Both the position numbers and the translations under genes were made by a program. Positions 1 through 64,000 of a stretch of 64,000 bases of DNA are shown piece by piece; the first letter of the stretch is position 1; each line of letters begins with the position of its first letter. The notes beneath the pieces are model-generated. The model had not been told where the DNA came from. It saw only the letters and a program-made list of their open reading frames with translations, and ran no database searches. The stretch is from Gallionella sp. (GTDB taxonomy: Bacteria; Pseudomonadota; Gammaproteobacteria; Burkholderiales; Gallionellaceae). The stretch spans positions 826,326 to 890,325 of the forward strand of contig JAQVVH010000001.1 in assembly GCA_028699065.1 (NCBI GenBank). The letters run 5' to 3'.

Positions 1-26
1 GGCGTGTCATGCATTTTCTTGGCCAT
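1..26 (-). CDS. Partial 5' end of a minus-strand gene, possibly dsrA (reverse dissimilatory sulfite reductase alpha)
   Basis: Only the first codons are inside the window. Reading leftward from 26 gives MAKKMHDTP, preceded by AGGAAA about five bases upstream of the ATG, a good ribosome-binding site. DsrA proteins of sulfur oxidisers start similarly (H-x-T-P a few residues in, as I recall it from Allochromatium), and the neighbouring genes belong to Dsr/Tus sulfur metabolism. Nine residues cannot prove identity. That a gene starts here is fairly sure; that it is dsrA is inference. Confidence 0.45.
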
Positions 27-319
27 AATATTTCCTTTCAATCATGTTGCGCCGGGGCTTTCCGTCGGCGGGAATGGAATCGGGGTATGGGTTCTGGCCT
101 TCACGGCACGACCCAGTTTCTTGATGGTTCCGCATGGTACGTTGCGAAATCAGCGGCAACTATCACCCAGAGCGGGTAGACAAAGTAACCCCAAAGGGGG
201 GGCCTATCACTACCACCAGTAGTATTCCAAATATGCACCGCTTACCGCTAGACTTGCAACATTCATTCAGACTGCCCTAGCTTTCCCCCTAGAAGGCGGT
301 CGATTTCCGGAGTAATGGC
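27..319. promoter_or_regulatory. Divergent intergenic control region with a YAACCC-N4-GGGG motif
   Basis: This stretch separates the cut minus-strand gene from the operon starting at 320. I see no convincing gene; the short plus-strand frame from 4 to 222 has no family signal and overlaps the divergent start. At 186-199 lies TAACCC-CAAA-GGGG, followed by more G. The same TAACCC half-site recurs before sat/soeA and upstream of tusA. An operator role is inference. No clear sigma-70 promoter was recognised. Confidence 0.4.
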
Positions 320-547
320 GTGGCGAATATCACAGAACTCGACAAAATAACGGTTCCTCTCGGGGGCCAGCAGATCGAATTACAACAGATCGACCACGCT
401 GAAGACGGCATGAGTTTGCTGCGCATCCGCATCCGCGAAGGTAAACGCTTCACCATTTTCGACATCGACCCAGCCACAGCCGCGCGCTGGGCGGCCGGCA
501 TGCAAAATTGGGCCGAACAACAATCCCAGGACGCACCCACCGCATGA
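320..547 (+). CDS. Small conserved 75-aa protein, DUF6967-like, first gene of the Cas6-like/DsrC-like operon
   Basis: A short acidic-basic protein without signal peptide, membrane segment or cysteine, so probably cytoplasmic. The GTG start at 320 is chosen because GGAG lies seven bases upstream and the only nearby ATG, at 315, is in another frame. It resembles the small DUF6967-type proteins I associate with this gene neighbourhood in sulfur oxidisers; that assignment is from memory. Its stop overlaps the next start (ATGA), so the two are probably translationally coupled. Function unknown. Confidence 0.7.
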   Translation: MANITELDKITVPLGGQQIELQQIDHAEDGMSLLRIRIREGKRFTIFDIDPATAARWAAGMQNWAEQQSQDAPTA

Positions 548-1128
548 TGATCGACGTCGCCTTCAGCGTTCGCGGCGAAACACTCCCGCCCGCCTACCCC
601 TTTGCACTGTGGAAAGCGCTGCTGGCGCGACAGCCCGCTCTCGCCAACATTGAACACTTGGCCCTGCTGCCCATGCGCACAGCGCCCGGTCGGGGCGAAG
701 TCATTTTGTCGGGACGCTCAAAACTTGCCCTGCGGGTGCCGGAAGCTGACGTGGCGCAAGTTTCCGAACTCGCCGGGACGGCATTTGAAATCGGCGGTCG
801 CCCCTTATTGCTGGGGAACGCCACAACCCGCGCTTTGCAACCTTACCCGACGCTGCACGCGCATCTGGTGCACAGTCTCGAGGAGGAAACCGCCTTCATT
901 GCCAGCATTCAGTCGGCGCTCGCGGCGCTGGGTATCGAAGCCCCGCTGATTTGCGGCCGTCATCAGCGGTTGGCCGATGGCGAACAGGCTGTCCAGGGCT
1001 ACAGTCTGGTGGTCCACGATCTCAAGCCCGATGCTTCCATGCAGCTGCAAGGCGTGGGGCTGGGCGAAAACCGTTTTTTAGGGTGCGGCGTTTTCATGCC
1101 GTATAAAGTCATCTCCGGACTGGAGTGA
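544..1128 (+). CDS. Stand-alone Cas6/Cmx6-like (type I-MYXAN) RAMP protein
   Basis: The 194-residue product resembles the MYXAN-subtype Cas6 family (Cmx6) along its length. It has the N-terminal beta strand followed by RGETLP, a central strand-rich part, and the C-terminal glycine-rich loop GCGVFMPYK at residues 180-188, typical of Cas6 ferredoxin-like folds. Cas6 proteins cut CRISPR precursor RNA. Here there is no repeat array and no other cas gene in 64 kb. As I recall them, classical members carry a histidine just after the LP motif; here it reads LPPAYPFALW, so RNase activity is doubtful. Start: ATG 544 overlaps the previous stop; ATG 547 is also possible. It sits between a small unknown gene and a DsrC-like gene, suggesting a role in sulfur metabolism or RNA thiolation rather than immunity (inference). 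Confidence 0.75.
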   Translation: MMIDVAFSVRGETLPPAYPFALWKALLARQPALANIEHLALLPMRTAPGRGEVILSGRSKLALRVPEADVAQVSELAGTAFEIGGRPLLLGNATTRALQPYPTLHAHLVHSLEEETAFIASIQSALAALGIEAPLICGRHQRLADGEQAVQGYSLVVHDLKPDASMQLQGVGLGENRFLGCGVFMPYKVISGLE

Positions 1129-1148
1129 CATTTTAACTGGGAGGCAAT

Positions 1149-1478
1149 ATGGGATACGTAGTGAATGGTACTGAGCTCGAAACCGATGCGGACGGCTTTC
1201 TGCTGGAACCCGATTACAGTGACGAAATCATCGGCGTCATCGCCGCAGCCGAAGGCATTGAAATGACCGACAAGCACATGGAAATTATCAACTACATGCG
1301 CAATGAGTATCGCGAAAACGGCCACACCCCGAATTTCCGCAACATGCTCAAGGGCGTCAATGAATTTTGGCCGGAAGCCGACAGCAAGGCCCTGTATGAT
1401 TTGTTCCCGACCGGGCCGGCCAAGCAGGCTGCAAAGATTGCCGGACTGACCCAGCCCTATGGCAAGGGCGGCTATTAA
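1149..1478 (+). CDS. DsrC/TusE-family protein lacking both C-terminal cysteines (RspA-like)
   Basis: The 109-residue protein has the DsrC/TusE fold signature, with DGFLLEP near residue 15 and LFPTGPAKQAAKIAGL at 85-100. DsrC carries a cysteine where this has Ala95 and a second as its penultimate residue; this tail ends YGKGGY, and the whole protein contains no cysteine. It therefore cannot carry persulfide or a trisulfide as DsrC does. Such cysteine-less members have been grouped as RspA and proposed to be regulatory. GGGAGG precedes the ATG. It is followed ten bases later by the tandem TusA gene, a classical partner of TusE/DsrC. Confidence 0.9.
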   Translation: MGYVVNGTELETDADGFLLEPDYSDEIIGVIAAAEGIEMTDKHMEIINYMRNEYRENGHTPNFRNMLKGVNEFWPEADSKALYDLFPTGPAKQAAKIAGLTQPYGKGGY

Positions 1479-1487
1479 GGAGTCATC

Positions 1488-1964
1488 ATGAACATGGTAA
1501 ACGTCGTACTCGACATGAAGGGGCTGTCCTGCCCGAAACCCCTGCTCGGCGCCAAACGCATGGTCGATGAGCTCGCGCCCGGCCAGGTGCTGGTGCTGAT
1601 TTCGGATTGCCAGGGCACGCCGGACGACCTGTTCGCCTGGGCGGAATTGACCGGCAACCAAGTCATCAAGTCCGAAAAACAGGCCGACGGCAGCACGGGC
1701 TATCACATCCAGAAGGGTAGCCCCACCAGCCGCCCCGCCGCACAGGTTTCGCTCGATATTCGCGGCTCGGTCTGCCCTGGCCCGATCGTCGAAGCAAAGA
1801 AACTGCTGAACGGCATGCAGGCCGGCGAGATTCTGAAACTGGTCAGCGATTGTCCCGGCGTGCAGTCCGACATCAGCGGCTGGGCAGCAGCCACCGGAAT
1901 GACGCTGCTCGATATGCTGGAACCCGCTGCCGGAGTGCACGAGTTTTACATCCGCAAGGGCTGA
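1488..1964 (+). CDS. Tandem TusA-TusA sulfurtransferase
   Basis: Two complete TusA domains lie in one 158-residue chain. Domain 1 (about 1-77) has CPKP with the sulfur-carrying Cys15; domain 2 (about 84-158) has CPGP with Cys96. Each also keeps a second cysteine in an SDC motif (Cys41 and Cys122). TusA proteins pass persulfide sulfur to TusBCD/E or DsrEFH/C. A fusion would bring two sulfur carriers side by side. Strong AAGGAG precedes the ATG. Placement right after a cysteine-free DsrC homologue suggests the pair work together, but as what is unknown. Confidence 0.9.
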   Translation: MNMVNVVLDMKGLSCPKPLLGAKRMVDELAPGQVLVLISDCQGTPDDLFAWAELTGNQVIKSEKQADGSTGYHIQKGSPTSRPAAQVSLDIRGSVCPGPIVEAKKLLNGMQAGEILKLVSDCPGVQSDISGWAAATGMTLLDMLEPAAGVHEFYIRKG

Positions 1965-1967
1965 TCG

Positions 1968-2564
1968 TTGCGCATCAAAAGTCACTGGTTTCGCGAAGGC
2001 CGCAGTCACGGGCCGCAGGAAGTTTCCGACGCACTGGCTTTCGTGTTGTGGAAAATTTCAGACAATGCGCTGAAAAATACCCGCAACGCGGATTTTTCGA
2101 TTGAGGTCGGCGAGCAATATCTGGATTTTCTCGGCGAGGTGTTGTTTTTCCTGATTCTGGTTGCCGACCGCCTGGCCTATCGCCGCCTTTCCGCAGAAGA
2201 TCGCGCCCTGTTCACCGGCAACCTCGCCAATCGTGTGGCCGCCACCTATGCCGAAAATCGCGGGCGTTTGCTTGCGCGCGATGAAGCGGGTTGCAAGCAG
2301 GCATTCATCGACCGGCTCAATCGGCGCGCGGGCGAATATGCCGATTTTGATTACACCGACGCCGGCCCGGATTATGGCTTTTACCGCTACCTGGCCTATT
2401 GCATCGGCGAAATTTTGAACGACGCCGACAGCTTCTGGATCACCGACCAGATCGTCACGCTGGAAGCGCCGGAAATGGTGCGCATGATCGAAAAAACCGT
2501 GCGCGACCTGTTCGAAAGCGAACCGCGCGAACCCCGCCGGCGGCGCGGCAGCAGCGGGGAATAA
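1968..2564 (+). CDS. Conserved hypothetical protein, 198 aa, fifth gene of the operon
   Basis: I do not recognise a characterised family. The start is a TTG three bases after the previous stop. The protein looks mostly alpha-helical, with a hydrophobic stretch around residues 45-65 (YLDFLGEVLFFLILVADRLA) that could be a buried helix or a weak membrane segment, and a strongly basic tail (RRRRG). Only two cysteines occur. The tail abuts the next start, so it belongs to the same operon as the Cas6-like and DsrC-like genes. No function is proposed. Confidence 0.75.
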   Translation: MRIKSHWFREGRSHGPQEVSDALAFVLWKISDNALKNTRNADFSIEVGEQYLDFLGEVLFFLILVADRLAYRRLSAEDRALFTGNLANRVAATYAENRGRLLARDEAGCKQAFIDRLNRRAGEYADFDYTDAGPDYGFYRYLAYCIGEILNDADSFWITDQIVTLEAPEMVRMIEKTVRDLFESEPREPRRRRGSSGE

Positions 2565-3434
2565 ATGCCCGGCCTGTTTGACCTGAACGACACCGAAGCC
2601 TATCTGCGCTGGCGGGAAGCAAAGCTTGCGTGCGCCCCCGCCTCTCCGCAGGAACTCATCGTCGACGTCCGCGATCCCCGTGCGCTCAGCCCCGCCGAAC
2701 ACACCGCACTGGCCGACTGCATCCGGCACTGCAATATGGCCATTTATGCCAGCCCGCTGCTTGAAGCCGATAGCGACATCCCACGCCTGCTGGGGCGTCA
2801 GTTCGGGCTGAAACAACTCGACGCCAACTGGCTGGCCGGCGAGGATGGCATCTCGGAAATTCAAATCGCCGCTAACGGCACACGGCAAAGCTACATTCCC
2901 TACACCGACAAACCGATCAAGTGGCACACCGACGGTTACTACAATCCGCCGGGACGGCAAATTCGCGCCATGATTCTGCATTGCGTCCGCAGTGCAGCCA
3001 AAGGCGGCGACAACCGCCTGATGGATCATGAAATGGCTTATCTGCGGCTGCGCGATGACAACCCGGAACACATTCGCGCGCTGATGCAACCGGACGCCAT
3101 GACCATTCCGCTGCGCGACGATGAACGAGACGGCATTCGCGAAGCCCAGAGCGGGCCGGTATTTTCGCTGGATACCGCGGGAAATCTGCATATGCGCTAC
3201 ACCGCCCGCACACGCAGCATTGAATGGAAAAATGATGGCGCAACGCGAGATGCCGTCGCCGCACTGGAACATGTGCTGGCTGCCGAGACGCCGGATGTTT
3301 TTGCCGCTCACCTTGCGCCCGGCATGGGTCTGCTCTGCAACAACGTGCTGCATGACCGCAGCGCGTTTACCGATGATGCAGCTTCGCCGCGATTGCTTTA
3401 TCGGGCGAGGTATTTGGATCGGATTGCTGGCTAA
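2565..3434 (+). CDS. TauD/TfdA-type Fe(II)/2-oxoglutarate-dependent dioxygenase
   Basis: The 289-residue protein keeps the iron facial triad of this family: His121 and Asp123 in WHTDGYY and distal His263 in LHDRSAF. Arginines near 276-280 in RLLYRAR are placed to bind 2-oxoglutarate. TauD itself releases sulfite from taurine; other members oxidise sulfonates, sulfate esters or unrelated substrates, so the substrate here is not known. The ATG immediately follows the stop of the previous gene and a hairpin terminator follows the stop, marking it as the last gene of the operon. A role in releasing sulfite from an organic sulfur compound is possible but inferred. Confidence 0.85.
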   Translation: MPGLFDLNDTEAYLRWREAKLACAPASPQELIVDVRDPRALSPAEHTALADCIRHCNMAIYASPLLEADSDIPRLLGRQFGLKQLDANWLAGEDGISEIQIAANGTRQSYIPYTDKPIKWHTDGYYNPPGRQIRAMILHCVRSAAKGGDNRLMDHEMAYLRLRDDNPEHIRALMQPDAMTIPLRDDERDGIREAQSGPVFSLDTAGNLHMRYTARTRSIEWKNDGATRDAVAALEHVLAAETPDVFAAHLAPGMGLLCNNVLHDRSAFTDDAASPRLLYRARYLDRIAG

Positions 3435-3436
3435 AA

Positions 3437-3466
3437 AAACAAAGCCCGCGGAAGCGGGCTTTGTTT
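3437..3466. terminator. Bidirectional intrinsic terminator
   Basis: A perfect 13-bp inverted repeat (AAACAAAGCCCGC, loop GGAA, GCGGGCTTTGTTT) starts three bases after the dioxygenase stop. On the minus strand the stem continues into a run of T. It sits between convergent genes and can serve both. Confidence 0.9.
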
Positions 3467-3488
3467 ACGGTGTGTAGCCAGTTTCAAA

Positions 3489-4727
3489 TCAAAACTTGTG
3501 CCTCAAAGATATCGATACCGCCACTTGGGAATGTGTTGTTGTATTAAAGTAAGGTGCGCCACCAAGGGGTGCCCCGAAACCGACCATTGGATCTGTAACA
3601 TCCACCATCGTAGTAACTTTGGGAGCATACATAATCGAGCCTTCAAAATCAGTATGTTCGCTCATTGCCATGCCGCCACCAAAGGTATATGAATTTTTGA
3701 TTGTTGCAGGGAACATAAGATTGTTAAACATATTTACTGTCCCTCCATTGTTGCCCCATGGAGTAGTGGCCCCTCCGGTCCCATTAAATTGGGTAATTGG
3801 ATTATTTGCACTATTAAATCCAGCCCCCAGCCAGTAACCGTCTCCACTGTACTTTGCACCAATCGCAACAACATCTTGGTCCTTCCAGCCAAATTCACGA
3901 TAGCCACCTGCACTACTCCATTGAATCTGGCGATAATCCATCGTCACTAAAAAGTTCTCGCTGGCATTCAAAGAAACGCCCACCTTAACCTCAGCGGGTT
4001 GATCCAGTTGGTCGGCAAAGGTCTGCCCAAAACCCGTACCCGCGACTGAAAGCTGGGTACCATATTTCATGCTGATTTTGGAGTTGTAAGCTGCCGCCAG
4101 AGTTACCGCTGAGGAAGGATTGAAATAGCCTCCGACGTTAAATCCGAGATTGGTGTCCGTGCTAGCGTTATGCCCAGGATTGGTTGCACCACCCGGAGTA
4201 GTGTAAGAAATTGCTAAAGACCCGTACTGGAGCACCGGAGAGAAACCGACACCATAGCTCTCGGTGTTGTATGCAATCGTAGGAATGATCTTCAGAATGC
4301 TGAGTGTCGTTTTTGCTTGCATGTGAGTCATTGGATTTGCGCCAGTATAATCCACCCCCATACCCGCAATCCCAGCCATCGCAATACCGTAGGTCAAGTT
4401 TTCATTGCTACGAGTCGAGTAAGAAACGTCCGGAATAAAGTTGTTGTCAGCGGCACTCTTGGACGAAACACCGCCCATGCCATCGTTCTTAACATCCGGC
4501 TGAAATATCACCAAGCCACCCGTTACTTCGTCGCCTTTCGACATGCCAAGCAATGCTGGATTGGCGAAGGCACTTTCCGCACCCACAAAGTGAGCGACGC
4601 CGGTGCCACCGAGCGCCGTATTCTGAGAACCCACCGCGATCATGGTGTCACCATTGGTAGCAAATGCCGCCGGTGATACCACCACACCTGCCACAAACAT
4701 CGAAACAACAATTTTCTTCATCTTCAT
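3489..4727 (-). CDS. FadL/TodX-family outer-membrane transport protein
   Basis: After a signal peptide (KKIVVSMFVAG...SPAAFA), the mature protein begins TNGDTMIAVGSQNTALGGTGVA, typical of FadL-family barrels, which carry hydrophobic molecules across the outer membrane. The chain ends SISLRHKF, with the terminal aromatic residue expected for BAM-dependent insertion. I chose ATG 4727 because GGGAGA lies just upstream; an upstream start would add ten residues before the signal peptide. Length (about 412 residues) fits the family. It sits between sulfur-transfer genes, so hydrophobic sulfur or an organosulfur compound is a conceivable cargo, but hydrocarbons or fatty acids are equally possible. 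Confidence 0.85.
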   Translation of the reverse strand: MKMKKIVVSMFVAGVVVSPAAFATNGDTMIAVGSQNTALGGTGVAHFVGAESAFANPALLGMSKGDEVTGGLVIFQPDVKNDGMGGVSSKSAADNNFIPDVSYSTRSNENLTYGIAMAGIAGMGVDYTGANPMTHMQAKTTLSILKIIPTIAYNTESYGVGFSPVLQYGSLAISYTTPGGATNPGHNASTDTNLGFNVGGYFNPSSAVTLAAAYNSKISMKYGTQLSVAGTGFGQTFADQLDQPAEVKVGVSLNASENFLVTMDYRQIQWSSAGGYREFGWKDQDVVAIGAKYSGDGYWLGAGFNSANNPITQFNGTGGATTPWGNNGGTVNMFNNLMFPATIKNSYTFGGGMAMSEHTDFEGSIMYAPKVTTMVDVTDPMVGFGAPLGGAPYFNTTTHSQVAVSISLRHKF

Positions 4728-4796
4728 GCGATTCTCCCTGAGCGTTGATTGGTACAACTATTTAGCTGCTTCTGGTTTTTGTTGTTTTAATTTCAG

Positions 4797-5267
4797 TTAT
4801 ACGAACAGACAAATATCGGTTTCGCCGGCAAAGCCGAAGAAGGAAGTCGCGCCACCGTATTCGACATTCTCGATGAATTCGCTCTTGTCGAATTCGAACA
4901 GGTCCACGGTCATCTGGCAGGCGATAAATTTCACATCGGCTTCCAGACACAGATCGCGCAGCTCTTCCAGCGAAGCAACGCCGTGTTTTTTGAGCTTCTG
5001 TTTCATCATCATGGTCGCCATGGATTCCATGCCGGGCAGCATTTGCACCATGACCGGCATCGGTACGGGCATCGGCATGGCAGGGTTGGCGAGCGGACTG
5101 ATCATCACATCGGACAAGTCTTTGCGCAGTAATTGCAAACCGTAGAAGGTGAAAAAGATCTCAACTTCGTAGCCCAGTGCGGCGGCGGTAGAGGCCAGGA
5201 TGAACGGCGGGTAGGCCATGTCCAGCGTGCCTTTGGTGGCGATGATGGCCATTTTTTTGGTAGTCAT
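4797..5267 (-). CDS. dsrE2: DsrE2-type sulfurtransferase (DsrE/DsrF family)
   Basis: A 156-residue DsrE/F-fold protein starts KKMAIIATKGTLDMAYPPFI. It has two cysteines spaced as in DsrE2 (Cys107 in RDLCLEA and Cys117 in FIACQMT) and a proline/methionine-rich hydrophobic middle (about 60-88) that could touch the membrane, as in DsrE2 proteins. DsrE2 is usually encoded with tusA and a rhodanese gene and takes part in cytoplasmic persulfide relay. Here tusA lies immediately upstream, while a rhodanese gene is found at 20176. Confidence 0.85.
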   Translation of the reverse strand: MTTKKMAIIATKGTLDMAYPPFILASTAAALGYEVEIFFTFYGLQLLRKDLSDVMISPLANPAMPMPVPMPVMVQMLPGMESMATMMMKQKLKKHGVASLEELRDLCLEADVKFIACQMTVDLFEFDKSEFIENVEYGGATSFFGFAGETDICLFV

Positions 5268-5305
5268 GCGTGCCCCTTATATTCGTTTTGGTTGAAAAAA
5301 GTGAA

Positions 5306-5533
5306 TTACTTTTTCTTCATGTAGAAAACATACTCGCCATTGGCTTCTTCCTGACCCATCAGCGTGTTGCCGGTCTGTTCGGCGAAGGCGGCCATGTCTT
5401 TGACGGAGCCGCAATCGGTGGACAGAACGCGCAAGACTTGATCCGACGTCATATCGACCAAGGCTTTTTTGGTTTTGATGATGGGGAGCGGGCAATTCAG
5501 GCCGCGTGCATCCAGTTCTTTGTCAAAATTCAT
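5306..5533 (-). CDS. tusA: TusA-family sulfur carrier protein
   Basis: A single-domain TusA of 75 residues. The motif LDARGLNCPLPIIKTKKAL contains the sulfur-accepting Cys14 (CPxP). In sulfur oxidisers TusA receives sulfur from rhodanese and hands it to DsrEFH or sHdr components. It is transcribed with the following dsrE2 (38-base gap), the common tusA-dsrE2 pair. TTCTCCTGCAGG just above the start gives a good GGAGAA ribosome-binding site on the minus strand. Confidence 0.92.
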   Translation of the reverse strand: MNFDKELDARGLNCPLPIIKTKKALVDMTSDQVLRVLSTDCGSVKDMAAFAEQTGNTLMGQEEANGEYVFYMKKK

Positions 5534-5650
5534 TTTCTTCTCCTGCAGGTAATTGAAATAAACAGCAAGCCTCGGGTTCTACACAAACCTGAGCGGCATT
5601 ATAGGGATAAGTGACCGCACAACGTCCATAACTATTAAGGGAAAATTTGA

Positions 5651-5666
5651 TAACCCGTTGGGGTTA
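5651..5666. repeat. Perfect palindrome TAACCC-GTTG-GGGTTA
   Basis: A 6-bp perfect inverted repeat with a 4-base loop lies eight bases beyond the SulP stop and about 118 bases before the tusA start on the minus strand. It could be a weak terminator for SulP, because a T-containing stretch follows on that strand, or an operator for tusA-dsrE2. The TAACCC half and 4-base spacing match motifs at 186 and 12260. Confidence 0.5.
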
Positions 5667-5673
5667 TAAGGGC

Positions 5674-7464
5674 TTAGGGTTCTTCCGGCCGAAGACTGCC
5701 ATCGGGCAACCGCTTGTGGCAGGTCGCAAAGATTCGCGCCTTGCATGTGCGACAGACCTCCGGATCCAGCTTCGCGTAAATCGGCTCCACCCAGTTGGCC
5801 ATGGCCGGGAAAAACGCTATATCACCGATGTCATCCAGCTTGTCGGCCTTGCGCAAAAATTTGTAGATGGAATCCTTGCAGCGATAGAAATACAGACCGC
5901 CGCCCATCTTCCGCCGGCGGCGGGCTTCCTGCTCCAGCATTTCAGCACCCGCCACGTCCACAAAATTGATTCCGCTCGACAGTACCATGACGGTTTTCTG
6001 GCGCGGATTGGCCTCGTCAATTTCCATCAGTTCGCTGCGCACATAATCCACCGCGCCAAAAAATATCGAGCCGTTGATGCGCACAATACGAAATTGCGGG
6101 CACTCAACCTGTCCTCGCGCATCGATAAAGTGGTAGGCGCCCTCTTCCTTGGCAGGCACCGAAGGATCGACCGTTGGCCGGGAAACCCGATACAGATAAA
6201 GCGCCAGCGACAGCAGGATGCCGAAGAAAATTCCTTTTTCCAGATCAATCAGCGTCCCGATGAGGGTCACGAACAAAGTGACGGTTTCCGCCCGGCTCGT
6301 GCGGCTGATCGAAAAGATATGATGAAAATCGATCAAGCCCCAGGCAACCAGAAACAGAATGCCGGCCATCGCGGCCGTGGGCAGATAGGATGCCAGCGGC
6401 GCGACCAGCAGCAGGATCAGCACGAGGAAAATGGATGCAAAAACGGTCGCCAGGGGCGTGCGTGCGCCGGCCGCGTAATTGACGCCGCTGCGGTTGAACG
6501 AGCCGCAAGAGGCATAACTGGAAAAGAAAGCGCCCACCAGATTGGAAAGCCCCTGCCCGATGAATTCCTGATTGCCGTCGATGCGCTGTTCGGATTTAAC
6601 CGCGATGGCGCGCGAAATGGATACCGCTTCGGTCAATGCCAGCATGGTGACCACCAGCGCGGGGAAAATCACCACACGCAGCGTCTCATAAGAAAAATCC
6701 GGCATTGAGATCGGCGGTAAATGCGAGGCCAGCGCGCCAACCGTTTTAATCTGCGTCGCGTCGGTGCCAAATTTTATATTGATCAGCCACGCTGCCACGC
6801 TGCCAACCACCATCGCGACAATCATGTAAGGCATTTTGGGGGTAAATTTTTTGGCGAAAATACCCGCTGCCAGCGTCACCGCGCCCACGATTGTCACATA
6901 GGGATTGATATCGCCAATTTGCCGAAACAGCTCGGCCAGCACCTCATGGAAATGCGCGCCCCGCGCAATGTCAATGCCGAAGAAATTTTTGACCTGGCTC
7001 CCGGCAATAAGGATCGCGGCACCCGCCGTAAAGCCGATGACTACGGTATGCGAAATAAAATTGACGAGCACACCCATGCGCGCGAGACCCAGGATCAGCT
7101 GAAACAGCCCGGTCAGGAATGTGAGCGTGAGGACCATGCTGATAAATTCTGGCGATCCCGGATCGGCCATTGGACTGATGGCCGCAAACACCGCAATGGA
7201 AATCGCCGTGGTCGGGCCGGAAACCAGATGCCAGCTGGAGCCGAATAGCGCCGCGATGATGGCAGGCAGCATCGCCGCATACAAGCCGTATTCGGGCGGC
7301 ATACCCGCGATGGTGGCGAATGCCACACCCTGCGGCAACACGATTAGCGCACCGGTGATACCGGCGACCAGATCGGCACGGGTGGACTGTTTGTCCACGA
7401 GGTGCTTCCACTGCATGAATGGGAATAGGTGATACAACCAGTACTTTCTTGAGCGCTTGATCAT
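5674..7464 (-). CDS. SulP-family anion transporter with STAS domain
   Basis: A 596-residue inner-membrane carrier. The N-terminal part carries the SulP signature (RADLVAGITGALIVLPQGVAFA, then GMPPEYGLYAAMLPAI) and about 10-12 membrane helices to near residue 420. A cytoplasmic STAS domain follows (about 455-560, RIVRINGSIFFGAVDYV... and ...SGINFVDVAG). The tail is cysteine-rich (C-x2-C-x7-CH). SulP proteins move sulfate, bicarbonate or other anions, commonly inward. Next to sulfite-oxidising genes, sulfate or sulfite movement is an attractive guess, but direction and substrate cannot be read from sequence. Confidence 0.9.
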   Translation of the reverse strand: MIKRSRKYWLYHLFPFMQWKHLVDKQSTRADLVAGITGALIVLPQGVAFATIAGMPPEYGLYAAMLPAIIAALFGSSWHLVSGPTTAISIAVFAAISPMADPGSPEFISMVLTLTFLTGLFQLILGLARMGVLVNFISHTVVIGFTAGAAILIAGSQVKNFFGIDIARGAHFHEVLAELFRQIGDINPYVTIVGAVTLAAGIFAKKFTPKMPYMIVAMVVGSVAAWLINIKFGTDATQIKTVGALASHLPPISMPDFSYETLRVVIFPALVVTMLALTEAVSISRAIAVKSEQRIDGNQEFIGQGLSNLVGAFFSSYASCGSFNRSGVNYAAGARTPLATVFASIFLVLILLLVAPLASYLPTAAMAGILFLVAWGLIDFHHIFSISRTSRAETVTLFVTLIGTLIDLEKGIFFGILLSLALYLYRVSRPTVDPSVPAKEEGAYHFIDARGQVECPQFRIVRINGSIFFGAVDYVRSELMEIDEANPRQKTVMVLSSGINFVDVAGAEMLEQEARRRRKMGGGLYFYRCKDSIYKFLRKADKLDDIGDIAFFPAMANWVEPIYAKLDPEVCRTCKARIFATCHKRLPDGSLRPEEP

Positions 7465-7477
7465 CGACTGACTTGGT

Positions 7478-8449
7478 TCAACCTATGGTCTGGTAATAGA
7501 GATTCTGTGGATGGTTGGCCTGCGCAAAGAAGAACCAGCGCTCGGCCAGCAACCCGGCGTATTGCAGTATAAACGCCAACCCCAGCAGGGCGGGAGTAAA
7601 AAGGCCCAGCGCCAGGAGCACCAGCGGCAGGACGAATCCCAGCAACAGGAAAGCCGGCTTGATGGCACGCAGAAAACCCGCGCTCTTGCCGTGGAAAAAT
7701 TCGCGCGTGTTGAACGAACCGCCCATCGCCCCCATGGAACGCTGGGTGATCTGCGGATGCTTCACGCCAATGGCGGTCTGTATGGTCGAGGTCGGCTTCA
7801 GCCGCGCGTTGCGGAACAGGGATGCGGCACGTCCGATCAAGGCCAGGATGGTGATGATGATGGCCCAGCCGGCGAAAAAGTCGGCTTGGTCCGGTGCAAA
7901 GGATGCGGCATAGAATGCCGCCAGCACGAAGCCGGACGATCCACCCATCAGGATGTAGTTGATCACCGTCAGCGGTGAGTGCCATTCGCGCAGGAAACGC
8001 AGGCAGGCGTAAATCATCGCGGTACACACAAATAGTGCGAAGGCCAGCAGCGTACCCGCCGCCCCCAATATCACCGAGAGATCGATCACCATGCCGCTCG
8101 GCAGGGTCACGATCTCGGGGCGGATACCGAACAGATGCGAAACACCGAACAGAAAAGCGACGCCCATGAATGCGGGCAGCACGATTACTTCGCGCGACAG
8201 CCAGGATGTGCGCCACTGCGTCGCCGCACGCCATGCGCGTTCGGGGCGACCGAGGTGAAAAAATGAAGCGACCAGTCCCGCCGCCAAGAGCGCCAGCACG
8301 ATAAGCGTGCCGTAGCCGTAGAAGTCGTCAGACTGCATCGGCAACAGGCCGAACAGCGCATACGACTGATGCGTGAACAGAGCGAGGAACAGTCCTTGTG
8401 CCGCACCGATCAGGGTCGTCAGGAAAATCACTGAGAATGCTGGTTTCAT
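7478..8449 (-). CDS. soeC: Membrane anchor subunit of sulfite dehydrogenase (SoeC, DmsC-like)
   Basis: A 323-residue protein with about eight hydrophobic helices, of the DmsC family that anchors molybdopterin enzymes and passes electrons to quinone. It is the third gene of soeABC and follows soeB by 20 bases. Opening residues (MKPAFSVIFLTTLIGAAQGLFLA) are typical of DmsC/SoeC. In sulfur oxidisers SoeABC oxidises sulfite to sulfate on the cytoplasmic side of the membrane. The assignment as SoeC rather than another DmsC rests on the sat-apr neighbourhood. Confidence 0.88.
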   Translation of the reverse strand: MKPAFSVIFLTTLIGAAQGLFLALFTHQSYALFGLLPMQSDDFYGYGTLIVLALLAAGLVASFFHLGRPERAWRAATQWRTSWLSREVIVLPAFMGVAFLFGVSHLFGIRPEIVTLPSGMVIDLSVILGAAGTLLAFALFVCTAMIYACLRFLREWHSPLTVINYILMGGSSGFVLAAFYAASFAPDQADFFAGWAIIITILALIGRAASLFRNARLKPTSTIQTAIGVKHPQITQRSMGAMGGSFNTREFFHGKSAGFLRAIKPAFLLLGFVLPLVLLALGLFTPALLGLAFILQYAGLLAERWFFFAQANHPQNLYYQTIG

Positions 8450-8469
8450 AGTCGTTCGTTTCTCTAAAT

Positions 8470-9201
8470 TTACCAGGCCGACGCATCGTCCAGAGTCGAT
8501 TGATCCTTGTCCGGCTTGGGCAGTTGCTGGTCGAGTTTAAGCGGGTTGTCGGCACGCTCCAGTTCGTCCGCGTGGATCTTCATCTTGGTCTTGCGACGCG
8601 GCAGATAGTGGTTGGAAGGGTGTGTCCCCCATTCCGGCATCAGCGCGTAACCGCCGTCTTCGCGGATGGCTTGCGACACCTCGGACTCGGGATCGTGGAT
8701 GTCGCCGAACAAGCGCGCGCTGGTCGGGCATGCCTTCACGCAGGACGGCTTGCGGTCCGCTTCCGGCATGGTCATGTCGTAAATACGGTCTACGCACAGG
8801 GTGCACTTCTTCATCACCTTCTGCTTCTCGTCGATCTCGCGCGCGCCGTAGGGACAGGCCCAAGAGCAATATTTGCAGCCGATGCACTTGTCGTAATCCA
8901 CCAGCACGATGCCGTCTTCCTTGCGCTTGTACGAAGCGCCGGTCGGGCACACCGGCACACACGGCGGATCCTCGCAATGCAGACAGGATTTGGGGAAGTG
9001 CATCGTCTCGCTGTTCGGGAAAGTTCCCATCTCGTAAGTCTGCACACGGTTGAAGAAGGTGCCGGTCGGGTTCTCTCCGTAGGGGCGTTCATCCACCAGC
9101 GGACCAGCCGAGCCGGACGTGTTCCACTCCTTGCAGCTAGTCACGCAGGCACTGCAGCCCACACACACGTTCAGATCGATCACCAGGGCGAGTTGGGTCA
9201 T
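8470..9201 (-). CDS. soeB: Iron-sulfur subunit of sulfite dehydrogenase (SoeB)
   Basis: 243 residues with four ferredoxin-type cysteine clusters: CVGCSACVTSCKEWN near residue 13, CLHCEDPPCVPVCPTGA, CIGCKYCSWACPYGA, and CTLCVDR followed by CVKACPTSA. This matches the DmsB/SoeB pattern that binds four [4Fe-4S] clusters and wires the molybdenum subunit to the membrane anchor. Its start overlaps the soeA stop by ATGA, so translation is coupled. Confidence 0.92.
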   Translation of the reverse strand: MTQLALVIDLNVCVGCSACVTSCKEWNTSGSAGPLVDERPYGENPTGTFFNRVQTYEMGTFPNSETMHFPKSCLHCEDPPCVPVCPTGASYKRKEDGIVLVDYDKCIGCKYCSWACPYGAREIDEKQKVMKKCTLCVDRIYDMTMPEADRKPSCVKACPTSARLFGDIHDPESEVSQAIREDGGYALMPEWGTHPSNHYLPRRKTKMKIHADELERADNPLKLDQQLPKPDKDQSTLDDASAW

Positions 9202-12113
9202 TTCGCACCGCCTTTCTTCTTGCCGCCACCGAAATAAGCCAGCCAGCTCGGCGCCTGTTTCATACCGGGATACTGCTTCATGGGCGGGAACTGTGGCGAG
9301 GTCTGCGTGGGTTCGCCCGCTTCCGCCTTGTAGATGCGCACACGCACGTCATACCAAGCCGCCTGGCCCGTGATCGGGTCGGAGTTGGAGAAACGTGAGC
9401 CGTCTGCCTGCTTCGGCAACTCTTCCGAGATCAAATGATTGAGCAGGAAGCCCTGCTGCGACTCGTTCGCGTCGGGCGTCAAATTCCACGCACCGGCGGC
9501 CTTGCCGATGGCGTTCCAGGTCCACACCGTGCCCGGCTCCACCGACTCGCTGTAGCGCGCCATGCAGCGCACCTTGCCCCATTGCGATTCGCACCAGATC
9601 CAGTCGCCGTCGGCGATGCCCGCGTTCTTCGCGGTCTGTGCATTCACATACAGATAGTTATGCGCATGGATTTGGCGCAACCAGGCGTTCTGTGAATCCC
9701 ACGAGTGGTACATCGCCATCGGGCGCTGCGTCACGGCGGACAGCGGATATTTCTGCTTGTCGCTGGCCTGTGTTTCCAGCGGCTCGTAGTAGAACGGCAA
9801 CGGATCGAAATAGGTCTCGACGCGCTTGGCCAGATGCTTGGGCGGCTGGCGCGTGATGCTCTTGCCCTGCGCGGCGAGGCGGAACTTCTGCATCACCTCG
9901 GAATACAGGTGGATCAGGATGGGCTCGGAATAGCGCGTGATGCCGTTGCGTTGCGACCATTCCAGATAGCCCTTGTTCCAGTTGCGCATGAACTGGTAGG
10001 AACGCGGCAGCACCTCGTGGTGCACGCAGTCGTTCTTGGCGTACATTTCCCACTGGTTCGGGTTCGGCTCGCCCTTCATACTCTTCTCGCCACCCTTGCC
10101 GCGCCAGCCGGAGAGGAAGCCAATGCCGGAACCCGGCGCGGTTTCCCAGTTGACGATGAAATCAGGATAGTCGCGATACTTGCGCGTGCCATCAGCGGTC
10201 ACAAACGCCGGCAGTTTCAAACGCGTACCGAGTTCGATCAGCACTTCCTGGAAAGGACGGCACTCGCCGGTACGCGGCATCACCGGGATCCGCACCGAGT
10301 CCACCGGGCCGTCAAACTCAGAGATCGGACGGTCCAGCATGGACATCACATCGTGACGTTCCAGATAGGTCGTGTCAGGCAAAATTAAGTCGGCGAAAGC
10401 GGTGGTCTCGGAATGGAAGGCGTCGCACACCACGATGTTGGGGATCTTGTACTCGCCGTTCTCGTCCTTGTCTGTGAGCATTTTGCGCACCTCTGACGTG
10501 TTCATGGTGGAGTTCCAAGCCATGTTGGCCATGAACAGCAGCAGCGTGTCGATCTTGTACGGATCCCCGCGCCAGGCGTTGGTGATCACGTTGTGCATCA
10601 GACCGTGTGCGGACAGCGGATATTCCCATGAGAAGCCCTTGTCAATACGTACCGGCTCACCTTCCTTGTCCACGAACAGATCGTCAGGGTCTGCCGGCCA
10701 GCCCAACGGCATGCCGTCCAGCGGCGTGTTCGGCTGCACCGCGCGAGGGTCGTTGGGCGGACGCGCGCAGGGCGGGATCGGACGCGGGAAGGGCGGCTTG
10801 TGACGGAAGCCCCCGGGACGGTCAATGGTGCCCAGCAATGTCATCAGGATGGACAGCGCACGGATGGTATGGAAACCATTGGAGTGCGCGGCCAGACCAC
10901 GCATGGCATGGAAGGCCACCGGATTGCCTGTGACGCTGCTGTGCTCTTTGCCCCAAGAGTCCGTCCACGCGATCGGCAGTTCAATCTTCTGGTCGCGTGC
11001 GGTGATGCCCATCTCGTGCGCCAACCGGCGAATGGTGTCGGCAGAAATGCCGGTCACCCCTTCAGCCCATTCAGGCGTGTATTCCGCGACGCGCTCTTTC
11101 AACAACTGGAACGCGGGTTTGACCGGCGTGCCATCAGACAGTTTGAACTCACCGCGCAGGAAAGGATCGGCCCCTTCGGTATGCGTCACCACCGGCTTGT
11201 TGGTATTGCGGTCCCACCACAGCTTATTCTGCGGGTCGTAGCAACCCTCTTCTTCCGGCACTTCGGTGCGCACGAACATGCCGAACTCGTCATGTTCCGC
11301 ATCCAGGTTCACCAGTTGGCCGGAGTTGGTATAGCGCACCAGAAACTCGCGGTCATACAGCCCCAGCTCGATCAGCTCGTGGATGATGGCGAGGAACAGA
11401 GCACCGTCGGTGCCGGGACGGATGGGCACCCATTCGTCAGCGATGGCCGAGTAACCGGTGCGCACCGGATTGATGGAAATGAAGCGGCCGCCCTCGCGTT
11501 TGAATTTGGACAGCGCGACTTTAAGCGGGTTGGAGTGATGGTCCTCGGCCGTGCCGATCATGATAAACAACTTGGAGCGTTCCAGATCGGGGCCGCCGAA
11601 TTCCCAGAATGAACCGCCGATGGTGTAGATCATGCCAGCCGCCATGTTGACCGAGCAGAAACCACCGTGCGCCGCGTAGTTGGGCGTGCCGAACTGGCGC
11701 GCGAACATGCCGGTCAGCGCCTGCATCTGGTCGCGCCCGGTGAACAAGGCGAACTTCTTCGGATCTGTCGCACGCAGCTTGCCCAGACGCTCGGCCAGGA
11801 TGCTGAAGGTCTCTTCCCAGCTGATCTCCTCGAACTCGCCTGCGCCGCGCTCGCTACCGGGCTTACGGCGCAACGGCTTGGTCAAACGGGCCGGCGAATA
11901 CTGCTTCATGATGCCGGAAGAGCCTTTGGCACAGATGACGCCGCCGTTCAACGGGTGATCGGGATTGCCGTCGATGTAACGCACCTCACCGTTGCGCAGA
12001 TGCACGCGGATGCCACAGCGGCAGGCGCACATATAACAGGTGGTCTTCTTGATCTCGGTGGTGGCCCCGGCAACCGGCGGTGCCAGTGGGTCGTGCAATG
12101 GAGTCGATGGCAT
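9198..12113 (-). CDS. soeA: Molybdopterin catalytic subunit of sulfite dehydrogenase (SoeA)
   Basis: A protein of about 971 residues in the DMSO-reductase family. The N-terminal CYMCACRCGIRVH with a later Cys in GGVICAKG binds one [4Fe-4S] cluster; molybdopterin-binding domains follow, ending with the C-terminal dinucleotide-binding domain (from about residue 790). There is no twin-arginine signal, in line with a cytoplasmic enzyme, unlike periplasmic DmsA. ATG 12113 is preferred; a TTG two codons upstream is possible. SoeABC catalyses direct oxidation of sulfite to sulfate with electrons to quinone. It is transcribed away from sat-aprMBA. Confidence 0.9.
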   Translation of the reverse strand: MPSTPLHDPLAPPVAGATTEIKKTTCYMCACRCGIRVHLRNGEVRYIDGNPDHPLNGGVICAKGSSGIMKQYSPARLTKPLRRKPGSERGAGEFEEISWEETFSILAERLGKLRATDPKKFALFTGRDQMQALTGMFARQFGTPNYAAHGGFCSVNMAAGMIYTIGGSFWEFGGPDLERSKLFIMIGTAEDHHSNPLKVALSKFKREGGRFISINPVRTGYSAIADEWVPIRPGTDGALFLAIIHELIELGLYDREFLVRYTNSGQLVNLDAEHDEFGMFVRTEVPEEEGCYDPQNKLWWDRNTNKPVVTHTEGADPFLRGEFKLSDGTPVKPAFQLLKERVAEYTPEWAEGVTGISADTIRRLAHEMGITARDQKIELPIAWTDSWGKEHSSVTGNPVAFHAMRGLAAHSNGFHTIRALSILMTLLGTIDRPGGFRHKPPFPRPIPPCARPPNDPRAVQPNTPLDGMPLGWPADPDDLFVDKEGEPVRIDKGFSWEYPLSAHGLMHNVITNAWRGDPYKIDTLLLFMANMAWNSTMNTSEVRKMLTDKDENGEYKIPNIVVCDAFHSETTAFADLILPDTTYLERHDVMSMLDRPISEFDGPVDSVRIPVMPRTGECRPFQEVLIELGTRLKLPAFVTADGTRKYRDYPDFIVNWETAPGSGIGFLSGWRGKGGEKSMKGEPNPNQWEMYAKNDCVHHEVLPRSYQFMRNWNKGYLEWSQRNGITRYSEPILIHLYSEVMQKFRLAAQGKSITRQPPKHLAKRVETYFDPLPFYYEPLETQASDKQKYPLSAVTQRPMAMYHSWDSQNAWLRQIHAHNYLYVNAQTAKNAGIADGDWIWCESQWGKVRCMARYSESVEPGTVWTWNAIGKAAGAWNLTPDANESQQGFLLNHLISEELPKQADGSRFSNSDPITGQAAWYDVRVRIYKAEAGEPTQTSPQFPPMKQYPGMKQAPSWLAYFGGGKKKGGAK

Positions 12114-12119
12114 GGGCAA

Positions 12120-12387
12120 AATCTTTTATGGGTTGAAATCAGCGGAGCGCGGCGCATTTTTGGTATGCCGCTACCCTACGAAATTACTCAATCTTTCAGG
12201 GTTGTCAGTATGCGTATCCCTTGCCACCACTGCCATAGCCGTAATGAGGGGGAACGGAATAACCCATAAGGGGGGGGTGACCCTCAACCCATGAGGGGTA
12301 TCGCCTCATATGAGATGTTCCTCTACTGTACGTTCCAGAATAATTATATTGTCTACTTCTGTAGCTGCACCCATTCAGGGAGGCTTT
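12120..12387. promoter_or_regulatory. Shared soeA/sat control region with repeated G-tract palindromes
   Basis: This 268-bp divergent region holds TAACCC-ATAA-GGGG at 12260-12273 and CAACCC-ATGA-GGGG at 12285-12298. The sites are 25 bases apart, start to start, so they would lie on nearly the same DNA face. Further ATGAGGGG and CCTCAT elements occur at 12244-12252 and 12305-12310. An AT-rich stretch (TAATTATATTG, about 12340-12350) before the sat ribosome-binding site may hold the sat promoter. Binding by a common regulator of both sulfite routes is inferred from the repeats. Confidence 0.5.
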
Positions 12388-13563
12388 ATGGCATTGGTAA
12401 ACCCGCACGGCGGGGGCGATCTGAATCCGCTGTTGCTGGTGGGCGAAGATCTGATCGCCGAACTGAACAGGGCGAACACTTATCCCAAAGTGACCGTGAG
12501 TTCGCGCGAAAAGGGCGACCTCATCATGCTCGGTATCGGCGGTTTCACACCGCTGGAGGGATTCATGAGCCACGCCGACTGGCAGGGTGTATGCGACGGC
12601 ATGACGCTCACCAACGGCCTGTTCTGGCCCATTCCCATCACCCTATCCACAGATAAATCTACGGCAGACGCCATCCCTACCGGCAGCAACATCGCACTGG
12701 TCGATCCTGACGACGGCAGCATTCTTGCCACCATGCTGGTGACGCAGAAATACACCATCGACAAGGCGCACGAATGCGCCACCGTGTTCGGCACCACTGA
12801 CCTCGAGCACCCCGGTGTAAAAATGGTGATGGAACAGGGCGAAGTAAATCTGGCCGGCCCGGTGAAAGTGTTGTCGCAAGGCGGCTTCCCGCAGAAATAC
12901 GGCGCGCTGTTCATGACGCCGAAAGAAACGCGCGCCCTGTTCAACGAGCTGGGATGGAGCAAGGTGGCCGCATTTCAGACGCGCAACCCCATGCACCGTT
13001 CGCATGAATATCTGGCAAAGATCGCCATCGAAGTGTGCGATGGCGTGATGATTCATTCCCTGCTCGGCAATCTCAAGCCGGGCGACATCCCGGCCGAGGT
13101 GCGCACCCATGCCATCATTGCGCTGACCGGCAACTACTTCGTCGGCAAGACCGTCGTCCAGGCGGGCTATCCGCTGGACATGCGTTATGCCGGTCCGCGT
13201 GAAGCGCTGCTTCACGCGCTATTTCGCCAGAACTATGGCTGCTCGCATCTCATCGTCGGTCGCGACCACGCCGGCGTGGGCAAATACTATGGCCCGTTCG
13301 ACGCGCACCATATCTTCGATAAAATCCCCAGGGATGCACTGGAGACACAGGCACTCAAGATCGATGTCTCTTTCTGGTGCTACAAATGTGGCGGCATGGC
13401 CTCGGCGCGCACCTGCCCGCATTCCGATGCCGATCGGCTGCAAGTGTCCGGCACTCAATTGCGCAAGATGCTGTCCGAAGGCGAGGACGTGCCTCCCGAA
13501 TTCAGTCGCCCGGAAGTGGTGGAGATATTGCGCAAATATTACGCAGGATTGAATAGCGGATAA
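12388..13563 (+). CDS. sat: ATP sulfurylase (sulfate adenylyltransferase)
   Basis: 391 residues of the homo-oligomeric Sat family. QTRNPMH (197-203) and GRDHAG (291-296) are the nucleotide-binding motifs, and CYKC...C.H (Cys331, Cys334, Cys343, His345) forms the zinc site seen in sulfur-oxidiser enzymes. In this setting Sat runs in reverse, turning APS and pyrophosphate into ATP and sulfate. GGGAGG precedes ATG 12388. It heads sat-aprMBA, the indirect sulfite-oxidation pathway. Confidence 0.96.
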
Positions 13564-13618
13564 ACGGCTGATCGATTGACTAATAACTGGTGACTAAAAA
13601 TATTTTGAGGAGAAACCG

Positions 13619-14455
13619 ATGTTCACGAGCAACCACTTCGCCGCACTTTCAGAAGTTATATCCCCCACAATGATGCAGGGCTATGTCGTCCTTATGGTTC
13701 TGCTGGTCATGGGCGGGACGATACTTGACATGCTGCACAAAAAAAGCGCGCAGTACTTTTTCGAAAATGCGAAAAAAGCGAAGAAAAGTGCAAAACGCTC
13801 GGTGAGTGGCGGAGAGAAAGCGGCAATCGCCGCCTCCGTGCTAATAAACGAGGTTTTGACATCCGGCGAATTCAAAAACCCACGGCGCCGGCTTTCCCAC
13901 CTGTTAACCATGTACGGATTCATCACTTTCGCTGTGACTACTGCAATCATGATCTTCGGCTATTCCTCACCGGCCGAACCCACCCCGGCCCTGCTGCCAC
14001 AGCTGTGGCATATCGGCGCCCTGATGCTGGCCGTTGGCGGATACTGGTTCTGGTTCTTCATTCGTGTTGATGTGTCTGCGGAAGGCCTGCCATGGTTTCG
14101 GTTCGAGCGCGCGGACTTGTTCATTCTCTCGCTGCTTGCCACCTCGACTTTCGCATTGATCTGGTCATTCACCGGCGGCGGACTGACCATCTTCTTTGCC
14201 CTGTTCATCCTGGCAAGCACCGTGCTCTTTGGGGGTGTTTATTGGTCCAAGTTCGCTCACATGTTTTTCAAACCCGCCGCGGCCCATCAGAAAAAAATTA
14301 CCCGGGCCGATGGCTCCCGGGAGAATTTACCGCCTGACTATGATTTGACGGATCCTGAAGTACAACGGAAGTTTCCGGATGTTCCCATGTATATGGGCAA
14401 GAATCCGCCCAATATGGGGCTTTGTATCAAGGCTGAGAAACCGCAGCATTATTAA
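13619..14455 (+). CDS. aprM: APS reductase membrane anchor AprM
   Basis: 278 residues with about five to six hydrophobic segments (for example 20-35, 98-114, 128-146 and 166-203). It is encoded between sat and aprB, as in sulfur oxidisers that lack QmoABC. AprM is thought to link soluble AprAB to the quinone pool. A polar C-terminal tail contains DPEVQRKFPDVPMYMGKNPP. TTTGAGGAG before the ATG is a good ribosome-binding site. Confidence 0.9.
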   Translation: MFTSNHFAALSEVISPTMMQGYVVLMVLLVMGGTILDMLHKKSAQYFFENAKKAKKSAKRSVSGGEKAAIAASVLINEVLTSGEFKNPRRRLSHLLTMYGFITFAVTTAIMIFGYSSPAEPTPALLPQLWHIGALMLAVGGYWFWFFIRVDVSAEGLPWFRFERADLFILSLLATSTFALIWSFTGGGLTIFFALFILASTVLFGGVYWSKFAHMFFKPAAAHQKKITRADGSRENLPPDYDLTDPEVQRKFPDVPMYMGKNPPNMGLCIKAEKPQHY

Positions 14456-14497
14456 TTCTGACTCGACCGATTACCTAAAAAATAGAGGAATACAATC

Positions 14498-14980
14498 ATG
14501 CCAACCTTTGTATATATGACGCGTTGCGATGGCTGTGGTCACTGCGTTGACATCTGTCCATCAGACATCATGCACATCGACAAAAAGCTGCGACGCGCAT
14601 ACAACATCGAACCCAACATGTGCTGGGAATGCTATTCCTGCGTAAAAGCCTGCCCACACCAGGCGATTGATGTACGCGGCTATGCCGATTTCGCGCCACT
14701 GGGCCACTCGGTACGCGTGCTCCGGGATGAGGAAAAAGGCACCATTGCATGGCGCATCAAGTTCCGCAACGGTAAAAAAGATATGGAGTTGTTGGCGCCT
14801 ATCACGACCAAGCCTTGGGGCTCGGCGACGCCGAAACTTGCAGATGTACCTGCGCCCAGCAAGGAAATGCGTGACAGCCAGTTATTGTTTAACGAACCGA
14901 AATATATCCGCATGGATGAAGGCGGCCTGCATACGCTGGAATCCAATGGTCTGGAAATCAAAGAGGGAGTGCAATACTAA
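14498..14980 (+). CDS. aprB: Adenylylsulfate reductase beta subunit
   Basis: 160 residues with two ferredoxin-like clusters: CDGCGHCVDICPSD (near residue 11) and CWECYSCVKACPHQ (near residue 47). The C-terminal segment wraps AprA in known structures. AprB moves electrons between the AprA flavin and the membrane partner. The stop overlaps the aprA start (TAATG), typical of a tightly coupled heterodimer. Confidence 0.96.
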   Translation: MPTFVYMTRCDGCGHCVDICPSDIMHIDKKLRRAYNIEPNMCWECYSCVKACPHQAIDVRGYADFAPLGHSVRVLRDEEKGTIAWRIKFRNGKKDMELLAPITTKPWGSATPKLADVPAPSKEMRDSQLLFNEPKYIRMDEGGLHTLESNGLEIKEGVQY

Positions 14981-16872
14981 TGAGCTACCAGACAATTATT
15001 GAAGACGATATCGACATCCTGGTTGCCGGTGCGGGTCTGGGCGGTACGGGTGCCGCATTTGAAGCAAGATACTGGGGCCAGAACAAGAAGATCGTCATCG
15101 CCGAAAAAGCGAACATCATGCGTTCCGGTGCAGTCGCTCAGGGTCTGTATGCGATCAACTGCTACATGGGCACGCGCTTTGGCGAGAACAATCCGGAAGA
15201 TCATGTGCGTTATGCGCGTATCGACCTGATGGGCATGGTGCGCGAGGATCTGGCTTTTGACATGGCGCGTCACGTCGACTCCACTGTTCACAATTTTGAA
15301 GAATGGGGCCTGCCCATCATGCGCGACGAGAAGAAGGGTTCGTTTTTGCGTGAAGGGCGTTGGCAGATCATGATCCACGGTGAATCCTACAAGCCTATTG
15401 TTGCCGAAGCGGCCAAGAAGTCAGCTGACAAGGTTTTCAACCGCGTCTGTTTGACCCACCTGCTGATGGATGAATCCAGGGAAAACCGTGTTGCCGGCGC
15501 TGTGGGCTTTAATGTCCGCACGGGCAACTACCACGTGTTCAAATCCAAGACCGTGATCTGTGGCGCCGGTGGCGCATCCAACATTTTCAAGCCGCGCTCT
15601 GTCGGTGAAGGTGCGGGCCGTGTCTGGTACGCACCCTGGTCGTCGGGTTCTGCCTATGGCCTGATGATCGAGGCCGGCGCAAAAATGACACAAATGGAAA
15701 ACCGTATCGTGCTGGCCCGCTTCAAGGATGGTTACGGTCCGGTTGGCGCCTACTTCCTGCACCTCAAGACCTATACCCAAAATGCCTATGGTGAAGAGTA
15801 CGAGTCCAAATGGTTCCCGGATCTTCAGAAAATGGTCGGCAAGGAATATCTGGATCCGGAAGTTTCACACCGTACGCATCGCCCCATCCCGACCTGCCTG
15901 CGCAACCACGCGATCATCTCCGAAGTGAACGCCGGTCGCGGCCCAATCCACATGGTCACCATGGAAGCTTTCCAGGATCCGCATCTGGAAGAGATCGGCT
16001 GGCACAATTTCCTGGGCATGACCGTGGGTCAGGCGGTACTTTGGGCGGCTACAGACGTGGATCCCAAATACGAGAACCCAGAGCTGACCACCTCCGAGCC
16101 TTATGTCATGGGTTCGCATGCGACCGGTTGCGGCGCATGGTGCTCGGGTCCGGAAGACGTATCTCCTCCGGAATACTACTGGGGCTACAACCGCATGACG
16201 ACGATCGAAGGTCTGTTCGGCGCCGGTGATGCGGTTGGCGGCACACCGCACGCCTTCTCGTCGGGCTCCTTCACCGAAGGTCGTCTGGCGGCCAAGGCCG
16301 CCTGCAAATATATCGATGATGGCAAAGCGGAAGGCATCCGTGTTTCCGACGCCCAGATCGATCGACGCAGGGAACAGATCTATAAGCCGCTGGAAACTTA
16401 CCGGGTTTTCAGCAACGAAGTGGTTGCCGGCACCGTCAATCCCAACTTCATCAATCCGAGACAGGGTCTGGATCGTTTGCAGAAGCTGATGGATGAGTAC
16501 TGCGGCGGTTTTGGCGTCAACTACATGACCAACGATAAGCTGCTGAATATCGGCCTGAAGAAGATGTCGATCCTGGGGGAAGATCTGGAAAAGGTTGCCG
16601 CATCGGATATCCATGAATTGCTGCGTGCATGGGAGCTGAAGCATCGCTTCCTGACGTCGGAAAGTGTGTTCCATCACACGCTTTTCCGCAAGGAGACACG
16701 TTGGCCGGGATACTACTACCGGGGGGATGCAATGAAGCTGGATGACCAGAACTGGCACGTGCTGACGGTGTCCCGTCGCGATCCAAAGACGGGCGAATAC
16801 ACGATGGAAAAAGCACCGCTCTACCACTTGGTAGGCGATGTCGAGAAAGCGCCGCCAACTGACCATCACTAG
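14980..16872 (+). CDS. aprA: Adenylylsulfate reductase alpha subunit
   Basis: 630 residues, the usual length. An N-terminal FAD-binding fold (DILVAGAGLGGTGAAFEARY) and fumarate-reductase-like architecture identify AprA. Its glycine-rich region GLFGAGDAVGGTPHAFSSGS (about 412-431) is characteristic. In sulfur oxidisers it works in the direction sulfite plus AMP to APS. It is the final gene of sat-aprMBA; two hairpins follow the stop. Confidence 0.97.
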   Translation: MSYQTIIEDDIDILVAGAGLGGTGAAFEARYWGQNKKIVIAEKANIMRSGAVAQGLYAINCYMGTRFGENNPEDHVRYARIDLMGMVREDLAFDMARHVDSTVHNFEEWGLPIMRDEKKGSFLREGRWQIMIHGESYKPIVAEAAKKSADKVFNRVCLTHLLMDESRENRVAGAVGFNVRTGNYHVFKSKTVICGAGGASNIFKPRSVGEGAGRVWYAPWSSGSAYGLMIEAGAKMTQMENRIVLARFKDGYGPVGAYFLHLKTYTQNAYGEEYESKWFPDLQKMVGKEYLDPEVSHRTHRPIPTCLRNHAIISEVNAGRGPIHMVTMEAFQDPHLEEIGWHNFLGMTVGQAVLWAATDVDPKYENPELTTSEPYVMGSHATGCGAWCSGPEDVSPPEYYWGYNRMTTIEGLFGAGDAVGGTPHAFSSGSFTEGRLAAKAACKYIDDGKAEGIRVSDAQIDRRREQIYKPLETYRVFSNEVVAGTVNPNFINPRQGLDRLQKLMDEYCGGFGVNYMTNDKLLNIGLKKMSILGEDLEKVAASDIHELLRAWELKHRFLTSESVFHHTLFRKETRWPGYYYRGDAMKLDDQNWHVLTVSRRDPKTGEYTMEKAPLYHLVGDVEKAPPTDHH

Positions 16873-16920
16873 GCAACCGCAGGCTTACGCAAAGTTATTT
16901 GCGATAACTTGGTCGTACAT

Positions 16921-16957
16921 AAAGAGGGCCGGCATATTTCATGTTGGTCCTCTTTTT
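16921..16957 (+). terminator. Intrinsic terminator of sat-aprMBA
   Basis: AAAGAGGGCC pairs with GGTCCTCTTT across a 15-base loop (one G-U pair), and the descending arm runs into TTTTT. A second small hairpin (AAGTTAT/ATAACTT, about 16892-16910) lies just before it. Confidence 0.85.
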
Positions 16958-16986
16958 ATCTCTTTCGCAAAAATGGAGTTGGGTTG

Positions 16987-17337
16987 ATGAATATCATTGA
17001 TATGACAGATGAAGCGATATTGGAGATCGCGAATCCCATGTGGGCGGATCTGGTCAAATACTCGAATGAAGGCAATTACGGCGCTTTTACGCGCAACTTT
17101 TCGAGCACATTTATAGCGGGCGCGAATGAGGTTGAAATGGGCAAGCAGTTCGCCCGCAGCGAACTGGCGAAAAATCTGTCCCCGGACTATGCGTATCTTG
17201 GCATCATTCGTCGTGGCGAATATGTCACCGTACTATACAAACAAATAAGCACGGCGAAACCCGGCGAATGGCTGGGAAGATTGGTTCTCGGTTATGAAAA
17301 GGACAAAGTGAGAATCTTCGGCGCCACCATTTTTTAA
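16987..17337 (+). CDS. Conserved hypothetical protein, 116 aa, downstream of apr
   Basis: Not recognised with certainty. The protein is soluble and cysteine-free, with a compact alpha+beta pattern (helix MTDEAILEIANPMWADLVKY, then strands such as YAYLGIIRRGEYVTVLYKQI) reminiscent of SnoaL/NTF2-like folds. ATG 16987 is preferred to upstream starts because those lie inside the apr terminator and GGAG sits at a suitable distance. It is followed 25 bases later by a SlyD-like gene. Confidence 0.7.
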   Translation: MNIIDMTDEAILEIANPMWADLVKYSNEGNYGAFTRNFSSTFIAGANEVEMGKQFARSELAKNLSPDYAYLGIIRRGEYVTVLYKQISTAKPGEWLGRLVLGYEKDKVRIFGATIF

Positions 17338-17362
17338 GGCCGGGTTTTTATAAAAAATCGAT

Positions 17363-17872
17363 ATGTCAGATACCATTGAAGACGAAAAATTCGTTGAACT
17401 GAATTACAAGGTCATCGACAACAAAACCGGCGACATACTGGTCACTGTGGATTATCCACTGGGCTATGTGCACGGCGTGAACGACGTGATGTCCGAGGAC
17501 GTGACCAAGGCACTGTACGGCAAGAAAGTCGGCGATATCATCGATATCCCGATCGACACCAGGCTGCTATACGGCGAGCGAGACGAGTCTCTGGTATTCA
17601 CCGACCGCATTGAAAATGTGCCGGAAGAATATCGGGAGATCGGCATGACGATTACCATGGAAAACGAAAAGGGTGAGCCCAAGAACTTTATCGTGACCCG
17701 ATTCGACGACAGGACATTGACTGTCGACGGCAACAATCCCCTTTGCGGCAGAGAAGTCACTTTCATGCTGGAAGTCTTGTCGATACGCGAAGCGACCGAG
17801 GAAGAGATTGATCTTGGCGGCGCGGCTGGGGCCGATCCGGACTTGAACGAGATACTCGAACGGGCACAATGA
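17363..17872 (+). CDS. SlyD-like FKBP-type peptidyl-prolyl isomerase
   Basis: 169 residues. The N-terminal half follows the FKBP/SlyD plan, with an insert-in-flap arrangement (GYVHGVNDVMSEDVTKALYGKKVGDIIDIPI, then DGNNPLCGREVTFMLEVLSIREAT). The C-terminal tail is acidic and lacks the metal-binding histidine/cysteine tail of E. coli SlyD. It probably acts as a cytoplasmic folding helper. It overlaps the next gene by ATGA, implying joint production with the TPR protein. Confidence 0.85.
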   Translation: MSDTIEDEKFVELNYKVIDNKTGDILVTVDYPLGYVHGVNDVMSEDVTKALYGKKVGDIIDIPIDTRLLYGERDESLVFTDRIENVPEEYREIGMTITMENEKGEPKNFIVTRFDDRTLTVDGNNPLCGREVTFMLEVLSIREATEEEIDLGGAAGADPDLNEILERAQ

Positions 17873-18885
17873 AGCGCTCTACCCTGTACCTCCTCTACCC
17901 CGCAAACAAGGCACTGGAAGGCGCCATTGCAGATGGACTCTGTCTGCTGAACGAACAGGAGGCCGCAGCCGCCATGCCGGGTACGCAAGTCGCCGTCGCG
18001 GACAACTTCCGCTACACGCGTGGCAATTACGAGCAACATCGCTACAGTACCCGCATCTTCGAGCGTCTGTGCGAAACGCTGACGTCATCGCTGGCCGCCT
18101 CCCCTTGCGCAAAAACACAGGACGATCTCGGCAATATCCTCTCCGCACTGGGCCAGCAACGCCATGATGCGGCATTTTTCGAGCAGGCCATCCAGTGCTT
18201 TAGCCGGGCATTGGAAGGCTACCCTCAGGAAGAATCACCGCTGGAATGGGCGGCTACGCAATACAACCTGGGCACGGCCAACCAGGCGCTGGGCCGCTTG
18301 ATTGAGGAGACCGGTCCGCTGAAGCTCGCGGTGGATGCCTACACCAACGCCTTGCTGGTTTGGACACGAGAGGCCCATCCGGAAGACTGGATGCAGACCA
18401 TGCATCAACTCGGCTCGACCTTGTACACCTACGGCATCCAGCTAAAAGGCCACCGCCAACTGCAAAAATCCGTGGTCGCCTACAAGAATGCGCTGGCCGT
18501 ACTCAATGCCGACGATCACGCCCTAACGCTGACGGCTACCCACAACAACCGGGGCATCACTTTGCATCATCTAGGCGAGTCGGAAGCGAATCCTGATCGC
18601 TTGAAAGAAGCGATCAATTCGTATGAGAAGGCGCTGACGGTTAGCATGGAACAGCAGCTGCCTATCCATGTTTCCGTCCTCTGTCGCGTGAACAAGGCGA
18701 CCGCGCAAAACGTATTGGCGCAAATGAGCAACGATGCCGCGCTCGCAGAAGAGATCGCGGATGAATTCGAAGTGATCATGGAGTGTTTCCGCCACGCGCT
18801 ACAGCCGCTCTGCTTGAGGCATTGTCAGGAACAACTGAAACTGGCGCAGGCACAGACCGCTTTAAGCAGCCAAGCGGCGGGGTGA
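17869..18885 (+). CDS. Tetratricopeptide-repeat protein
   Basis: 338 residues with several TPR-like helix pairs from about residue 80 to 320 (for example FEQAIQCFSRALEGYP, LKLAVDAYTNALLVW and LKEAINSYEKALTVSM). TPRs are protein-binding scaffolds. The first 80 residues match nothing I know. No signal peptide is seen, so it is cytoplasmic. Coupling to a SlyD-like isomerase suggests an assembly or chaperone module; its client is unknown, with Apr proteins the nearest candidates by position only. Confidence 0.8.
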   Translation: MKRSTLYLLYPANKALEGAIADGLCLLNEQEAAAAMPGTQVAVADNFRYTRGNYEQHRYSTRIFERLCETLTSSLAASPCAKTQDDLGNILSALGQQRHDAAFFEQAIQCFSRALEGYPQEESPLEWAATQYNLGTANQALGRLIEETGPLKLAVDAYTNALLVWTREAHPEDWMQTMHQLGSTLYTYGIQLKGHRQLQKSVVAYKNALAVLNADDHALTLTATHNNRGITLHHLGESEANPDRLKEAINSYEKALTVSMEQQLPIHVSVLCRVNKATAQNVLAQMSNDAALAEEIADEFEVIMECFRHALQPLCLRHCQEQLKLAQAQTALSSQAAG

Positions 18886-18893
18886 AGAATGAT

Positions 18894-19310
18894 TCAGACC
18901 CGTTCAGAAAGTCTGTTCTCCACCTCGATGAATGCGCCGGTATCCGCTAGGAATCGGATCGTGCGCGCGCCGAAACCGACCTCCGGACTGGATTCGCCTT
19001 TATCGATAGACAAGGTCAGCGCCACGCCCAGGCGCGGCGAGAGATTGTGGCTCTTGCAAACATCAACGATCTTTTCCTTGAGAGGTTCCAGCTGTTTGAC
19101 GAGGCCATCAGTTAAGTCGAATACGTCCACCTCTCCGACAAAGGTCTCCGTGGATAATTCCCAAGAGCTGATGACGGGTTTATCCAACCCGCTGTATGCG
19201 CCCGCGGCATTGACCGAGGTAGGTTCCATCCCAAGCAGGCGTGTGATGTCGTCGGGGTTGAAATGGTAGCCAAGCAATGCAAAGTAAGCCCGTCCTTTGT
19301 TCGATGCCAC
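18894..19310 (-). CDS. DUF4279-domain protein
   Basis: The product (about 138 residues) fits the DUF4279 pattern: an N-terminal FALLGYHFNPDDITRLLGMEPT, a tryptophan strand (SSWELSTE), and a helical/strand C-terminal half. The function of this family is unknown. GTG 19310 is chosen because GAGGA lies eight bases upstream and longer forms would run into the divergent HIT gene. It is convergent with the TPR gene and only nine bases from it. Confidence 0.75.
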   Translation of the reverse strand: MASNKGRAYFALLGYHFNPDDITRLLGMEPTSVNAAGAYSGLDKPVISSWELSTETFVGEVDVFDLTDGLVKQLEPLKEKIVDVCKSHNLSPRLGVALTLSIDKGESSPEVGFGARTIRFLADTGAFIEVENRLSERV

Positions 19311-19370
19311 AATGTGTTCCTCGCGATGATTTTCTTCTTCCGAGTATAGCGTACAGAAAGAGGTGAGCCG

Positions 19371-19787
19371 TTGTCGACCGAAGCCACACAAGAGAAGAAA
19401 CGCGACCCCAACGATCCCTGCCTATTCTGCCTGGATCCGCGCGGCATTTCGCTACAGCATAAACTCGCCTACAGCGCGCGCGACACCTACCCAACAAGCC
19501 CGGGACACACGCTGGTCATCCCGCGCCGGCATGTCGCCAGCTTCTTCGAGCTGACGACGGAAGAAGTTGCGGCCTGCATGGAGCTCATTCAGGAAGAAAA
19601 GAAACAGTTGGATGAAGAGTTTCATCCGGACGGTTACAACATCGGGGTCAATGTCGGGCCTGCCGCCGGACAAAGCATTTTTCATGTGCATATTCACGTC
19701 ATCCCCCGCTACAAAGGGGACGTGGAAAACCCGCAGGGGGGCGTGCGGCATGTGATACCTGGAAAGGCTCACTACACCCGCAAATAA
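19371..19787 (+). CDS. HIT-family (histidine triad) nucleotide-binding protein
   Basis: 138 residues with the histidine triad HVHIHVIPR near the C-terminus and an N-terminal CLFCL pair typical of zinc-containing Fhit/HINT-like members. Such enzymes split dinucleoside polyphosphates or nucleotide phosphoramidates. Adenylyl sulfate (APS) is a known substrate of some HIT proteins, which is notable beside an APS pathway, though the link here is only by position. TTG 19371 is chosen because GAGGTG precedes it at the right distance. Confidence 0.88.
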   Translation: MSTEATQEKKRDPNDPCLFCLDPRGISLQHKLAYSARDTYPTSPGHTLVIPRRHVASFFELTTEEVAACMELIQEEKKQLDEEFHPDGYNIGVNVGPAAGQSIFHVHIHVIPRYKGDVENPQGGVRHVIPGKAHYTRK

Positions 19788-19877
19788 TACCGTTCCACGG
19801 CCACTTGGGAGGGGCCAGCCACGATATGCCTCCCGCTTTCAAGCAACACGCTTGCTACAACCAAAGGAGAGAAGACC

Positions 19878-20048
19878 ATGAGTGAAGAAAAGAAACCCTT
19901 TTGCCGCCCCAAAGTTCCGGATGGTCACGCGTTCTGCGTAACCACCCGCCAAAAAGAGATCGTGCCGGGCCAGTTCTTCGTGGGCTATGAAACCACCTGG
20001 GAGCCACACCAGAAAGAAGTGCCTTACACCACGCCCAAGGCACCCTAA
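19878..20048 (+). CDS. Small hypothetical protein, 56 aa
   Basis: An ATG with a strong AAAGGAGAG ribosome-binding site opens a 56-codon frame. The product is hydrophilic, has two cysteines (residues 9 and 20) and ends YTTPKAP. No membrane segment or known domain is seen. A GC-rich inverted repeat follows. The ribosome-binding site is the main support. Confidence 0.6.
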   Translation: MSEEKKPFCRPKVPDGHAFCVTTRQKEIVPGQFFVGYETTWEPHQKEVPYTTPKAP

Positions 20049-20070
20049 GGCATTCGCGAAGCAATAATGA

Positions 20071-20100
20071 CGCCGCGCAGCGGTTCATGCTTGCGCGGCG
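20071..20100. terminator. GC-rich inverted repeat, possible terminator
   Basis: CGCCGCGCA and TGCGCGGCG form a perfect 9-bp stem around a 12-base loop, after the 56-aa gene. There is no T-run, so it may be a weak or Rho-assisted terminator or an mRNA-stabilising hairpin. Confidence 0.45.
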
Positions 20101-20175
20101 ACTAAGGAATGATGGTTACAGGCACCTGTACATTCTTTTCATCCCGATGAAGACCGGGACGACAAGCTTGATGGT

Positions 20176-20562
20176 TTAAGTCTGCGCCCAAGGCAACCCA
20201 TCATGTCGCCATCCATTGTGCGAGTTTCGATGGTGTGCGTCGTCAAGATCACCTTCAAAACCGTGTGCAACGTTGTACACATCCTTCAAGCCGGCTTGCT
20301 CCAACGCCTCACCAGCATCGGCGGAACGACGGCCAGACCGGCAGATGAGGACGACTGGACGATTAACGCTGGCAGCCTTGCGCACATGGGCGATGAACAT
20401 CGGGTTGATCTCCCAATCCGGACCATCGACCCAGGGTATATGAATGGAACCCCGCGGATGGCCGACAAACATGTATTCCATCTCGCTGCGCACATCGATG
20501 AATACAGCTTCTGGATTAGCTTGCAGAAAATCGAAAGATTCTTTCGGGGTGAGGTGTTGCAT
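20176..20562 (-). CDS. Single-domain rhodanese-like sulfurtransferase
   Basis: 128 residues with the rhodanese fold (FIDVRSEMEYMFVGHPRGSIHIPW) and the active-site loop CRSGRRS around Cys74, which carries the persulfide. No signal peptide is present, so it is cytoplasmic. TTAGGAG precedes the ATG. Rhodanese, TusA and DsrE2 form a known sulfur-relay set; here the rhodanese gene is separated from tusA-dsrE2 by the soe and apr loci, but probably feeds the same pool (inference). Confidence 0.9.
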   Translation of the reverse strand: MQHLTPKESFDFLQANPEAVFIDVRSEMEYMFVGHPRGSIHIPWVDGPDWEINPMFIAHVRKAASVNRPVVLICRSGRRSADAGEALEQAGLKDVYNVAHGFEGDLDDAHHRNSHNGWRHDGLPWAQT

Positions 20563-20846
20563 GGTCGGTCTCCTAATGGTCTAAGTCAGGCTGCCGGATT
20601 ATAGCCCCACACCCGCGCACTGGCGCTACAAAGCACTTTCAGACGTTTGGCCTCTGGTACGAGCATGCTTTTTAACTCGCTTGGAATTATGCGGCCCTCA
20701 AGACAGCAAAACGTCAGATAGTTGAGCGGATTGCTATTGTAATTTTTAGTAGATAAGCATACTCTTATGCGCAAAAAATAAATCCAGCCCCCTGATTTTC
20801 AGAACATTCCCGACAGGAGTCTGCCGAATGTCCGTAACTGAAAACC
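20563..20846. other. Intergenic region before the two-component genes
   Basis: These 284 bases separate the rhodanese gene from the divergent kinase gene. They are AT-richer near 20730-20790, where promoters are likely. I found no supported gene here, and no copy of the YAACCC-N4-GGGG motif. Confidence 0.4.
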
Positions 20847-22070
20847 ATGAGTAACCCGCATGGCCTGACCGGAAAATCTTCCGGCGGCGTTTTCTTTTGG
20901 ACGCGCGAGCCAGAGTTTTTACCGCCCGAGCAAAACGGTGGTATCGACACCTGTGTCGAGATGGAATTCATTACCGCCGCCCCGAGTGAACTCGAAACCC
21001 TGCTCAACTCAACGCTTGAAGCCATGACAACCCTCGCTCATGCGCAGGCTGGGGTTATTCGGGTCCTGCTGCCGGACGAGGAAACCTTGCAAGTCATTTC
21101 CGCCATCGGCCTGTCCCGCGAGGATCTCGAGGCTGAACGTTTTGTCGAACTCGCTTGCGAAAACTGCCCCAAGGATGCGTTCATGCACGGATTGTGTTCC
21201 ACCAACATTCCGGATTGTGAGTCGCGCCAAGGGCGCTCGCACCGCCAGCTGCAATCGGTCATCTCCGTACCGCTGCAGAGCAGGCAGGCGCCGGAAAACT
21301 TATTGGGCGTTTTTACCCTGTTTTTTAACACCCCGCAGTCACGCTCCGGGCAGACAGCCAATCTGGCAATTGCCTTGGCCGAAATGCTCGGCGGTATCAT
21401 CGAACACGCCCGCGCCAGCCGCGAGGCACGCCGTGCCGAAATGCTAATGGAGCGGCAATCCATAGCCAATGAAATTCACGACTCTCTTGCTCAAACGCTG
21501 AACTACGCCCGCATGAACACCACATTGCTGCGCAGTGCCTTGCGGCGAAACGACCCCGAGATGGCAAGCCAAGCTTCCCAGGACATCGAAGACGCGCTGG
21601 AAATCGGGCAGAAAGCCGTGCGGGCGCTGATCACGGATTTCCGCAGCGAAATGGACCCAGCGGGGCTGCTGCATGCCCTGGAATTGCTGGTACGCGAATT
21701 TCGCAAACAAAACCGTATCGTGCTGGATTACACGATCCGGGTGGCCGACCTGGATTTGCCGCTAGAGCATGAAATCCAGTGTTATCTGATCGTACGCGAA
21801 GCGCTTTCGAATATCGCCAAGCATTCCAATGCCAGTCATGCCCGGCTGATCGTTGATTACAACTTCGGGTATTATGTGTTCACCATCGAGGACAATGGCG
21901 CGGGGACCTTTTCTCCGGTCGAGGGCCATTATGGCATCGTGATCATGCGCGAGCGGGCACAACATATCGGCGGCGAAATTCGCGTCGACAGCACCAAGGG
22001 ATTGGGAACCAGCGTTCAACTGTATTTTCCCGATCCAGAATCCAACTGGAGGAAGCTGCATGACCGATGA
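20847..22070 (+). CDS. Soluble NarX/NreB-like sensor histidine kinase with GAF domain
   Basis: 407 residues with no membrane helix. A GAF-like sensor (about 45-185) is followed by a HisKA_3 dimerisation helix with phospho-acceptor His211 in NEIHDSLAQTL and a HATPase domain (N-box in REALSNIAKHSNAS, G-box in EDNGAG). Inside the GAF domain four cysteines (104, 107, 117, 124; C-x2-C-x9-C-x6-C) could bind an iron-sulfur cluster or act as a thiol switch. The start is uncertain: ATG 20847 lacks a clear ribosome-binding site, and Met39 is an alternative. It overlaps the response regulator and precedes sqr. Confidence 0.88.
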   Translation: MSNPHGLTGKSSGGVFFWTREPEFLPPEQNGGIDTCVEMEFITAAPSELETLLNSTLEAMTTLAHAQAGVIRVLLPDEETLQVISAIGLSREDLEAERFVELACENCPKDAFMHGLCSTNIPDCESRQGRSHRQLQSVISVPLQSRQAPENLLGVFTLFFNTPQSRSGQTANLAIALAEMLGGIIEHARASREARRAEMLMERQSIANEIHDSLAQTLNYARMNTTLLRSALRRNDPEMASQASQDIEDALEIGQKAVRALITDFRSEMDPAGLLHALELLVREFRKQNRIVLDYTIRVADLDLPLEHEIQCYLIVREALSNIAKHSNASHARLIVDYNFGYYVFTIEDNGAGTFSPVEGHYGIVIMRERAQHIGGEIRVDSTKGLGTSVQLYFPDPESNWRKLHDR

Positions 22071-22734
22071 ATTAAAAATTGCCCTGGTGGATGACCAATG
22101 CCTGTGCCGCAAAGGCTTGAGCGAGTTACTGTCGCGCTGCTATGGTTTCAACGTCCTGGGCGCGGTCGGCACGCTGGAGGAGCTACGAGCACTGGTTGCC
22201 CAACGACCCGATCTGCTGATTCTGGATCTGCGCATGAAGCCCATGGATGGCTTGGGCATGCTGGAACAGATTCGCGCTGATGGCTGTGAAATTCCGGCGC
22301 TGATCCTGACGATGAGCGATTCTGAAATCGATCTCGGCAATGCCATCCGTGCCGGGGCCCGCGGCTATCTGCTCAAGGACATGGCCCCCGAAGAAGTCGT
22401 TGATGCCATCAGGCGTGTGGCGGCCGGCGAACTGGTTGTTGCCCCCAGCATGACCGTAAAAATGATTGATATGCTGCGCGGCGACCAGTCCGACGCGGAA
22501 CCCAAGAACTCCCTCAAGCTGCTGACCGAGCGCGAACGCGAAATACTGCAATTGCTCTCGCGCGGCGAAAGCAACAAGGCAATCGCCCAAACCCTGTCGA
22601 TCAGCTACGACACTGTCAAGCAACATGTCCGGCATATTCTGAACAAACTGAATTTGTCTTCACGCGTCAAAGCGGCCGTGCTGTTTGCCAAGGAACAGGG
22701 CGTCACGCTATCCGAAGAAGAACCCCGGCGCTGA
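22060..22734 (+). CDS. NarL/FixJ-type response regulator
   Basis: 224 residues: a receiver domain with acidic pair Asp11/Asp12, phospho-acceptor Asp56, Thr84 and Lys106, then a LuxR-type helix-turn-helix (LTEREREILQLLSRGESNKA to about residue 205). It overlaps the kinase gene by 11 bases, so the two are cognate. sqr begins 30 bases after its stop, which makes sqr co-transcribed with the pair and a likely target. Confidence 0.93.
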   Translation: MTDELKIALVDDQCLCRKGLSELLSRCYGFNVLGAVGTLEELRALVAQRPDLLILDLRMKPMDGLGMLEQIRADGCEIPALILTMSDSEIDLGNAIRAGARGYLLKDMAPEEVVDAIRRVAAGELVVAPSMTVKMIDMLRGDQSDAEPKNSLKLLTEREREILQLLSRGESNKAIAQTLSISYDTVKQHVRHILNKLNLSSRVKAAVLFAKEQGVTLSEEEPRR

Positions 22735-22764
22735 TCCCGAATATCGCCTGACTGAAAGGAAAAT

Positions 22765-24033
22765 ATGGCACACATCGTCATCATGGGCGCGGGGTTGGGT
22801 GGCTTGCCGGCCGCATACGAAATGCGCGACCGCCTGGGTCCCTCGCACGCGGTCAGTGTTATCTCCAATGACGAATACTTTCATTTTGTTCCGTCAAATC
22901 CATGGGTCGCCGTCAAATGGCGCGAGCGCAAGCAAATTGAATTCCCGATCCGCAGTTATCTGGAACGCAGGGACATCCAATTTTTTTCCACCGGCGTCAG
23001 GCGTGTTCACCCCGGAGAGAATCGCCTCGAACTCAATGACGGGCAGTCTGTCAGCTACGATTATCTGGTCATTGCCACAGGACCCAAGCTGGCGTTTGAG
23101 GAAGTCGAGGGACTGGGGCCGGGAGGGCACACCCATTCCATTTGCCACGTTGACCACGCCATGAAGTCTCACGAGGAGTGGGAAAGCTTTTGCAAAAATC
23201 CGGGGCCTATCGTTGTTGGCGCCGTCCAAGGCGCCTCGTGTTTCGGACCTGCCTATGAATACGCCTTCATCATGGAAACCGATTTGCGCAAGCGCCGGAT
23301 CCGCGACAAGGTGCCGATGACATTTGTTACTTCCGAGCCCTATATCGGTCATCTCGGTCTGGGCGGCGTGGGCGATTCCAAAGGTATTCTCGAATCCGGC
23401 ATGCGCGACAAGCACATCAAGTGGATTTGCAATGCGAAAGTCACCCGGATCGAAGACGGCAAAATGTACGTTACCGAGCACGACGACATGGGCGCGGAGA
23501 AAAAACAGCATGAGCTGGCGTTCAGCTACAGCATGATGCTGCCGGCCTTCAAAGGCGTGGATGCTGTTGCAGGAATCGAAGGTCTGACCAATCCGCGCGG
23601 CTTCGTCATCGTGGACAAACATCAGCGTAATCCGACCTTCAAAAATGTGTTCGCGGTTGGCGTGTGTGTTGCCATTCCGCCGGTCGAGCCCACGCCGATT
23701 CCAGTGGGCACACCCAAAACCGGTTACATGATTGAATCCATGGTGGCCGCGACGGTGTACAACATTCACGCCGATCTAAACGGGACGCAAGCTGACCGTG
23801 AAGCCACCTGGAACGCCGTGTGCCTCGCCGATTTCGGCGAAACCGGCGTGGCCTTTGTCGCCATGCCACAAATTCCGCCCAGGAACGTGAACTGGTTTTC
23901 CGAGGGCAAATGGGTGCATCTCGCCAAAGTAGCGTTTGAGCGCTACTTCATCCGGAAGATGAAAAAGGGCACATCGGAGCCGTTCTACGAATCCAGCGTG
24001 CTCAGAATGCTGGGGATCGAAAAACTCAAATAG
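22765..24033 (+). CDS. sqr: Sulfide:quinone oxidoreductase
   Basis: 422 residues, closely resembling the Acidithiobacillus ferrooxidans enzyme as I recall it. FAD-binding GAGLGGLPAAYEM is at 8-20. The three redox cysteines are all present: Cys128 (SICHVDH), Cys159 (GASCFGP) and Cys353 (AVCLADF). The amphipathic C-terminal end (VHLAKVAFERYFIRKMKKG) is a membrane-binding helix. It oxidises sulfide to polysulfide or sulfur and reduces quinone. AAAGGAAA precedes the ATG. Confidence 0.95.
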   Translation: MAHIVIMGAGLGGLPAAYEMRDRLGPSHAVSVISNDEYFHFVPSNPWVAVKWRERKQIEFPIRSYLERRDIQFFSTGVRRVHPGENRLELNDGQSVSYDYLVIATGPKLAFEEVEGLGPGGHTHSICHVDHAMKSHEEWESFCKNPGPIVVGAVQGASCFGPAYEYAFIMETDLRKRRIRDKVPMTFVTSEPYIGHLGLGGVGDSKGILESGMRDKHIKWICNAKVTRIEDGKMYVTEHDDMGAEKKQHELAFSYSMMLPAFKGVDAVAGIEGLTNPRGFVIVDKHQRNPTFKNVFAVGVCVAIPPVEPTPIPVGTPKTGYMIESMVAATVYNIHADLNGTQADREATWNAVCLADFGETGVAFVAMPQIPPRNVNWFSEGKWVHLAKVAFERYFIRKMKKGTSEPFYESSVLRMLGIEKLK

Positions 24034-24045
24034 CGCGGGGCGTCA

Positions 24046-25014
24046 TTAGCCACCGGTATGCGCCATGATGCGGATCAGCTTGTCTGGCTGTTCGCGAAAC
24101 TCATGGCGCTCGGGTTTGAGGTCGATCGCCTGCAGAATGGCCGCCTCCAGTTCTGCATCGCTCGCCCCGGCACGCAACAAAGGCCGCAATGCCAGCGAAT
24201 GTTCCTGCCCCAGACACAAATGCAGCGTGCCATCGACCGACAAACGCACGCGGTTGCAGGTTTCGCAAAAGTGCTGTGATAGCGGGGTAATAAAGCCGAT
24301 GCTGAATTGCCCGTCGGGGGAAACCAGATAGCGCGCCGGCCCGCCGCCTGCGATGTGTCCTTCGCGCAAGCCATAGCGCGCCTGCAAGCGCTGGCGAATC
24401 GGCTGCAGATCTACAAAGCCTGCCGCACGTCCAGTGTCGCCGATGGGCATCGTCTCGATCAGGCGCAAAATAAATCCATGGCGCAGACAAAATCCGGCCA
24501 TGTCATCCACCTCGTCCTCGTTCACGTCCTGCATCACGACCATGTTGATTTTGATGGGATGAAAGCCCTGACTTTTGGCCACGAGCAAACCGTCCAGAAT
24601 CTCCGCCAAAGCATCGCGACGAGTAATTTTCTGCACGCGTTCAGCACAAAGTGAATCCAGACTGACATTCAGTCGTGACACCCCGGCCTGACGCAACGCC
24701 GGTGCGAGACGCGCCAACCGGGTACCGTTGGTGCTCAGCGACAAATCACGCACACCCTCGATAGCGTTAAGCCGGCCAAGCAATCCGGCAATCTCGCGGC
24801 GCAACAGCGGCTCGCCACCGGTAATCCTGAATCGCGACGTGCCCAGTCGGGCGAAAACCGCGACCACACGGGAGATTTCGTCGAAGCTGAGCCAGTTGGC
24901 CGGCTCTTCGTAGTCTCGGAAACCCTCGGGCATGCAATAACTGCAGCGCAGATCACAGCGATCTGTCACAGAAATTCTGAGGTAGTCGATAGTACGTCCG
25001 TAGCGATCCTGCAT
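24046..25014 (-). CDS. moaA: GTP 3',8-cyclase MoaA (molybdenum cofactor synthesis)
   Basis: 322 residues of the radical-SAM family. N-terminal Cys20, Cys24 and Cys27 (CDLRCSYC) bind the SAM cluster, and FCETCNRVRLSVDGTLHLC in the C-terminal part binds the second cluster. The chain ends GG, which is required for activity. It makes the first intermediate of molybdopterin, used by SoeA. It is convergent with sqr, with 12 bases between stops. Confidence 0.97.
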   Translation of the reverse strand: MQDRYGRTIDYLRISVTDRCDLRCSYCMPEGFRDYEEPANWLSFDEISRVVAVFARLGTSRFRITGGEPLLRREIAGLLGRLNAIEGVRDLSLSTNGTRLARLAPALRQAGVSRLNVSLDSLCAERVQKITRRDALAEILDGLLVAKSQGFHPIKINMVVMQDVNEDEVDDMAGFCLRHGFILRLIETMPIGDTGRAAGFVDLQPIRQRLQARYGLREGHIAGGGPARYLVSPDGQFSIGFITPLSQHFCETCNRVRLSVDGTLHLCLGQEHSLALRPLLRAGASDAELEAAILQAIDLKPERHEFREQPDKLIRIMAHTGG

Positions 25015-25107
25015 ATTCTTCGTGTACCCCGCAGTTTCCGATCCGGGCTTGACGGCTGTGGCCCCCGCCCCTAAAATTCCCGACAGTTTAATTCAGGTAA
25101 TATTGCC

Positions 25108-25422
25108 ATGACCACCGATATTCAGCAGCTCATCCACCAGCAAGTCACCGGCCACACGGTCGTCCTCTATATGAAGGGATCGCCGCAATTCCCGCAATGC
25201 GGTTTTTCAGCAAATGCGGTGCGCATTCTGCACGCGCTGGGCGTGAAGGAATTCTTCAGCGTTGATGTCCTGCAAAATCCTGAAATCCGCCAGGGAATCA
25301 AGGATTACGCCAATTGGCCCACCATTCCACAGCTGTACATCAAAGGCGAATTTGTCGGGGGTTCCGACATCATGACCGAGATGTATCAAAGCGGGGAGTT
25401 GAAGCAACTACTCGCGTCGTAG
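25108..25422 (+). CDS. grxD: Monothiol glutaredoxin, CGFS type
   Basis: 104 residues with the CGFS active site at Cys31 and the WPTIPQLYIKGEFVGGSDI segment of the Grx4/GrxD family. These proteins carry and deliver [2Fe-2S] clusters. The gene stands alone and is followed by a strong hairpin terminator. Confidence 0.96.
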   Translation: MTTDIQQLIHQQVTGHTVVLYMKGSPQFPQCGFSANAVRILHALGVKEFFSVDVLQNPEIRQGIKDYANWPTIPQLYIKGEFVGGSDIMTEMYQSGELKQLLAS

Positions 25423-25437
25423 GTACTTCAATCACGG

Positions 25438-25457
25438 GGCGACCGGGTCGCCTTTTT
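25438..25457 (+). terminator. Intrinsic terminator after grxD
   Basis: GGCGAC-CGG-GTCGCC followed by TTTTT, 15 bases after the grxD stop and just before the end of convergent argH. Confidence 0.9.
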
Positions 25458-25464
25458 GAGCGCA

Positions 25465-26859
25465 TCAGGTGCCTTGCAACCACGAACGGGCACGGGAAAG
25501 TGCCGCTTGCACCTGCGGCGGGGCAACGCCGCCAATGTGATCGCGTGCCGCAAGCGAGCCTTCCAGCGACAGCACCTGATAGACATCGTCCCCGATCTGC
25601 GTGGAAAACTGCTGTAATTCAGGCAGCGCAATGTCGGACAGGTCACAACCTTTCTGCTCGGCGTAACGCACCGCCAGCGCAACGGCCTCGTGCGCATCGC
25701 GGAACGGCAGTCCCTTTTTCACTAGATAGTCGGCCAAATCCGTCGCCGTGGCGTAACCCTGCAATGCCGCGGCACGCATGGCGTCCGGTTTGACTCGGAT
25801 ACCGGCCACCATGTCGGCGTAAATTCGCAGTGTCTGAACCAAAGTTTCAACCGTGTCGAACAGCGGCTCTTTGTCTTCCTGATTGTCCTTGTTGTAGGCC
25901 AGCGGCTGGCCCTTCATCAGGGTCAGTAAGGCAACCAGATGACCATTTACACGCCCGGTTTTGCCGCGCACCAGCTCGGGCACATCAGGATTTTTTTTCT
26001 GCGGCATGATGGACGAGCCGGTACAAAAGCGGTCGGCAATATCGATAAAGCCAAAGCGCGGACTCATCCACAAAATAAGCTCTTCGGAAAACCGCGACAA
26101 ATGCGTCATGATCAGCGCGGCGGCGGCGGTAAACTCAATCGCAAAATCGCGGTCGGAGACGGCATCCAAAGAGTTTTCACACACGGCTTCGAAACCCAGC
26201 AAATCGGCCACCAGCTCACGCCGGATCGGATAGCTGGTGCCCGCCAGCGCCGCGGAACCCAGTGGCAACCGGTTAACGCGCTTGCGACAATCCTGCAGCC
26301 GCTCGTGGTCGCGTTTGAGCATCTCGAAATAAGCCATCAGATGGTGCGCAAAACTGACCGGCTGCGCCACTTGCAGATGGGTAAACCCCGGCATGATGGT
26401 GTGAATATGGTGCTGCGCCAGCTCAACCAGTGCAGCCTGCAGCGCCTGAATCAACTCCAGTAGCTGGTCGATGGCATCGCGCAGATACAGACGCACATCG
26501 GTCGCGACCTGATCGTTGCGGGAACGCCCGGTATGCAAGCGCTTACCTGCATCACCCACCAGCGTCGTCAGCCGTTTTTCGATATTGAGATGCACATCTT
26601 CAAGGTCGAGCGACCATACGAAGTCGCCACTGACGACCTCCGCTTCGATCTGTGCCAGGCCGCGCCGGATATCCTGCAAATCCTGCGGCGAAATAATGCT
26701 GCAGGTCGCCAGCATCTCGGCATGCGCCAGCGAGCCGCGAATGTCGAACAGCGCCAGCTTGCGGTCGAAGTCCACCGACGCGGTATATCGTTTCACCAGC
26801 TCCGCAACGGGTTCGCTAAAACGCCCCGACCAAGTATCGTTGTCTTGTATGCCTGCCAT
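25465..26859 (-). CDS. argH: Argininosuccinate lyase
   Basis: 464 residues when started at ATG 26859, the usual length; the longer open frame upstream is rejected. The fumarase-superfamily signature [12 protein letters not shown] lies at about 280. It splits argininosuccinate into arginine and fumarate. It faces rluA across a 113-bp divergent gap. Confidence 0.96.
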
Positions 26860-26972
26860 CTCTCGTCCACAATTGCGGCACGAAACCCAAGTGTCCATGC
26901 CATGAATACGGCGCGCAGTATAAAACAAAACCCCCGGCACGATGACGCCCGCATACCGGCACGAATTTCGCA

Positions 26973-27587
26973 ATGAAAGCTGAGCCGGACTTTCTTTATG
27001 CCGATGACGATTTTCTGGTCGTTAACAAACCTGCGGGTTTGCTTGCGGTTCCCGGCCGCGGGCCCGACAAACAGGATTGTCTTGCATCGCAGATAACGCA
27101 GCACTATCCCGATGCCCTGGTCGTGCATCGTCTCGATATGGCAACGTCCGGACTGATGCTGTTTGCGCGCGGGGCGGAAATGCAACGCCAACTGTCCGGA
27201 TTGTTCGCGCACCGCCAGATCGACAAACACTACCTCGCCATTGTCAGCGGGATCCTGCCTGAAGACGGGGAAATTTCGTTGCCGCTCGGACCCGACTGGC
27301 CCAACCGGCCGCGACAAAAAATCGATCTACTGAACGGCAAACCCGCACTGACTCGCTTCGCTTGCCTGGAGAGATGTCCTCAGGGTCAGCGCCTGCAGCT
27401 TGAGCCGGTGACAGGACGAACACATCAGCTGCGTGTCCATCTCGCGGCAACCGGCCATCCGATTGTCGGTGACCTGCTTTATGGCGGCGCCCCAGCCGTG
27501 CGCCTGATGTTGCACGCGGCATCCCTTGCGTTCACCCCTCCGGGGCGTGAGGGAAGGCGGATCTTTGAAAGCGCGGCGCCGTTTTAA
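26973..27587 (+). CDS. rluA: RluA-family pseudouridine synthase
   Basis: 204 residues, with catalytic Asp55 in [27 protein letters not shown], and the [19 protein letters not shown] motif. The DWPNRP segment favours RluA (pseudouridine 746 of 23S rRNA and 32 of tRNAs) over RluC/RluD, and there is no S4 domain. Its C-terminus is slightly shorter than the E. coli protein. Confidence 0.88.
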
Positions 27588-27644
27588 CGTCCGCTGGAAT
27601 GTTATACTTCGCGGCGTTTTGTTCGACTTAACCCGAGGATATTC

Positions 27645-28478
27645 ATGAAACAATTTTTAACCCTGCTGACCGTCGCCCTGACCTGCCTAAGCCTTTTTGC
27701 TGCGCCCGTGGAGGCCAAGCGTTTCGGTGGTGGGGGCAGCATCGGCAAGCAGCGCTCGATCACCCCACAACAAACACAGAAGGCGCCCCCTGCCGCACCA
27801 GCGCCTGCACAAGGTACCAGCAAGCCCGGCAACAAATGGCTGGGACCGCTGGCCGGGCTGGCCATCGGTGCCGGATTGGGTGCGCTGTTCGCCAGCATGG
27901 GCTTGGGCGAAGGCATGGGCACACTGCTCATGATCATTCTGGCGGTAGTTGCCGTGATGTTTCTCGTTTCCATGCTGCGCCGAAAATCGCAACCGGCCCT
28001 GCAATATGCAGGCATGAATCCGCACGGCACCCGCGCCGCGCAACCGGTGGCTAACATGCCACTCCCGGGTTCCGGCACCGCCCCGGCCGCCACGAATGTA
28101 CCCGCAGACTTTCCTGTGGAAACCTTCCTGCGTGGCGCCAAGACAACCTTCATTCGCTTGCAGGCCGCCAACGATCGCAAGGATCTGGACGACATTCGCG
28201 AATACACCACGCCGGAAATGTTTGCCGAAATCAGCATGCAATTCGGCGAGCGCGGTGATGCCAGCCAGAAAACGGATGTGCTGTCGATTGAGACCGCGCT
28301 GCTGGAGGTTGCCTATGAAGGTGACTACGCCATCGCCAGTGTCCGGATGAGCGGCCAGTTGCGTGAAAACGGCGGTGCGCCGGAAGCCTTCGACGAAATC
28401 TGGCACGTCATGAAAAACCTGAAAGACGAGAAATCCGTCTGGCTGCTGGCCGGCCTCCAGCAAGCTGTCACTCATTAA
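27645..28478 (+). CDS. Tim44-like domain membrane protein
   Basis: 277 residues: a signal peptide (to VEAKRFGGGGSIGKQRS), a proline/alanine-rich linker, a glycine-rich hydrophobic pair of helices (about 60-110), and a C-terminal Tim44-like domain (from about 150). The function of bacterial Tim44-like proteins is not established. The gene lies four bases before ubiJ. Confidence 0.85.
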   Translation: MKQFLTLLTVALTCLSLFAAPVEAKRFGGGGSIGKQRSITPQQTQKAPPAAPAPAQGTSKPGNKWLGPLAGLAIGAGLGALFASMGLGEGMGTLLMIILAVVAVMFLVSMLRRKSQPALQYAGMNPHGTRAAQPVANMPLPGSGTAPAATNVPADFPVETFLRGAKTTFIRLQAANDRKDLDDIREYTTPEMFAEISMQFGERGDASQKTDVLSIETALLEVAYEGDYAIASVRMSGQLRENGGAPEAFDEIWHVMKNLKDEKSVWLLAGLQQAVTH

Positions 28479-28482
28479 TTTC

Positions 28483-29055
28483 ATGCTGACTCGGCCTTCC
28501 GCCGCTGCAATCAATCATCTGCTGCAGCAGAATCGCTGGGCCGCAGAGCGCTTGCTGCGCTTCGCCGGAAAAACTGTGCGCTTTGATATTGCGCCCTTTT
28601 CGATCGGCTACACCATCCTGCCGGACGGTCTGCTCACCGGCGCCGCGCCGGATGCCAGCGCAGATGCGGTCTGCAAACTCTCCCCGTCTCTGCTGCCGCG
28701 ACTGGCCATGCACGACGAAAAAGCGCACGCCGAGGTGCAGACTGAGGGGGATGCGGCGCTGCTGGCCGAGATTTTTTTCCTGTCGCACAACCTGAGCTGG
28801 GACATGGCGGAAGACTTAAGCCCGCTTACCGGCGACATTCTCGCGGAACGCCTTGTGCGTGGCCTGCGGCTGGCCGGCGCGGAAATCCGCAATACCGCGG
28901 GGAATCTGACCCAGGCTGCCGCGGAATACTGGACCGAAGAACGTCCGCTGCTTGCCAAACCGGGCGAACTCGCGCATTTCATCGCGGATGTTGACAGCCT
29001 GCGCGACGATCTGGCGCGCTTGCAACAGCGCGTCCGGCAACTCTCCGGACAATAA
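28483..29055 (+). CDS. ubiJ: Ubiquinone biosynthesis accessory factor UbiJ (SCP2 domain)
   Basis: 190 residues with an SCP2-like lipid-binding region (about 12-105) and a helical C-terminal part (coiled coil VDSLRDDLARLQQRVRQL). UbiJ organises the soluble ubiquinone-synthesis complex and commonly precedes ubiB, as here (six-base gap). Quinone supply is needed by Sqr, SoeC and AprM. Confidence 0.85.
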   Translation: MLTRPSAAAINHLLQQNRWAAERLLRFAGKTVRFDIAPFSIGYTILPDGLLTGAAPDASADAVCKLSPSLLPRLAMHDEKAHAEVQTEGDAALLAEIFFLSHNLSWDMAEDLSPLTGDILAERLVRGLRLAGAEIRNTAGNLTQAAAEYWTEERPLLAKPGELAHFIADVDSLRDDLARLQQRVRQLSGQ

Positions 29056-29061
29056 GCTGAT

Positions 29062-30588
29062 ATGCGACTACTCCGTCTGCTCAAAATTATTTTCGTCGTG
29101 CTGCGCTTCGGGCTGGACGAATTCCTGCTGATGCACGCCCGCACGCGCTGGCTGCACAGCTTGCTGAAAACCGTGTTGTTCTTCCGCAATTCCGAACGTC
29201 CGCGGGCCGTTCGCTTGCGCCTCGCGCTGGAGAAACTTGGCCCGATCTTCGTCAAGTTCGGCCAGATGCTTTCGACCCGGCGTGATCTGATGCCGGCGGA
29301 TATCGCCGATGAGCTGGCCAAGCTGCAGGATCAGGTTCCACCCTTTTCATCGGCACAAGCCGTCGCGGTACTGGAGTCGGCTTATGGCAAACCGCTGGAG
29401 CAGGTATTCCAAAGTTTTGAGAAAATCCCCGTGGCCAGCGCCTCGGTCGCACAGGTTCATTTTGCCGTGCTGCCGGACGGACGCGATGCGGCCGTCAAAA
29501 TTTTGCGCCCGGGAATCGCCCGAGTGATCGAACACGACATCGCGCTGCTCAACATCTGCGCCGACCTGCTGGCCAGACTGTCGCAGGACGGCCGCCGTCT
29601 GCGGCCGCACGAAGTTGTCGGCGAATTCGAAAAACATTTGCGCGATGAACTCGATCTGATGCGTGAAGCAGCGAACGCCAGTCAGCTCAAACGCAACTTT
29701 GCCAACTCTCCCCTGCTCTTGGTGCCCGAGGTTTATTGGGACTTTTGCAGCAGTGAAGTGATGGTCATGCAACGCATGTATGGCATTCCGGTTAGCCAGG
29801 TGCAGGCCTTGCGCGAGGCCGGCGTGGACATTCCGCGGCTGGCGGCCAACGGGGTTGAAATTTTTTATACGCAGGTGTTCCGTGACGGCTTTTTTCACGC
29901 CGACATGCATCCCGGCAATATCATGGTCGCTCCGGATGGACGCTACATCGCGCTGGACTTCGGCATCATGGGGACGCTGACGGACGAAGACAAACATTAT
30001 CTGGCGCAGAATTTCATCGCATTTTTCCGCCGCGATTACAAGCGCGTGGCGGAGGTGCACATCGAGTCCGGCTGGGCCCCCGCCAACACCCGGGTGGATG
30101 AACTGGAAGCCGGCATCCGCTCGGTGTGTGAGCCGATTTTTGACAAGCCGCTCCGCGAAGTTTCATTTGGCCGGGTGCTGTTGCGCCTGTTTCAGATCTC
30201 GCGCCGCTTTGATATTGAGGTGCAACCGCAGTTGGTGCTGCTGCAAAAAACCCTGCTCAACATTGAGGGGCTTGGCCTGCAACTCGACCCGGATCTGGAT
30301 CTCTGGAAAACCGCGAAGCCCTGGCTGGAACGCTGGATGAGCGAGCAAATTGGCTGGCGCGGATTTATTAAGTCGCTGACTACTGAGGCACCCAATTTTG
30401 CGACATTGCTGCCGCAACTTCCGCGCCTGTTGCATCACCGGCTGGCGGAACGCTCCGCCCGCGATCAGGAAGAGATTCTCCGCCAGCTATTACAACAACA
30501 ACAACGTTACAACCGGCGGATGTTGTTGCTGGATATCGCGCTAATAGCACTGATCGTCTGGATATTTTTAGGCGCGTTTGTTTGGTGA
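29062..30588 (+). CDS. ubiB: Ubiquinone biosynthesis kinase-like protein UbiB
   Basis: 508 residues of the ABC1/ADCK family: KxGQ motif in [11 protein letters not shown] (about 70), an alanine-rich nucleotide loop ([10 protein letters not shown]), DMHPGNIMV and the metal-binding ALDFGIMG. Two hydrophobic C-terminal helices anchor it in the membrane. It is a kinase-like ATPase needed for ubiquinone synthesis. Confidence 0.96.
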
Positions 30589-30593
30589 GCCTT

Positions 30594-30953
30594 ATGCATA
30601 AACGCATCTTAATCGCTGCTTTACTACTAGGACTGGCCGGCTGCGCCAGCGAATCGGAAGTCGTCCGCAAGGAGGTGACTTACACGCTGCACAGCCACCT
30701 GACGCCCAAAGTTCTGGCGCTTTGTATCGACGGCAACGCGACTAAAGCCGCCTTTTTGGGAACGGTGCAATCGCGCATCATCACCACGAATGAGAACGTG
30801 TTGGAAGTCATTGTCGGTAGCGGAGAAACCGCCCATGTCGTCGTGCGCATTTCCCCCGAGAATAGTGGTGCAATGGCCGAATTTCATTACGGCCGCACGG
30901 CATCTTGGCTAACTGACACGGCCTATTCAAAATTATCCGCCGGATGTGAATAA
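30594..30953 (+). CDS. Small predicted lipoprotein
   Basis: The ATG at 30594 starts MHKRILIAALLLGLAGCAS, a lipoprotein signal with the lipobox LAGC. GTG 30585 could also be used. The rest (about 100 residues) is polar with two further cysteines and no recognised domain. It overlaps no gene but follows ubiB by five bases. Confidence 0.75.
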   Translation: MHKRILIAALLLGLAGCASESEVVRKEVTYTLHSHLTPKVLALCIDGNATKAAFLGTVQSRIITTNENVLEVIVGSGETAHVVVRISPENSGAMAEFHYGRTASWLTDTAYSKLSAGCE

Positions 30954-31039
30954 GCCCTAACCGGACCGCAAGTTGTTTCCAATGACAGCCGCCACAGAAT
31001 TTATTACAATTCCCGACCGATTCACTGCGACAACCCATT

Positions 31040-32671
31040 ATGCCGGTTGATATTTCCCTATTTCACCAGACCTTCGATAAGCTAAGGTCCGCGGTTGTCA
31101 TTACTGATACCGACAACCGGATCGTCTATGCCAATCTGGCAACGTTGGTGCTATCGGGCTATTCAAAAGAAGAGCTGCTCGGACAAGATCCGAAGATTTT
31201 TTCATCGGGCATTCATGATGAGTTTTTCTACCAGAAAATGTGGGAAGCGCTCTCGTCGAATGGCAGCTGGTCAGGCGAAATCTGGGATCGCCGGAAAGAT
31301 GGTTCGGTGTATGCCAAAAACATGGACATTCATACCCTGAATATCGGGGATGATTTATTCTATTTGGCAATCGCCTCTGAAGCCTCAAGATTCGACGAAA
31401 AGCAAGCCACAGGCATGCTTAACCAAGTCGAATTTGTGCAAAAACTGGCTTTCGAGCTAAAACGTGCCATACGAGCCGGGGAGCTCATTGCTGTACTCTC
31501 AATAAGCCCGATTCGCGATCGCCTTCCGGTAAATGATCAAAATGTGGCCGAGGCCTTCGAAATGGAATTCGCCGCGCGGCTTTCGCGGCATATCCGCACC
31601 ACTGATATCGTGGCCAAATGCAGTGACGGCTCCTTTTTAGTAATGTATTACAACATCGGCACGCCAGAATTGGCTTGGATGGTTTCAAACAAGTTGCGCG
31701 GATATATAAATGAGCGCCTGGTCTTTGCCGAGCACGAGATGGTGCCGTCGAGCCAGATCGGAATCGCCCTCTTTCCGGAAGACGCGATACAGGCTGATGC
31801 ACTGATCCAGCTCGCCCGTGATGCGCGCCAGCAGTCCGAACTTTCCAGCGGCTCGGTCTGCGTATTCGCCAACGATTCGCTCAATAAATCCACCCTCAGA
31901 AAAGTTACCCTGCATACCGATTTGCAAGTCGCGGTGCGGGAAAATCAGTTCCTGATTTACTACCAACCCATTGTCGAACTGGCTACCCAGAAAATCGTCA
32001 AGGCCGAGGCGCTGGTCCGCTGGAATCACCCGGAATACGGGATCGTCAGCCCGGCCATTTTCATTCCACTTGCTGAAGAAACCGGCTTGATCAATGAAAT
32101 CGGACGCTGGGTTCTGGAAGAGGTCTCAACCCAGATTCATACTTGGAACACGCAACACGGCATTAACATGCAGGTCAGCGTGAATGTCTCCCCCATTCAG
32201 CTGAATGGCCCGACTGAAGACGATTGGGTAAACCATCTGGCCAAAATTGCGGTCAATGGACAGCAGATCGTTCTCGAGGTTACCGAAGGCTCCCTGCTCG
32301 ACGACTCCGAACAGGTGGCCGCGAAACTCTTTGAATACCGGGGCGCAAAAATGCAGGTCGCGATTGACGATTTTGGAACCGGTTATTCCGCGCTGTCATA
32401 CCTCAAAAAATTTCAGGTCGATTACATCAAGATCGACAAATCTTTTGTGGACGCCATTGATCGGGATACAAAGGACGCTGCAATTTGTGATGCCATCATT
32501 GCCATGGCACACAAACTTCAACTCGCCGTGATCGCCGAAGGCATCGAAACTGAGAGCCAGAAAGAGGTTCTATTAAAAGCGGGTTGCGACTATGGTCAGG
32601 GTTACCTGTTTTCCAAGCCTTTACCTATAGAGCAATTTCACGCGCTCGTGCTCGCCAACGCAACTTCCTGA
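31040..32671 (+). CDS. PAS - degenerate GGDEF - EAL c-di-GMP phosphodiesterase
   Basis: 543 residues: PAS (about 5-120, NRIVYANLATLVLSGYSKEE), a diverged GGDEF-like domain in which the signature reads CSDGSF, so it should not make c-di-GMP, and a C-terminal EAL domain (about 290-535). The EAL domain keeps the metal and catalytic residues: E in EALVRW, N in NVSP, E in LEVTE, DD in IDDFGTGYS, K in KIDKSF, E in AEGIE and Q in QGYLF. It is probably an active phosphodiesterase tuned by a PAS ligand. Confidence 0.93.
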   Translation: MPVDISLFHQTFDKLRSAVVITDTDNRIVYANLATLVLSGYSKEELLGQDPKIFSSGIHDEFFYQKMWEALSSNGSWSGEIWDRRKDGSVYAKNMDIHTLNIGDDLFYLAIASEASRFDEKQATGMLNQVEFVQKLAFELKRAIRAGELIAVLSISPIRDRLPVNDQNVAEAFEMEFAARLSRHIRTTDIVAKCSDGSFLVMYYNIGTPELAWMVSNKLRGYINERLVFAEHEMVPSSQIGIALFPEDAIQADALIQLARDARQQSELSSGSVCVFANDSLNKSTLRKVTLHTDLQVAVRENQFLIYYQPIVELATQKIVKAEALVRWNHPEYGIVSPAIFIPLAEETGLINEIGRWVLEEVSTQIHTWNTQHGINMQVSVNVSPIQLNGPTEDDWVNHLAKIAVNGQQIVLEVTEGSLLDDSEQVAAKLFEYRGAKMQVAIDDFGTGYSALSYLKKFQVDYIKIDKSFVDAIDRDTKDAAICDAIIAMAHKLQLAVIAEGIETESQKEVLLKAGCDYGQGYLFSKPLPIEQFHALVLANATS

Positions 32672-32700
32672 GCCGGAAACCGCAGCGGATGCGCGGCAAA

Positions 32701-32811
32701 TCAGGTATTGCGGTACAACACCCAAAGCGAAATTATTCCCAGCAACAGCAAGCCGCGTAATATCCAGTTCTGCAAATTTTTGATTTTTTCTTTTTGAGTG
32801 TAATCGCCCAT
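32701..32811 (-). CDS. Possible 36-aa single-helix membrane protein
   Basis: The frame encodes a charged N-terminus (MGDYTQKEKIKNLQNW) and one hydrophobic helix (ILRGLLLLGIISLWVLY), ending RNT. This is a classic small-membrane-protein layout. The ribosome-binding site (AGAGA) is weak. Chance occurrence cannot be excluded. Confidence 0.4.
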   Translation of the reverse strand: MGDYTQKEKIKNLQNWILRGLLLLGIISLWVLYRNT

Positions 32812-32916
32812 GCTGATTCTCTGTTACGGCCCGCGTTGTGGCCATTTGCAAAATTAGTCGGGCCGCGATGATATACTTTTCCTCAGGCCGACAAAACATT
32901 TATCTGAGTCTAGCGC

Positions 32917-33441
32917 ATGTCTTTAATCGACCTGTCCTCTGAGCCACGCGGTGGCTGGTACGTCATTCATACCAAACCACGGCAGGAATTGGTCGCATTG
33001 GAAAATCTTGAACGACAGGGTTACCGTTGCTTCCTTCCGATGATAACGGTCCAGCGCATTCATCGGGGCAAATGGCTTGAAGCTGAAGAGTGTATGTTCC
33101 GGCGTTATTTGTTTATCCGACTGGTTGCCGGACAGAGTAATTTTTCGCCCATTCGCAACACGCGAGGCGTGGCCGGCATGGTTCGATTTGGCACCCTGCC
33201 TGCCATTGTCCCCGATGAGGTAATTGATGCTCTGATGTCCCTTCCCTCACCAGAAAATCCCTTGTTTAAAAAAGGTCACACGGTGTTAATTACCGAAGGC
33301 CCTTTTGCCGGTCTGGCTGCCGAATTCTGCCAACTGGAAAAATCGGATGACGGCGAAGTCCGCGCGCTGGTACTGCTGGAATTTCTCTCCAAGCTGCAAC
33401 GTTTGTCCCTGCCGGCCAGGACACTAAAACCGGTCGATTGA
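32917..33441 (+). CDS. NusG-paralogue transcription elongation factor, RfaH-like
   Basis: 174 residues: a NusG N-terminal domain (GWYVIHTKPRQELVALENLERQGY) and a C-terminal KOW-like segment (GHTVLITEGPFAGLAAEF). It is too divergent for the housekeeping NusG and fits RfaH-type specialised factors, which promote reading through long operons carrying an ops element. No polysaccharide cluster adjoins it, so its targets lie elsewhere. Confidence 0.85.
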   Translation: MSLIDLSSEPRGGWYVIHTKPRQELVALENLERQGYRCFLPMITVQRIHRGKWLEAEECMFRRYLFIRLVAGQSNFSPIRNTRGVAGMVRFGTLPAIVPDEVIDALMSLPSPENPLFKKGHTVLITEGPFAGLAAEFCQLEKSDDGEVRALVLLEFLSKLQRLSLPARTLKPVD

Positions 33442-33447
33442 ATCACA

Positions 33448-33867
33448 TTAATCCAGCAAGTTATAACCGCGCTCGTCCAGGCATTTTCGAATGAGTTGTT
33501 TTTTACGCTGCGTCGCACTCGTACCGGAAATAATTCCGGCAGAAATCGCTCCGGTTCCGGCTGCCACCGCCACGCCGCCGCCGCCGACAGCAACATTAAT
33601 CGCAGCGCCAATCGCCCCGCCCGTAGCAGCCCCAGATGTTGTGGCAGTCTCTTCAACCTTGGCCGCGTAGCTTTGGCACGCTTTCAGGTCGGCCTCAAAA
33701 CGTCCACTATCCTCACCACGTAAATCCACGCGGGGCCTATCGTTGAAGCTTGCACAGCCGCACAAAAGAACCAGCGCAACACTGAATGTCCACCCGTAAC
33801 GAGCCGCTTGGTGCACTGAAAGTGCAGATGAGAAACTAACGCTCTTTCCTTGTGAAAGAACGCTCAC
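33448..33867 (-). CDS. Glycine-zipper lipoprotein-like protein
   Basis: A hydrophobic segment ending [11 protein letters not shown] contains a lipobox-like LCGC, followed by an alanine/glycine-rich stretch (about 78-118) with glycine-zipper character, as in small outer-membrane lipoproteins. The GTG at 33867 overlaps the glmS stop and leaves a long N-region before the helix; an internal GTG (33816) would give a more ordinary signal peptide. Function unknown. Confidence 0.7.
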
Positions 33868-35690
33868 TCAACCGTCACCGATTTAGCCAAATTCCTTGGT
33901 TTATCGACGTCCGTGCCTTTTTGAAGGGCCACGTAGTACGCCAGCAGTTGCAGCGGGATGGTGTGCAGGATGGGGCTGAGGTAACCCGCGTGCTCGGGCA
34001 TGTGCATGATATGAACCCCATCCCCTTCGCGAATATGGGTATTGGCATCTGCGAACACATAGAGTTCGCCGCCGCGCGCGCGTACTTCCTGCAGATTGGA
34101 TTTGAGTTTTTCCAGTAGCGCATCATTCGGTGCCACGGAAATAACTGGCATGTCTTTGTCGACCAGTGCAAGCGGCCCATGTTTAAGCTCGCCTGCAGGA
34201 TAAGCTTCCGCGTGAATGTAGGAGATTTCCTTGAGCTTGAGGGCGCCTTCCATGGCAATCGGGAAATGCAACCCGCGCCCCAAAAACAGCGCGTGATGCT
34301 TGTCGGCAAAATGCCGTGCCATGTCGGCAATGAGCGGTTCCAGCGCGAGCACTTTCTGGACGGCGACGGGCAGGTGCCGCAGCTCGTGGAGATACTGGCT
34401 TTCAAGCTCCGGCGCAAGTTTGCCGCGCTGTTTGGCCAGCACCAGCGTAAGCAGAAATAGCGCTGCGAGCTGGGTGGTAAAAGCCTTGGTGGATGCAACG
34501 CCGATTTCCGGACCTGCGCGGGTCAGCAAGCGCAACTTGGACTGGCGAATGATGGCACTTTCCGGCACGTTGCAAATCGCCAGGCTGAATTCGTGCCCGA
34601 TATTTTTTGCGTGGTTGAGCGCGGCCAAGGTGTCGGCGGTCTCGCCGGACTGGGAGATGGTAACGACCAGTGTTTTTGGATTGGCCACACTGGTGCGATA
34701 ACGGTATTCGCTGGCAATCTCGACATTACAGGGAATGCCGGCAATTTCTTCGATCCAATAGCGCGCCACTTGTCCGGCGTGATTGCTGGTGCCGCAGGCG
34801 AGAATCAGGATGCTTTCGACTTGGGCAAAAATGCTGTGGGCATCGGCGCCAAATATGCCCGGAATGAGCGACTGGCTGTTGCACACCGATTCGAGTGTGT
34901 TGGCCAGTGCTTGGGGCTGCTCGTGAATTTCCTTCTGCATGTAGTGGCGATACTGCCCCAGCTCCACGCTTTCATTACTCAGCTCGCTGAGCTGAACCGG
35001 GCGCTGAGTTTCGGTGCCGGTCTCATCAAAAATTCGGCAGCCCTTCCGGGAAAGCTCGGCGACATCGCCCTCTTCCAGATATATAACCCGGCGGGTCACC
35101 GGCAACAAGGCGGACATGTCGGAGGCGATGAAATGCTCGTTTTCGCCGATCCCGAGCAGCAGCGGACTGCCGCGCCGGGCACAGATCAGCTGATCCGGAT
35201 TATCGGCAGCAATCACGCCGATAGCATAGGCGCCCACCAACTCGGTTAAGGTTGCCTGCGTTGCCGCGAGGAGTGTATTGCCGCGGGCGTAGTGACTGTG
35301 GACAAGGTGAGCAATCACTTCGGTGTCGGTATCCGAACTGAATTCGTAACCGGCCGCAGTCAGGCTGGCGCGCAGTTCTTCATAATTTTCGATGATGCCA
35401 TTGTGAACAATCGCAATCTGGTCACGACTCATGTGCGGATGGGCATTGCGCTCGCTGGGGACACCATGCGTGGCCCAGCGTGTGTGGGCGATGCCGATTT
35501 GGCCTTGGGTTTGCGCGCTTTTTTCCACGAGATCTGCAACCCGCCCGGTGCTGCGTACCCGCTCAAGGGATTGTCCGTTTCCAATTACCAACCCGGCCGA
35601 ATCATAGCCGCGGTATTCAAGACGTTTGAGTCCTTCCAAAAGAATTGGCACGACATTTCTTGAGGCGATCGCCCCGACGATTCCACACAT
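33864..35690 (-). CDS. glmS: Glutamine-fructose-6-phosphate aminotransferase
   Basis: 608 residues beginning MCGIVGAI. Cys2 becomes the N-terminal catalytic nucleophile of the glutaminase domain (1-240); two SIS sugar-isomerase domains follow, and the chain ends AKSVTVE as in the family. ATG 35690 is chosen because it exposes that cysteine and has GGGAAG upstream. It makes glucosamine-6-phosphate for peptidoglycan and lipopolysaccharide. The start is one base from the glmU stop. Confidence 0.97.
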
Positions 35691-35691
35691 G

Positions 35692-37047
35692 TTATTTCTT
35701 CCCTTTTTGTGGCCGCTGCCAGCCCACAATACTGATTTGTTTGCTGCGCGACAAGGTCAGTTGATTGTCCGGGGTGTCGCGGGTAATGGTGGAGCCGGCG
35801 CCAATGGTTGCGCCCTTGCCCACAGTCACCGGAGCAACAAGCTGGGTGTCGGAGCCGATAAAGGCGCCATCGCCGATTACGGTACGATGTTTGTTGGCAC
35901 CATCGTAGTTGCAGGTGATGGTTCCGGCGCCAATGTTTACACCGCTGCCCACGGTAGTGTCGCCAATGTAGCTAAGATGGTTGGCTTTGCTACCGTTCGC
36001 AATGTCGCTGTTTTTGATTTCCACAAAGTTGCCAATGTGAACTTCGTCGGCAAGTTTGGTTCCGGGCCGAAGTCGAGCGTAAGGTCCAATCAGGCATGCA
36101 CGACCGACTTCGCTCTGATCAATATGTGAATAGGGGGCGATGCGGCTATCTTCCGCAATGGTGGCGTTACACACGACACTGTAAGCGCCCACTTTCACTC
36201 TATCTCCCAGTTTTACTTGGCCCTCAAAAATACAGCCGACGTCTATTTCAACATCCTGCCCGCAAGTAAGCTGCCCGCGTATGTCGAGTCTCGCGGGGTC
36301 GGCCAGCGTAACCCCCTGTGTGAGTAGATGCGTCGCCTGCACCTGCTGCCAGGTGCGCTCCAGCGCAGCCAGTTGGATTTTGCTGTTTATTCCTTCGACT
36401 TCCCAATGATGCGCGGGCTGCACGGTATGCACGGGGATATTGTCTGCCACCGCCATGGCAACGATATCAGTCAGATAGTATTCACCCTGGGCGTTGTTGT
36501 TTTGCAGCTTGCCAAGCCAAGCGCGCAACTGCCTGGTCGGTGCCAGCAGAATACCGGTGTTGACCTCGGTAATCTCACGCTGCTCCGGCGAGGCATCTTT
36601 CTGTTCGACGATGCTTTGAACATCCCCTTCGGGGTTGCGTACGATGCGCCCATAGCCCGTCGGATTATCAAGGTTGACCGTCAGCAATACCAATCCCGGC
36701 CCTGCCTGTTGCATATGGTGCAGTGTGCTGTGCTGGATCAGCGGAACATCGCCATACAGCACCAGCGTGCGGCTATCGTCGGACACGTGCGGCAACGCCT
36801 GTTGAACAGCATGCCCCGTACCCAGCTGGGGTTCCTGCAAGACAAAGATGGCGCCTGAATCCTGCAGCGCCAAAGGCACTTGCTCGCCGCCGAAACCGTA
36901 CACCACACAGATGTTTTGTGGCTGCATTTCTGCTGCACGATCCAGGACATGCTGAACCAAGGCTTTACCTGCCAGCTCGTGGAGAACCTTCGGCCGCTGG
37001 CTGTACATCCGCCTTCCCTTGCCTGCCGCAAGTATGATGATATTCAA
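35692..37047 (-). CDS. glmU: Bifunctional GlcNAc-1-P uridyltransferase / GlcN-1-P acetyltransferase
   Basis: About 451 residues: an N-terminal pyrophosphorylase domain ([20 protein letters not shown]) and a C-terminal left-handed beta-helix with hexapeptide repeats (for example [20 protein letters not shown]). It forms UDP-GlcNAc with GlmS. The frame is open further upstream, but that extension reaches a terminator; TTG 37047 with AGGG eight bases before it gives a normal N-terminus. Confidence 0.95.
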
Positions 37048-37097
37048 AATATTTACCCTGCTCGTTTGGTCTTCCGAAGTATAACTTTCAGTCAATA

Positions 37098-37121
37098 AAA
37101 AAGCAGCCGAAGCTGCTTTTT
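37098..37121. terminator. Bidirectional-looking terminator between atpC and glmU
   Basis: AGCAGC-CGAA-GCTGCT with A-tract on one side and T-tract on the other, so U-runs form on either strand. It ends the atp operon ahead of glmU. Confidence 0.9.
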
Positions 37122-37148
37122 ATTACTACAGATTTCCTGTGAAACTGA

Positions 37149-37574
37149 TCAGTGCTTGTGCTTGCGCAACTGTTCAATCGCACGAAGCTGAGCAATAGCT
37201 TCAGCCAGTTCAGCCTGCGCAGCGGCATAGTCAATGTCGGAAGTACGATCCTTCATGGCTTCCTCGGCCGCCTGCTTGGCTTCCAGTGCGCGCGCCTCAT
37301 CAAGGTCGGCACCGCGAATTGCGGTATCCGCCAGAATGGTTACGACACTGGGCTGAACTTCGAGCATACCGCCCGATACATAAATCAGCTCTTCTTTTTC
37401 CTGGTCAGGACGCTTGATTCGGACAGAGCCAGGCTTGATCCGGGTCATCAGTGCGGTGTGGCGAGGGTGGATACCCAGCTCGCCCATTTCTCCCGGCACC
37501 ACGACGACTTCGGCCAGCCCGGAAAAAATCTGCTCTTCCGCGCTTACAACGTCCACATGTACGGTCATTGCCAT
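37149..37574 (-). CDS. atpC: ATP synthase F1 epsilon subunit
   Basis: 141 residues starting [19 protein letters not shown]. The N-terminal beta sandwich ([19 protein letters not shown]) and C-terminal helical hairpin are both present. ATG 37574 has GGGGG five bases upstream; a longer frame from 37586 would lose that site. It is the last gene of atpIBEFHAGDC. Confidence 0.95.
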
Positions 37575-37590
37575 TGCAACCCCCATTCAA

Positions 37591-39012
<1,422 letters not shown>

Positions 39013-39039
39013 TTAATTCTTGAATTACGCTTTTGGCCA

Positions 39040-39906
39040 TTAGCCTACCGCTGCCGCGCCGCCCACAATTTCGGAAATTTCCTTGGTGATCGCCGCCTGA
39101 CGCGCCTTGTTGTACACCAACTTCAACTCACCGATGACCGTCTTGGCATTGTCCGATGCCGCCTTCATGGCGACCATTCGTGCACTCTGCTCGGAGGCCA
39201 TGTTTTCGACAACGGCTTGGTACACCAGTGATTCGATGTAGCGCAACAGCAACTCGTCGATAACCTTTTTGGCATCAGGCTCGTAGATATAGTCCCAGCT
39301 TCCTTCGGCCGTACCCAGCTGCTCACCGCTAAGCGGCAGCAGCTGCTCAACGCGCGGCTCCTGCTTCATCGTGTTGATGAAATGGTTATAGCTTAGATAG
39401 ATCGCGTCGATTTCGCCCGCAACATAGGCATCCAGCATAGCCTTGACCGTACCAATCAGCTTCTCGACGTGTGGAGTGTCCCCCAGACCAACGAGATGTG
39501 AACGCACTTTGGCGCCGATCCGGTTCATAAAACCAAACCCTTTATTACCGATCGGACACACCAGCAAGCCTTTGCCCTCGCCCTCCCAGTTTTTCATCTG
39601 GTTGATTGCCAAGCGCAAGACGTTGGTGTTCAGACCGCCACACAAACCCTTGTCGGAAGTAACCACGATCAGGCCAACATTGCGGACGCTATCCCGCTTT
39701 ATGACAAAAGGATGCTTGTATTCCGGGTTGGCGCGAGACAGGTGCGCTGCAACACTGCGGATCTTTTCGGCATAGGGGCGGGCGGCACGCATACGCTCCT
39801 GCGCTTTGCGCATTTTCGCAGCGGCCACCATCTCCATTGCACGGGTGATCTTTCGCGTATTTTCTACGCTCTTGATCTTGGTGCGGATTTCTTTACTGCC
39901 CGGCAT
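39040..39906 (-). CDS. atpG: ATP synthase F1 gamma subunit
   Basis: 288 residues. The N-terminal helix [20 protein letters not shown] and the C-terminal helix ending in [20 protein letters not shown] form the rotor coiled coil; [12 protein letters not shown] is the conserved middle motif. It lies between atpA and atpD. Confidence 0.98.
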
Positions 39907-39919
39907 AACTCACCTCGCC

Positions 39920-41461
39920 TTAGTAAACAGCCGATGCCTTGAACTCTTCGATCGCAGCAGTCAACAGCTTTTCGTTATCCGCCGACAAGTCCTTGCTGGC
40001 TTCGATGTTATCCATCAGATCTTTGCACTTCGACCCCAGATAGGCATGCAACGCCGATTCGAAGGACAACACTTTGGGCACCGGCACATCATCAAAATAA
40101 CCCTTGTTCACTGCGAACAGCGTAGCGCCCATCTTCGACACCGACAGCGGCGAGTATTGCAACTGCTTCATCAGTTCAGTGACCAGACGACCGCGCTCCA
40201 ACTGCTTGCGCGTAGCTTCGTCCAAATCAGAGGCAAACTGCGCAAACGCAGCAAGCTCACGATACTGGGCCAGCGCCAAACGCACACCGCCACCCAATTT
40301 TTTGATGATCTTGGTCTGCGCTGCACCACCGACGCGGGACACAGATACGCCCGCATTAATCGCGGGGCGGATACCCGAGTTAAACAGGTCGGTTTCAAGG
40401 AAGATCTGACCATCAGTAATTGAAATCACGTTGGTCGGCACGAATGCGGAAACGTCACCCGCTTGGGTTTCAATTATCGGAAGTGCAGTCAGCGAACCGG
40501 TCTTGCCCTTGACTTCGCCCTTGGTAAAGGCTTCCACATAATCAGCATTTACACGCGCTGCGCGCTCCAGCAGACGGGAGTGCAAATAAAACACATCGCC
40601 TGGGTAGGCTTCGCGTCCAGGTGGACGACGCAGCAGCAGCGAGATTTGACGGTATGCCCAAGCTTGCTTGGTCAGATCGTCATACACAATCAGCGCATCT
40701 TCGCCACGATCGCGGAAGTACTCGCCCATCGTGCAACCCGCATATGGGGCCAAAAACTGCATGGCAGCAGAATCAGATGCCGTAGCGGCGACGACGATGG
40801 TGTATTCCATCGCGCCATGCTCTTCCAGTTTGCGCACCACATTGGCAACTGTCGAGGCTTTCTGACCAACCGCAACGTAGATACAGGTCATGTTCTGACC
40901 CTTCTGGTTGATAATCGCATCAACAGCAACCGCTGTTTTGCCCGTCTGACGGTCGCCAATGATCAACTCGCGCTGACCACGACCTACCGGCACCATCGAG
41001 TCAATCGACTTCAGGCCTGTTTGCACAGGCTGATCAACGGATTTACGTGCAATCACGCCCGGCGCGACTTTTTCAATCTTGTCTGTCAGCTTGGCCTCAA
41101 TCGGACCCTTGCCATCAATGGGCTGGCCCAAAGCGTTGACAACACGGCCGCGCAACTCGGGACCCACCGGCACTTCCAGAATGCGGCCAGTGCATTTGAC
41201 GGTGTCGCCCTCGGTGATGTGCTCGTACTCACCCAAAATCACGGCACCAACGGAATCACGCTCGAGGTTGAGCGCCAAACCGAAAGTATTGCCTGGGAAT
41301 TCCAACATTTCGCCCTGCATCACATCGGACAGGCCGTGTACGCGGACGATACCATCGGTCACGCTGACCACCGTACCTTCAGTGCGCGCTTGTGTTAGTG
41401 CCTCGAAGTTTTCGATGCGACTGCGGATCAAATTACTAATTTCAGAAGGGTTGAGCTTCAT
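39920..41461 (-). CDS. atpA: ATP synthase F1 alpha subunit
   Basis: 513 residues, the usual length. Walker [14 protein letters not shown] (about 169-181) and the alpha-subunit signature region [17 protein letters not shown] are intact. The N-terminus [17 protein letters not shown] binds delta. Confidence 0.98.
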
Positions 41462-41491
41462 CTGGTTTTCCTTATTCTTGACAATTCTTTA

Positions 41492-42025
41492 TCAGGCCAA
41501 GGCGGTGGCCAGTTCACCCAACCGGGTGATGGCGGAACCATCGATCACCTTGTCTCCGGCGCGGATCACGATACCGCCCAGCAAGTCTTGCTTGATATTG
41601 CAAGACAAACGGACTTCGCGGCCCATGCGTTTTTTCAATACGCTTGCAATTTTTTCCTGCTGTGCAGCCGAAAGCTCGAACGCTGATTCCACAACTGCAT
41701 TGACTGTTTTCTCAGCCTCGGCGCGAAGCGCTTCGAAATTCGCAAAGATTTCCGGCAACACGGCAAGACGCTGATTATCAGCCAACACCCGGATGAAATT
41801 CTTTTGCTGGGAGACAACAGAACCCCCGGCAATGGCAATCATCAAGTCGGCAAGCGTTGACTTGCCCACTTTGGGGTTGGCAATCAAGCCGCTAACCTCC
41901 GCATTTCCAGAGGCCTCCGCAAGACCGGCAAGCATCTCCGACCAGCCTTTCAAATCCCCTTGCTTTTGGGCTTCTTCAAACGCAGCCTGCGCGTAGGGGC
42001 GGGCAATAGTTATGGATTCAGACAT
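41492..42025 (-). CDS. atpH: ATP synthase F1 delta subunit
   Basis: 177 residues. ARPYAQAAFEEA at the N-terminus and the C-terminal KQDLLGGIVIRAGDKVIDGS signature identify OSCP/delta, the stator link between F1 and subunit b. Confidence 0.97.
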   Translation of the reverse strand: MSESITIARPYAQAAFEEAQKQGDLKGWSEMLAGLAEASGNAEVSGLIANPKVGKSTLADLMIAIAGGSVVSQQKNFIRVLADNQRLAVLPEIFANFEALRAEAEKTVNAVVESAFELSAAQQEKIASVLKKRMGREVRLSCNIKQDLLGGIVIRAGDKVIDGSAITRLGELATALA

Positions 42026-42030
42026 GGCAT

Positions 42031-42501
42031 TCAGATTTCCGCAACGAGTTTGTCGAGCAGATCGTTATGAGCCTTGGCATCGATTTCACGACCGAGAATT
42101 TTTGCCGCACCGGCCAGAGCGATTGCCGATACTTGCGTACGGAGCTGCTCCTTGGCACGGAAGACTTCTTGGTCAATTTCAGCTTTGGCACCCGCAACAA
42201 TCCGGTCACCTTCAGCCTTCGCCTGAACCTTGGCTTCTTCAACGATCTCACCTGCGCGCTTCTCGCTGTTGGAGATGATCTCGCCCGCTTTTTCCTTCGC
42301 TTCGCGCAGGATTTCGGCAGAACGCTTGGAGGCCAGCTCCAGATCATGCTTGGCACGATCTGCATCGGCCAACCCATCAGCAATTAGTTTTTTGCGCTGC
42401 TCCAGAGCCGCCATGATCGGGGTCCACACAAACTTCATGCAGAACCATACGAACAACGCGAACATAATGGTCTGAGCGAGAAGAGTTGCATTGATATTCA
42501 T
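42031..42501 (-). CDS. atpF: ATP synthase F0 subunit b
   Basis: 156 residues: one N-terminal membrane helix (about 5-26) followed by a long charged coiled coil ([20 protein letters not shown]) that forms the peripheral stalk. It is five bases upstream of atpH. Confidence 0.97.
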
Positions 42502-42548
42502 GCAAACATCCTTTCCTTGTTATGCGTTTCGTTTATTGCGACGGTTGA

Positions 42549-42791
<243 letters not shown>

Positions 42792-42833
42792 TTACGTCTC
42801 CTGTTGATAAAAGTGAAGTTAAAAGAAATCGGA

Positions 42834-43712
<879 letters not shown>

Positions 43713-44177
43713 TCAATTGATCCTGATCAAAACCAGCCGGGCCGCAAGCAACCCTGCCTGCCCCGCTACAAAGCCGGCCAGTATTCCGGCTGTTGGCAAA
43801 CCAAGCGTCACCATAACTCCACCAAGCAACGCGAGGACCACCATAAACCTTTCGGCGGCGTAAAAATACAGTAGCCGTAATTGAAGCTGTGCATCTTGGG
43901 CGGGTCGCCTGCTCGCACGGGACATTCTCCATGCCAACAGGACACCATTCAGAAGTGATACCCCTCCCCCAATTAACACCGCTTGTACAAATTGCGGCGT
44001 GCTAACCAGACTTGAAACAGTGCCTGCGACAACCCCCACGAGCATACATTGCAGGATGACGGCCTGGCGGGCTCTTTTTTTTTCTTTCGCCTCGACATCT
44101 GTTAGCGTCGGCATCATAACGGCGTTATCTGGGGGTGTCAAACGTTGTTGAGCCCCATTGCCTACTGTCTTTGTCAA
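43713..44177 (-). CDS. atpI: ATP synthase protein I
   Basis: Up to 154 residues with four hydrophobic segments, typical AtpI, which aids c-ring assembly. The start is unclear: the frame opens with TTG right after the parB stop, while Met21 (44117) gives a more normal length. A near-perfect promoter sits inside this early part, so transcripts from it would begin after both starts. Confidence 0.85.
   Translation of the reverse strand: MTKTVGNGAQQRLTPPDNAVMMPTLTDVEAKEKKRARQAVILQCMLVGVVAGTVSSLVSTPQFVQAVLIGGGVSLLNGVLLAWRMSRASRRPAQDAQLQLRLLYFYAAERFMVVLALLGGVMVTLGLPTAGILAGFVAGQAGLLAARLVLIRIN
44113..44141 (-). promoter_or_regulatory. Strong sigma-70 promoter for the atp operon
   Basis: On the minus strand, TTGACA (44141-44136) and TATGAT (44118-44113) are separated by exactly 17 bases, one mismatch from consensus overall. 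The expected start is near 44106, so it drives atpB onward and possibly a shortened AtpI. Confidence 0.7.
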
Positions 44178-44178
44178 C

Positions 44179-45045
44179 TTATAGAGCTCGCTTCAAACGT
44201 TGCAGCAAGTCATCCAGATGTTCGTGCGAATGATATTGAAGCTGCAAACTCCCCTGCCCCTTCCGTCCCGGCCGGATCATCACGCGCGTGCCAAACATGG
44301 CACTCAACTCCTCTTCCATGCGCGAAACATCGCGGTCACGCGCTTTTGATTCCTTGGCTGAAGGCGCCTTGCCGGGAGCCGCGCCACCTGCTTGAGCGAG
44401 CGTTTCCACCTCGCGGACCGAGAGCGTTTCCAGCACAATTTTATTGGCCAGCAGTATTTGCTGCGCACCGTCAAGTGGCAAAAGGGCCCGAGCATGCCCC
44501 ATGTCCAGCACACCCTTCATCAGCATATCCTGCAGCGACTCCGGAAGTTTCAACAGACGGAGCAGGTTGCTCGCGGCACTGCGCGACCGACCCACGGCGT
44601 CTGCGGCAGTTTGGTGTGTCATGCCAAACTCATCGATCAGACGCTGTATGCCAATCGCCTCTTCGAGCGGATTAAGATTTTCACGCTGAATATTTTCGAT
44701 CAGCGCCATGGCAAGCGCGGCATTGTCCTGGACGCTGCGAATCAGCACCGGCACATGTGTCAGCCCCGCCAGCTGGGCGGCCCGCCAGCGCCGCTCGCCG
44801 GCGATGATTTCATGCGAGCCGTCCGGCAATTGTCGCGCAAGAATGGGCTGCATAACCCCTTGCACCTTGATGGATGCGGCCAGCTCGGCGAGCGAAGCTT
44901 CGTCAATGCGTGTGCGCGGCTGATACTTGCCCGGTTTGAGTTGGTTTACATTCAACTCGCGCAACACATCATCTTTCTCGTTGGTTCCGCTGGAAAGCAA
45001 CGCTTCCAGCCCCCGCCCCAACCCTTTAAGTGGTTTAGTTGCCAT
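44179..45045 (-). CDS. parB: Chromosome-partitioning protein ParB
   Basis: 288 residues beginning MATKPLKGLGRGLEALL. The CTP-binding box (GERRWRAAQLAG) and helix-turn-helix region (MTHQTAADAVGRSRSAASNLLRLL) are clear. ATG 45045 is chosen over 45072 because AAGGAG lies eight bases upstream. It binds the two parS sites seen at 48431 and 54926. The start overlaps the parA end by 11 bases. Confidence 0.96.
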   Translation of the reverse strand: MATKPLKGLGRGLEALLSSGTNEKDDVLRELNVNQLKPGKYQPRTRIDEASLAELAASIKVQGVMQPILARQLPDGSHEIIAGERRWRAAQLAGLTHVPVLIRSVQDNAALAMALIENIQRENLNPLEEAIGIQRLIDEFGMTHQTAADAVGRSRSAASNLLRLLKLPESLQDMLMKGVLDMGHARALLPLDGAQQILLANKIVLETLSVREVETLAQAGGAAPGKAPSAKESKARDRDVSRMEEELSAMFGTRVMIRPGRKGQGSLQLQYHSHEHLDDLLQRLKRAL

Positions 45046-45838
45046 GGTTTTGCTCCTTGCTTGCGCTTTCAATTTTAGCGGTCTTGTTCAACATTTCCCC
45101 AGCCAAGGCCAGATAGGCTTTTGCCCCTTTGGACGCCTTGTCGTGATACAACACAGGGACACCGTAACTTGGCGCCTCGGCAAGCCGGATGTTGCGCGGA
45201 ATGACTGTCCTGTAAACCTTATCCCCGAAATGCTTCTGCAGCTGTTCGGAAACCTGTTGGGCCAACGTGTTTCTCGGGTCAAACATGGTCCGTAGCAATC
45301 CCTCGATTTCAAGCTCGGGATTCAGGCCGGCGCGAACCTTGCGTATGGTGTTTACCAGATCACTTAAACCTTCCAGCGCGTAATACTCGCACTGCATCGG
45401 AATCATCACCGTCCGGGCCGCGCACAAACCATTCAACGTCAGCAGGTTCAGCGCCGGAGGACAGTCGATCAGAATATAGTCATATTCCGAAACCACCAGC
45501 TCCAATGCCTTGCGTAAGCGCGTTTCCCGACCCGGCAAATCGATCAGCTCAACCTCCGCCCCAGCCAGATCACGATTGGCGGGCAGCACCTGAAATGCTG
45601 CATCTCCGGCAGCCACACTTACCTCGGCCACCGTTTTTTCCCCTAACAGCACGTTGTAAATGCTGGCCTGCAAATCCCGCTTTTCGACCCCGCACCCCAT
45701 GGTCGCATTCCCCTGGGGATCAAGGTCCACTAGCAACACGCGCTGTTTGGCCGCCGCAAGGCTCGCCGCCAGATTGACCGTGGTCGTGGTTTTCCCCACG
45801 CCGCCCTTTTGGTTGGTCACTGCCAATATTTTGGTCAT
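45035..45838 (-). CDS. parA: Chromosome-partitioning ATPase ParA (Soj)
   Basis: 267 residues with the deviant Walker A KGGVGKTTTTVNLAA at 11-25 and Walker B YILIDCPPAL. It has no N-terminal DNA-binding extension, so it is the chromosomal type. It works with ParB in origin segregation. Confidence 0.97.
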   Translation of the reverse strand: MTKILAVTNQKGGVGKTTTTVNLAASLAAAKQRVLLVDLDPQGNATMGCGVEKRDLQASIYNVLLGEKTVAEVSVAAGDAAFQVLPANRDLAGAEVELIDLPGRETRLRKALELVVSEYDYILIDCPPALNLLTLNGLCAARTVMIPMQCEYYALEGLSDLVNTIRKVRAGLNPELEIEGLLRTMFDPRNTLAQQVSEQLQKHFGDKVYRTVIPRNIRLAEAPSYGVPVLYHDKASKGAKAYLALAGEMLNKTAKIESASKEQNHGN

Positions 45839-45842
45839 ATTG

Positions 45843-46469
45843 CTACTCTCCCTTGCGCTTCACGACGACCAGGCTGCGGGTCGCAACCACCCCGGGCACC
45901 TGCAAAGACACCATCTTTTCAACGTCAAACGATTGCGGCAAAGATGGTAATTCCTGTTCCGCATGGCCTTTGAGTGCCGCCCATTTGCCCCCGGGCTTTG
46001 CCAAGGTCGCCGTCAGCCGCGCAAAGTCTCCCAATTCCGCAAATGCTCGAGAGACAATGCCATCGAACAGCTCTAACGGCCTGTAATCTTCAACTCGACC
46101 GCAGTAAGCGCTCACGTTTTTTAATCCCAACTGGATGACTGACTGCTGCACAAAACCCATTTTCTTGCTATTGCTATCCAGCAAAACAAAGGTCCAGTCG
46201 GGGCGCGCTATTGCCAGAACTATCCCGGGCAACCCGGCGCCACACCCCACATCCAGCCAGCGGCCGGGCCACAAATGCGGCAAAACCGCCAGGCCATCCA
46301 GCAAGTGATAGCCCACCATTTGTCGCGGATCACGGATCGCAGTCAGGTTGTACACCCTATTCCACTTGTCCAGCAGCGCCAAATAGCCCAGCAACTGCTG
46401 CCGCATCGTATCACTAAGGTCAAGCCCGAGCGCCGCCAGCCCCTGTTGCAAATCCTTCGCCTGACTCAA
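45843..46469 (-). CDS. rsmG: 16S rRNA (guanine527-N7)-methyltransferase
   Basis: 208 residues with the SAM-binding motif [20 protein letters not shown] and the family start ([30 protein letters not shown]). It overlaps the mnmG end by four bases (ATGA). Confidence 0.97.
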
Positions 46470-48370
46470 GAAGTGACGCCCCGGGAATGGCTTCCGTGAA
46501 AGCCCCGCTTCAGATGCACCAGCAGCAGGGAGATCGCGGCCGGTGTTATGCCGGAGATGCGGGATGCCTGTCCGATGGTTTCAGGACGATGCTCATTAAG
46601 TTTTTGCTGAACCTCCACAGACAGACCGCCAACCTCCCGATAATCAATCGCCTCCGGCAACATCACCGCTTCATACTGTCCCTGACGCAGAATTTCCTCA
46701 CGCTGACGCTCAATATATCCTTGGTACTTTGCCTGAATCTCGACCTGCTCTACAACGCCGCCATCCATCTCGCCAAGAGTCCCGGCAATCGACAGTCTTT
46801 TTAGCTGTTCGTAACTCACGTCCGGCCGCCGCAACAACTCGTGGAGCGAGTACTCACGCTCAATATTTTTCCCGAGAATACTGATGGATTCCTGCTCAGA
46901 AAGTATGCGCGGATTGACCCAAGTCCCGCGCAATTTTTCCTGCAACCGGGCAATAGCTTCGCGCTTTTCTTCGAAAACTTGCCAGCGGACGTCATCGACG
47001 AGCCCCAGATTGCGCCCGATTTCCGTCAGCCGCAAATCGGCATTATCTTCACGTAATTGCAGCCGGTATTCCGCCCGGCTGGTGAACATGCGATAGGGTT
47101 CCGAAACGCCTCGAGTGACCAAATCGTCCACCATGACCCCCAGATAGGCTGCGTCACGCCCGGGGCACCACCCTTCTTTTTCTGCCGCAAACAAAGAAGC
47201 ATTCACACCCGCGAGCAAACCTTGGGCGGCAGCCTCTTCATACCCTGTGGTGCCATTAATCTGCCCGGCGAAGAACAATCCCGCTATTGCCTTGGTTTCC
47301 AGCGTGCTTTTTAATCCGCGCGGATCAAAATAGTCATATTCGATGGCATAACCGGGACGCAGGATATGCGCGCGCTCGAGACCACGGATGGAACGCACCA
47401 AGGCGAGCTGGATATCAAATGGCAAGCTGGTTGAAATACCGTTGGGATAAATTTCATGGGTACCCAATCCTTCGGGCTCGAGGAAAATCTGGTGGGCGTT
47501 TTTGTGAGCAAAGCGCGTGATCTTATCTTCGATCGACGGGCAGTATCTCGGGCCGATTCCCTCAATAACGCCGGTAAACAGCGGAGATCGATCTAGGCCG
47601 CCACGAATGATTTCATGCGTTTTTTCATTGGTTTCCGTAATCCAGCATGGCAATTGCTCCGGATGCATTGCCGCGTTGCCCAAAAACGAGAACACCGGCA
47701 CCGGCCGATCGCCGGGCTGCTCCTGCATCACGGCATAATTTATCGTGCGGCCATCTATGCGTGGCGGGGTGCCCGTCTTTAGCCGGCCAGCCGGCAATTG
47801 CAGCTCGCGCAAACGATGGGCCAGTGAAATTGACGGGGGGTCTCCGGCCCGGCCGGCAGAAAAATGGGTTTGTCCAACGTGCACCAAACCCGACAAAAAC
47901 GTTCCCGCTGTCAGGACAACGCTTTTGGCCGAAAATTGGATCCCCAGCTGGGTCACTGCGCCGCAGACTCGGCTTCCATCCAGCAGCAAATCGTCGACCG
48001 CCTGCTGGAATAGCCACAAATTAGGCTGGTTTTCCAGGCGAGCGCGAATTGCCTGACGATAGAGCACTCGGTCTGCCTGAACGCGGGTGGCACGGACGGC
48101 CGGACCTTTGCTGGAATTCAGAATTCGGAATTGCAGCCCGCTTTCGTCAGCGGCCAGCGCCATGGCTCCACCAAGCGCATCGACCTCCTTGACCAGATGC
48201 CCCTTGCCAATACCGCCGATGGAGGGATTACAAGACATCTGTCCCAGCGTTTCCAGATTGTGCGTCAGCAGCAAGGTTTTGCGGCCGGCGCGTGCGCTGG
48301 CGAGCGCAGCTTCCGTACCAGCATGCCCGCCGCCAATGACAATCACATCAAAAGAATCTGGGAAATTCAT
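46466..48370 (-). CDS. mnmG: tRNA uridine 5-carboxymethylaminomethyl synthase subunit MnmG
   Basis: 634 residues starting [22 protein letters not shown], the FAD-binding fold; [12 protein letters not shown] and the C-terminal helical domain follow. ATG 48370 with GGTGGG upstream is chosen; the longer open frame would cross a parS site. With MnmE it modifies tRNA wobble uridine, the same position thiolated by the TusA-dependent MnmA route. Confidence 0.97.
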
Positions 48371-48430
48371 CGAGCCCACCCTAAAAGGAGGCGCATCATA
48401 CAACATGCTGGGAAGGTTTCCCAAATAGAC

Positions 48431-48446
48431 CGTTTCACGTGAAACC
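48431..48446. promoter_or_regulatory. parS site 1 (ParB-binding)
   Basis: GTTTCACGTGAAAC, a 14-bp perfect palindrome matching the universal parS core (TGTTNCACGTGAAACA), lies in the short mnmE-mnmG gap near parAB. Confidence 0.9.
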
Positions 48447-48449
48447 TTT

Positions 48450-49784
48450 TTATTTCCCGATACAAAAACGGGAAAAGATCTCGCCCAACAGGTCGTCTGC
48501 GGTAAATTCACCTGTAATTTCGCTCAGCGCCAATTGTGCAAGCCGCAGCTCTTCAGCCAAAAATTCAGCATCCAATCCGACCGATGAGGCATTGGTAACG
48601 TGCTGCCGGGCTCGCTTTAGCGCCTGAACATGGCGCTCCCGCGCCATGAAAACACCCGACTCATGATCGCGCCAACCGATGGATTTCAAAATGGCTTGCT
48701 TAAGTTGGTCCAAACCCGTTCCGCTAAGCGCAGAAATGTACAGCGCGCCGGCGACAGGCGTTAGGGTGGCGGGCGGCAAGTCAGCCTTGTTGTAAACATG
48801 AATGACAGGGATATCCTCGGGAAAATCCCCCATGATCTGTGCATCCGCGGGTGTAAACCCCGCGCTGGCATCCTGCAAAAACAGGATTAGGTCTGCGCGA
48901 TGGAGGGTGTCCCGCGCGCGCGCAATACCCATGCGCTCCACCTCGTCCCCAGTTTCGCGCAGCCCCGCCGTATCCAAAATGTGCAGGGGCACCCCGTGGA
49001 TCTGGATCGCCTGCCGCAAGACATCTCGCGTCGTTCCCGGAATATTGGTGACGAGGGCGACCTCCTCGCCGGCCAAGCGGTTAAGCAAACTCGACTTGCC
49101 AACATTGGGACGCCCGGCGATCACCACATGGGCGCCCTCACGTAATAACTTACCTTGGGCCGCCGTCATCAGCGCGCTTTGGAGCTGAAGGGCAATGTCC
49201 TGCAGCCGACTATCGCGCGCAACCAGGTCGTCCGAACCAAGATCTTCCTCGGGGAAATCAAGCATAGCCTCGACCAACATGCGCAGGTCGATCAGCTTGC
49301 TTTCCAAGTGATGGATAATTTCCGAAAACTCGCCCCGCAGCGTCCGCATTGCACTTCGAGCGCCCTCGGCCGTGTTGGCCTCAATCAGATCGGCAATACT
49401 TTCGGCCTGCGCCAGATCTATTTTATTATTCAAATAGGCTCGCAGGGTAAACTCCCCGGGATCTGCAAGGCGGGCACCCAAGGCAAGGCAGCGCTGTAAA
49501 ACCAGTTGCATGATGGCCGGGCCGCCATGGCCCTGCAACTCAAGGACCTCCTCCCCGGTATAGGAGTGTGGCGCTGGAAAATAGAGGGCGAGCCCAAGAT
49601 CGAGCGGCTCGCCGGAAGCATCCGAAAATGCCGTGTAGGTTGCTTGCCTTGGCGCCAATGGCCCGCCAATCACGCCCAAGATAATGGGCTGGATGTCGGA
49701 ACCGGAAACCCGGATTACCCCGACCCCCCCCCTGCCCTGCGCTGTGGCAATTGCCGCGATCGGATCAGCGTTTGGCCGCAGCAC
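48450..49784 (-). CDS. mnmE: tRNA modification GTPase MnmE
   Basis: About 444 residues: the N-terminal folate-binding domain ([22 protein letters not shown]), an inserted G domain ([19 protein letters not shown]) and the C-terminal [11 protein letters not shown] with the essential cysteine. GTG 49784 gives the expected length and overlaps the yidC end by 20 bases; upstream starts add residues not seen in the family. Confidence 0.95.
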
Positions 49785-51387
49785 CTTTTTGTCCCGATTC
49801 GGTTTGACGGGTGATGTACCACTGCTGGGCAATGGAAAGTAGATTGTTGACAATCGAGTACAACACCAATCCCGCCGGGAAGAAGAAGAAAATCACACTG
49901 AACGCAATCGGCATAATTTTCATAACTTTTGCCTGAATCGGATCGGGAGGTACCGGATTGAGGCGCATCTGCACGATCATGCTGACCCCCATGATAACGG
50001 GCAAAATATAGTACGGATCCGCGACGGAGAGGTCTGTAATCCACCCAAAAAAGGGCGCATGGCGCATTTCCACGCTGGACAAAATAGCCCAGTAAAGCGC
50101 GATGAAAACGGGAATCTGAACCAGAACCGGAAGGCAACCACCCAGCGGGTTAATCTTCTCCGTTTTGTACAGGTCCATCATGGCGCGATTCAGTTGCTCG
50201 CGGTCGTCCGAATATTGTTGCTTGATTTTTTCGAGCTTGGGTGCGACCAAACGCATTTTGGCCATGGAACGATAACTGGCCGCCGACAATGGGAAAAAGG
50301 CCAGTTTGATCAAGAACGTCAGGAGAATAATGGCCACCCCCCAGTTCAGCACCCAGCCGTGCAACAGCGACATCAGCCAGAAAAGCGGATTGGCAATAAC
50401 GGTCAGCCATCCGTAATCTACGGTTAGTCCCAAGCCCGGCGCAATGTCATCCAGTTTTGCCGTTGCGGGTCCAGCGTACAAGGTAGTGGCCTCCGTTTTG
50501 GTCTGGCCTGGCGCGATAATGGTCTCCGGCAATATCACGCCCGTAGAATACAAGTCGTCGTCCAACTTGCGGGTGTAGTTTTCACGATCGGATCCTGCGG
50601 GAACAAGCAGCGCTGCAACAAAATAATGTTGCAGCATTCCAACCCAACCATCTCCCGAACGTTTTGGATATTCCGCTTTGCCTTCAGCAATTTCGGAAAA
50701 CTCGATTTTCTGAAACTTTTCCTTGTCGGTGTAAATAGCCGGGCCAGTGAACGTTGGGATAAAGCTAGAGCTGCCGGCCGGCGGTTGGGAATCCCTAACC
50801 AACTGAAAATAACTACTGACCTTGACGGGTTCCACCCCGATATTTTCTACCTCATAGGCCTGATCAATCAGATAACTACCGCGGTGAAAAGTTAGCACTT
50901 TGACCACATTAGCCCCACCAATCTGCGGCGCCGTCAACCTGACCTGAACGCGATCTGTCTCTGCAGCCATCACATAATTGTCTTGTTCAGCGAGATATTC
51001 CGTATTGTGATTAGGCAAACCCTCCCCCAACAATCCGCTTTGGGCGACGTACTCATGCGTTCCCTCACCTCGCGAGAAAAGAACAAAGGGTTTGCTGCTA
51101 TCAAGCGCATCGCGGTGCTCGCTCAAAATCAAGCGATCGAGATCGCCACCTACCGTGTTTATTTTTGCCTCAAAAAGGTCGGTCTTAACAGAGATCAGCC
51201 TGCCTGCCTGTTTGGCTTTCTGGACACTCGTTACCTCAGCGCGACTTGCGGGGCTGGGGGTTGGCGCCGAGGTTGTGACAACGGCAGGCTGTTCCAGCTC
51301 GGGGTGTTGGTAGCGCTGCCACCCATCCCAAACCATCACGAGAGAGAATGAAAAAATCAGAAATAGAAAAAGTCTTTGAATATCCAT
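49765..51387 (-). CDS. yidC: Membrane protein insertase YidC
   Basis: 540 residues: an N-terminal anchor (MDIQRLFLFLIFSFSLVMVW), a large periplasmic domain to about 350, then the conserved five-helix core with the polar groove (KLAFFPLSAASYRSMAKMR). It inserts and folds inner-membrane proteins, including subunit c. Confidence 0.97.
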   Translation of the reverse strand: MDIQRLFLFLIFSFSLVMVWDGWQRYQHPELEQPAVVTTSAPTPSPASRAEVTSVQKAKQAGRLISVKTDLFEAKINTVGGDLDRLILSEHRDALDSSKPFVLFSRGEGTHEYVAQSGLLGEGLPNHNTEYLAEQDNYVMAAETDRVQVRLTAPQIGGANVVKVLTFHRGSYLIDQAYEVENIGVEPVKVSSYFQLVRDSQPPAGSSSFIPTFTGPAIYTDKEKFQKIEFSEIAEGKAEYPKRSGDGWVGMLQHYFVAALLVPAGSDRENYTRKLDDDLYSTGVILPETIIAPGQTKTEATTLYAGPATAKLDDIAPGLGLTVDYGWLTVIANPLFWLMSLLHGWVLNWGVAIILLTFLIKLAFFPLSAASYRSMAKMRLVAPKLEKIKQQYSDDREQLNRAMMDLYKTEKINPLGGCLPVLVQIPVFIALYWAILSSVEMRHAPFFGWITDLSVADPYYILPVIMGVSMIVQMRLNPVPPDPIQAKVMKIMPIAFSVIFFFFPAGLVLYSIVNNLLSIAQQWYITRQTESGQKGAAAKR

Positions 51388-51401
51388 GAATTTCTTTCTT
51401 C

Positions 51402-51611
51402 TCAAGGCACCGGATCGTACCCTCCGGGATGCCATGGGTGACAGCGAAACAGCCTTTTCAAGGCAAGCAGCCCTCCCTTGGTAGCACCGTGCTTGGAAAT
51501 GGCTTCACAGGCATAGTGAGAACACGTTGGGGTAAATCTGCAGCTTGGGGGTTTGAGCGGGCTAATCAGATACTGATAGCCATGTATCAACCATATCAGA
51601 AGGTTTCGCAT
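51402..51611 (-). CDS. yidD: Membrane protein insertion efficiency factor YidD
   Basis: 69 residues with an N-terminal amphipathic helix and the family motif [18 protein letters not shown], ending [12 protein letters not shown]. It overlaps rnpA and precedes yidC, the universal order. Confidence 0.95.
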
Positions 51612-51955
51612 GCGCTTTCAACACGGCTTAACAATACCTCGATGTCCGCCCGCCTAGGAATACCCCGCCGGCGAGCCATTAATACAACATCCACCGCCTG
51701 GCTTTTGATGGGGTGGCAGCGAAAGGCTTCCCGGGCGATACGTTTAATCTGGTTCCTGCGGGAAGCGAGCGGAAAATCCCGCTTGCTCACGATGATTCCC
51801 AATTTTGCCTGGCCGGAATCATTTAGTTGCATAAACGCGTTAAACGCAGGGCTGGCGAATCGACGGCCCTTTAATGCCCCATCGAATCCATCACCCCGCA
51901 ATAGCCGGTTCTGGGACGGTAACTTGTTATTTACGCTGGCAGTTCTAGACTGCAA
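51596..51955 (-). CDS. rnpA: Ribonuclease P protein component
   Basis: About 119 residues if started at TTG 51955. The RNR-type motif [15 protein letters not shown] and the preceding [13 protein letters not shown] strand are present. The frame is open to a GTG at 52003, inside rpmH. No candidate start has a clear ribosome-binding site, so translation may depend on coupling with rpmH, which it overlaps by 11 bases. Confidence 0.93.
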
Positions 51956-52079
51956 GACGCGCCCGGCCTTTGGCGCGGCGTGCATTAATGACCGCGCGCC
52001 CACCCTTGGTTTTCATGCGCACCAGAAAGCCATGCGTGCGCTTTCTTTTGGTAACTGAAGGCTGATAGGTACGTTTCAT
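51945..52079 (-). CDS. rpmH: 50S ribosomal protein L34
   Basis: 44 residues, [20 protein letters not shown] at the start and ending RARLAV. The sequence is diagnostic for L34 and almost wholly basic. It begins the rpmH-rnpA-yidD-yidC-mnmE unit and diverges from dnaA. Confidence 0.97.
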
Positions 52080-52262
52080 GGGAGACCCCTCGTGATGTAA
52101 AAGCGCGCTATTACAAATCGTTAGCGCTAGGGTGTCAAGTTATATTTATTCTACAAACTTACCGAGCCTGTGGATAAGTTCCGTCTGTGCATGTAGAATC
52201 ACAAGGTCAAATTGCACCAGCCCGTCTTCCTCCCACAACAAATACCTCCGAACATTGCCCGT
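52080..52262. promoter_or_regulatory. rpmH/dnaA divergent region with a DnaA box
   Basis: Holds TGTGGATAA (52169-52177), a perfect DnaA box in inverse orientation, between the divergent rpmH and dnaA starts. It may autoregulate dnaA or form part of the origin. Confidence 0.7.
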
Positions 52263-53612
52263 ATGCAGGAATTTTCCTTTTGGGAAAGTTGCAGAAATTT
52301 TTTTCAGCAAACTCTACCACCCCAACAATACAACACCTGGATAAAACCCTTGGTGTTTACTGTCGAGGGTGGGCAGTTCGTGTTGGGGGCTCCAAATAGT
52401 TTTACGCTCAAGGTAATTCAGGAGCGGTTTTTGCCTGAAATCAACAAACAGGCACGACTTTCATTCAACCCCCCCCCGGAATTTGTATTAAAAGTAACCG
52501 AATCAGATTTGCCTGTCGAGAAAATCCCGCTTCCGGCAAAAAACAATTTGGCGGAGGTGGCCTCCAAAAAGAATGAAACAGCTTTCCGCGGCTATGGCAG
52601 GCTTAACCCGTCTCTCACTTTTGAAAATTTTGTGATCGGTAAAGCAAACCAGCTTGCATTCGCCGCCGCGTCTCAGGTCGCCGATCTTCCTGGGCATTCG
52701 TACAACCCGTTATTTATCTACGGTGGCGTTGGTCTAGGTAAAACCCACCTTGCACAAGCTATCGGCAACAAAATTCGTACTCAGCAACCGGAAGTTAAAA
52801 TTTGCTATATGCATGCCGAACGCTATGTTGCTGATGTTGTTCGGGCTTATCAAACGAACAAGTTTGAGGAATTCAAGCAGTACTATCACTCTGTGGATGT
52901 TTTACTAATCGACGATATTCAATTTTTCGCCGGAAAAGCCAAAACGCAAGAAGAATTTTTCTATGCTTTCAATAACTTAATTGATTCCCATAAACAAGTT
53001 ATTTTAACCAGCGACACTTTCCCAAAAGAAATTTCCGGTTTGGAAAGCAGGCTGGTTTCCCGCTTCGGTTGGGGTTTGACGGTAGGTATTGAGCCTCCGG
53101 AACTTGAAATGCGTGTGGCCATTCTTATAAAGAAGGCCCAAATTGCCGGTTGTCTACTGGATCAAACCGTTGCATTTTTTATTGCCAAACATATCAACTC
53201 CAACGTTCGAGAATTGGAAGGCGCCCTTAAGCGCGTGGATGCCTTTTCAAAATTTCATCGAAAACCCATTAATATAGAAACCGCCAAGGAAGCCTTGAAA
53301 GACATTCTCGTGGCCCAAAGCCGACAGGTTTCTATTGATAACATTCAAAAAACCGTTGCTGATTACTACCGCATAAAGCTTGTTGATATGCTTTCGAAAA
53401 AAAGGACCCGAAATTTAACGCGTCCTCGACAAATTGCCATGGCACTTGCCCGTGAGATGACAAATATGAGCCTTCCTGAAATTGGTTTGGCTTTTGGCGG
53501 CAAGGATCATTCGACTATTATCCATGCGTGCAAGACCGTAGAACTGCTTCGCTCGCAGCATAGCAATATGGATACCGACTACAAAATCATTCTACAAACA
53601 CTTAAGGGATAA
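52263..53612 (+). CDS. dnaA: Chromosomal replication initiator DnaA
   Basis: About 449 residues: domain I (MQEFSFWESCRNFF), AAA+ domain III with Walker A GGVGLGKTHLAQA and Walker B LLIDDIQFFAGK, and domain IV with the DnaA-box-binding signature AREMTNMSLPEIGLAFGGKDHSTIIHA. ATG 52263 matches family N-termini; a TTG 51 bases upstream would extend it. Confidence 0.96.
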   Translation: MQEFSFWESCRNFFQQTLPPQQYNTWIKPLVFTVEGGQFVLGAPNSFTLKVIQERFLPEINKQARLSFNPPPEFVLKVTESDLPVEKIPLPAKNNLAEVASKKNETAFRGYGRLNPSLTFENFVIGKANQLAFAAASQVADLPGHSYNPLFIYGGVGLGKTHLAQAIGNKIRTQQPEVKICYMHAERYVADVVRAYQTNKFEEFKQYYHSVDVLLIDDIQFFAGKAKTQEEFFYAFNNLIDSHKQVILTSDTFPKEISGLESRLVSRFGWGLTVGIEPPELEMRVAILIKKAQIAGCLLDQTVAFFIAKHINSNVRELEGALKRVDAFSKFHRKPINIETAKEALKDILVAQSRQVSIDNIQKTVADYYRIKLVDMLSKKRTRNLTRPRQIAMALAREMTNMSLPEIGLAFGGKDHSTIIHACKTVELLRSQHSNMDTDYKIILQTLKG

Positions 53613-53807
53613 GTTGTGGATAACTTGTTTATGAAATGTGGAATATCACAGCTGGAGCGGGGTTTTGTTTTTTTATTAACAAAGTATGCACTTCTAACAA
53701 ACAGCTTTTGAGCCCAAAAAAAGTAATCTAACTAATTGAAATTTTTAAAAAATTTACTATTTCAACAATAAATGCTCGCATTATTATGATTCTGAGGAAT
53801 ATATATT
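53613..53807. other. Candidate oriC segment between dnaA and dnaN
   Basis: A perfect DnaA box TGTGGATAA (53615-53623) is followed by a near match (TGTGGAATA, about 53638) and then by about 110 bases of very AT-rich DNA, including runs of A and T near 53740-53760 that could unwind. Together with the box at 52169 and flanking parS sites this is the best origin candidate in the window. Confidence 0.6.
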
Positions 53808-54920
53808 ATGTTTATTGAAAAAGTTGAAAAAGAAACCCTTTTGAAACCACTACAGATTGTTTCCGGTATTGTTGAGCGGAAACAAACCTTACCCATACTA
53901 TCGAATGTACTCATAGAAAATATGGGTTCCAGCATGACATTCACGGCTACGGATTTAGAAATTCAAATTTCAACCAGCGTAGATGTACCGACTCCGTCAC
54001 CAGAACAGGGACGCATCACATTGGGCGCAAAAAAACTGCAGGAGGTATTACGCGTCCTACCGGAAAAGGTTTTTCTGTCTATGGACGTTAAGGAAAACAA
54101 GGCGCAAATCAAATCAAATAAAAGCAAATTCAGTTTGCAAACCTTACCCTCTGAGGATTTTCCAAAACTAAATATCCAACTGGAAAATACAAAAAAAATA
54201 AATGTTTCCCAAAAAAAGCTAAAATACTTATTGCAATCAGTGCAATATGCAATGGCACAACAGGATGTTAGATATTATCTGAATGGATTGTTGTTGGTTG
54301 TGGAGGGAGCACAACTCAAGGCAGTTGCAACCGACGGGCATAGGCTGGCATACAATGCGATCGACTTGGAAGAGGTGCTGCAAGAAAAAACAGAAATCAT
54401 ACTTCCGCGCAAAGCAGTCACTGAATTGTCACGCTTATTAAGTGACATCGAAGATGATCGAGTGTTGCTCGAAGTGTCAACTCAGCAGGCCATGATCAGT
54501 TTTTCAGGCATCACGTTGGTTACAAAACTCATTGATGGAAAATTTCCCGATTTCGAACGGGTAATTCCCAAGTATGACCAACACATGATGTTGGATCGAA
54601 CGACAATTCTTCAAGCGTTGCAGCGTGTAGCGATTCTATCTAACGAAAAATTCAGAGGGGTCAGATTTATTCTGACGGAAAAAAACCTGAAAATTGTGAG
54701 TAGCAACAGCGAGCAGGAAGAAGCCCAAGAGGAACTTGAAACGGATTTTCATGGAAATGGGATTGATATTGCTTTTAATGTCAACTACTTACTTGAAGGT
54801 TTGAATAACGTTGCGGGAGCAACCGTGAGTTATGCGTTTGGTGATGCCAATAGTAGTGTTCTGATGAAAACTCCAGATACGCCACACTACAGTTACGTTG
54901 TTATGCCCATGCGCATTTAA
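53808..54920 (+). CDS. dnaN: DNA polymerase III beta sliding clamp
   Basis: 370 residues in three clamp domains: MFIEKVEKETLLKPLQIVSG at the start, ATDGHRLAYNAI mid-chain, and the family ending HYSYVVMPMRI. Its codon use is visibly AT-richer than the flanking sulfur and atp genes. It follows dnaA across the origin candidate. Confidence 0.97.
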   Translation: MFIEKVEKETLLKPLQIVSGIVERKQTLPILSNVLIENMGSSMTFTATDLEIQISTSVDVPTPSPEQGRITLGAKKLQEVLRVLPEKVFLSMDVKENKAQIKSNKSKFSLQTLPSEDFPKLNIQLENTKKINVSQKKLKYLLQSVQYAMAQQDVRYYLNGLLLVVEGAQLKAVATDGHRLAYNAIDLEEVLQEKTEIILPRKAVTELSRLLSDIEDDRVLLEVSTQQAMISFSGITLVTKLIDGKFPDFERVIPKYDQHMMLDRTTILQALQRVAILSNEKFRGVRFILTEKNLKIVSSNSEQEEAQEELETDFHGNGIDIAFNVNYLLEGLNNVAGATVSYAFGDANSSVLMKTPDTPHYSYVVMPMRI

Positions 54921-57383
<2,463 letters not shown>

Positions 57384-57400
57384 CCTTTTTCCACCCGGAT

Positions 57401-57435
57401 AAAACCCCGCTCAGCTCTTGGTTGTGCGGGGTTTT
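57401..57435. terminator. Bidirectional terminator overlapping the topA 3' end
   Basis: AAAACCCCGC and GCGGGGTTTT form a perfect 10-bp stem with a 15-base loop, T-rich on the gyrB side. One arm lies within the last topA codons, so coding and termination share sequence. Confidence 0.85.
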
Positions 57436-59942
57436 TTCTTGGCTGCCGGTTTCTTGGTGGTCGACCGGGCCGCAGTTTTTTTCTTGGCGGCTTTCCCTGT
57501 ATCGCCCAGCTTGGCAAGCTTTTCCTGCAAAACCGACAACGCCTGCTCCAGAGAAATCTCTTCCGGTTTTAGGTCCTTGGGTAAGGTGGCATTAACCTTC
57601 CCGTGCCGCACATAAGGCCCGTAACGCCCGTTGCAAATTTCGAGGGGTGCTCCGTCATCGGGATGTTCACCCAAAACGCGCAGGACACCATTTCCGGCCT
57701 TGGCTTGCGCCAGCAACTCTACGGCGCGCGCCAACTCGATAGTGAAAATACTGTCGGATTTGGGAATCGACTTAAACTTGCCATCGTGACCAATATAGGG
57801 ACCGAAGCGGCCGATGTTCACAATCACTTTTTTACCCGACTCCGGATGCGGCCCCAGCTCTCGTGGCAGTGCCAGTAGTTGCAGCGCGGTTTCGAGCGAG
57901 GCATTTTCTGCCGGAATATCCTTGGGCCAGGAAACCCGCTTGGGTTTGGTCTTGCTATTTGGATCCGCTTCGCCCAGTTGGACATAAAATCCGTAGGGGC
58001 CGCGAAGCAATAGCACTTCATTGCCAGATTCAGCGACAACACCAAGCACTTGGCGGGTATCCGCGGCCTCCGTGTCGACTAGGCTTCGAGTGAAATCACA
58101 GGCCGGAAAACCAGTGCAACCCACAAAATTGCCACGTTTCCCCAGTCGCTTGGCCAGCGGTTTGCCGCACTTTGGACAGTTTTCGTCCAGCAATTCCTGG
58201 GTAACCGTGTTGCGCTCAACCGCCTGTTTTTCGAGAATCAAGGCGTTGAATCCTTTCCAGAACGCCTCCAGGACGGGAATCCAATCGCGCTTGCCTTCGG
58301 AAATTTCGTCCAGCTCGTCTTCCATTTGCGCCGTGAAACCGTAATCCACGTAACGCGAAAAATGCTCGGTCAAAAACCGGTTTACAACCCGCCCGACATC
58401 GGTCGGCACAAAGCGTTTACGATCCAGAATCGCGTAATCGCGAGCCTGCAGGGTGGAAATAATCGCGGCGTATGTCGAAGGCCGGCCGATGCCATGCTCT
58501 TCCAGCGACTTCACCAGGCTGGCTTCGGTATAGCGCGGTGGTGGTTGGGTAAAGTGCTGATCTCCATAAAGCTTGTCGAGCGGCAGAATGTCGCCCTCCA
58601 CCAGTGACGGGAGCTTGCCCCCCTCTTCCTCTTCGGCATCATCCACATCTTCGATATAAACGCTCATGAAACCCGGGAATACCAGCGTTTGGCCGGATGC
58701 GCGGAACAGGTTGTCATCCGCCCCGAGACGAATATCGGCGCTCACCGTGTCATAGCGAGCGGCAGCCATTTGGCTTGCCAGCGCGCGCTTCCAGATCATC
58801 TCGTATAACTTGGCCTGATCAAACGACAAGTGATCGCGCAGGCTATCGGGTGTGCGAAGGATCGAGGTTGGCCGGATGGCTTCATGCGATTCCTGGGCAT
58901 TTTTGGTTTTACTTTTGTAAACCGGCTGCTTGGCCGGCAAATAATCCGCGGCAAAATTATCGGTAACGTATCCGCGGATTTCTGCCACGGCTTCATTCGC
59001 CAGGTTGACGGAATCCGTACGCATGTAAGTAATCAAACCAACGGTTTGGCCGCCGATGTCGACGCCCTCATACAGGGATTGTGCCGTGCGCATGGTGCGA
59101 TCGGCAGACATCCCCAGCTTGCGCACAGCTTCCTGTTGCAGCGTCGAGGTTGTAAAAGGGGCGGCAGGAAAACGCTGTTTGGCACGCTTTTCGACCCGGA
59201 CCACTTTGGGCGGGAGTTTTGCCTGCTCCAGTTTGGCTTGAATCGCCTCGAACTGCTCGCGATCGCCAATGTCCAGCTGACCCAATTTTTTGCCTTGATA
59301 CTGGAATAATTTGGCAGAAAAGGGCAAGTTGAGCTTTTGGCTGTCGAGATGGATGGTCCAATATTCCTGACTCTTGAATTTTTCAATTTCAAGCTCACGC
59401 TCGACGATCAGGCGCAAAGCGGGACTCTGCACCCGTCCGGCAGATAGTCCCGGCCGCACCTTGCGCCACAATAGCGGGGAAAGCGTAAAGCCAACCAGAT
59501 AATCCAGCGCGCGGCGCGCCTGCTGTGCGTTTACCAGCGGAAGCGAAATCTCACGCGGATGTGCCACGGCCTCTTTGACGGCAGACTGGGTAATTTCATA
59601 AAAAACCACCCGCTGCATCGGCTTCCCTTTGAGGCCGCGCTTGCGTTTGAGGATTTCCGAAATATGCCAGGCAATCGCCTCCCCCTCGCGATCCGGGTCG
59701 GGCGCCAGAAGTATGCTGTCCGCGCTGGCCGCCGCCTTGGCGATAGCCTCGACATGCTTGGCATTGCGGGCAATGGTTTCATAGTTCATCGCAAAGCCGT
59801 TGTCCGGATCAACCGCGCCGGTTTTGGGCACGAGATCGCGAACATGACCATACGAGGCCAGCACCTCAAAGTCCTTGCCCAGATATTTTTTTAGCGTTTT
59901 GGCCTTGGCGGGCGATTCGACAATAAGCAGGTGGGAAGCCAT
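57411..59942 (-). CDS. topA: DNA topoisomerase I
   Basis: 843 residues: TOPRIM (LLIVESPAKAKTLKKYLG), active-site region (GLITYMRTDSVNL) with catalytic Tyr, a zinc-finger CPKCGKPLAKR...C near 590, tandem C-terminal DNA-binding repeats (FGPYIGHDGKF, YGPYVRHGKVN) and a lysine-rich tail. It relaxes negative supercoils opposite gyrase and faces gyrB. Confidence 0.97.
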   Translation of the reverse strand: MASHLLIVESPAKAKTLKKYLGKDFEVLASYGHVRDLVPKTGAVDPDNGFAMNYETIARNAKHVEAIAKAAASADSILLAPDPDREGEAIAWHISEILKRKRGLKGKPMQRVVFYEITQSAVKEAVAHPREISLPLVNAQQARRALDYLVGFTLSPLLWRKVRPGLSAGRVQSPALRLIVERELEIEKFKSQEYWTIHLDSQKLNLPFSAKLFQYQGKKLGQLDIGDREQFEAIQAKLEQAKLPPKVVRVEKRAKQRFPAAPFTTSTLQQEAVRKLGMSADRTMRTAQSLYEGVDIGGQTVGLITYMRTDSVNLANEAVAEIRGYVTDNFAADYLPAKQPVYKSKTKNAQESHEAIRPTSILRTPDSLRDHLSFDQAKLYEMIWKRALASQMAAARYDTVSADIRLGADDNLFRASGQTLVFPGFMSVYIEDVDDAEEEEGGKLPSLVEGDILPLDKLYGDQHFTQPPPRYTEASLVKSLEEHGIGRPSTYAAIISTLQARDYAILDRKRFVPTDVGRVVNRFLTEHFSRYVDYGFTAQMEDELDEISEGKRDWIPVLEAFWKGFNALILEKQAVERNTVTQELLDENCPKCGKPLAKRLGKRGNFVGCTGFPACDFTRSLVDTEAADTRQVLGVVAESGNEVLLLRGPYGFYVQLGEADPNSKTKPKRVSWPKDIPAENASLETALQLLALPRELGPHPESGKKVIVNIGRFGPYIGHDGKFKSIPKSDSIFTIELARAVELLAQAKAGNGVLRVLGEHPDDGAPLEICNGRYGPYVRHGKVNATLPKDLKPEEISLEQALSVLQEKLAKLGDTGKAAKKKTAARSTTKKPAAKKKPRTTKS

Positions 59943-59948
59943 AAGTTT

Positions 59949-60404
59949 TCAGTGAAAAGGGGTTGAAGGTGTGGCCGACAGCAAATCCTCGACCAGTAAT
60001 GGGTCTAGCGCCTGACAGCGGCGCCACAACACCATCAACATAATGAGTTTCAATTGATCCAGAGGCAACGCCTCCTGACCGAGCGCCACCGCACGGTCAA
60101 TAATCATTTCCCGTTCCACGGGCGAAATCAGGCGTTGTTGTTCGGAAAATAACAGGAAGCCGCGAGCCTCCAATCCGATGAAATGCTCTTCGCGTTCAGA
60201 AAAGAGACGCACGCCGGTATGGGTCAGGTTTTCGGGGTAAACGCTGCTGTCCTGTGCTTGTAAAACGGCGAGCCAGGCCAGTACATCGGTAATTTCTTCC
60301 GCCTCGAAACCCGCGGCAAAGAGCTTGCGGCTCAGGTGTTCCGGTTTTGGATAGCTGTCCGCATCGAAGTAGCTTTCAAACAGATAAATCAGGATGTCGA
60401 ACAT
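59949..60404 (-). CDS. smg: Smg/DUF494-family protein
   Basis: 151 residues starting MFDILIYLFESYFDADSYP, the DUF494 signature. Its molecular function is not settled. It sits between dprA and topA, the usual betaproteobacterial and gammaproteobacterial order. Confidence 0.92.
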   Translation of the reverse strand: MFDILIYLFESYFDADSYPKPEHLSRKLFAAGFEAEEITDVLAWLAVLQAQDSSVYPENLTHTGVRLFSEREEHFIGLEARGFLLFSEQQRLISPVEREMIIDRAVALGQEALPLDQLKLIMLMVLWRRCQALDPLLVEDLLSATPSTPFH

Positions 60405-60420
60405 GTCAGATGAGAGGGTT

Positions 60421-61488
60421 TTAGTGGATACGTTGATACAAGCCGCCGGGCAAAACCGCCACGCGGCCGCCCAACTCCAGCGTCAACAGCATCGCCGATA
60501 GCTCGGCCATCGTCAAGCCGGCACGTTGCGCAAGGGTATCGATATCCACGGGATCGAAGCCCAAAAACTCGAGAAAGGGATCCTCGGCAGCATCCACCTC
60601 GGCGGGGCCCGCACCGGTGAAAAATCCGCCGATTTCATCAAGTACGTCCTGTGCCGTTTCTACCAGTTTGGCGCCCTGTTTGATCAGGGCATGACAGCCC
60701 CGGCTCTGCGGAGAATGAATTGAACCGGGAATAGCAAACACCTCCCGGCCCTGCTCCAGCGCAAGCCTGGCGGTAATCAGCGACCCGCTTTGCAGGCCGG
60801 CTTCCACGATCAGGCAACCCAGCGACAGCCCGCTGATAATCCGGTTGCGGCGGGGAAAGTTGGCCGCCAACGGCGGCGTTCCCAGCGGGAACTCGGAGAT
60901 CAATGCGCCCTGTCCCGCCATCGCATGGGCAAGCTCACGGTGCGCGGCCGGATAAACCTTATCCAGACCGGTGCCGATCACGCCAATGCTGCTGCCCCGG
61001 CCGGCTAATGCGCCGCGATGCGCGGCGGCATCGATGCCGTGTGCCAGTCCGCTGACGACACAAAGCCCGGCGTCGCTCATCGCCCGGGAAAAGGCCTCGG
61101 CGTTTTGTTTCCCTTGCGCAGTGGCGTTGCGGCTGCCGATTACGCCAATCGCCGGCCGGTTGAGCAAATCCAGCCGCCCTTTGACATACAACAGCAACGG
61201 CGGATCCGGGATATTCAACAAGGCTTGCGGATAATCTTGATCCGCAAGGGTGACAATGTGATTGCTGGCGTCTTCCAGCCACGCGGTGATTTCAGCCAGC
61301 TTGTCCGAATCCGAAGGGCGCTTCAGCGCTTCGGCAAGTGAAGGCCGGACCAGTTCGCGCAACGCGCTGAGCGGTGCTTCGAGCACAGCTTCGGGCGAAC
61401 CCAGTGCGCGCAGCAATTTTCGCGCACCCTCACCGCCCAGACCATGGGTCAGACTTAGGGTTAACCAAGCTTTGAGCGCTTCATCCAT
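60421..61488 (-). CDS. dprA: DNA-processing protein DprA
   Basis: 355 residues: an N-terminal SAM-like part, a Rossmann-fold DprA domain (IGVIGSRNATAQGKQNAEAF, VSGLAHGIDAAAHRGAL, IGVIGTGLDKVYP), and a C-terminal winged helix (about 290-350). It loads RecA on incoming single-stranded DNA during transformation. Confidence 0.95.
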   Translation of the reverse strand: MDEALKAWLTLSLTHGLGGEGARKLLRALGSPEAVLEAPLSALRELVRPSLAEALKRPSDSDKLAEITAWLEDASNHIVTLADQDYPQALLNIPDPPLLLYVKGRLDLLNRPAIGVIGSRNATAQGKQNAEAFSRAMSDAGLCVVSGLAHGIDAAAHRGALAGRGSSIGVIGTGLDKVYPAAHRELAHAMAGQGALISEFPLGTPPLAANFPRRNRIISGLSLGCLIVEAGLQSGSLITARLALEQGREVFAIPGSIHSPQSRGCHALIKQGAKLVETAQDVLDEIGGFFTGAGPAEVDAAEDPFLEFLGFDPVDIDTLAQRAGLTMAELSAMLLTLELGGRVAVLPGGLYQRIH

Positions 61489-61496
61489 ACTTGATT

Positions 61497-62525
61497 TCAG
61501 GGGGTCTCCGCGAAATCCAGCAATTGCACGGGCAACCGGGTTTCCATCACCAGTGCGTAGGCGACCCGCTCGAATACGCGGAAGACGAAAACCAGGCCAT
61601 AACGTTCGTCAGGCAACATATAAGTTTTCCCGGCATTGCGCAGGCTTTCTCCTTTGCGGTAGAGCGCCAGCACATGCCCGGGTTCAACCCCGTCCCGGCG
61701 GCCCTTGCTTAGAACCACGACCGAATTTTGCCCCGCCTGCGAAACTCCGCCCAGGACCGAGATAACCTGTCCCTTAATCAGGGTGTCGGGTGCACGCGGG
61801 ATATAAGCCCCTACCGGCGAGGTGGCCGGGGCCATGAGTCGGTCCCCCTGATAAATTTCCTGGGCCGAATGCGTGATCAGCAGCGAACTGATTTCTCCGC
61901 CGGATTGCAATTCCGCCGAACCCAGATAAATGCTTTCCATGCCCAGCGATTCCCCGCTTTGCGGGTCGGTCAACGTTTTGCCGGGCCGGTAGATCAGCCA
62001 CTGTTTGCCCGAATCATGCGGCAGGCCGGCAACAAATATGGTGTCATGCTCGCCGAAAATAACCCGCCCCTCCCGCGCGCCCAGCACCGTGGGTTGCGGG
62101 ATACCTGTCGCATCTTCGGTAACTAGCGGGCGACTCAGAAACGGCTCAATGGCATCGGCGGGAATGCTCGGAATCGCCTCATGTTCCCCGGTCGTTTCCC
62201 GGGTGTGCGGCGACAAGCGAACGATCTCCCTGGCTGCTTCAACAACTGGCGCCCGAGCCAGAATGCCACGCTGGCGATCAAGCACAATGCGGTCGCCTGG
62301 ATAAATCCAGTGCGGGTCGCGGATGCTGTCCTTGTTTACACCCCACAGGTAGGGCCAACGCCAGGGATCCTGAAAAAATTTTCCGGCGATGCCCCACAGC
62401 GTGTCGCCTTTTACGACCACGTAGTGATCGGGCGCATCCGGTCGCAACTGAGGCGCAATCGGAGATGGGGCGGCGATTGCCGCGAGGGGCAGGAGAAAAC
62501 AAATTAGCGATATAATCCGGCGCAT
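61497..62525 (-). CDS. Exported LysM-domain protein
   Basis: 342 residues. After a signal peptide ([19 protein letters not shown]), one LysM domain follows ([20 protein letters not shown] to [10 protein letters not shown], about 35-90), then an uncharacterised C-terminal part. LysM binds peptidoglycan. Such proteins commonly adjoin dprA. ATG 62525 is chosen because it begins the signal peptide. Confidence 0.9.
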
Positions 62526-62625
62526 TGAAAACTCCAGCAGATTCAATAATAAGGGAAGCCGCAGAGCGGGCCCGCCCGATTCTGCATCCAGTGCCATCCC
62601 ATTGGCAAGCATTAGTGAGAGCAAC

Positions 62626-63129
62626 ATGGCTATTCTGAAAATCCTCCAATATCCCGATGAGCGTTTGCATACCGTGGCGTGCAGGGTGGATCAGGTCGAC
62701 GACGAAATCCGGCAGCTGGTCCGCGATATGGCTGAAACCATGTACGCCGCACAGGGCGTTGGTCTGGCGGCGACACAGGTGGATGTCCACCGGCAAGTGA
62801 TTGTTGTAGATACCTCCGAAAGCAAGGATCGGTTGCAGGTGTTTATCAACCCGGAAATCCTTGCGAGCTGCGGCGAAGAGGAAAGCGAGGAAGGCTGTTT
62901 ATCCGTTCCCGGTATTTATGAAAAGGTGCAGCGCGCCGAAAAAATCACCCTGAATGCGCTGAATGAAAACGGCCAACCCCTTACGCTGGAGGCGGAAGGT
63001 TTTCTCGCGGTATGTCTGCAGCACGAGATCGACCATCTGCACGGCAGGGTGTTTGTGGAACACCTGTCGCAACTCAAGCAGGGGCGCATTCGCACCAAGC
63101 TGAAAAAACGTCAGCGCGAAAACCTGTAA
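62626..63129 (+). CDS. def: Peptide deformylase
   Basis: 167 residues with all three motifs: [19 protein letters not shown] and HEIDHLHG, the Cys and two His binding the metal. It removes the formyl group from nascent proteins. ATG 62626 gives [14 protein letters not shown]. fmt follows 14 bases later. Confidence 0.97.
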
Positions 63130-63143
63130 CGCGGGACAACACT

Positions 63144-64000
63144 GTGAAAATTATTTTTGCCGGCACCCCTCACTTTGCGGCCAGCGCTTTGCAGGCGCTA
63201 TTGGGAAAACACCAGATTGCGGCCGTACTTACCCAGCCGGACAGGCCGGCCGGTCGCGGCATGCAGTTGAGCCAAAGTCCCGTGAAACAACTTGCGCTGC
63301 AACACGAACTCCCGGTCTTGCAACCCCTTTCCCTGAAAAACGAGGCCATCCAGCAGACGCTCGGCGCACTGAATGCAGACGTCATGGTGGTGGCTGCCTA
63401 CGGCTTGATTTTACCGGGGGCTGTACTCGCGATGCCCCGTTACGGCTGTCTCAACATCCACGCCTCTCTTTTGCCGCGCTGGCGCGGTGCCGCACCGATT
63501 CAGCGCGCCATTCTCGCCGGCGACAAGGAAACCGGGATTACCATCATGCAAATGGATGAAGGATTGGATACCGGTGCGATGTTGCTCCGGCGCGCCTGCC
63601 CGATCAGCGGGGAAGACACCGCAACAACATTGCATGACACCCTGGCCGCACTGGGGGCGAGCTGTCTTCTCGAGGCGCTGGAATTACTCGAGCAGGGCAA
63701 GCTGATTCCCCAAGCGCAGGACGACGCGATGGCCTGCTATGCCGCCAAGCTGCAGAAGAGCGAGGCTGGCATCGACTGGACTCGGCCGGCGGAAGAAATC
63801 CATCGGGCTATTCGCGCCTTTAATCCTTTCCCGGGTAGCGTTACCAACCTGGCGAATGTGCCGGGGATAAAAATCTGGCGCAGCAGCCTGCAGTCGAAGC
63901 ACAGCGGTTTACCCGGCGGGGTGTTGCAAGTCGGCAAATCCGGAATTCTTGTTGCTTGCGGCATCGGCGCGCTGAATCTTGAAACGCTACAAAAACCGGG
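63144..64000 (+). CDS. fmt: Methionyl-tRNA formyltransferase, cut at the window end
   Basis: The GTG at 63144 opens VKIIFAGTPHFAASALQALL, followed by LTQPDRPAGRG and the SLLPRWRGAAPIQRAIL active-site region. The frame stays open to 64000, giving about 285 of roughly 310 residues. It formylates initiator Met-tRNA, the counterpart of def. Confidence 0.95.
   Translation, partial: MKIIFAGTPHFAASALQALLGKHQIAAVLTQPDRPAGRGMQLSQSPVKQLALQHELPVLQPLSLKNEAIQQTLGALNADVMVVAAYGLILPGAVLAMPRYGCLNIHASLLPRWRGAAPIQRAILAGDKETGITIMQMDEGLDTGAMLLRRACPISGEDTATTLHDTLAALGASCLLEALELLEQGKLIPQAQDDAMACYAAKLQKSEAGIDWTRPAEEIHRAIRAFNPFPGSVTNLANVPGIKIWRSSLQSKHSGLPGGVLQVGKSGILVACGIGALNLETLQKP

Follow-up and report, generated by a model that had tools for sequence, protein, structure and literature searches.

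A Cas6-family protein encoded divergently from dsrA in Gallionella and its possible part in reverse-Dsr sulfur oxidation

The window (the 64,000-nucleotide stretch of Gallionella sp. DNA analysed here) begins with a six-gene run, divergent to dsrA of a reverse-Dsr (rDsr) operon, whose second gene encodes a Cas6-family protein, here called Cas6l. The recruitment of a Cas6-fold protein to a sulfur-linked process outside CRISPR is well supported: comparative sequence analysis showed its family, fold, divergent place at the side of dsrA, separation from CRISPR relatives and purifying selection. Our preferred reading, to which we give nearly even chances, is that Cas6l is a former CRISPR Cas6 that became a dedicated rDsr accessory part in one Pseudomonadota order, non-nucleolytic and acting at the protein level. 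If this is true, a CRISPR protein family would have been permanently turned into a component of energy metabolism.

The six-gene run and its Cas6-family member

Reverse sulfite reductase genes are the route of sulfur oxidation in such bacteria. The dsrA gene had been invisible to the preliminary description because the window edge cuts it after its first 26 bases. In the source genome it occupies G000:C5:825071-826321 on the minus strand (TIGR02064, 492.8 bits), and the rDsr operon continues beyond that edge, upstream of the window (locus L036). The six open reading frames already described, all on the plus strand, were confirmed by reading of the frames and by profile searches (Table 1). Those of the DUF6967 protein and Cas6l share an ATGA overlap at 544-547, and the two are a single in-frame fusion in one genome (G080).

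Table 1. Features at the start of the window and the basis of each assignment
Feature	Position	Strand	Basis
dsrA 5' end	1..26	-	start codon 26-24; sequence and TIGR02064 match
conserved promoter/operator-like block between the divergent operons	160..257		alignment of 21 own-family intergenic regions
DUF6967 protein, 75 aa, GTG start	320..547	+	PF22295, E 3e-30
Cas6l, 194 aa, dsr-linked Cas6/Cmx6 family	544..1128	+	TIGR02807, 141.4 bits; PF09559, 167.7 bits; model
DsrC-like protein without Cys, C-terminus GKGGY instead of PTGCV	1149..1478	+	PF04358, E 5e-32
TusA-TusA fusion	1488..1964	+	PF01206, E 4e-37, two stretches
U198, all-helical, TTG start	1968..2564	+	no family; model pLDDT 84.4
TauD-like Fe/2OG dioxygenase	2565..3434	+	PF02668, E 3e-17

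The motifs RGETLP and GCGVFMPYK, on which the name Cas6/Cmx6 had first been based, are both present in the 544-1128 product. Cas6l matches TIGR02807 with E 3e-41, well above the curated cut-off of 98.85 bits, and the PF09559 Cas6 profile with E 4e-49 (cut-off 26.7); judged by these matches, the gene encodes a true Cas6-family protein. The structure model (pLDDT 91.5) is predicted to carry the double ferredoxin-like RAMP fold, with a Foldseek TM of 0.90 to the solved Cas6 8fcu_B; next in the ranking, with lower TM values, came Pyrococcus Cas6 and Thermus Cse3. In profile and fold, Cas6l thus resembles the type I-MYXAN Cas6/Cmx6 proteins and the Cas6 of the type I-B CAST (PDB 8fcj/8fcu), with which it also shares a glycine-rich GxGxxRxxGCGxF loop. 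In a tree with six cyanobacterial relatives, the dsr-linked Cas6l proteins form a single group apart from CRISPR Cas6 (SH-aLRT 99).

Linkage to dsrA and the CRISPR context

Linkage was surveyed in three sets: 101 related genomes, in which Cas6l and dsrA were searched separately; 109 fetched loci, partly from the same genomes; and 398 genomes of the phylum. As the genomes are related, the counts that follow are not independent events. Among the 101 genomes, 41 of the 42 Cas6l genes lie 482-809 bp from a divergent dsrA, measured between matched stretches, and the 42nd (G032, L018) is at a contig end, the contig apparently stopping about 400 bp upstream; the weak, partial 43rd match (G059:C62, E 8e-4) was excluded from the count. 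Conversely, Cas6l is on the contig at 41 of the 42 listed dsrA loci, the contig of the 42nd ending 30 bp past dsrA. Two genomes with two dsr loci each (G011 and G059) have two Cas6l genes apiece. Divergent dsrA was found in all 104 fetched loci that reach it; in the remaining five of the 109, the sequence upstream of Cas6l is no longer than 1063 bp. Across the 101 genomes, dsrA is present in 38 of 40 with Cas6l vs 1 of 61 without it (Fisher 3e-24). The homologues are fixed beside dsrA rather than scattered, and genes that TIGR02807 labels as CRISPR Cas6 are near-perfect markers of reverse-Dsr sulfur oxidation in the related genomes searched. In the phylum set, five of the 398 genomes have Cas6l; U198 was found in exactly these five, and all are dsrA-positive.

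The Cas6 family normally provides the RNA cutter of CRISPR immune systems. At the locus, the neighbours of the Cas6l gene are dsr and sulfur genes, with no cas genes or array. A search for at least three exact 20-mers at 45-90 bp spacing found no CRISPR array in the window, in agreement with the preliminary description, and none in loci L036-L145. It is scarcely credible that Cas6l is an ordinary CRISPR Cas6 serving arrays elsewhere in trans. Such a role would be in keeping with TIGR02807 being an equivalog model for CRISPR Cas6, and the source genome does have CRISPR elsewhere: on another contig, a Cas1 gene adjoining a Cas9-like frame (Cas9 being named by reading the sequence) and an array with 34 copies of its repeat, and on the window's own contig a three-repeat relic some 25 kb upstream. 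However, Cas9 systems are not known to employ Cas6, and searches of this genome returned no PF08798 (Cas6e), no PF09344 (Cse4) and no Cas3 above cut-off. Half of the Cas6l genomes (20/40) have no Cas1 match, the linkage to dsr is fixed, and the presence of Cas1 in the other 20 vs 20 of 61 genomes without Cas6l is not a significant difference (p 0.10).

Cas6l might also be a mere hitch-hiker at a locus kept by its useful neighbours, and the differences of the other partners among lineages would suit this idea, which we regard as highly improbable. The median dN/dS of 40 close Cas6l pairs is 0.11 (range 0.05-0.60), and the 12 closest pairs of the own clade gave 0.08-0.25. Values of about 0.1-0.2 indicate that Cas6l is under purifying selection, and its presence at all but one of the listed dsrA loci, the exception being a contig that ends early, likewise speaks against hitch-hiking.

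Residues, charge and the intergenic region

Residues were compared between 110 dsr-linked Cas6l proteins (21 of the own family and 89 others) and five CRISPR relatives. The glycines of the loop (Gly172, 174, 180 and 182) are kept in 109-110 of the 110 and in 5/5 CRISPR proteins, and Arg64 (109/110) and Arg177 (106/110) are nearly invariant, as in CRISPR Cas6. Considering this invariance, retained nucleic-acid binding would fit, and the near-invariant loop and the two arginines were counted against an adaptor role of Cas6l. Lys188 (110/110), Gly138 and Glu115 (109/110 each) are the family's own: none of the five CRISPR relatives has them. A thiol switch between Cys137 and Cys181 was considered and dropped: Cys181 is shared with the CRISPR proteins, Pro takes the place of Cys137 in 10 of the 110, and by strand order in the model the two are probably far apart.

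Unlike CRISPR Cas6, Cas6l is acidic to neutral. The window protein as a whole has a net charge of -3 and a pI of 6.1; the mean charge is -2.8 in the 21 own-family proteins and -0.3 in the 89 others, vs +6 to +10 (pI 9.3-9.6) in the five CRISPR relatives. The window clade also lacks the conserved N-terminal His, which has a known catalytic role in other Cas6 proteins and may have one in this branch. This residue is His in 5/5 CRISPR relatives, Tyr18 in the window protein and Tyr in 20 of the 21 own-family proteins; it is retained as His in 61 of the 89 other dsr-linked proteins. In the Cas6 of 8fcj, the aligned position holds Asn.

The main competitor of the preferred reading is that Cas6l, with the DUF6967 protein, is an RNA-binding regulator of the dsr transcript or its own, which would set Dsr amounts and might cut RNA in the clades that keep His. 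We consider this possible, at roughly the weight of a minority opinion. The Cas6 fold, the conserved loop and arginines and the His of most other dsr-linked proteins are all compatible with it, as is the place beside dsrA with a shared conserved intergenic block. Against it stand the lowered charge, the loss of His in the window clade and the intergenic region itself. RNAalifold on the 21 own-family regions between dsrA and the DUF6967 gene found no covarying RNA hairpin, with energies of -2.9 and -3.8 kcal/mol and covariation terms of -0.06 and +0.73 for the two strands. Cas6 processing of a dsr-leader hairpin thus received no support from energies or covariation in these regions. The dsrA-dsrB, dsrC upstream and downstream, Cas6l-DsrC-like and TauD downstream regions gave near-zero energies and meaningless z-scores, and no Rfam family reached its gathering score in the window.

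What is conserved in the 21 regions is a set of spaced ACCC-N4/5-GGGT dyads and a TAGACTT element. In 98 intergenic regions, an enrichment inflated by kinship was seen at two mismatches or fewer for TACCC-N4-GGGTA (83 vs 13 in resampled sequence; 75/98 loci) and TACCC-N5-GGGTA (134 vs 13; 80/98 loci), other gaps giving 24-43 vs 11-14. The window's own copies (165-178 and 187-200) are degenerate, with three mismatches, and were not returned at this threshold. Because there is no covariation and copies are 22-24 bp apart where looked at, RNA hairpins were rejected for these dyads in favour of DNA operators, which they resemble. The suggestion that an RNA-binding fold was recruited to a sulfur process thus stands as regards recruitment, by profile, fold and linkage, and has so far gained no support as regards action on RNA, by charge, His and hairpin. 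That a Cas6 lineage was exapted to lithotrophic sulfur oxidation with its RNA-binding fold still in use, as a CRISPR-independent rDsr riboregulator, is rather unlikely in our estimate.

Partner proteins and a possible mechanism

The DsrC-like protein exceeds the cut-offs of both PF04358 and TIGR03342 and so belongs with the DsrC/TusE family by profile, but the window protein lacks the C-terminal redox Cys pair: both Cys of the DsrC of the same genome are missing in the alignment. It has no Cys at all, as described previously; RspA is a label for Cys-free DsrC relatives. The GKGGY end recurs in 105 of 106 DsrC paralogues from Cas6l loci. Of these, 33 have a Cys somewhere within the last 108 residues, so that the Cys-free state is not general. 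In the TusA-TusA fusion, each half carries one CPxP motif (CPKP and CPGP), the TusA active-site motif. The slot of this sulfurtransferase is taken by TusA-TusA or, in inspected loci L066 and L115, by a rhodanese with CGSGVTA; in four loci (L044, L056, L058 and L063) the DsrC-like gene abuts U198, leaving no space for either.

An RNA-thiolation side branch, in which Cas6l would hold RNA while the TusA and DsrC-like proteins supply sulfur, had been proposed, and the partners do match TusA and DsrC/TusE profiles. tRNA thiolation requires a PP-loop ATPase, and none of the six proteins matched such a family; the window DsrC paralogue is, moreover, Cys-free. We regard thiolation as quite improbable.

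Under the preferred reading of Cas6l as an rDsr accessory part, it would be a cytoplasmic, non-nucleolytic adaptor working with U198, the DUF6967 protein and the DsrC paralogue, its Cas6 fold a binding platform rather than a crRNA nuclease. The module may act at the protein level on the passage of sulfane sulfur to DsrAB, with TusA-TusA or the rhodanese as putative donor, the GKGGY arm as plug or regulator of DsrAB, and TauD as an enzyme presumably dependent on oxygen and 2-oxoglutarate. Cas6l, U198, the DUF6967 protein and the DsrC paralogue offer defined accessory proteins for probing the control of sulfur flow into rDsr.

U198 has no Pfam, NCBIfam or PADLOC family, and its model had no Foldseek match in the PDB at E <= 0.001. 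It is encoded in 106 of 109 loci, the other three having at most 1212 bp downstream. The DsrC paralogue is absent from three of the 109; six loci, with about 10 kb upstream, have no DUF6967 match; and no TauD gene turned up in 26, of which four extend less than 1.6 kb downstream. Outside the 42 listed dsrA loci, one genome (G074) has a stray dsrA without dsrB or Cas6l; this and the variation of partner genes were counted against the adaptor role.

A term search of the open-licence literature, including PMC6397845, PMC7596348, PMC3575380 and PMC6018796, returned no tie between Cas6 and dsr in the passages retrieved; where Cas6, dsrC and sulfur oxidation occur in one paper, the retrieved Cas6 passages all concern CRISPR systems. 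The word cas6 is absent from the main text of PMC7596348. Section 17 of that paper, crediting Lenk et al. 2012, describes dsrQ as a TauD-like gene encoded in the opposite direction to dsr. The window TauD gene resembles dsrQ in lying upstream of dsrA on the opposite strand. Unlike in that section's description, DUF6967, Cas6l, DsrC-like, TusA-TusA and U198 genes stand between dsrA and TauD; of these neighbours, the section names only a tusA-like gene, replacing tauD in two genomes.

Another Cas6/Cmx6 gene, on a Gloeobacter plasmid (L147), is like Cas6l in being annotated by TIGR02807 with no cas genes annotated nearby. It differs from the window protein in keeping the His, in its charge of +7 and in having no dsr annotated; its neighbours include PAPS-reductase-family and cupin genes. 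TauD and DUF6967 genes were found alongside dsr but without Cas6l in five other genomes. TauD-like genes accompany rDsr in G202, G288, G329, G341 and G387, with E <= 2.4e-96 against the TauD profile of the Cas6l loci.

Cas6l and its genomic setting

The window starts within dsrA, and the rDsr operon lies upstream on the minus strand (region L036) in the order dsrA, B, H, C, M, K, L, J, O, P, N; dsrA was assigned with TIGR02064 and DsrC by match, the remaining letters are presumptive, following family features, and E and F were not separately read. A gap of 293 bp separates the dsrA start codon from that of the divergent six-gene run (DUF6967, Cas6l, DsrC-like, TusA-TusA, U198 and TauD-like). 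Downstream of the run are ORFs that we take to be FadL-like, DsrE-like, TusA, SulP, SoeABC, Sat and Apr genes.

Both the composition of the run and the Cas6 affinity of its second product agree with the preliminary description. Cas6l scored 141 bits against TIGR02807, a CRISPR equivalog model (cut-off 99), and 168 bits against PF09559. Its structural model (pLDDT 91.5, built from a 75-sequence alignment) best matched the Cas6 of a type I-B CAST complex (TM 0.90, E 2e-16), followed at lower TM by other Cas6/Cse3 structures. By its profile scores and its match to solved Cas6, Cas6l is a Cas6-family protein with the RAMP fold.

Coordinates of the features discussed
Feature	Location	Position
Cas6l	Window	544-1128 (+)
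GAF-type histidine kinase and LuxR-family response regulator	Window	20847-22734
Three-repeat element	G000:C5:801278, L153	14953-15103
Cas9-like ORF (1055 aa) and Cas1	G000:C10, L152	8311-12411
CRISPR array	G000:C10, L152	from 12815
Stray second dsrA	G074:C13, L209	1997-3384
DUF6967-Cas6l fusion	G080, L056	9728-10615
Plasmid Cas6 locus	Gloeobacter morelensis pGMOR1, L147	8974-12237

Linkage to dsrA and separation from CRISPR

The suggested recruitment of Cas6 to a sulfur-linked process fits the neighbourhoods of its homologues, with dsrA divergent in 104 of 109 loci and out of contig reach in five. A scan of the named genome collection with alignment A1 gave 421 encoding stretches; in the best 80 of these, from Sulfuricella, Thiobacillus, Sulfuriferula, Hydrogenophilales and similar, dsrA was divergent in 75 and beyond contig reach in five. 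The scan pattern includes the P[YH]K ending that characterizes the dsr-linked group and is therefore biased towards it. The other 29 regions, from Cas6l-positive related and phylum genomes, all had a divergent dsrA (29/29), and overlap the first set through identical proteins in L055/L066 and L054/L098.

Among 101 related genomes, profile searches retrieved Cas6l in 40 and dsrA over cut-off in 39, both being present in 38 and neither in 60. Of the mismatches, G074 has a fragmented dsrA match with pieces below cut-off, the contig of G032 apparently stops about 400 bp upstream of Cas6l, and that of G060 stops 30 bp past dsrA. G042 contains only dsrB and a scrap of dsrA at a contig end. Divergent dsrA was found 482-809 bp from 41 of 42 Cas6l genes, as measured between matched stretches (from partial dsrA in G024 and G074, and leaving out G059:C62, a weak partial Cas6l match, E 8e-4). 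Cas6l is present twice in two genomes, each of which also has two dsr loci. The stray second dsrA of G074, with neither dsrB nor Cas6l within the 6 kb read, counts against strict pairing. In 398 phylum genomes, TIGR02807 and U198, an orphan helical protein, occurred in the same five, which are all the dsrA-positive members of the window's order; dsrA was detected in 53 (E <= 1e-40; 52 over cut-off), and the other 48 were not among the Cas6l-positive genomes.

Cas1 was present in 20 of the 40 Cas6l genomes versus 20 of the 61 others (p 0.10). In the window's own genome, a contig other than that of Cas6l encodes a Cas9-like ORF, named by reading, adjoining Cas1 (PF01867), and also holds a repeat array of 34 copies, mostly of 66-bp period. 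The Cas6l contig itself carries, about 25 kb upstream of the gene, three perfect copies of a 29-bp repeat separated by two identical spacers of 32 bp, which presumably resemble a type I-E array and may be a relic or something else; this genome gave no match to PF08798 (Cas6e) or PF09344 (Cse4) and none over cut-off to Cas3. Six plasmid relatives, all cyanobacterial, were retrieved, five within I-MYXAN cas operons and one outside. This last one, on plasmid pGMOR1, is a TIGR02807-annotated Cas6 that has no annotated cas genes near it and precedes hypothetical, PAPS-reductase-family and cupin genes, possibly a second exaptation. In a 57-row tree (quick method, midpoint root, one poorly filled and two long rows), 51 dsr-linked proteins were grouped together by a branch whose SH-aLRT support was 99. 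We infer that CRISPR was the older role of the family, the direction of change coming from reasoning and not from this tree. Cas6l very probably represents a CRISPR-free, dsr-dedicated Cas6 lineage.

Partner genes

Across the 109 loci, the partners were DUF6967 (102), DsrC-like (106), U198 (106), TauD (83) and TusA-TusA (22). Two inspected loci lacking TusA-TusA (L066 and L115) encode instead a two-domain rhodanese whose loop reads CGSGVTA, and four (L044, L056, L058 and L063) have no space for either. The GKGGY C-terminus is present in 105 of the 106 DsrC-like proteins, and 33 have a Cys within the last 108 residues. The paralogue in the window has no Cys and cannot hold a persulfide on Cys; it could still enter the DsrAB channel. 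A natural in-frame DUF6967-Cas6l fusion in G080 argues for a contact between the two proteins.

DUF6967 was found in 10 of the 398 phylum genomes, all dsrA-positive, five with and five without TIGR02807. In the latter (L189-L194, rDsr lineages without Cas6l), a TauD-like gene adjoins DUF6967; both are divergent to dsrA in four genomes and on a different contig in the fifth. A gene read as CysG-like comes next in L190-L192, and L190 has an extra 74-aa ORF between the two. Neither DUF6967 nor the TauD-like gene was found in six more dsrA regions outside the window's order (L195-L200). TauD and DUF6967 look like an older, wider pair, to which Cas6l and U198 would have been added later in one order. 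In PMC7596348, a TauD-like gene that diverges from dsr goes by the name dsrQ, and its function is speculated to lie in the breakdown of sulfonates.

Residue changes and proposed role

We compared 110 dsr-linked proteins (21 in the window's family set and 89 others) with five CRISPR relatives. A His present in all five relatives is Tyr in 20 of the 21; at this position the 89 others have His (61), Asn (22) or another residue or gap (six). Its loss would not by itself prove lost cleavage, since the solved CAST Cas6 of 8fcj also carries Asn there. Mean net charge is -2.8 in the family set and -0.3 in the 89 others, versus +6 to +10 in the CRISPR relatives. Lys188 (110/110), Gly138 and Glu115 (109/110 each) characterize the dsr-linked proteins and are missing from all five CRISPR proteins, while the glycine-rich loop, Arg64 and Arg177 are retained. 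Cas6l is under purifying selection: 40 close pairs gave a median dN/dS of 0.11 and a range of 0.05-0.60, with dsrA at 0.06, and the 12 closest own-clade pairs gave 0.08-0.25.

Cas6l might act as a non-nucleolytic adaptor controlling sulfur flow to DsrAB, a tentative reading with a little less than an even chance. We favour it on three grounds: Cas6l has sulfur proteins as partners, the wider part of the module also exists where no TIGR02807 protein occurs, and the net basic charge is lost, as is the His in the window's clade. The main rival, an RNA-binding regulator of dsr, draws on the retained loop residues and on the adjacency of the gene to dsrA; we regard it as somewhat less likely.

The region between dsrA and the run contains a conserved block with spaced dyads, and the own-family alignment of this region gave no covarying RNA structure. 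The block looks like shared operators and promoters. Further along the window are a histidine kinase and a response regulator, both named by reading; that this pair reads the dyads is only a guess.
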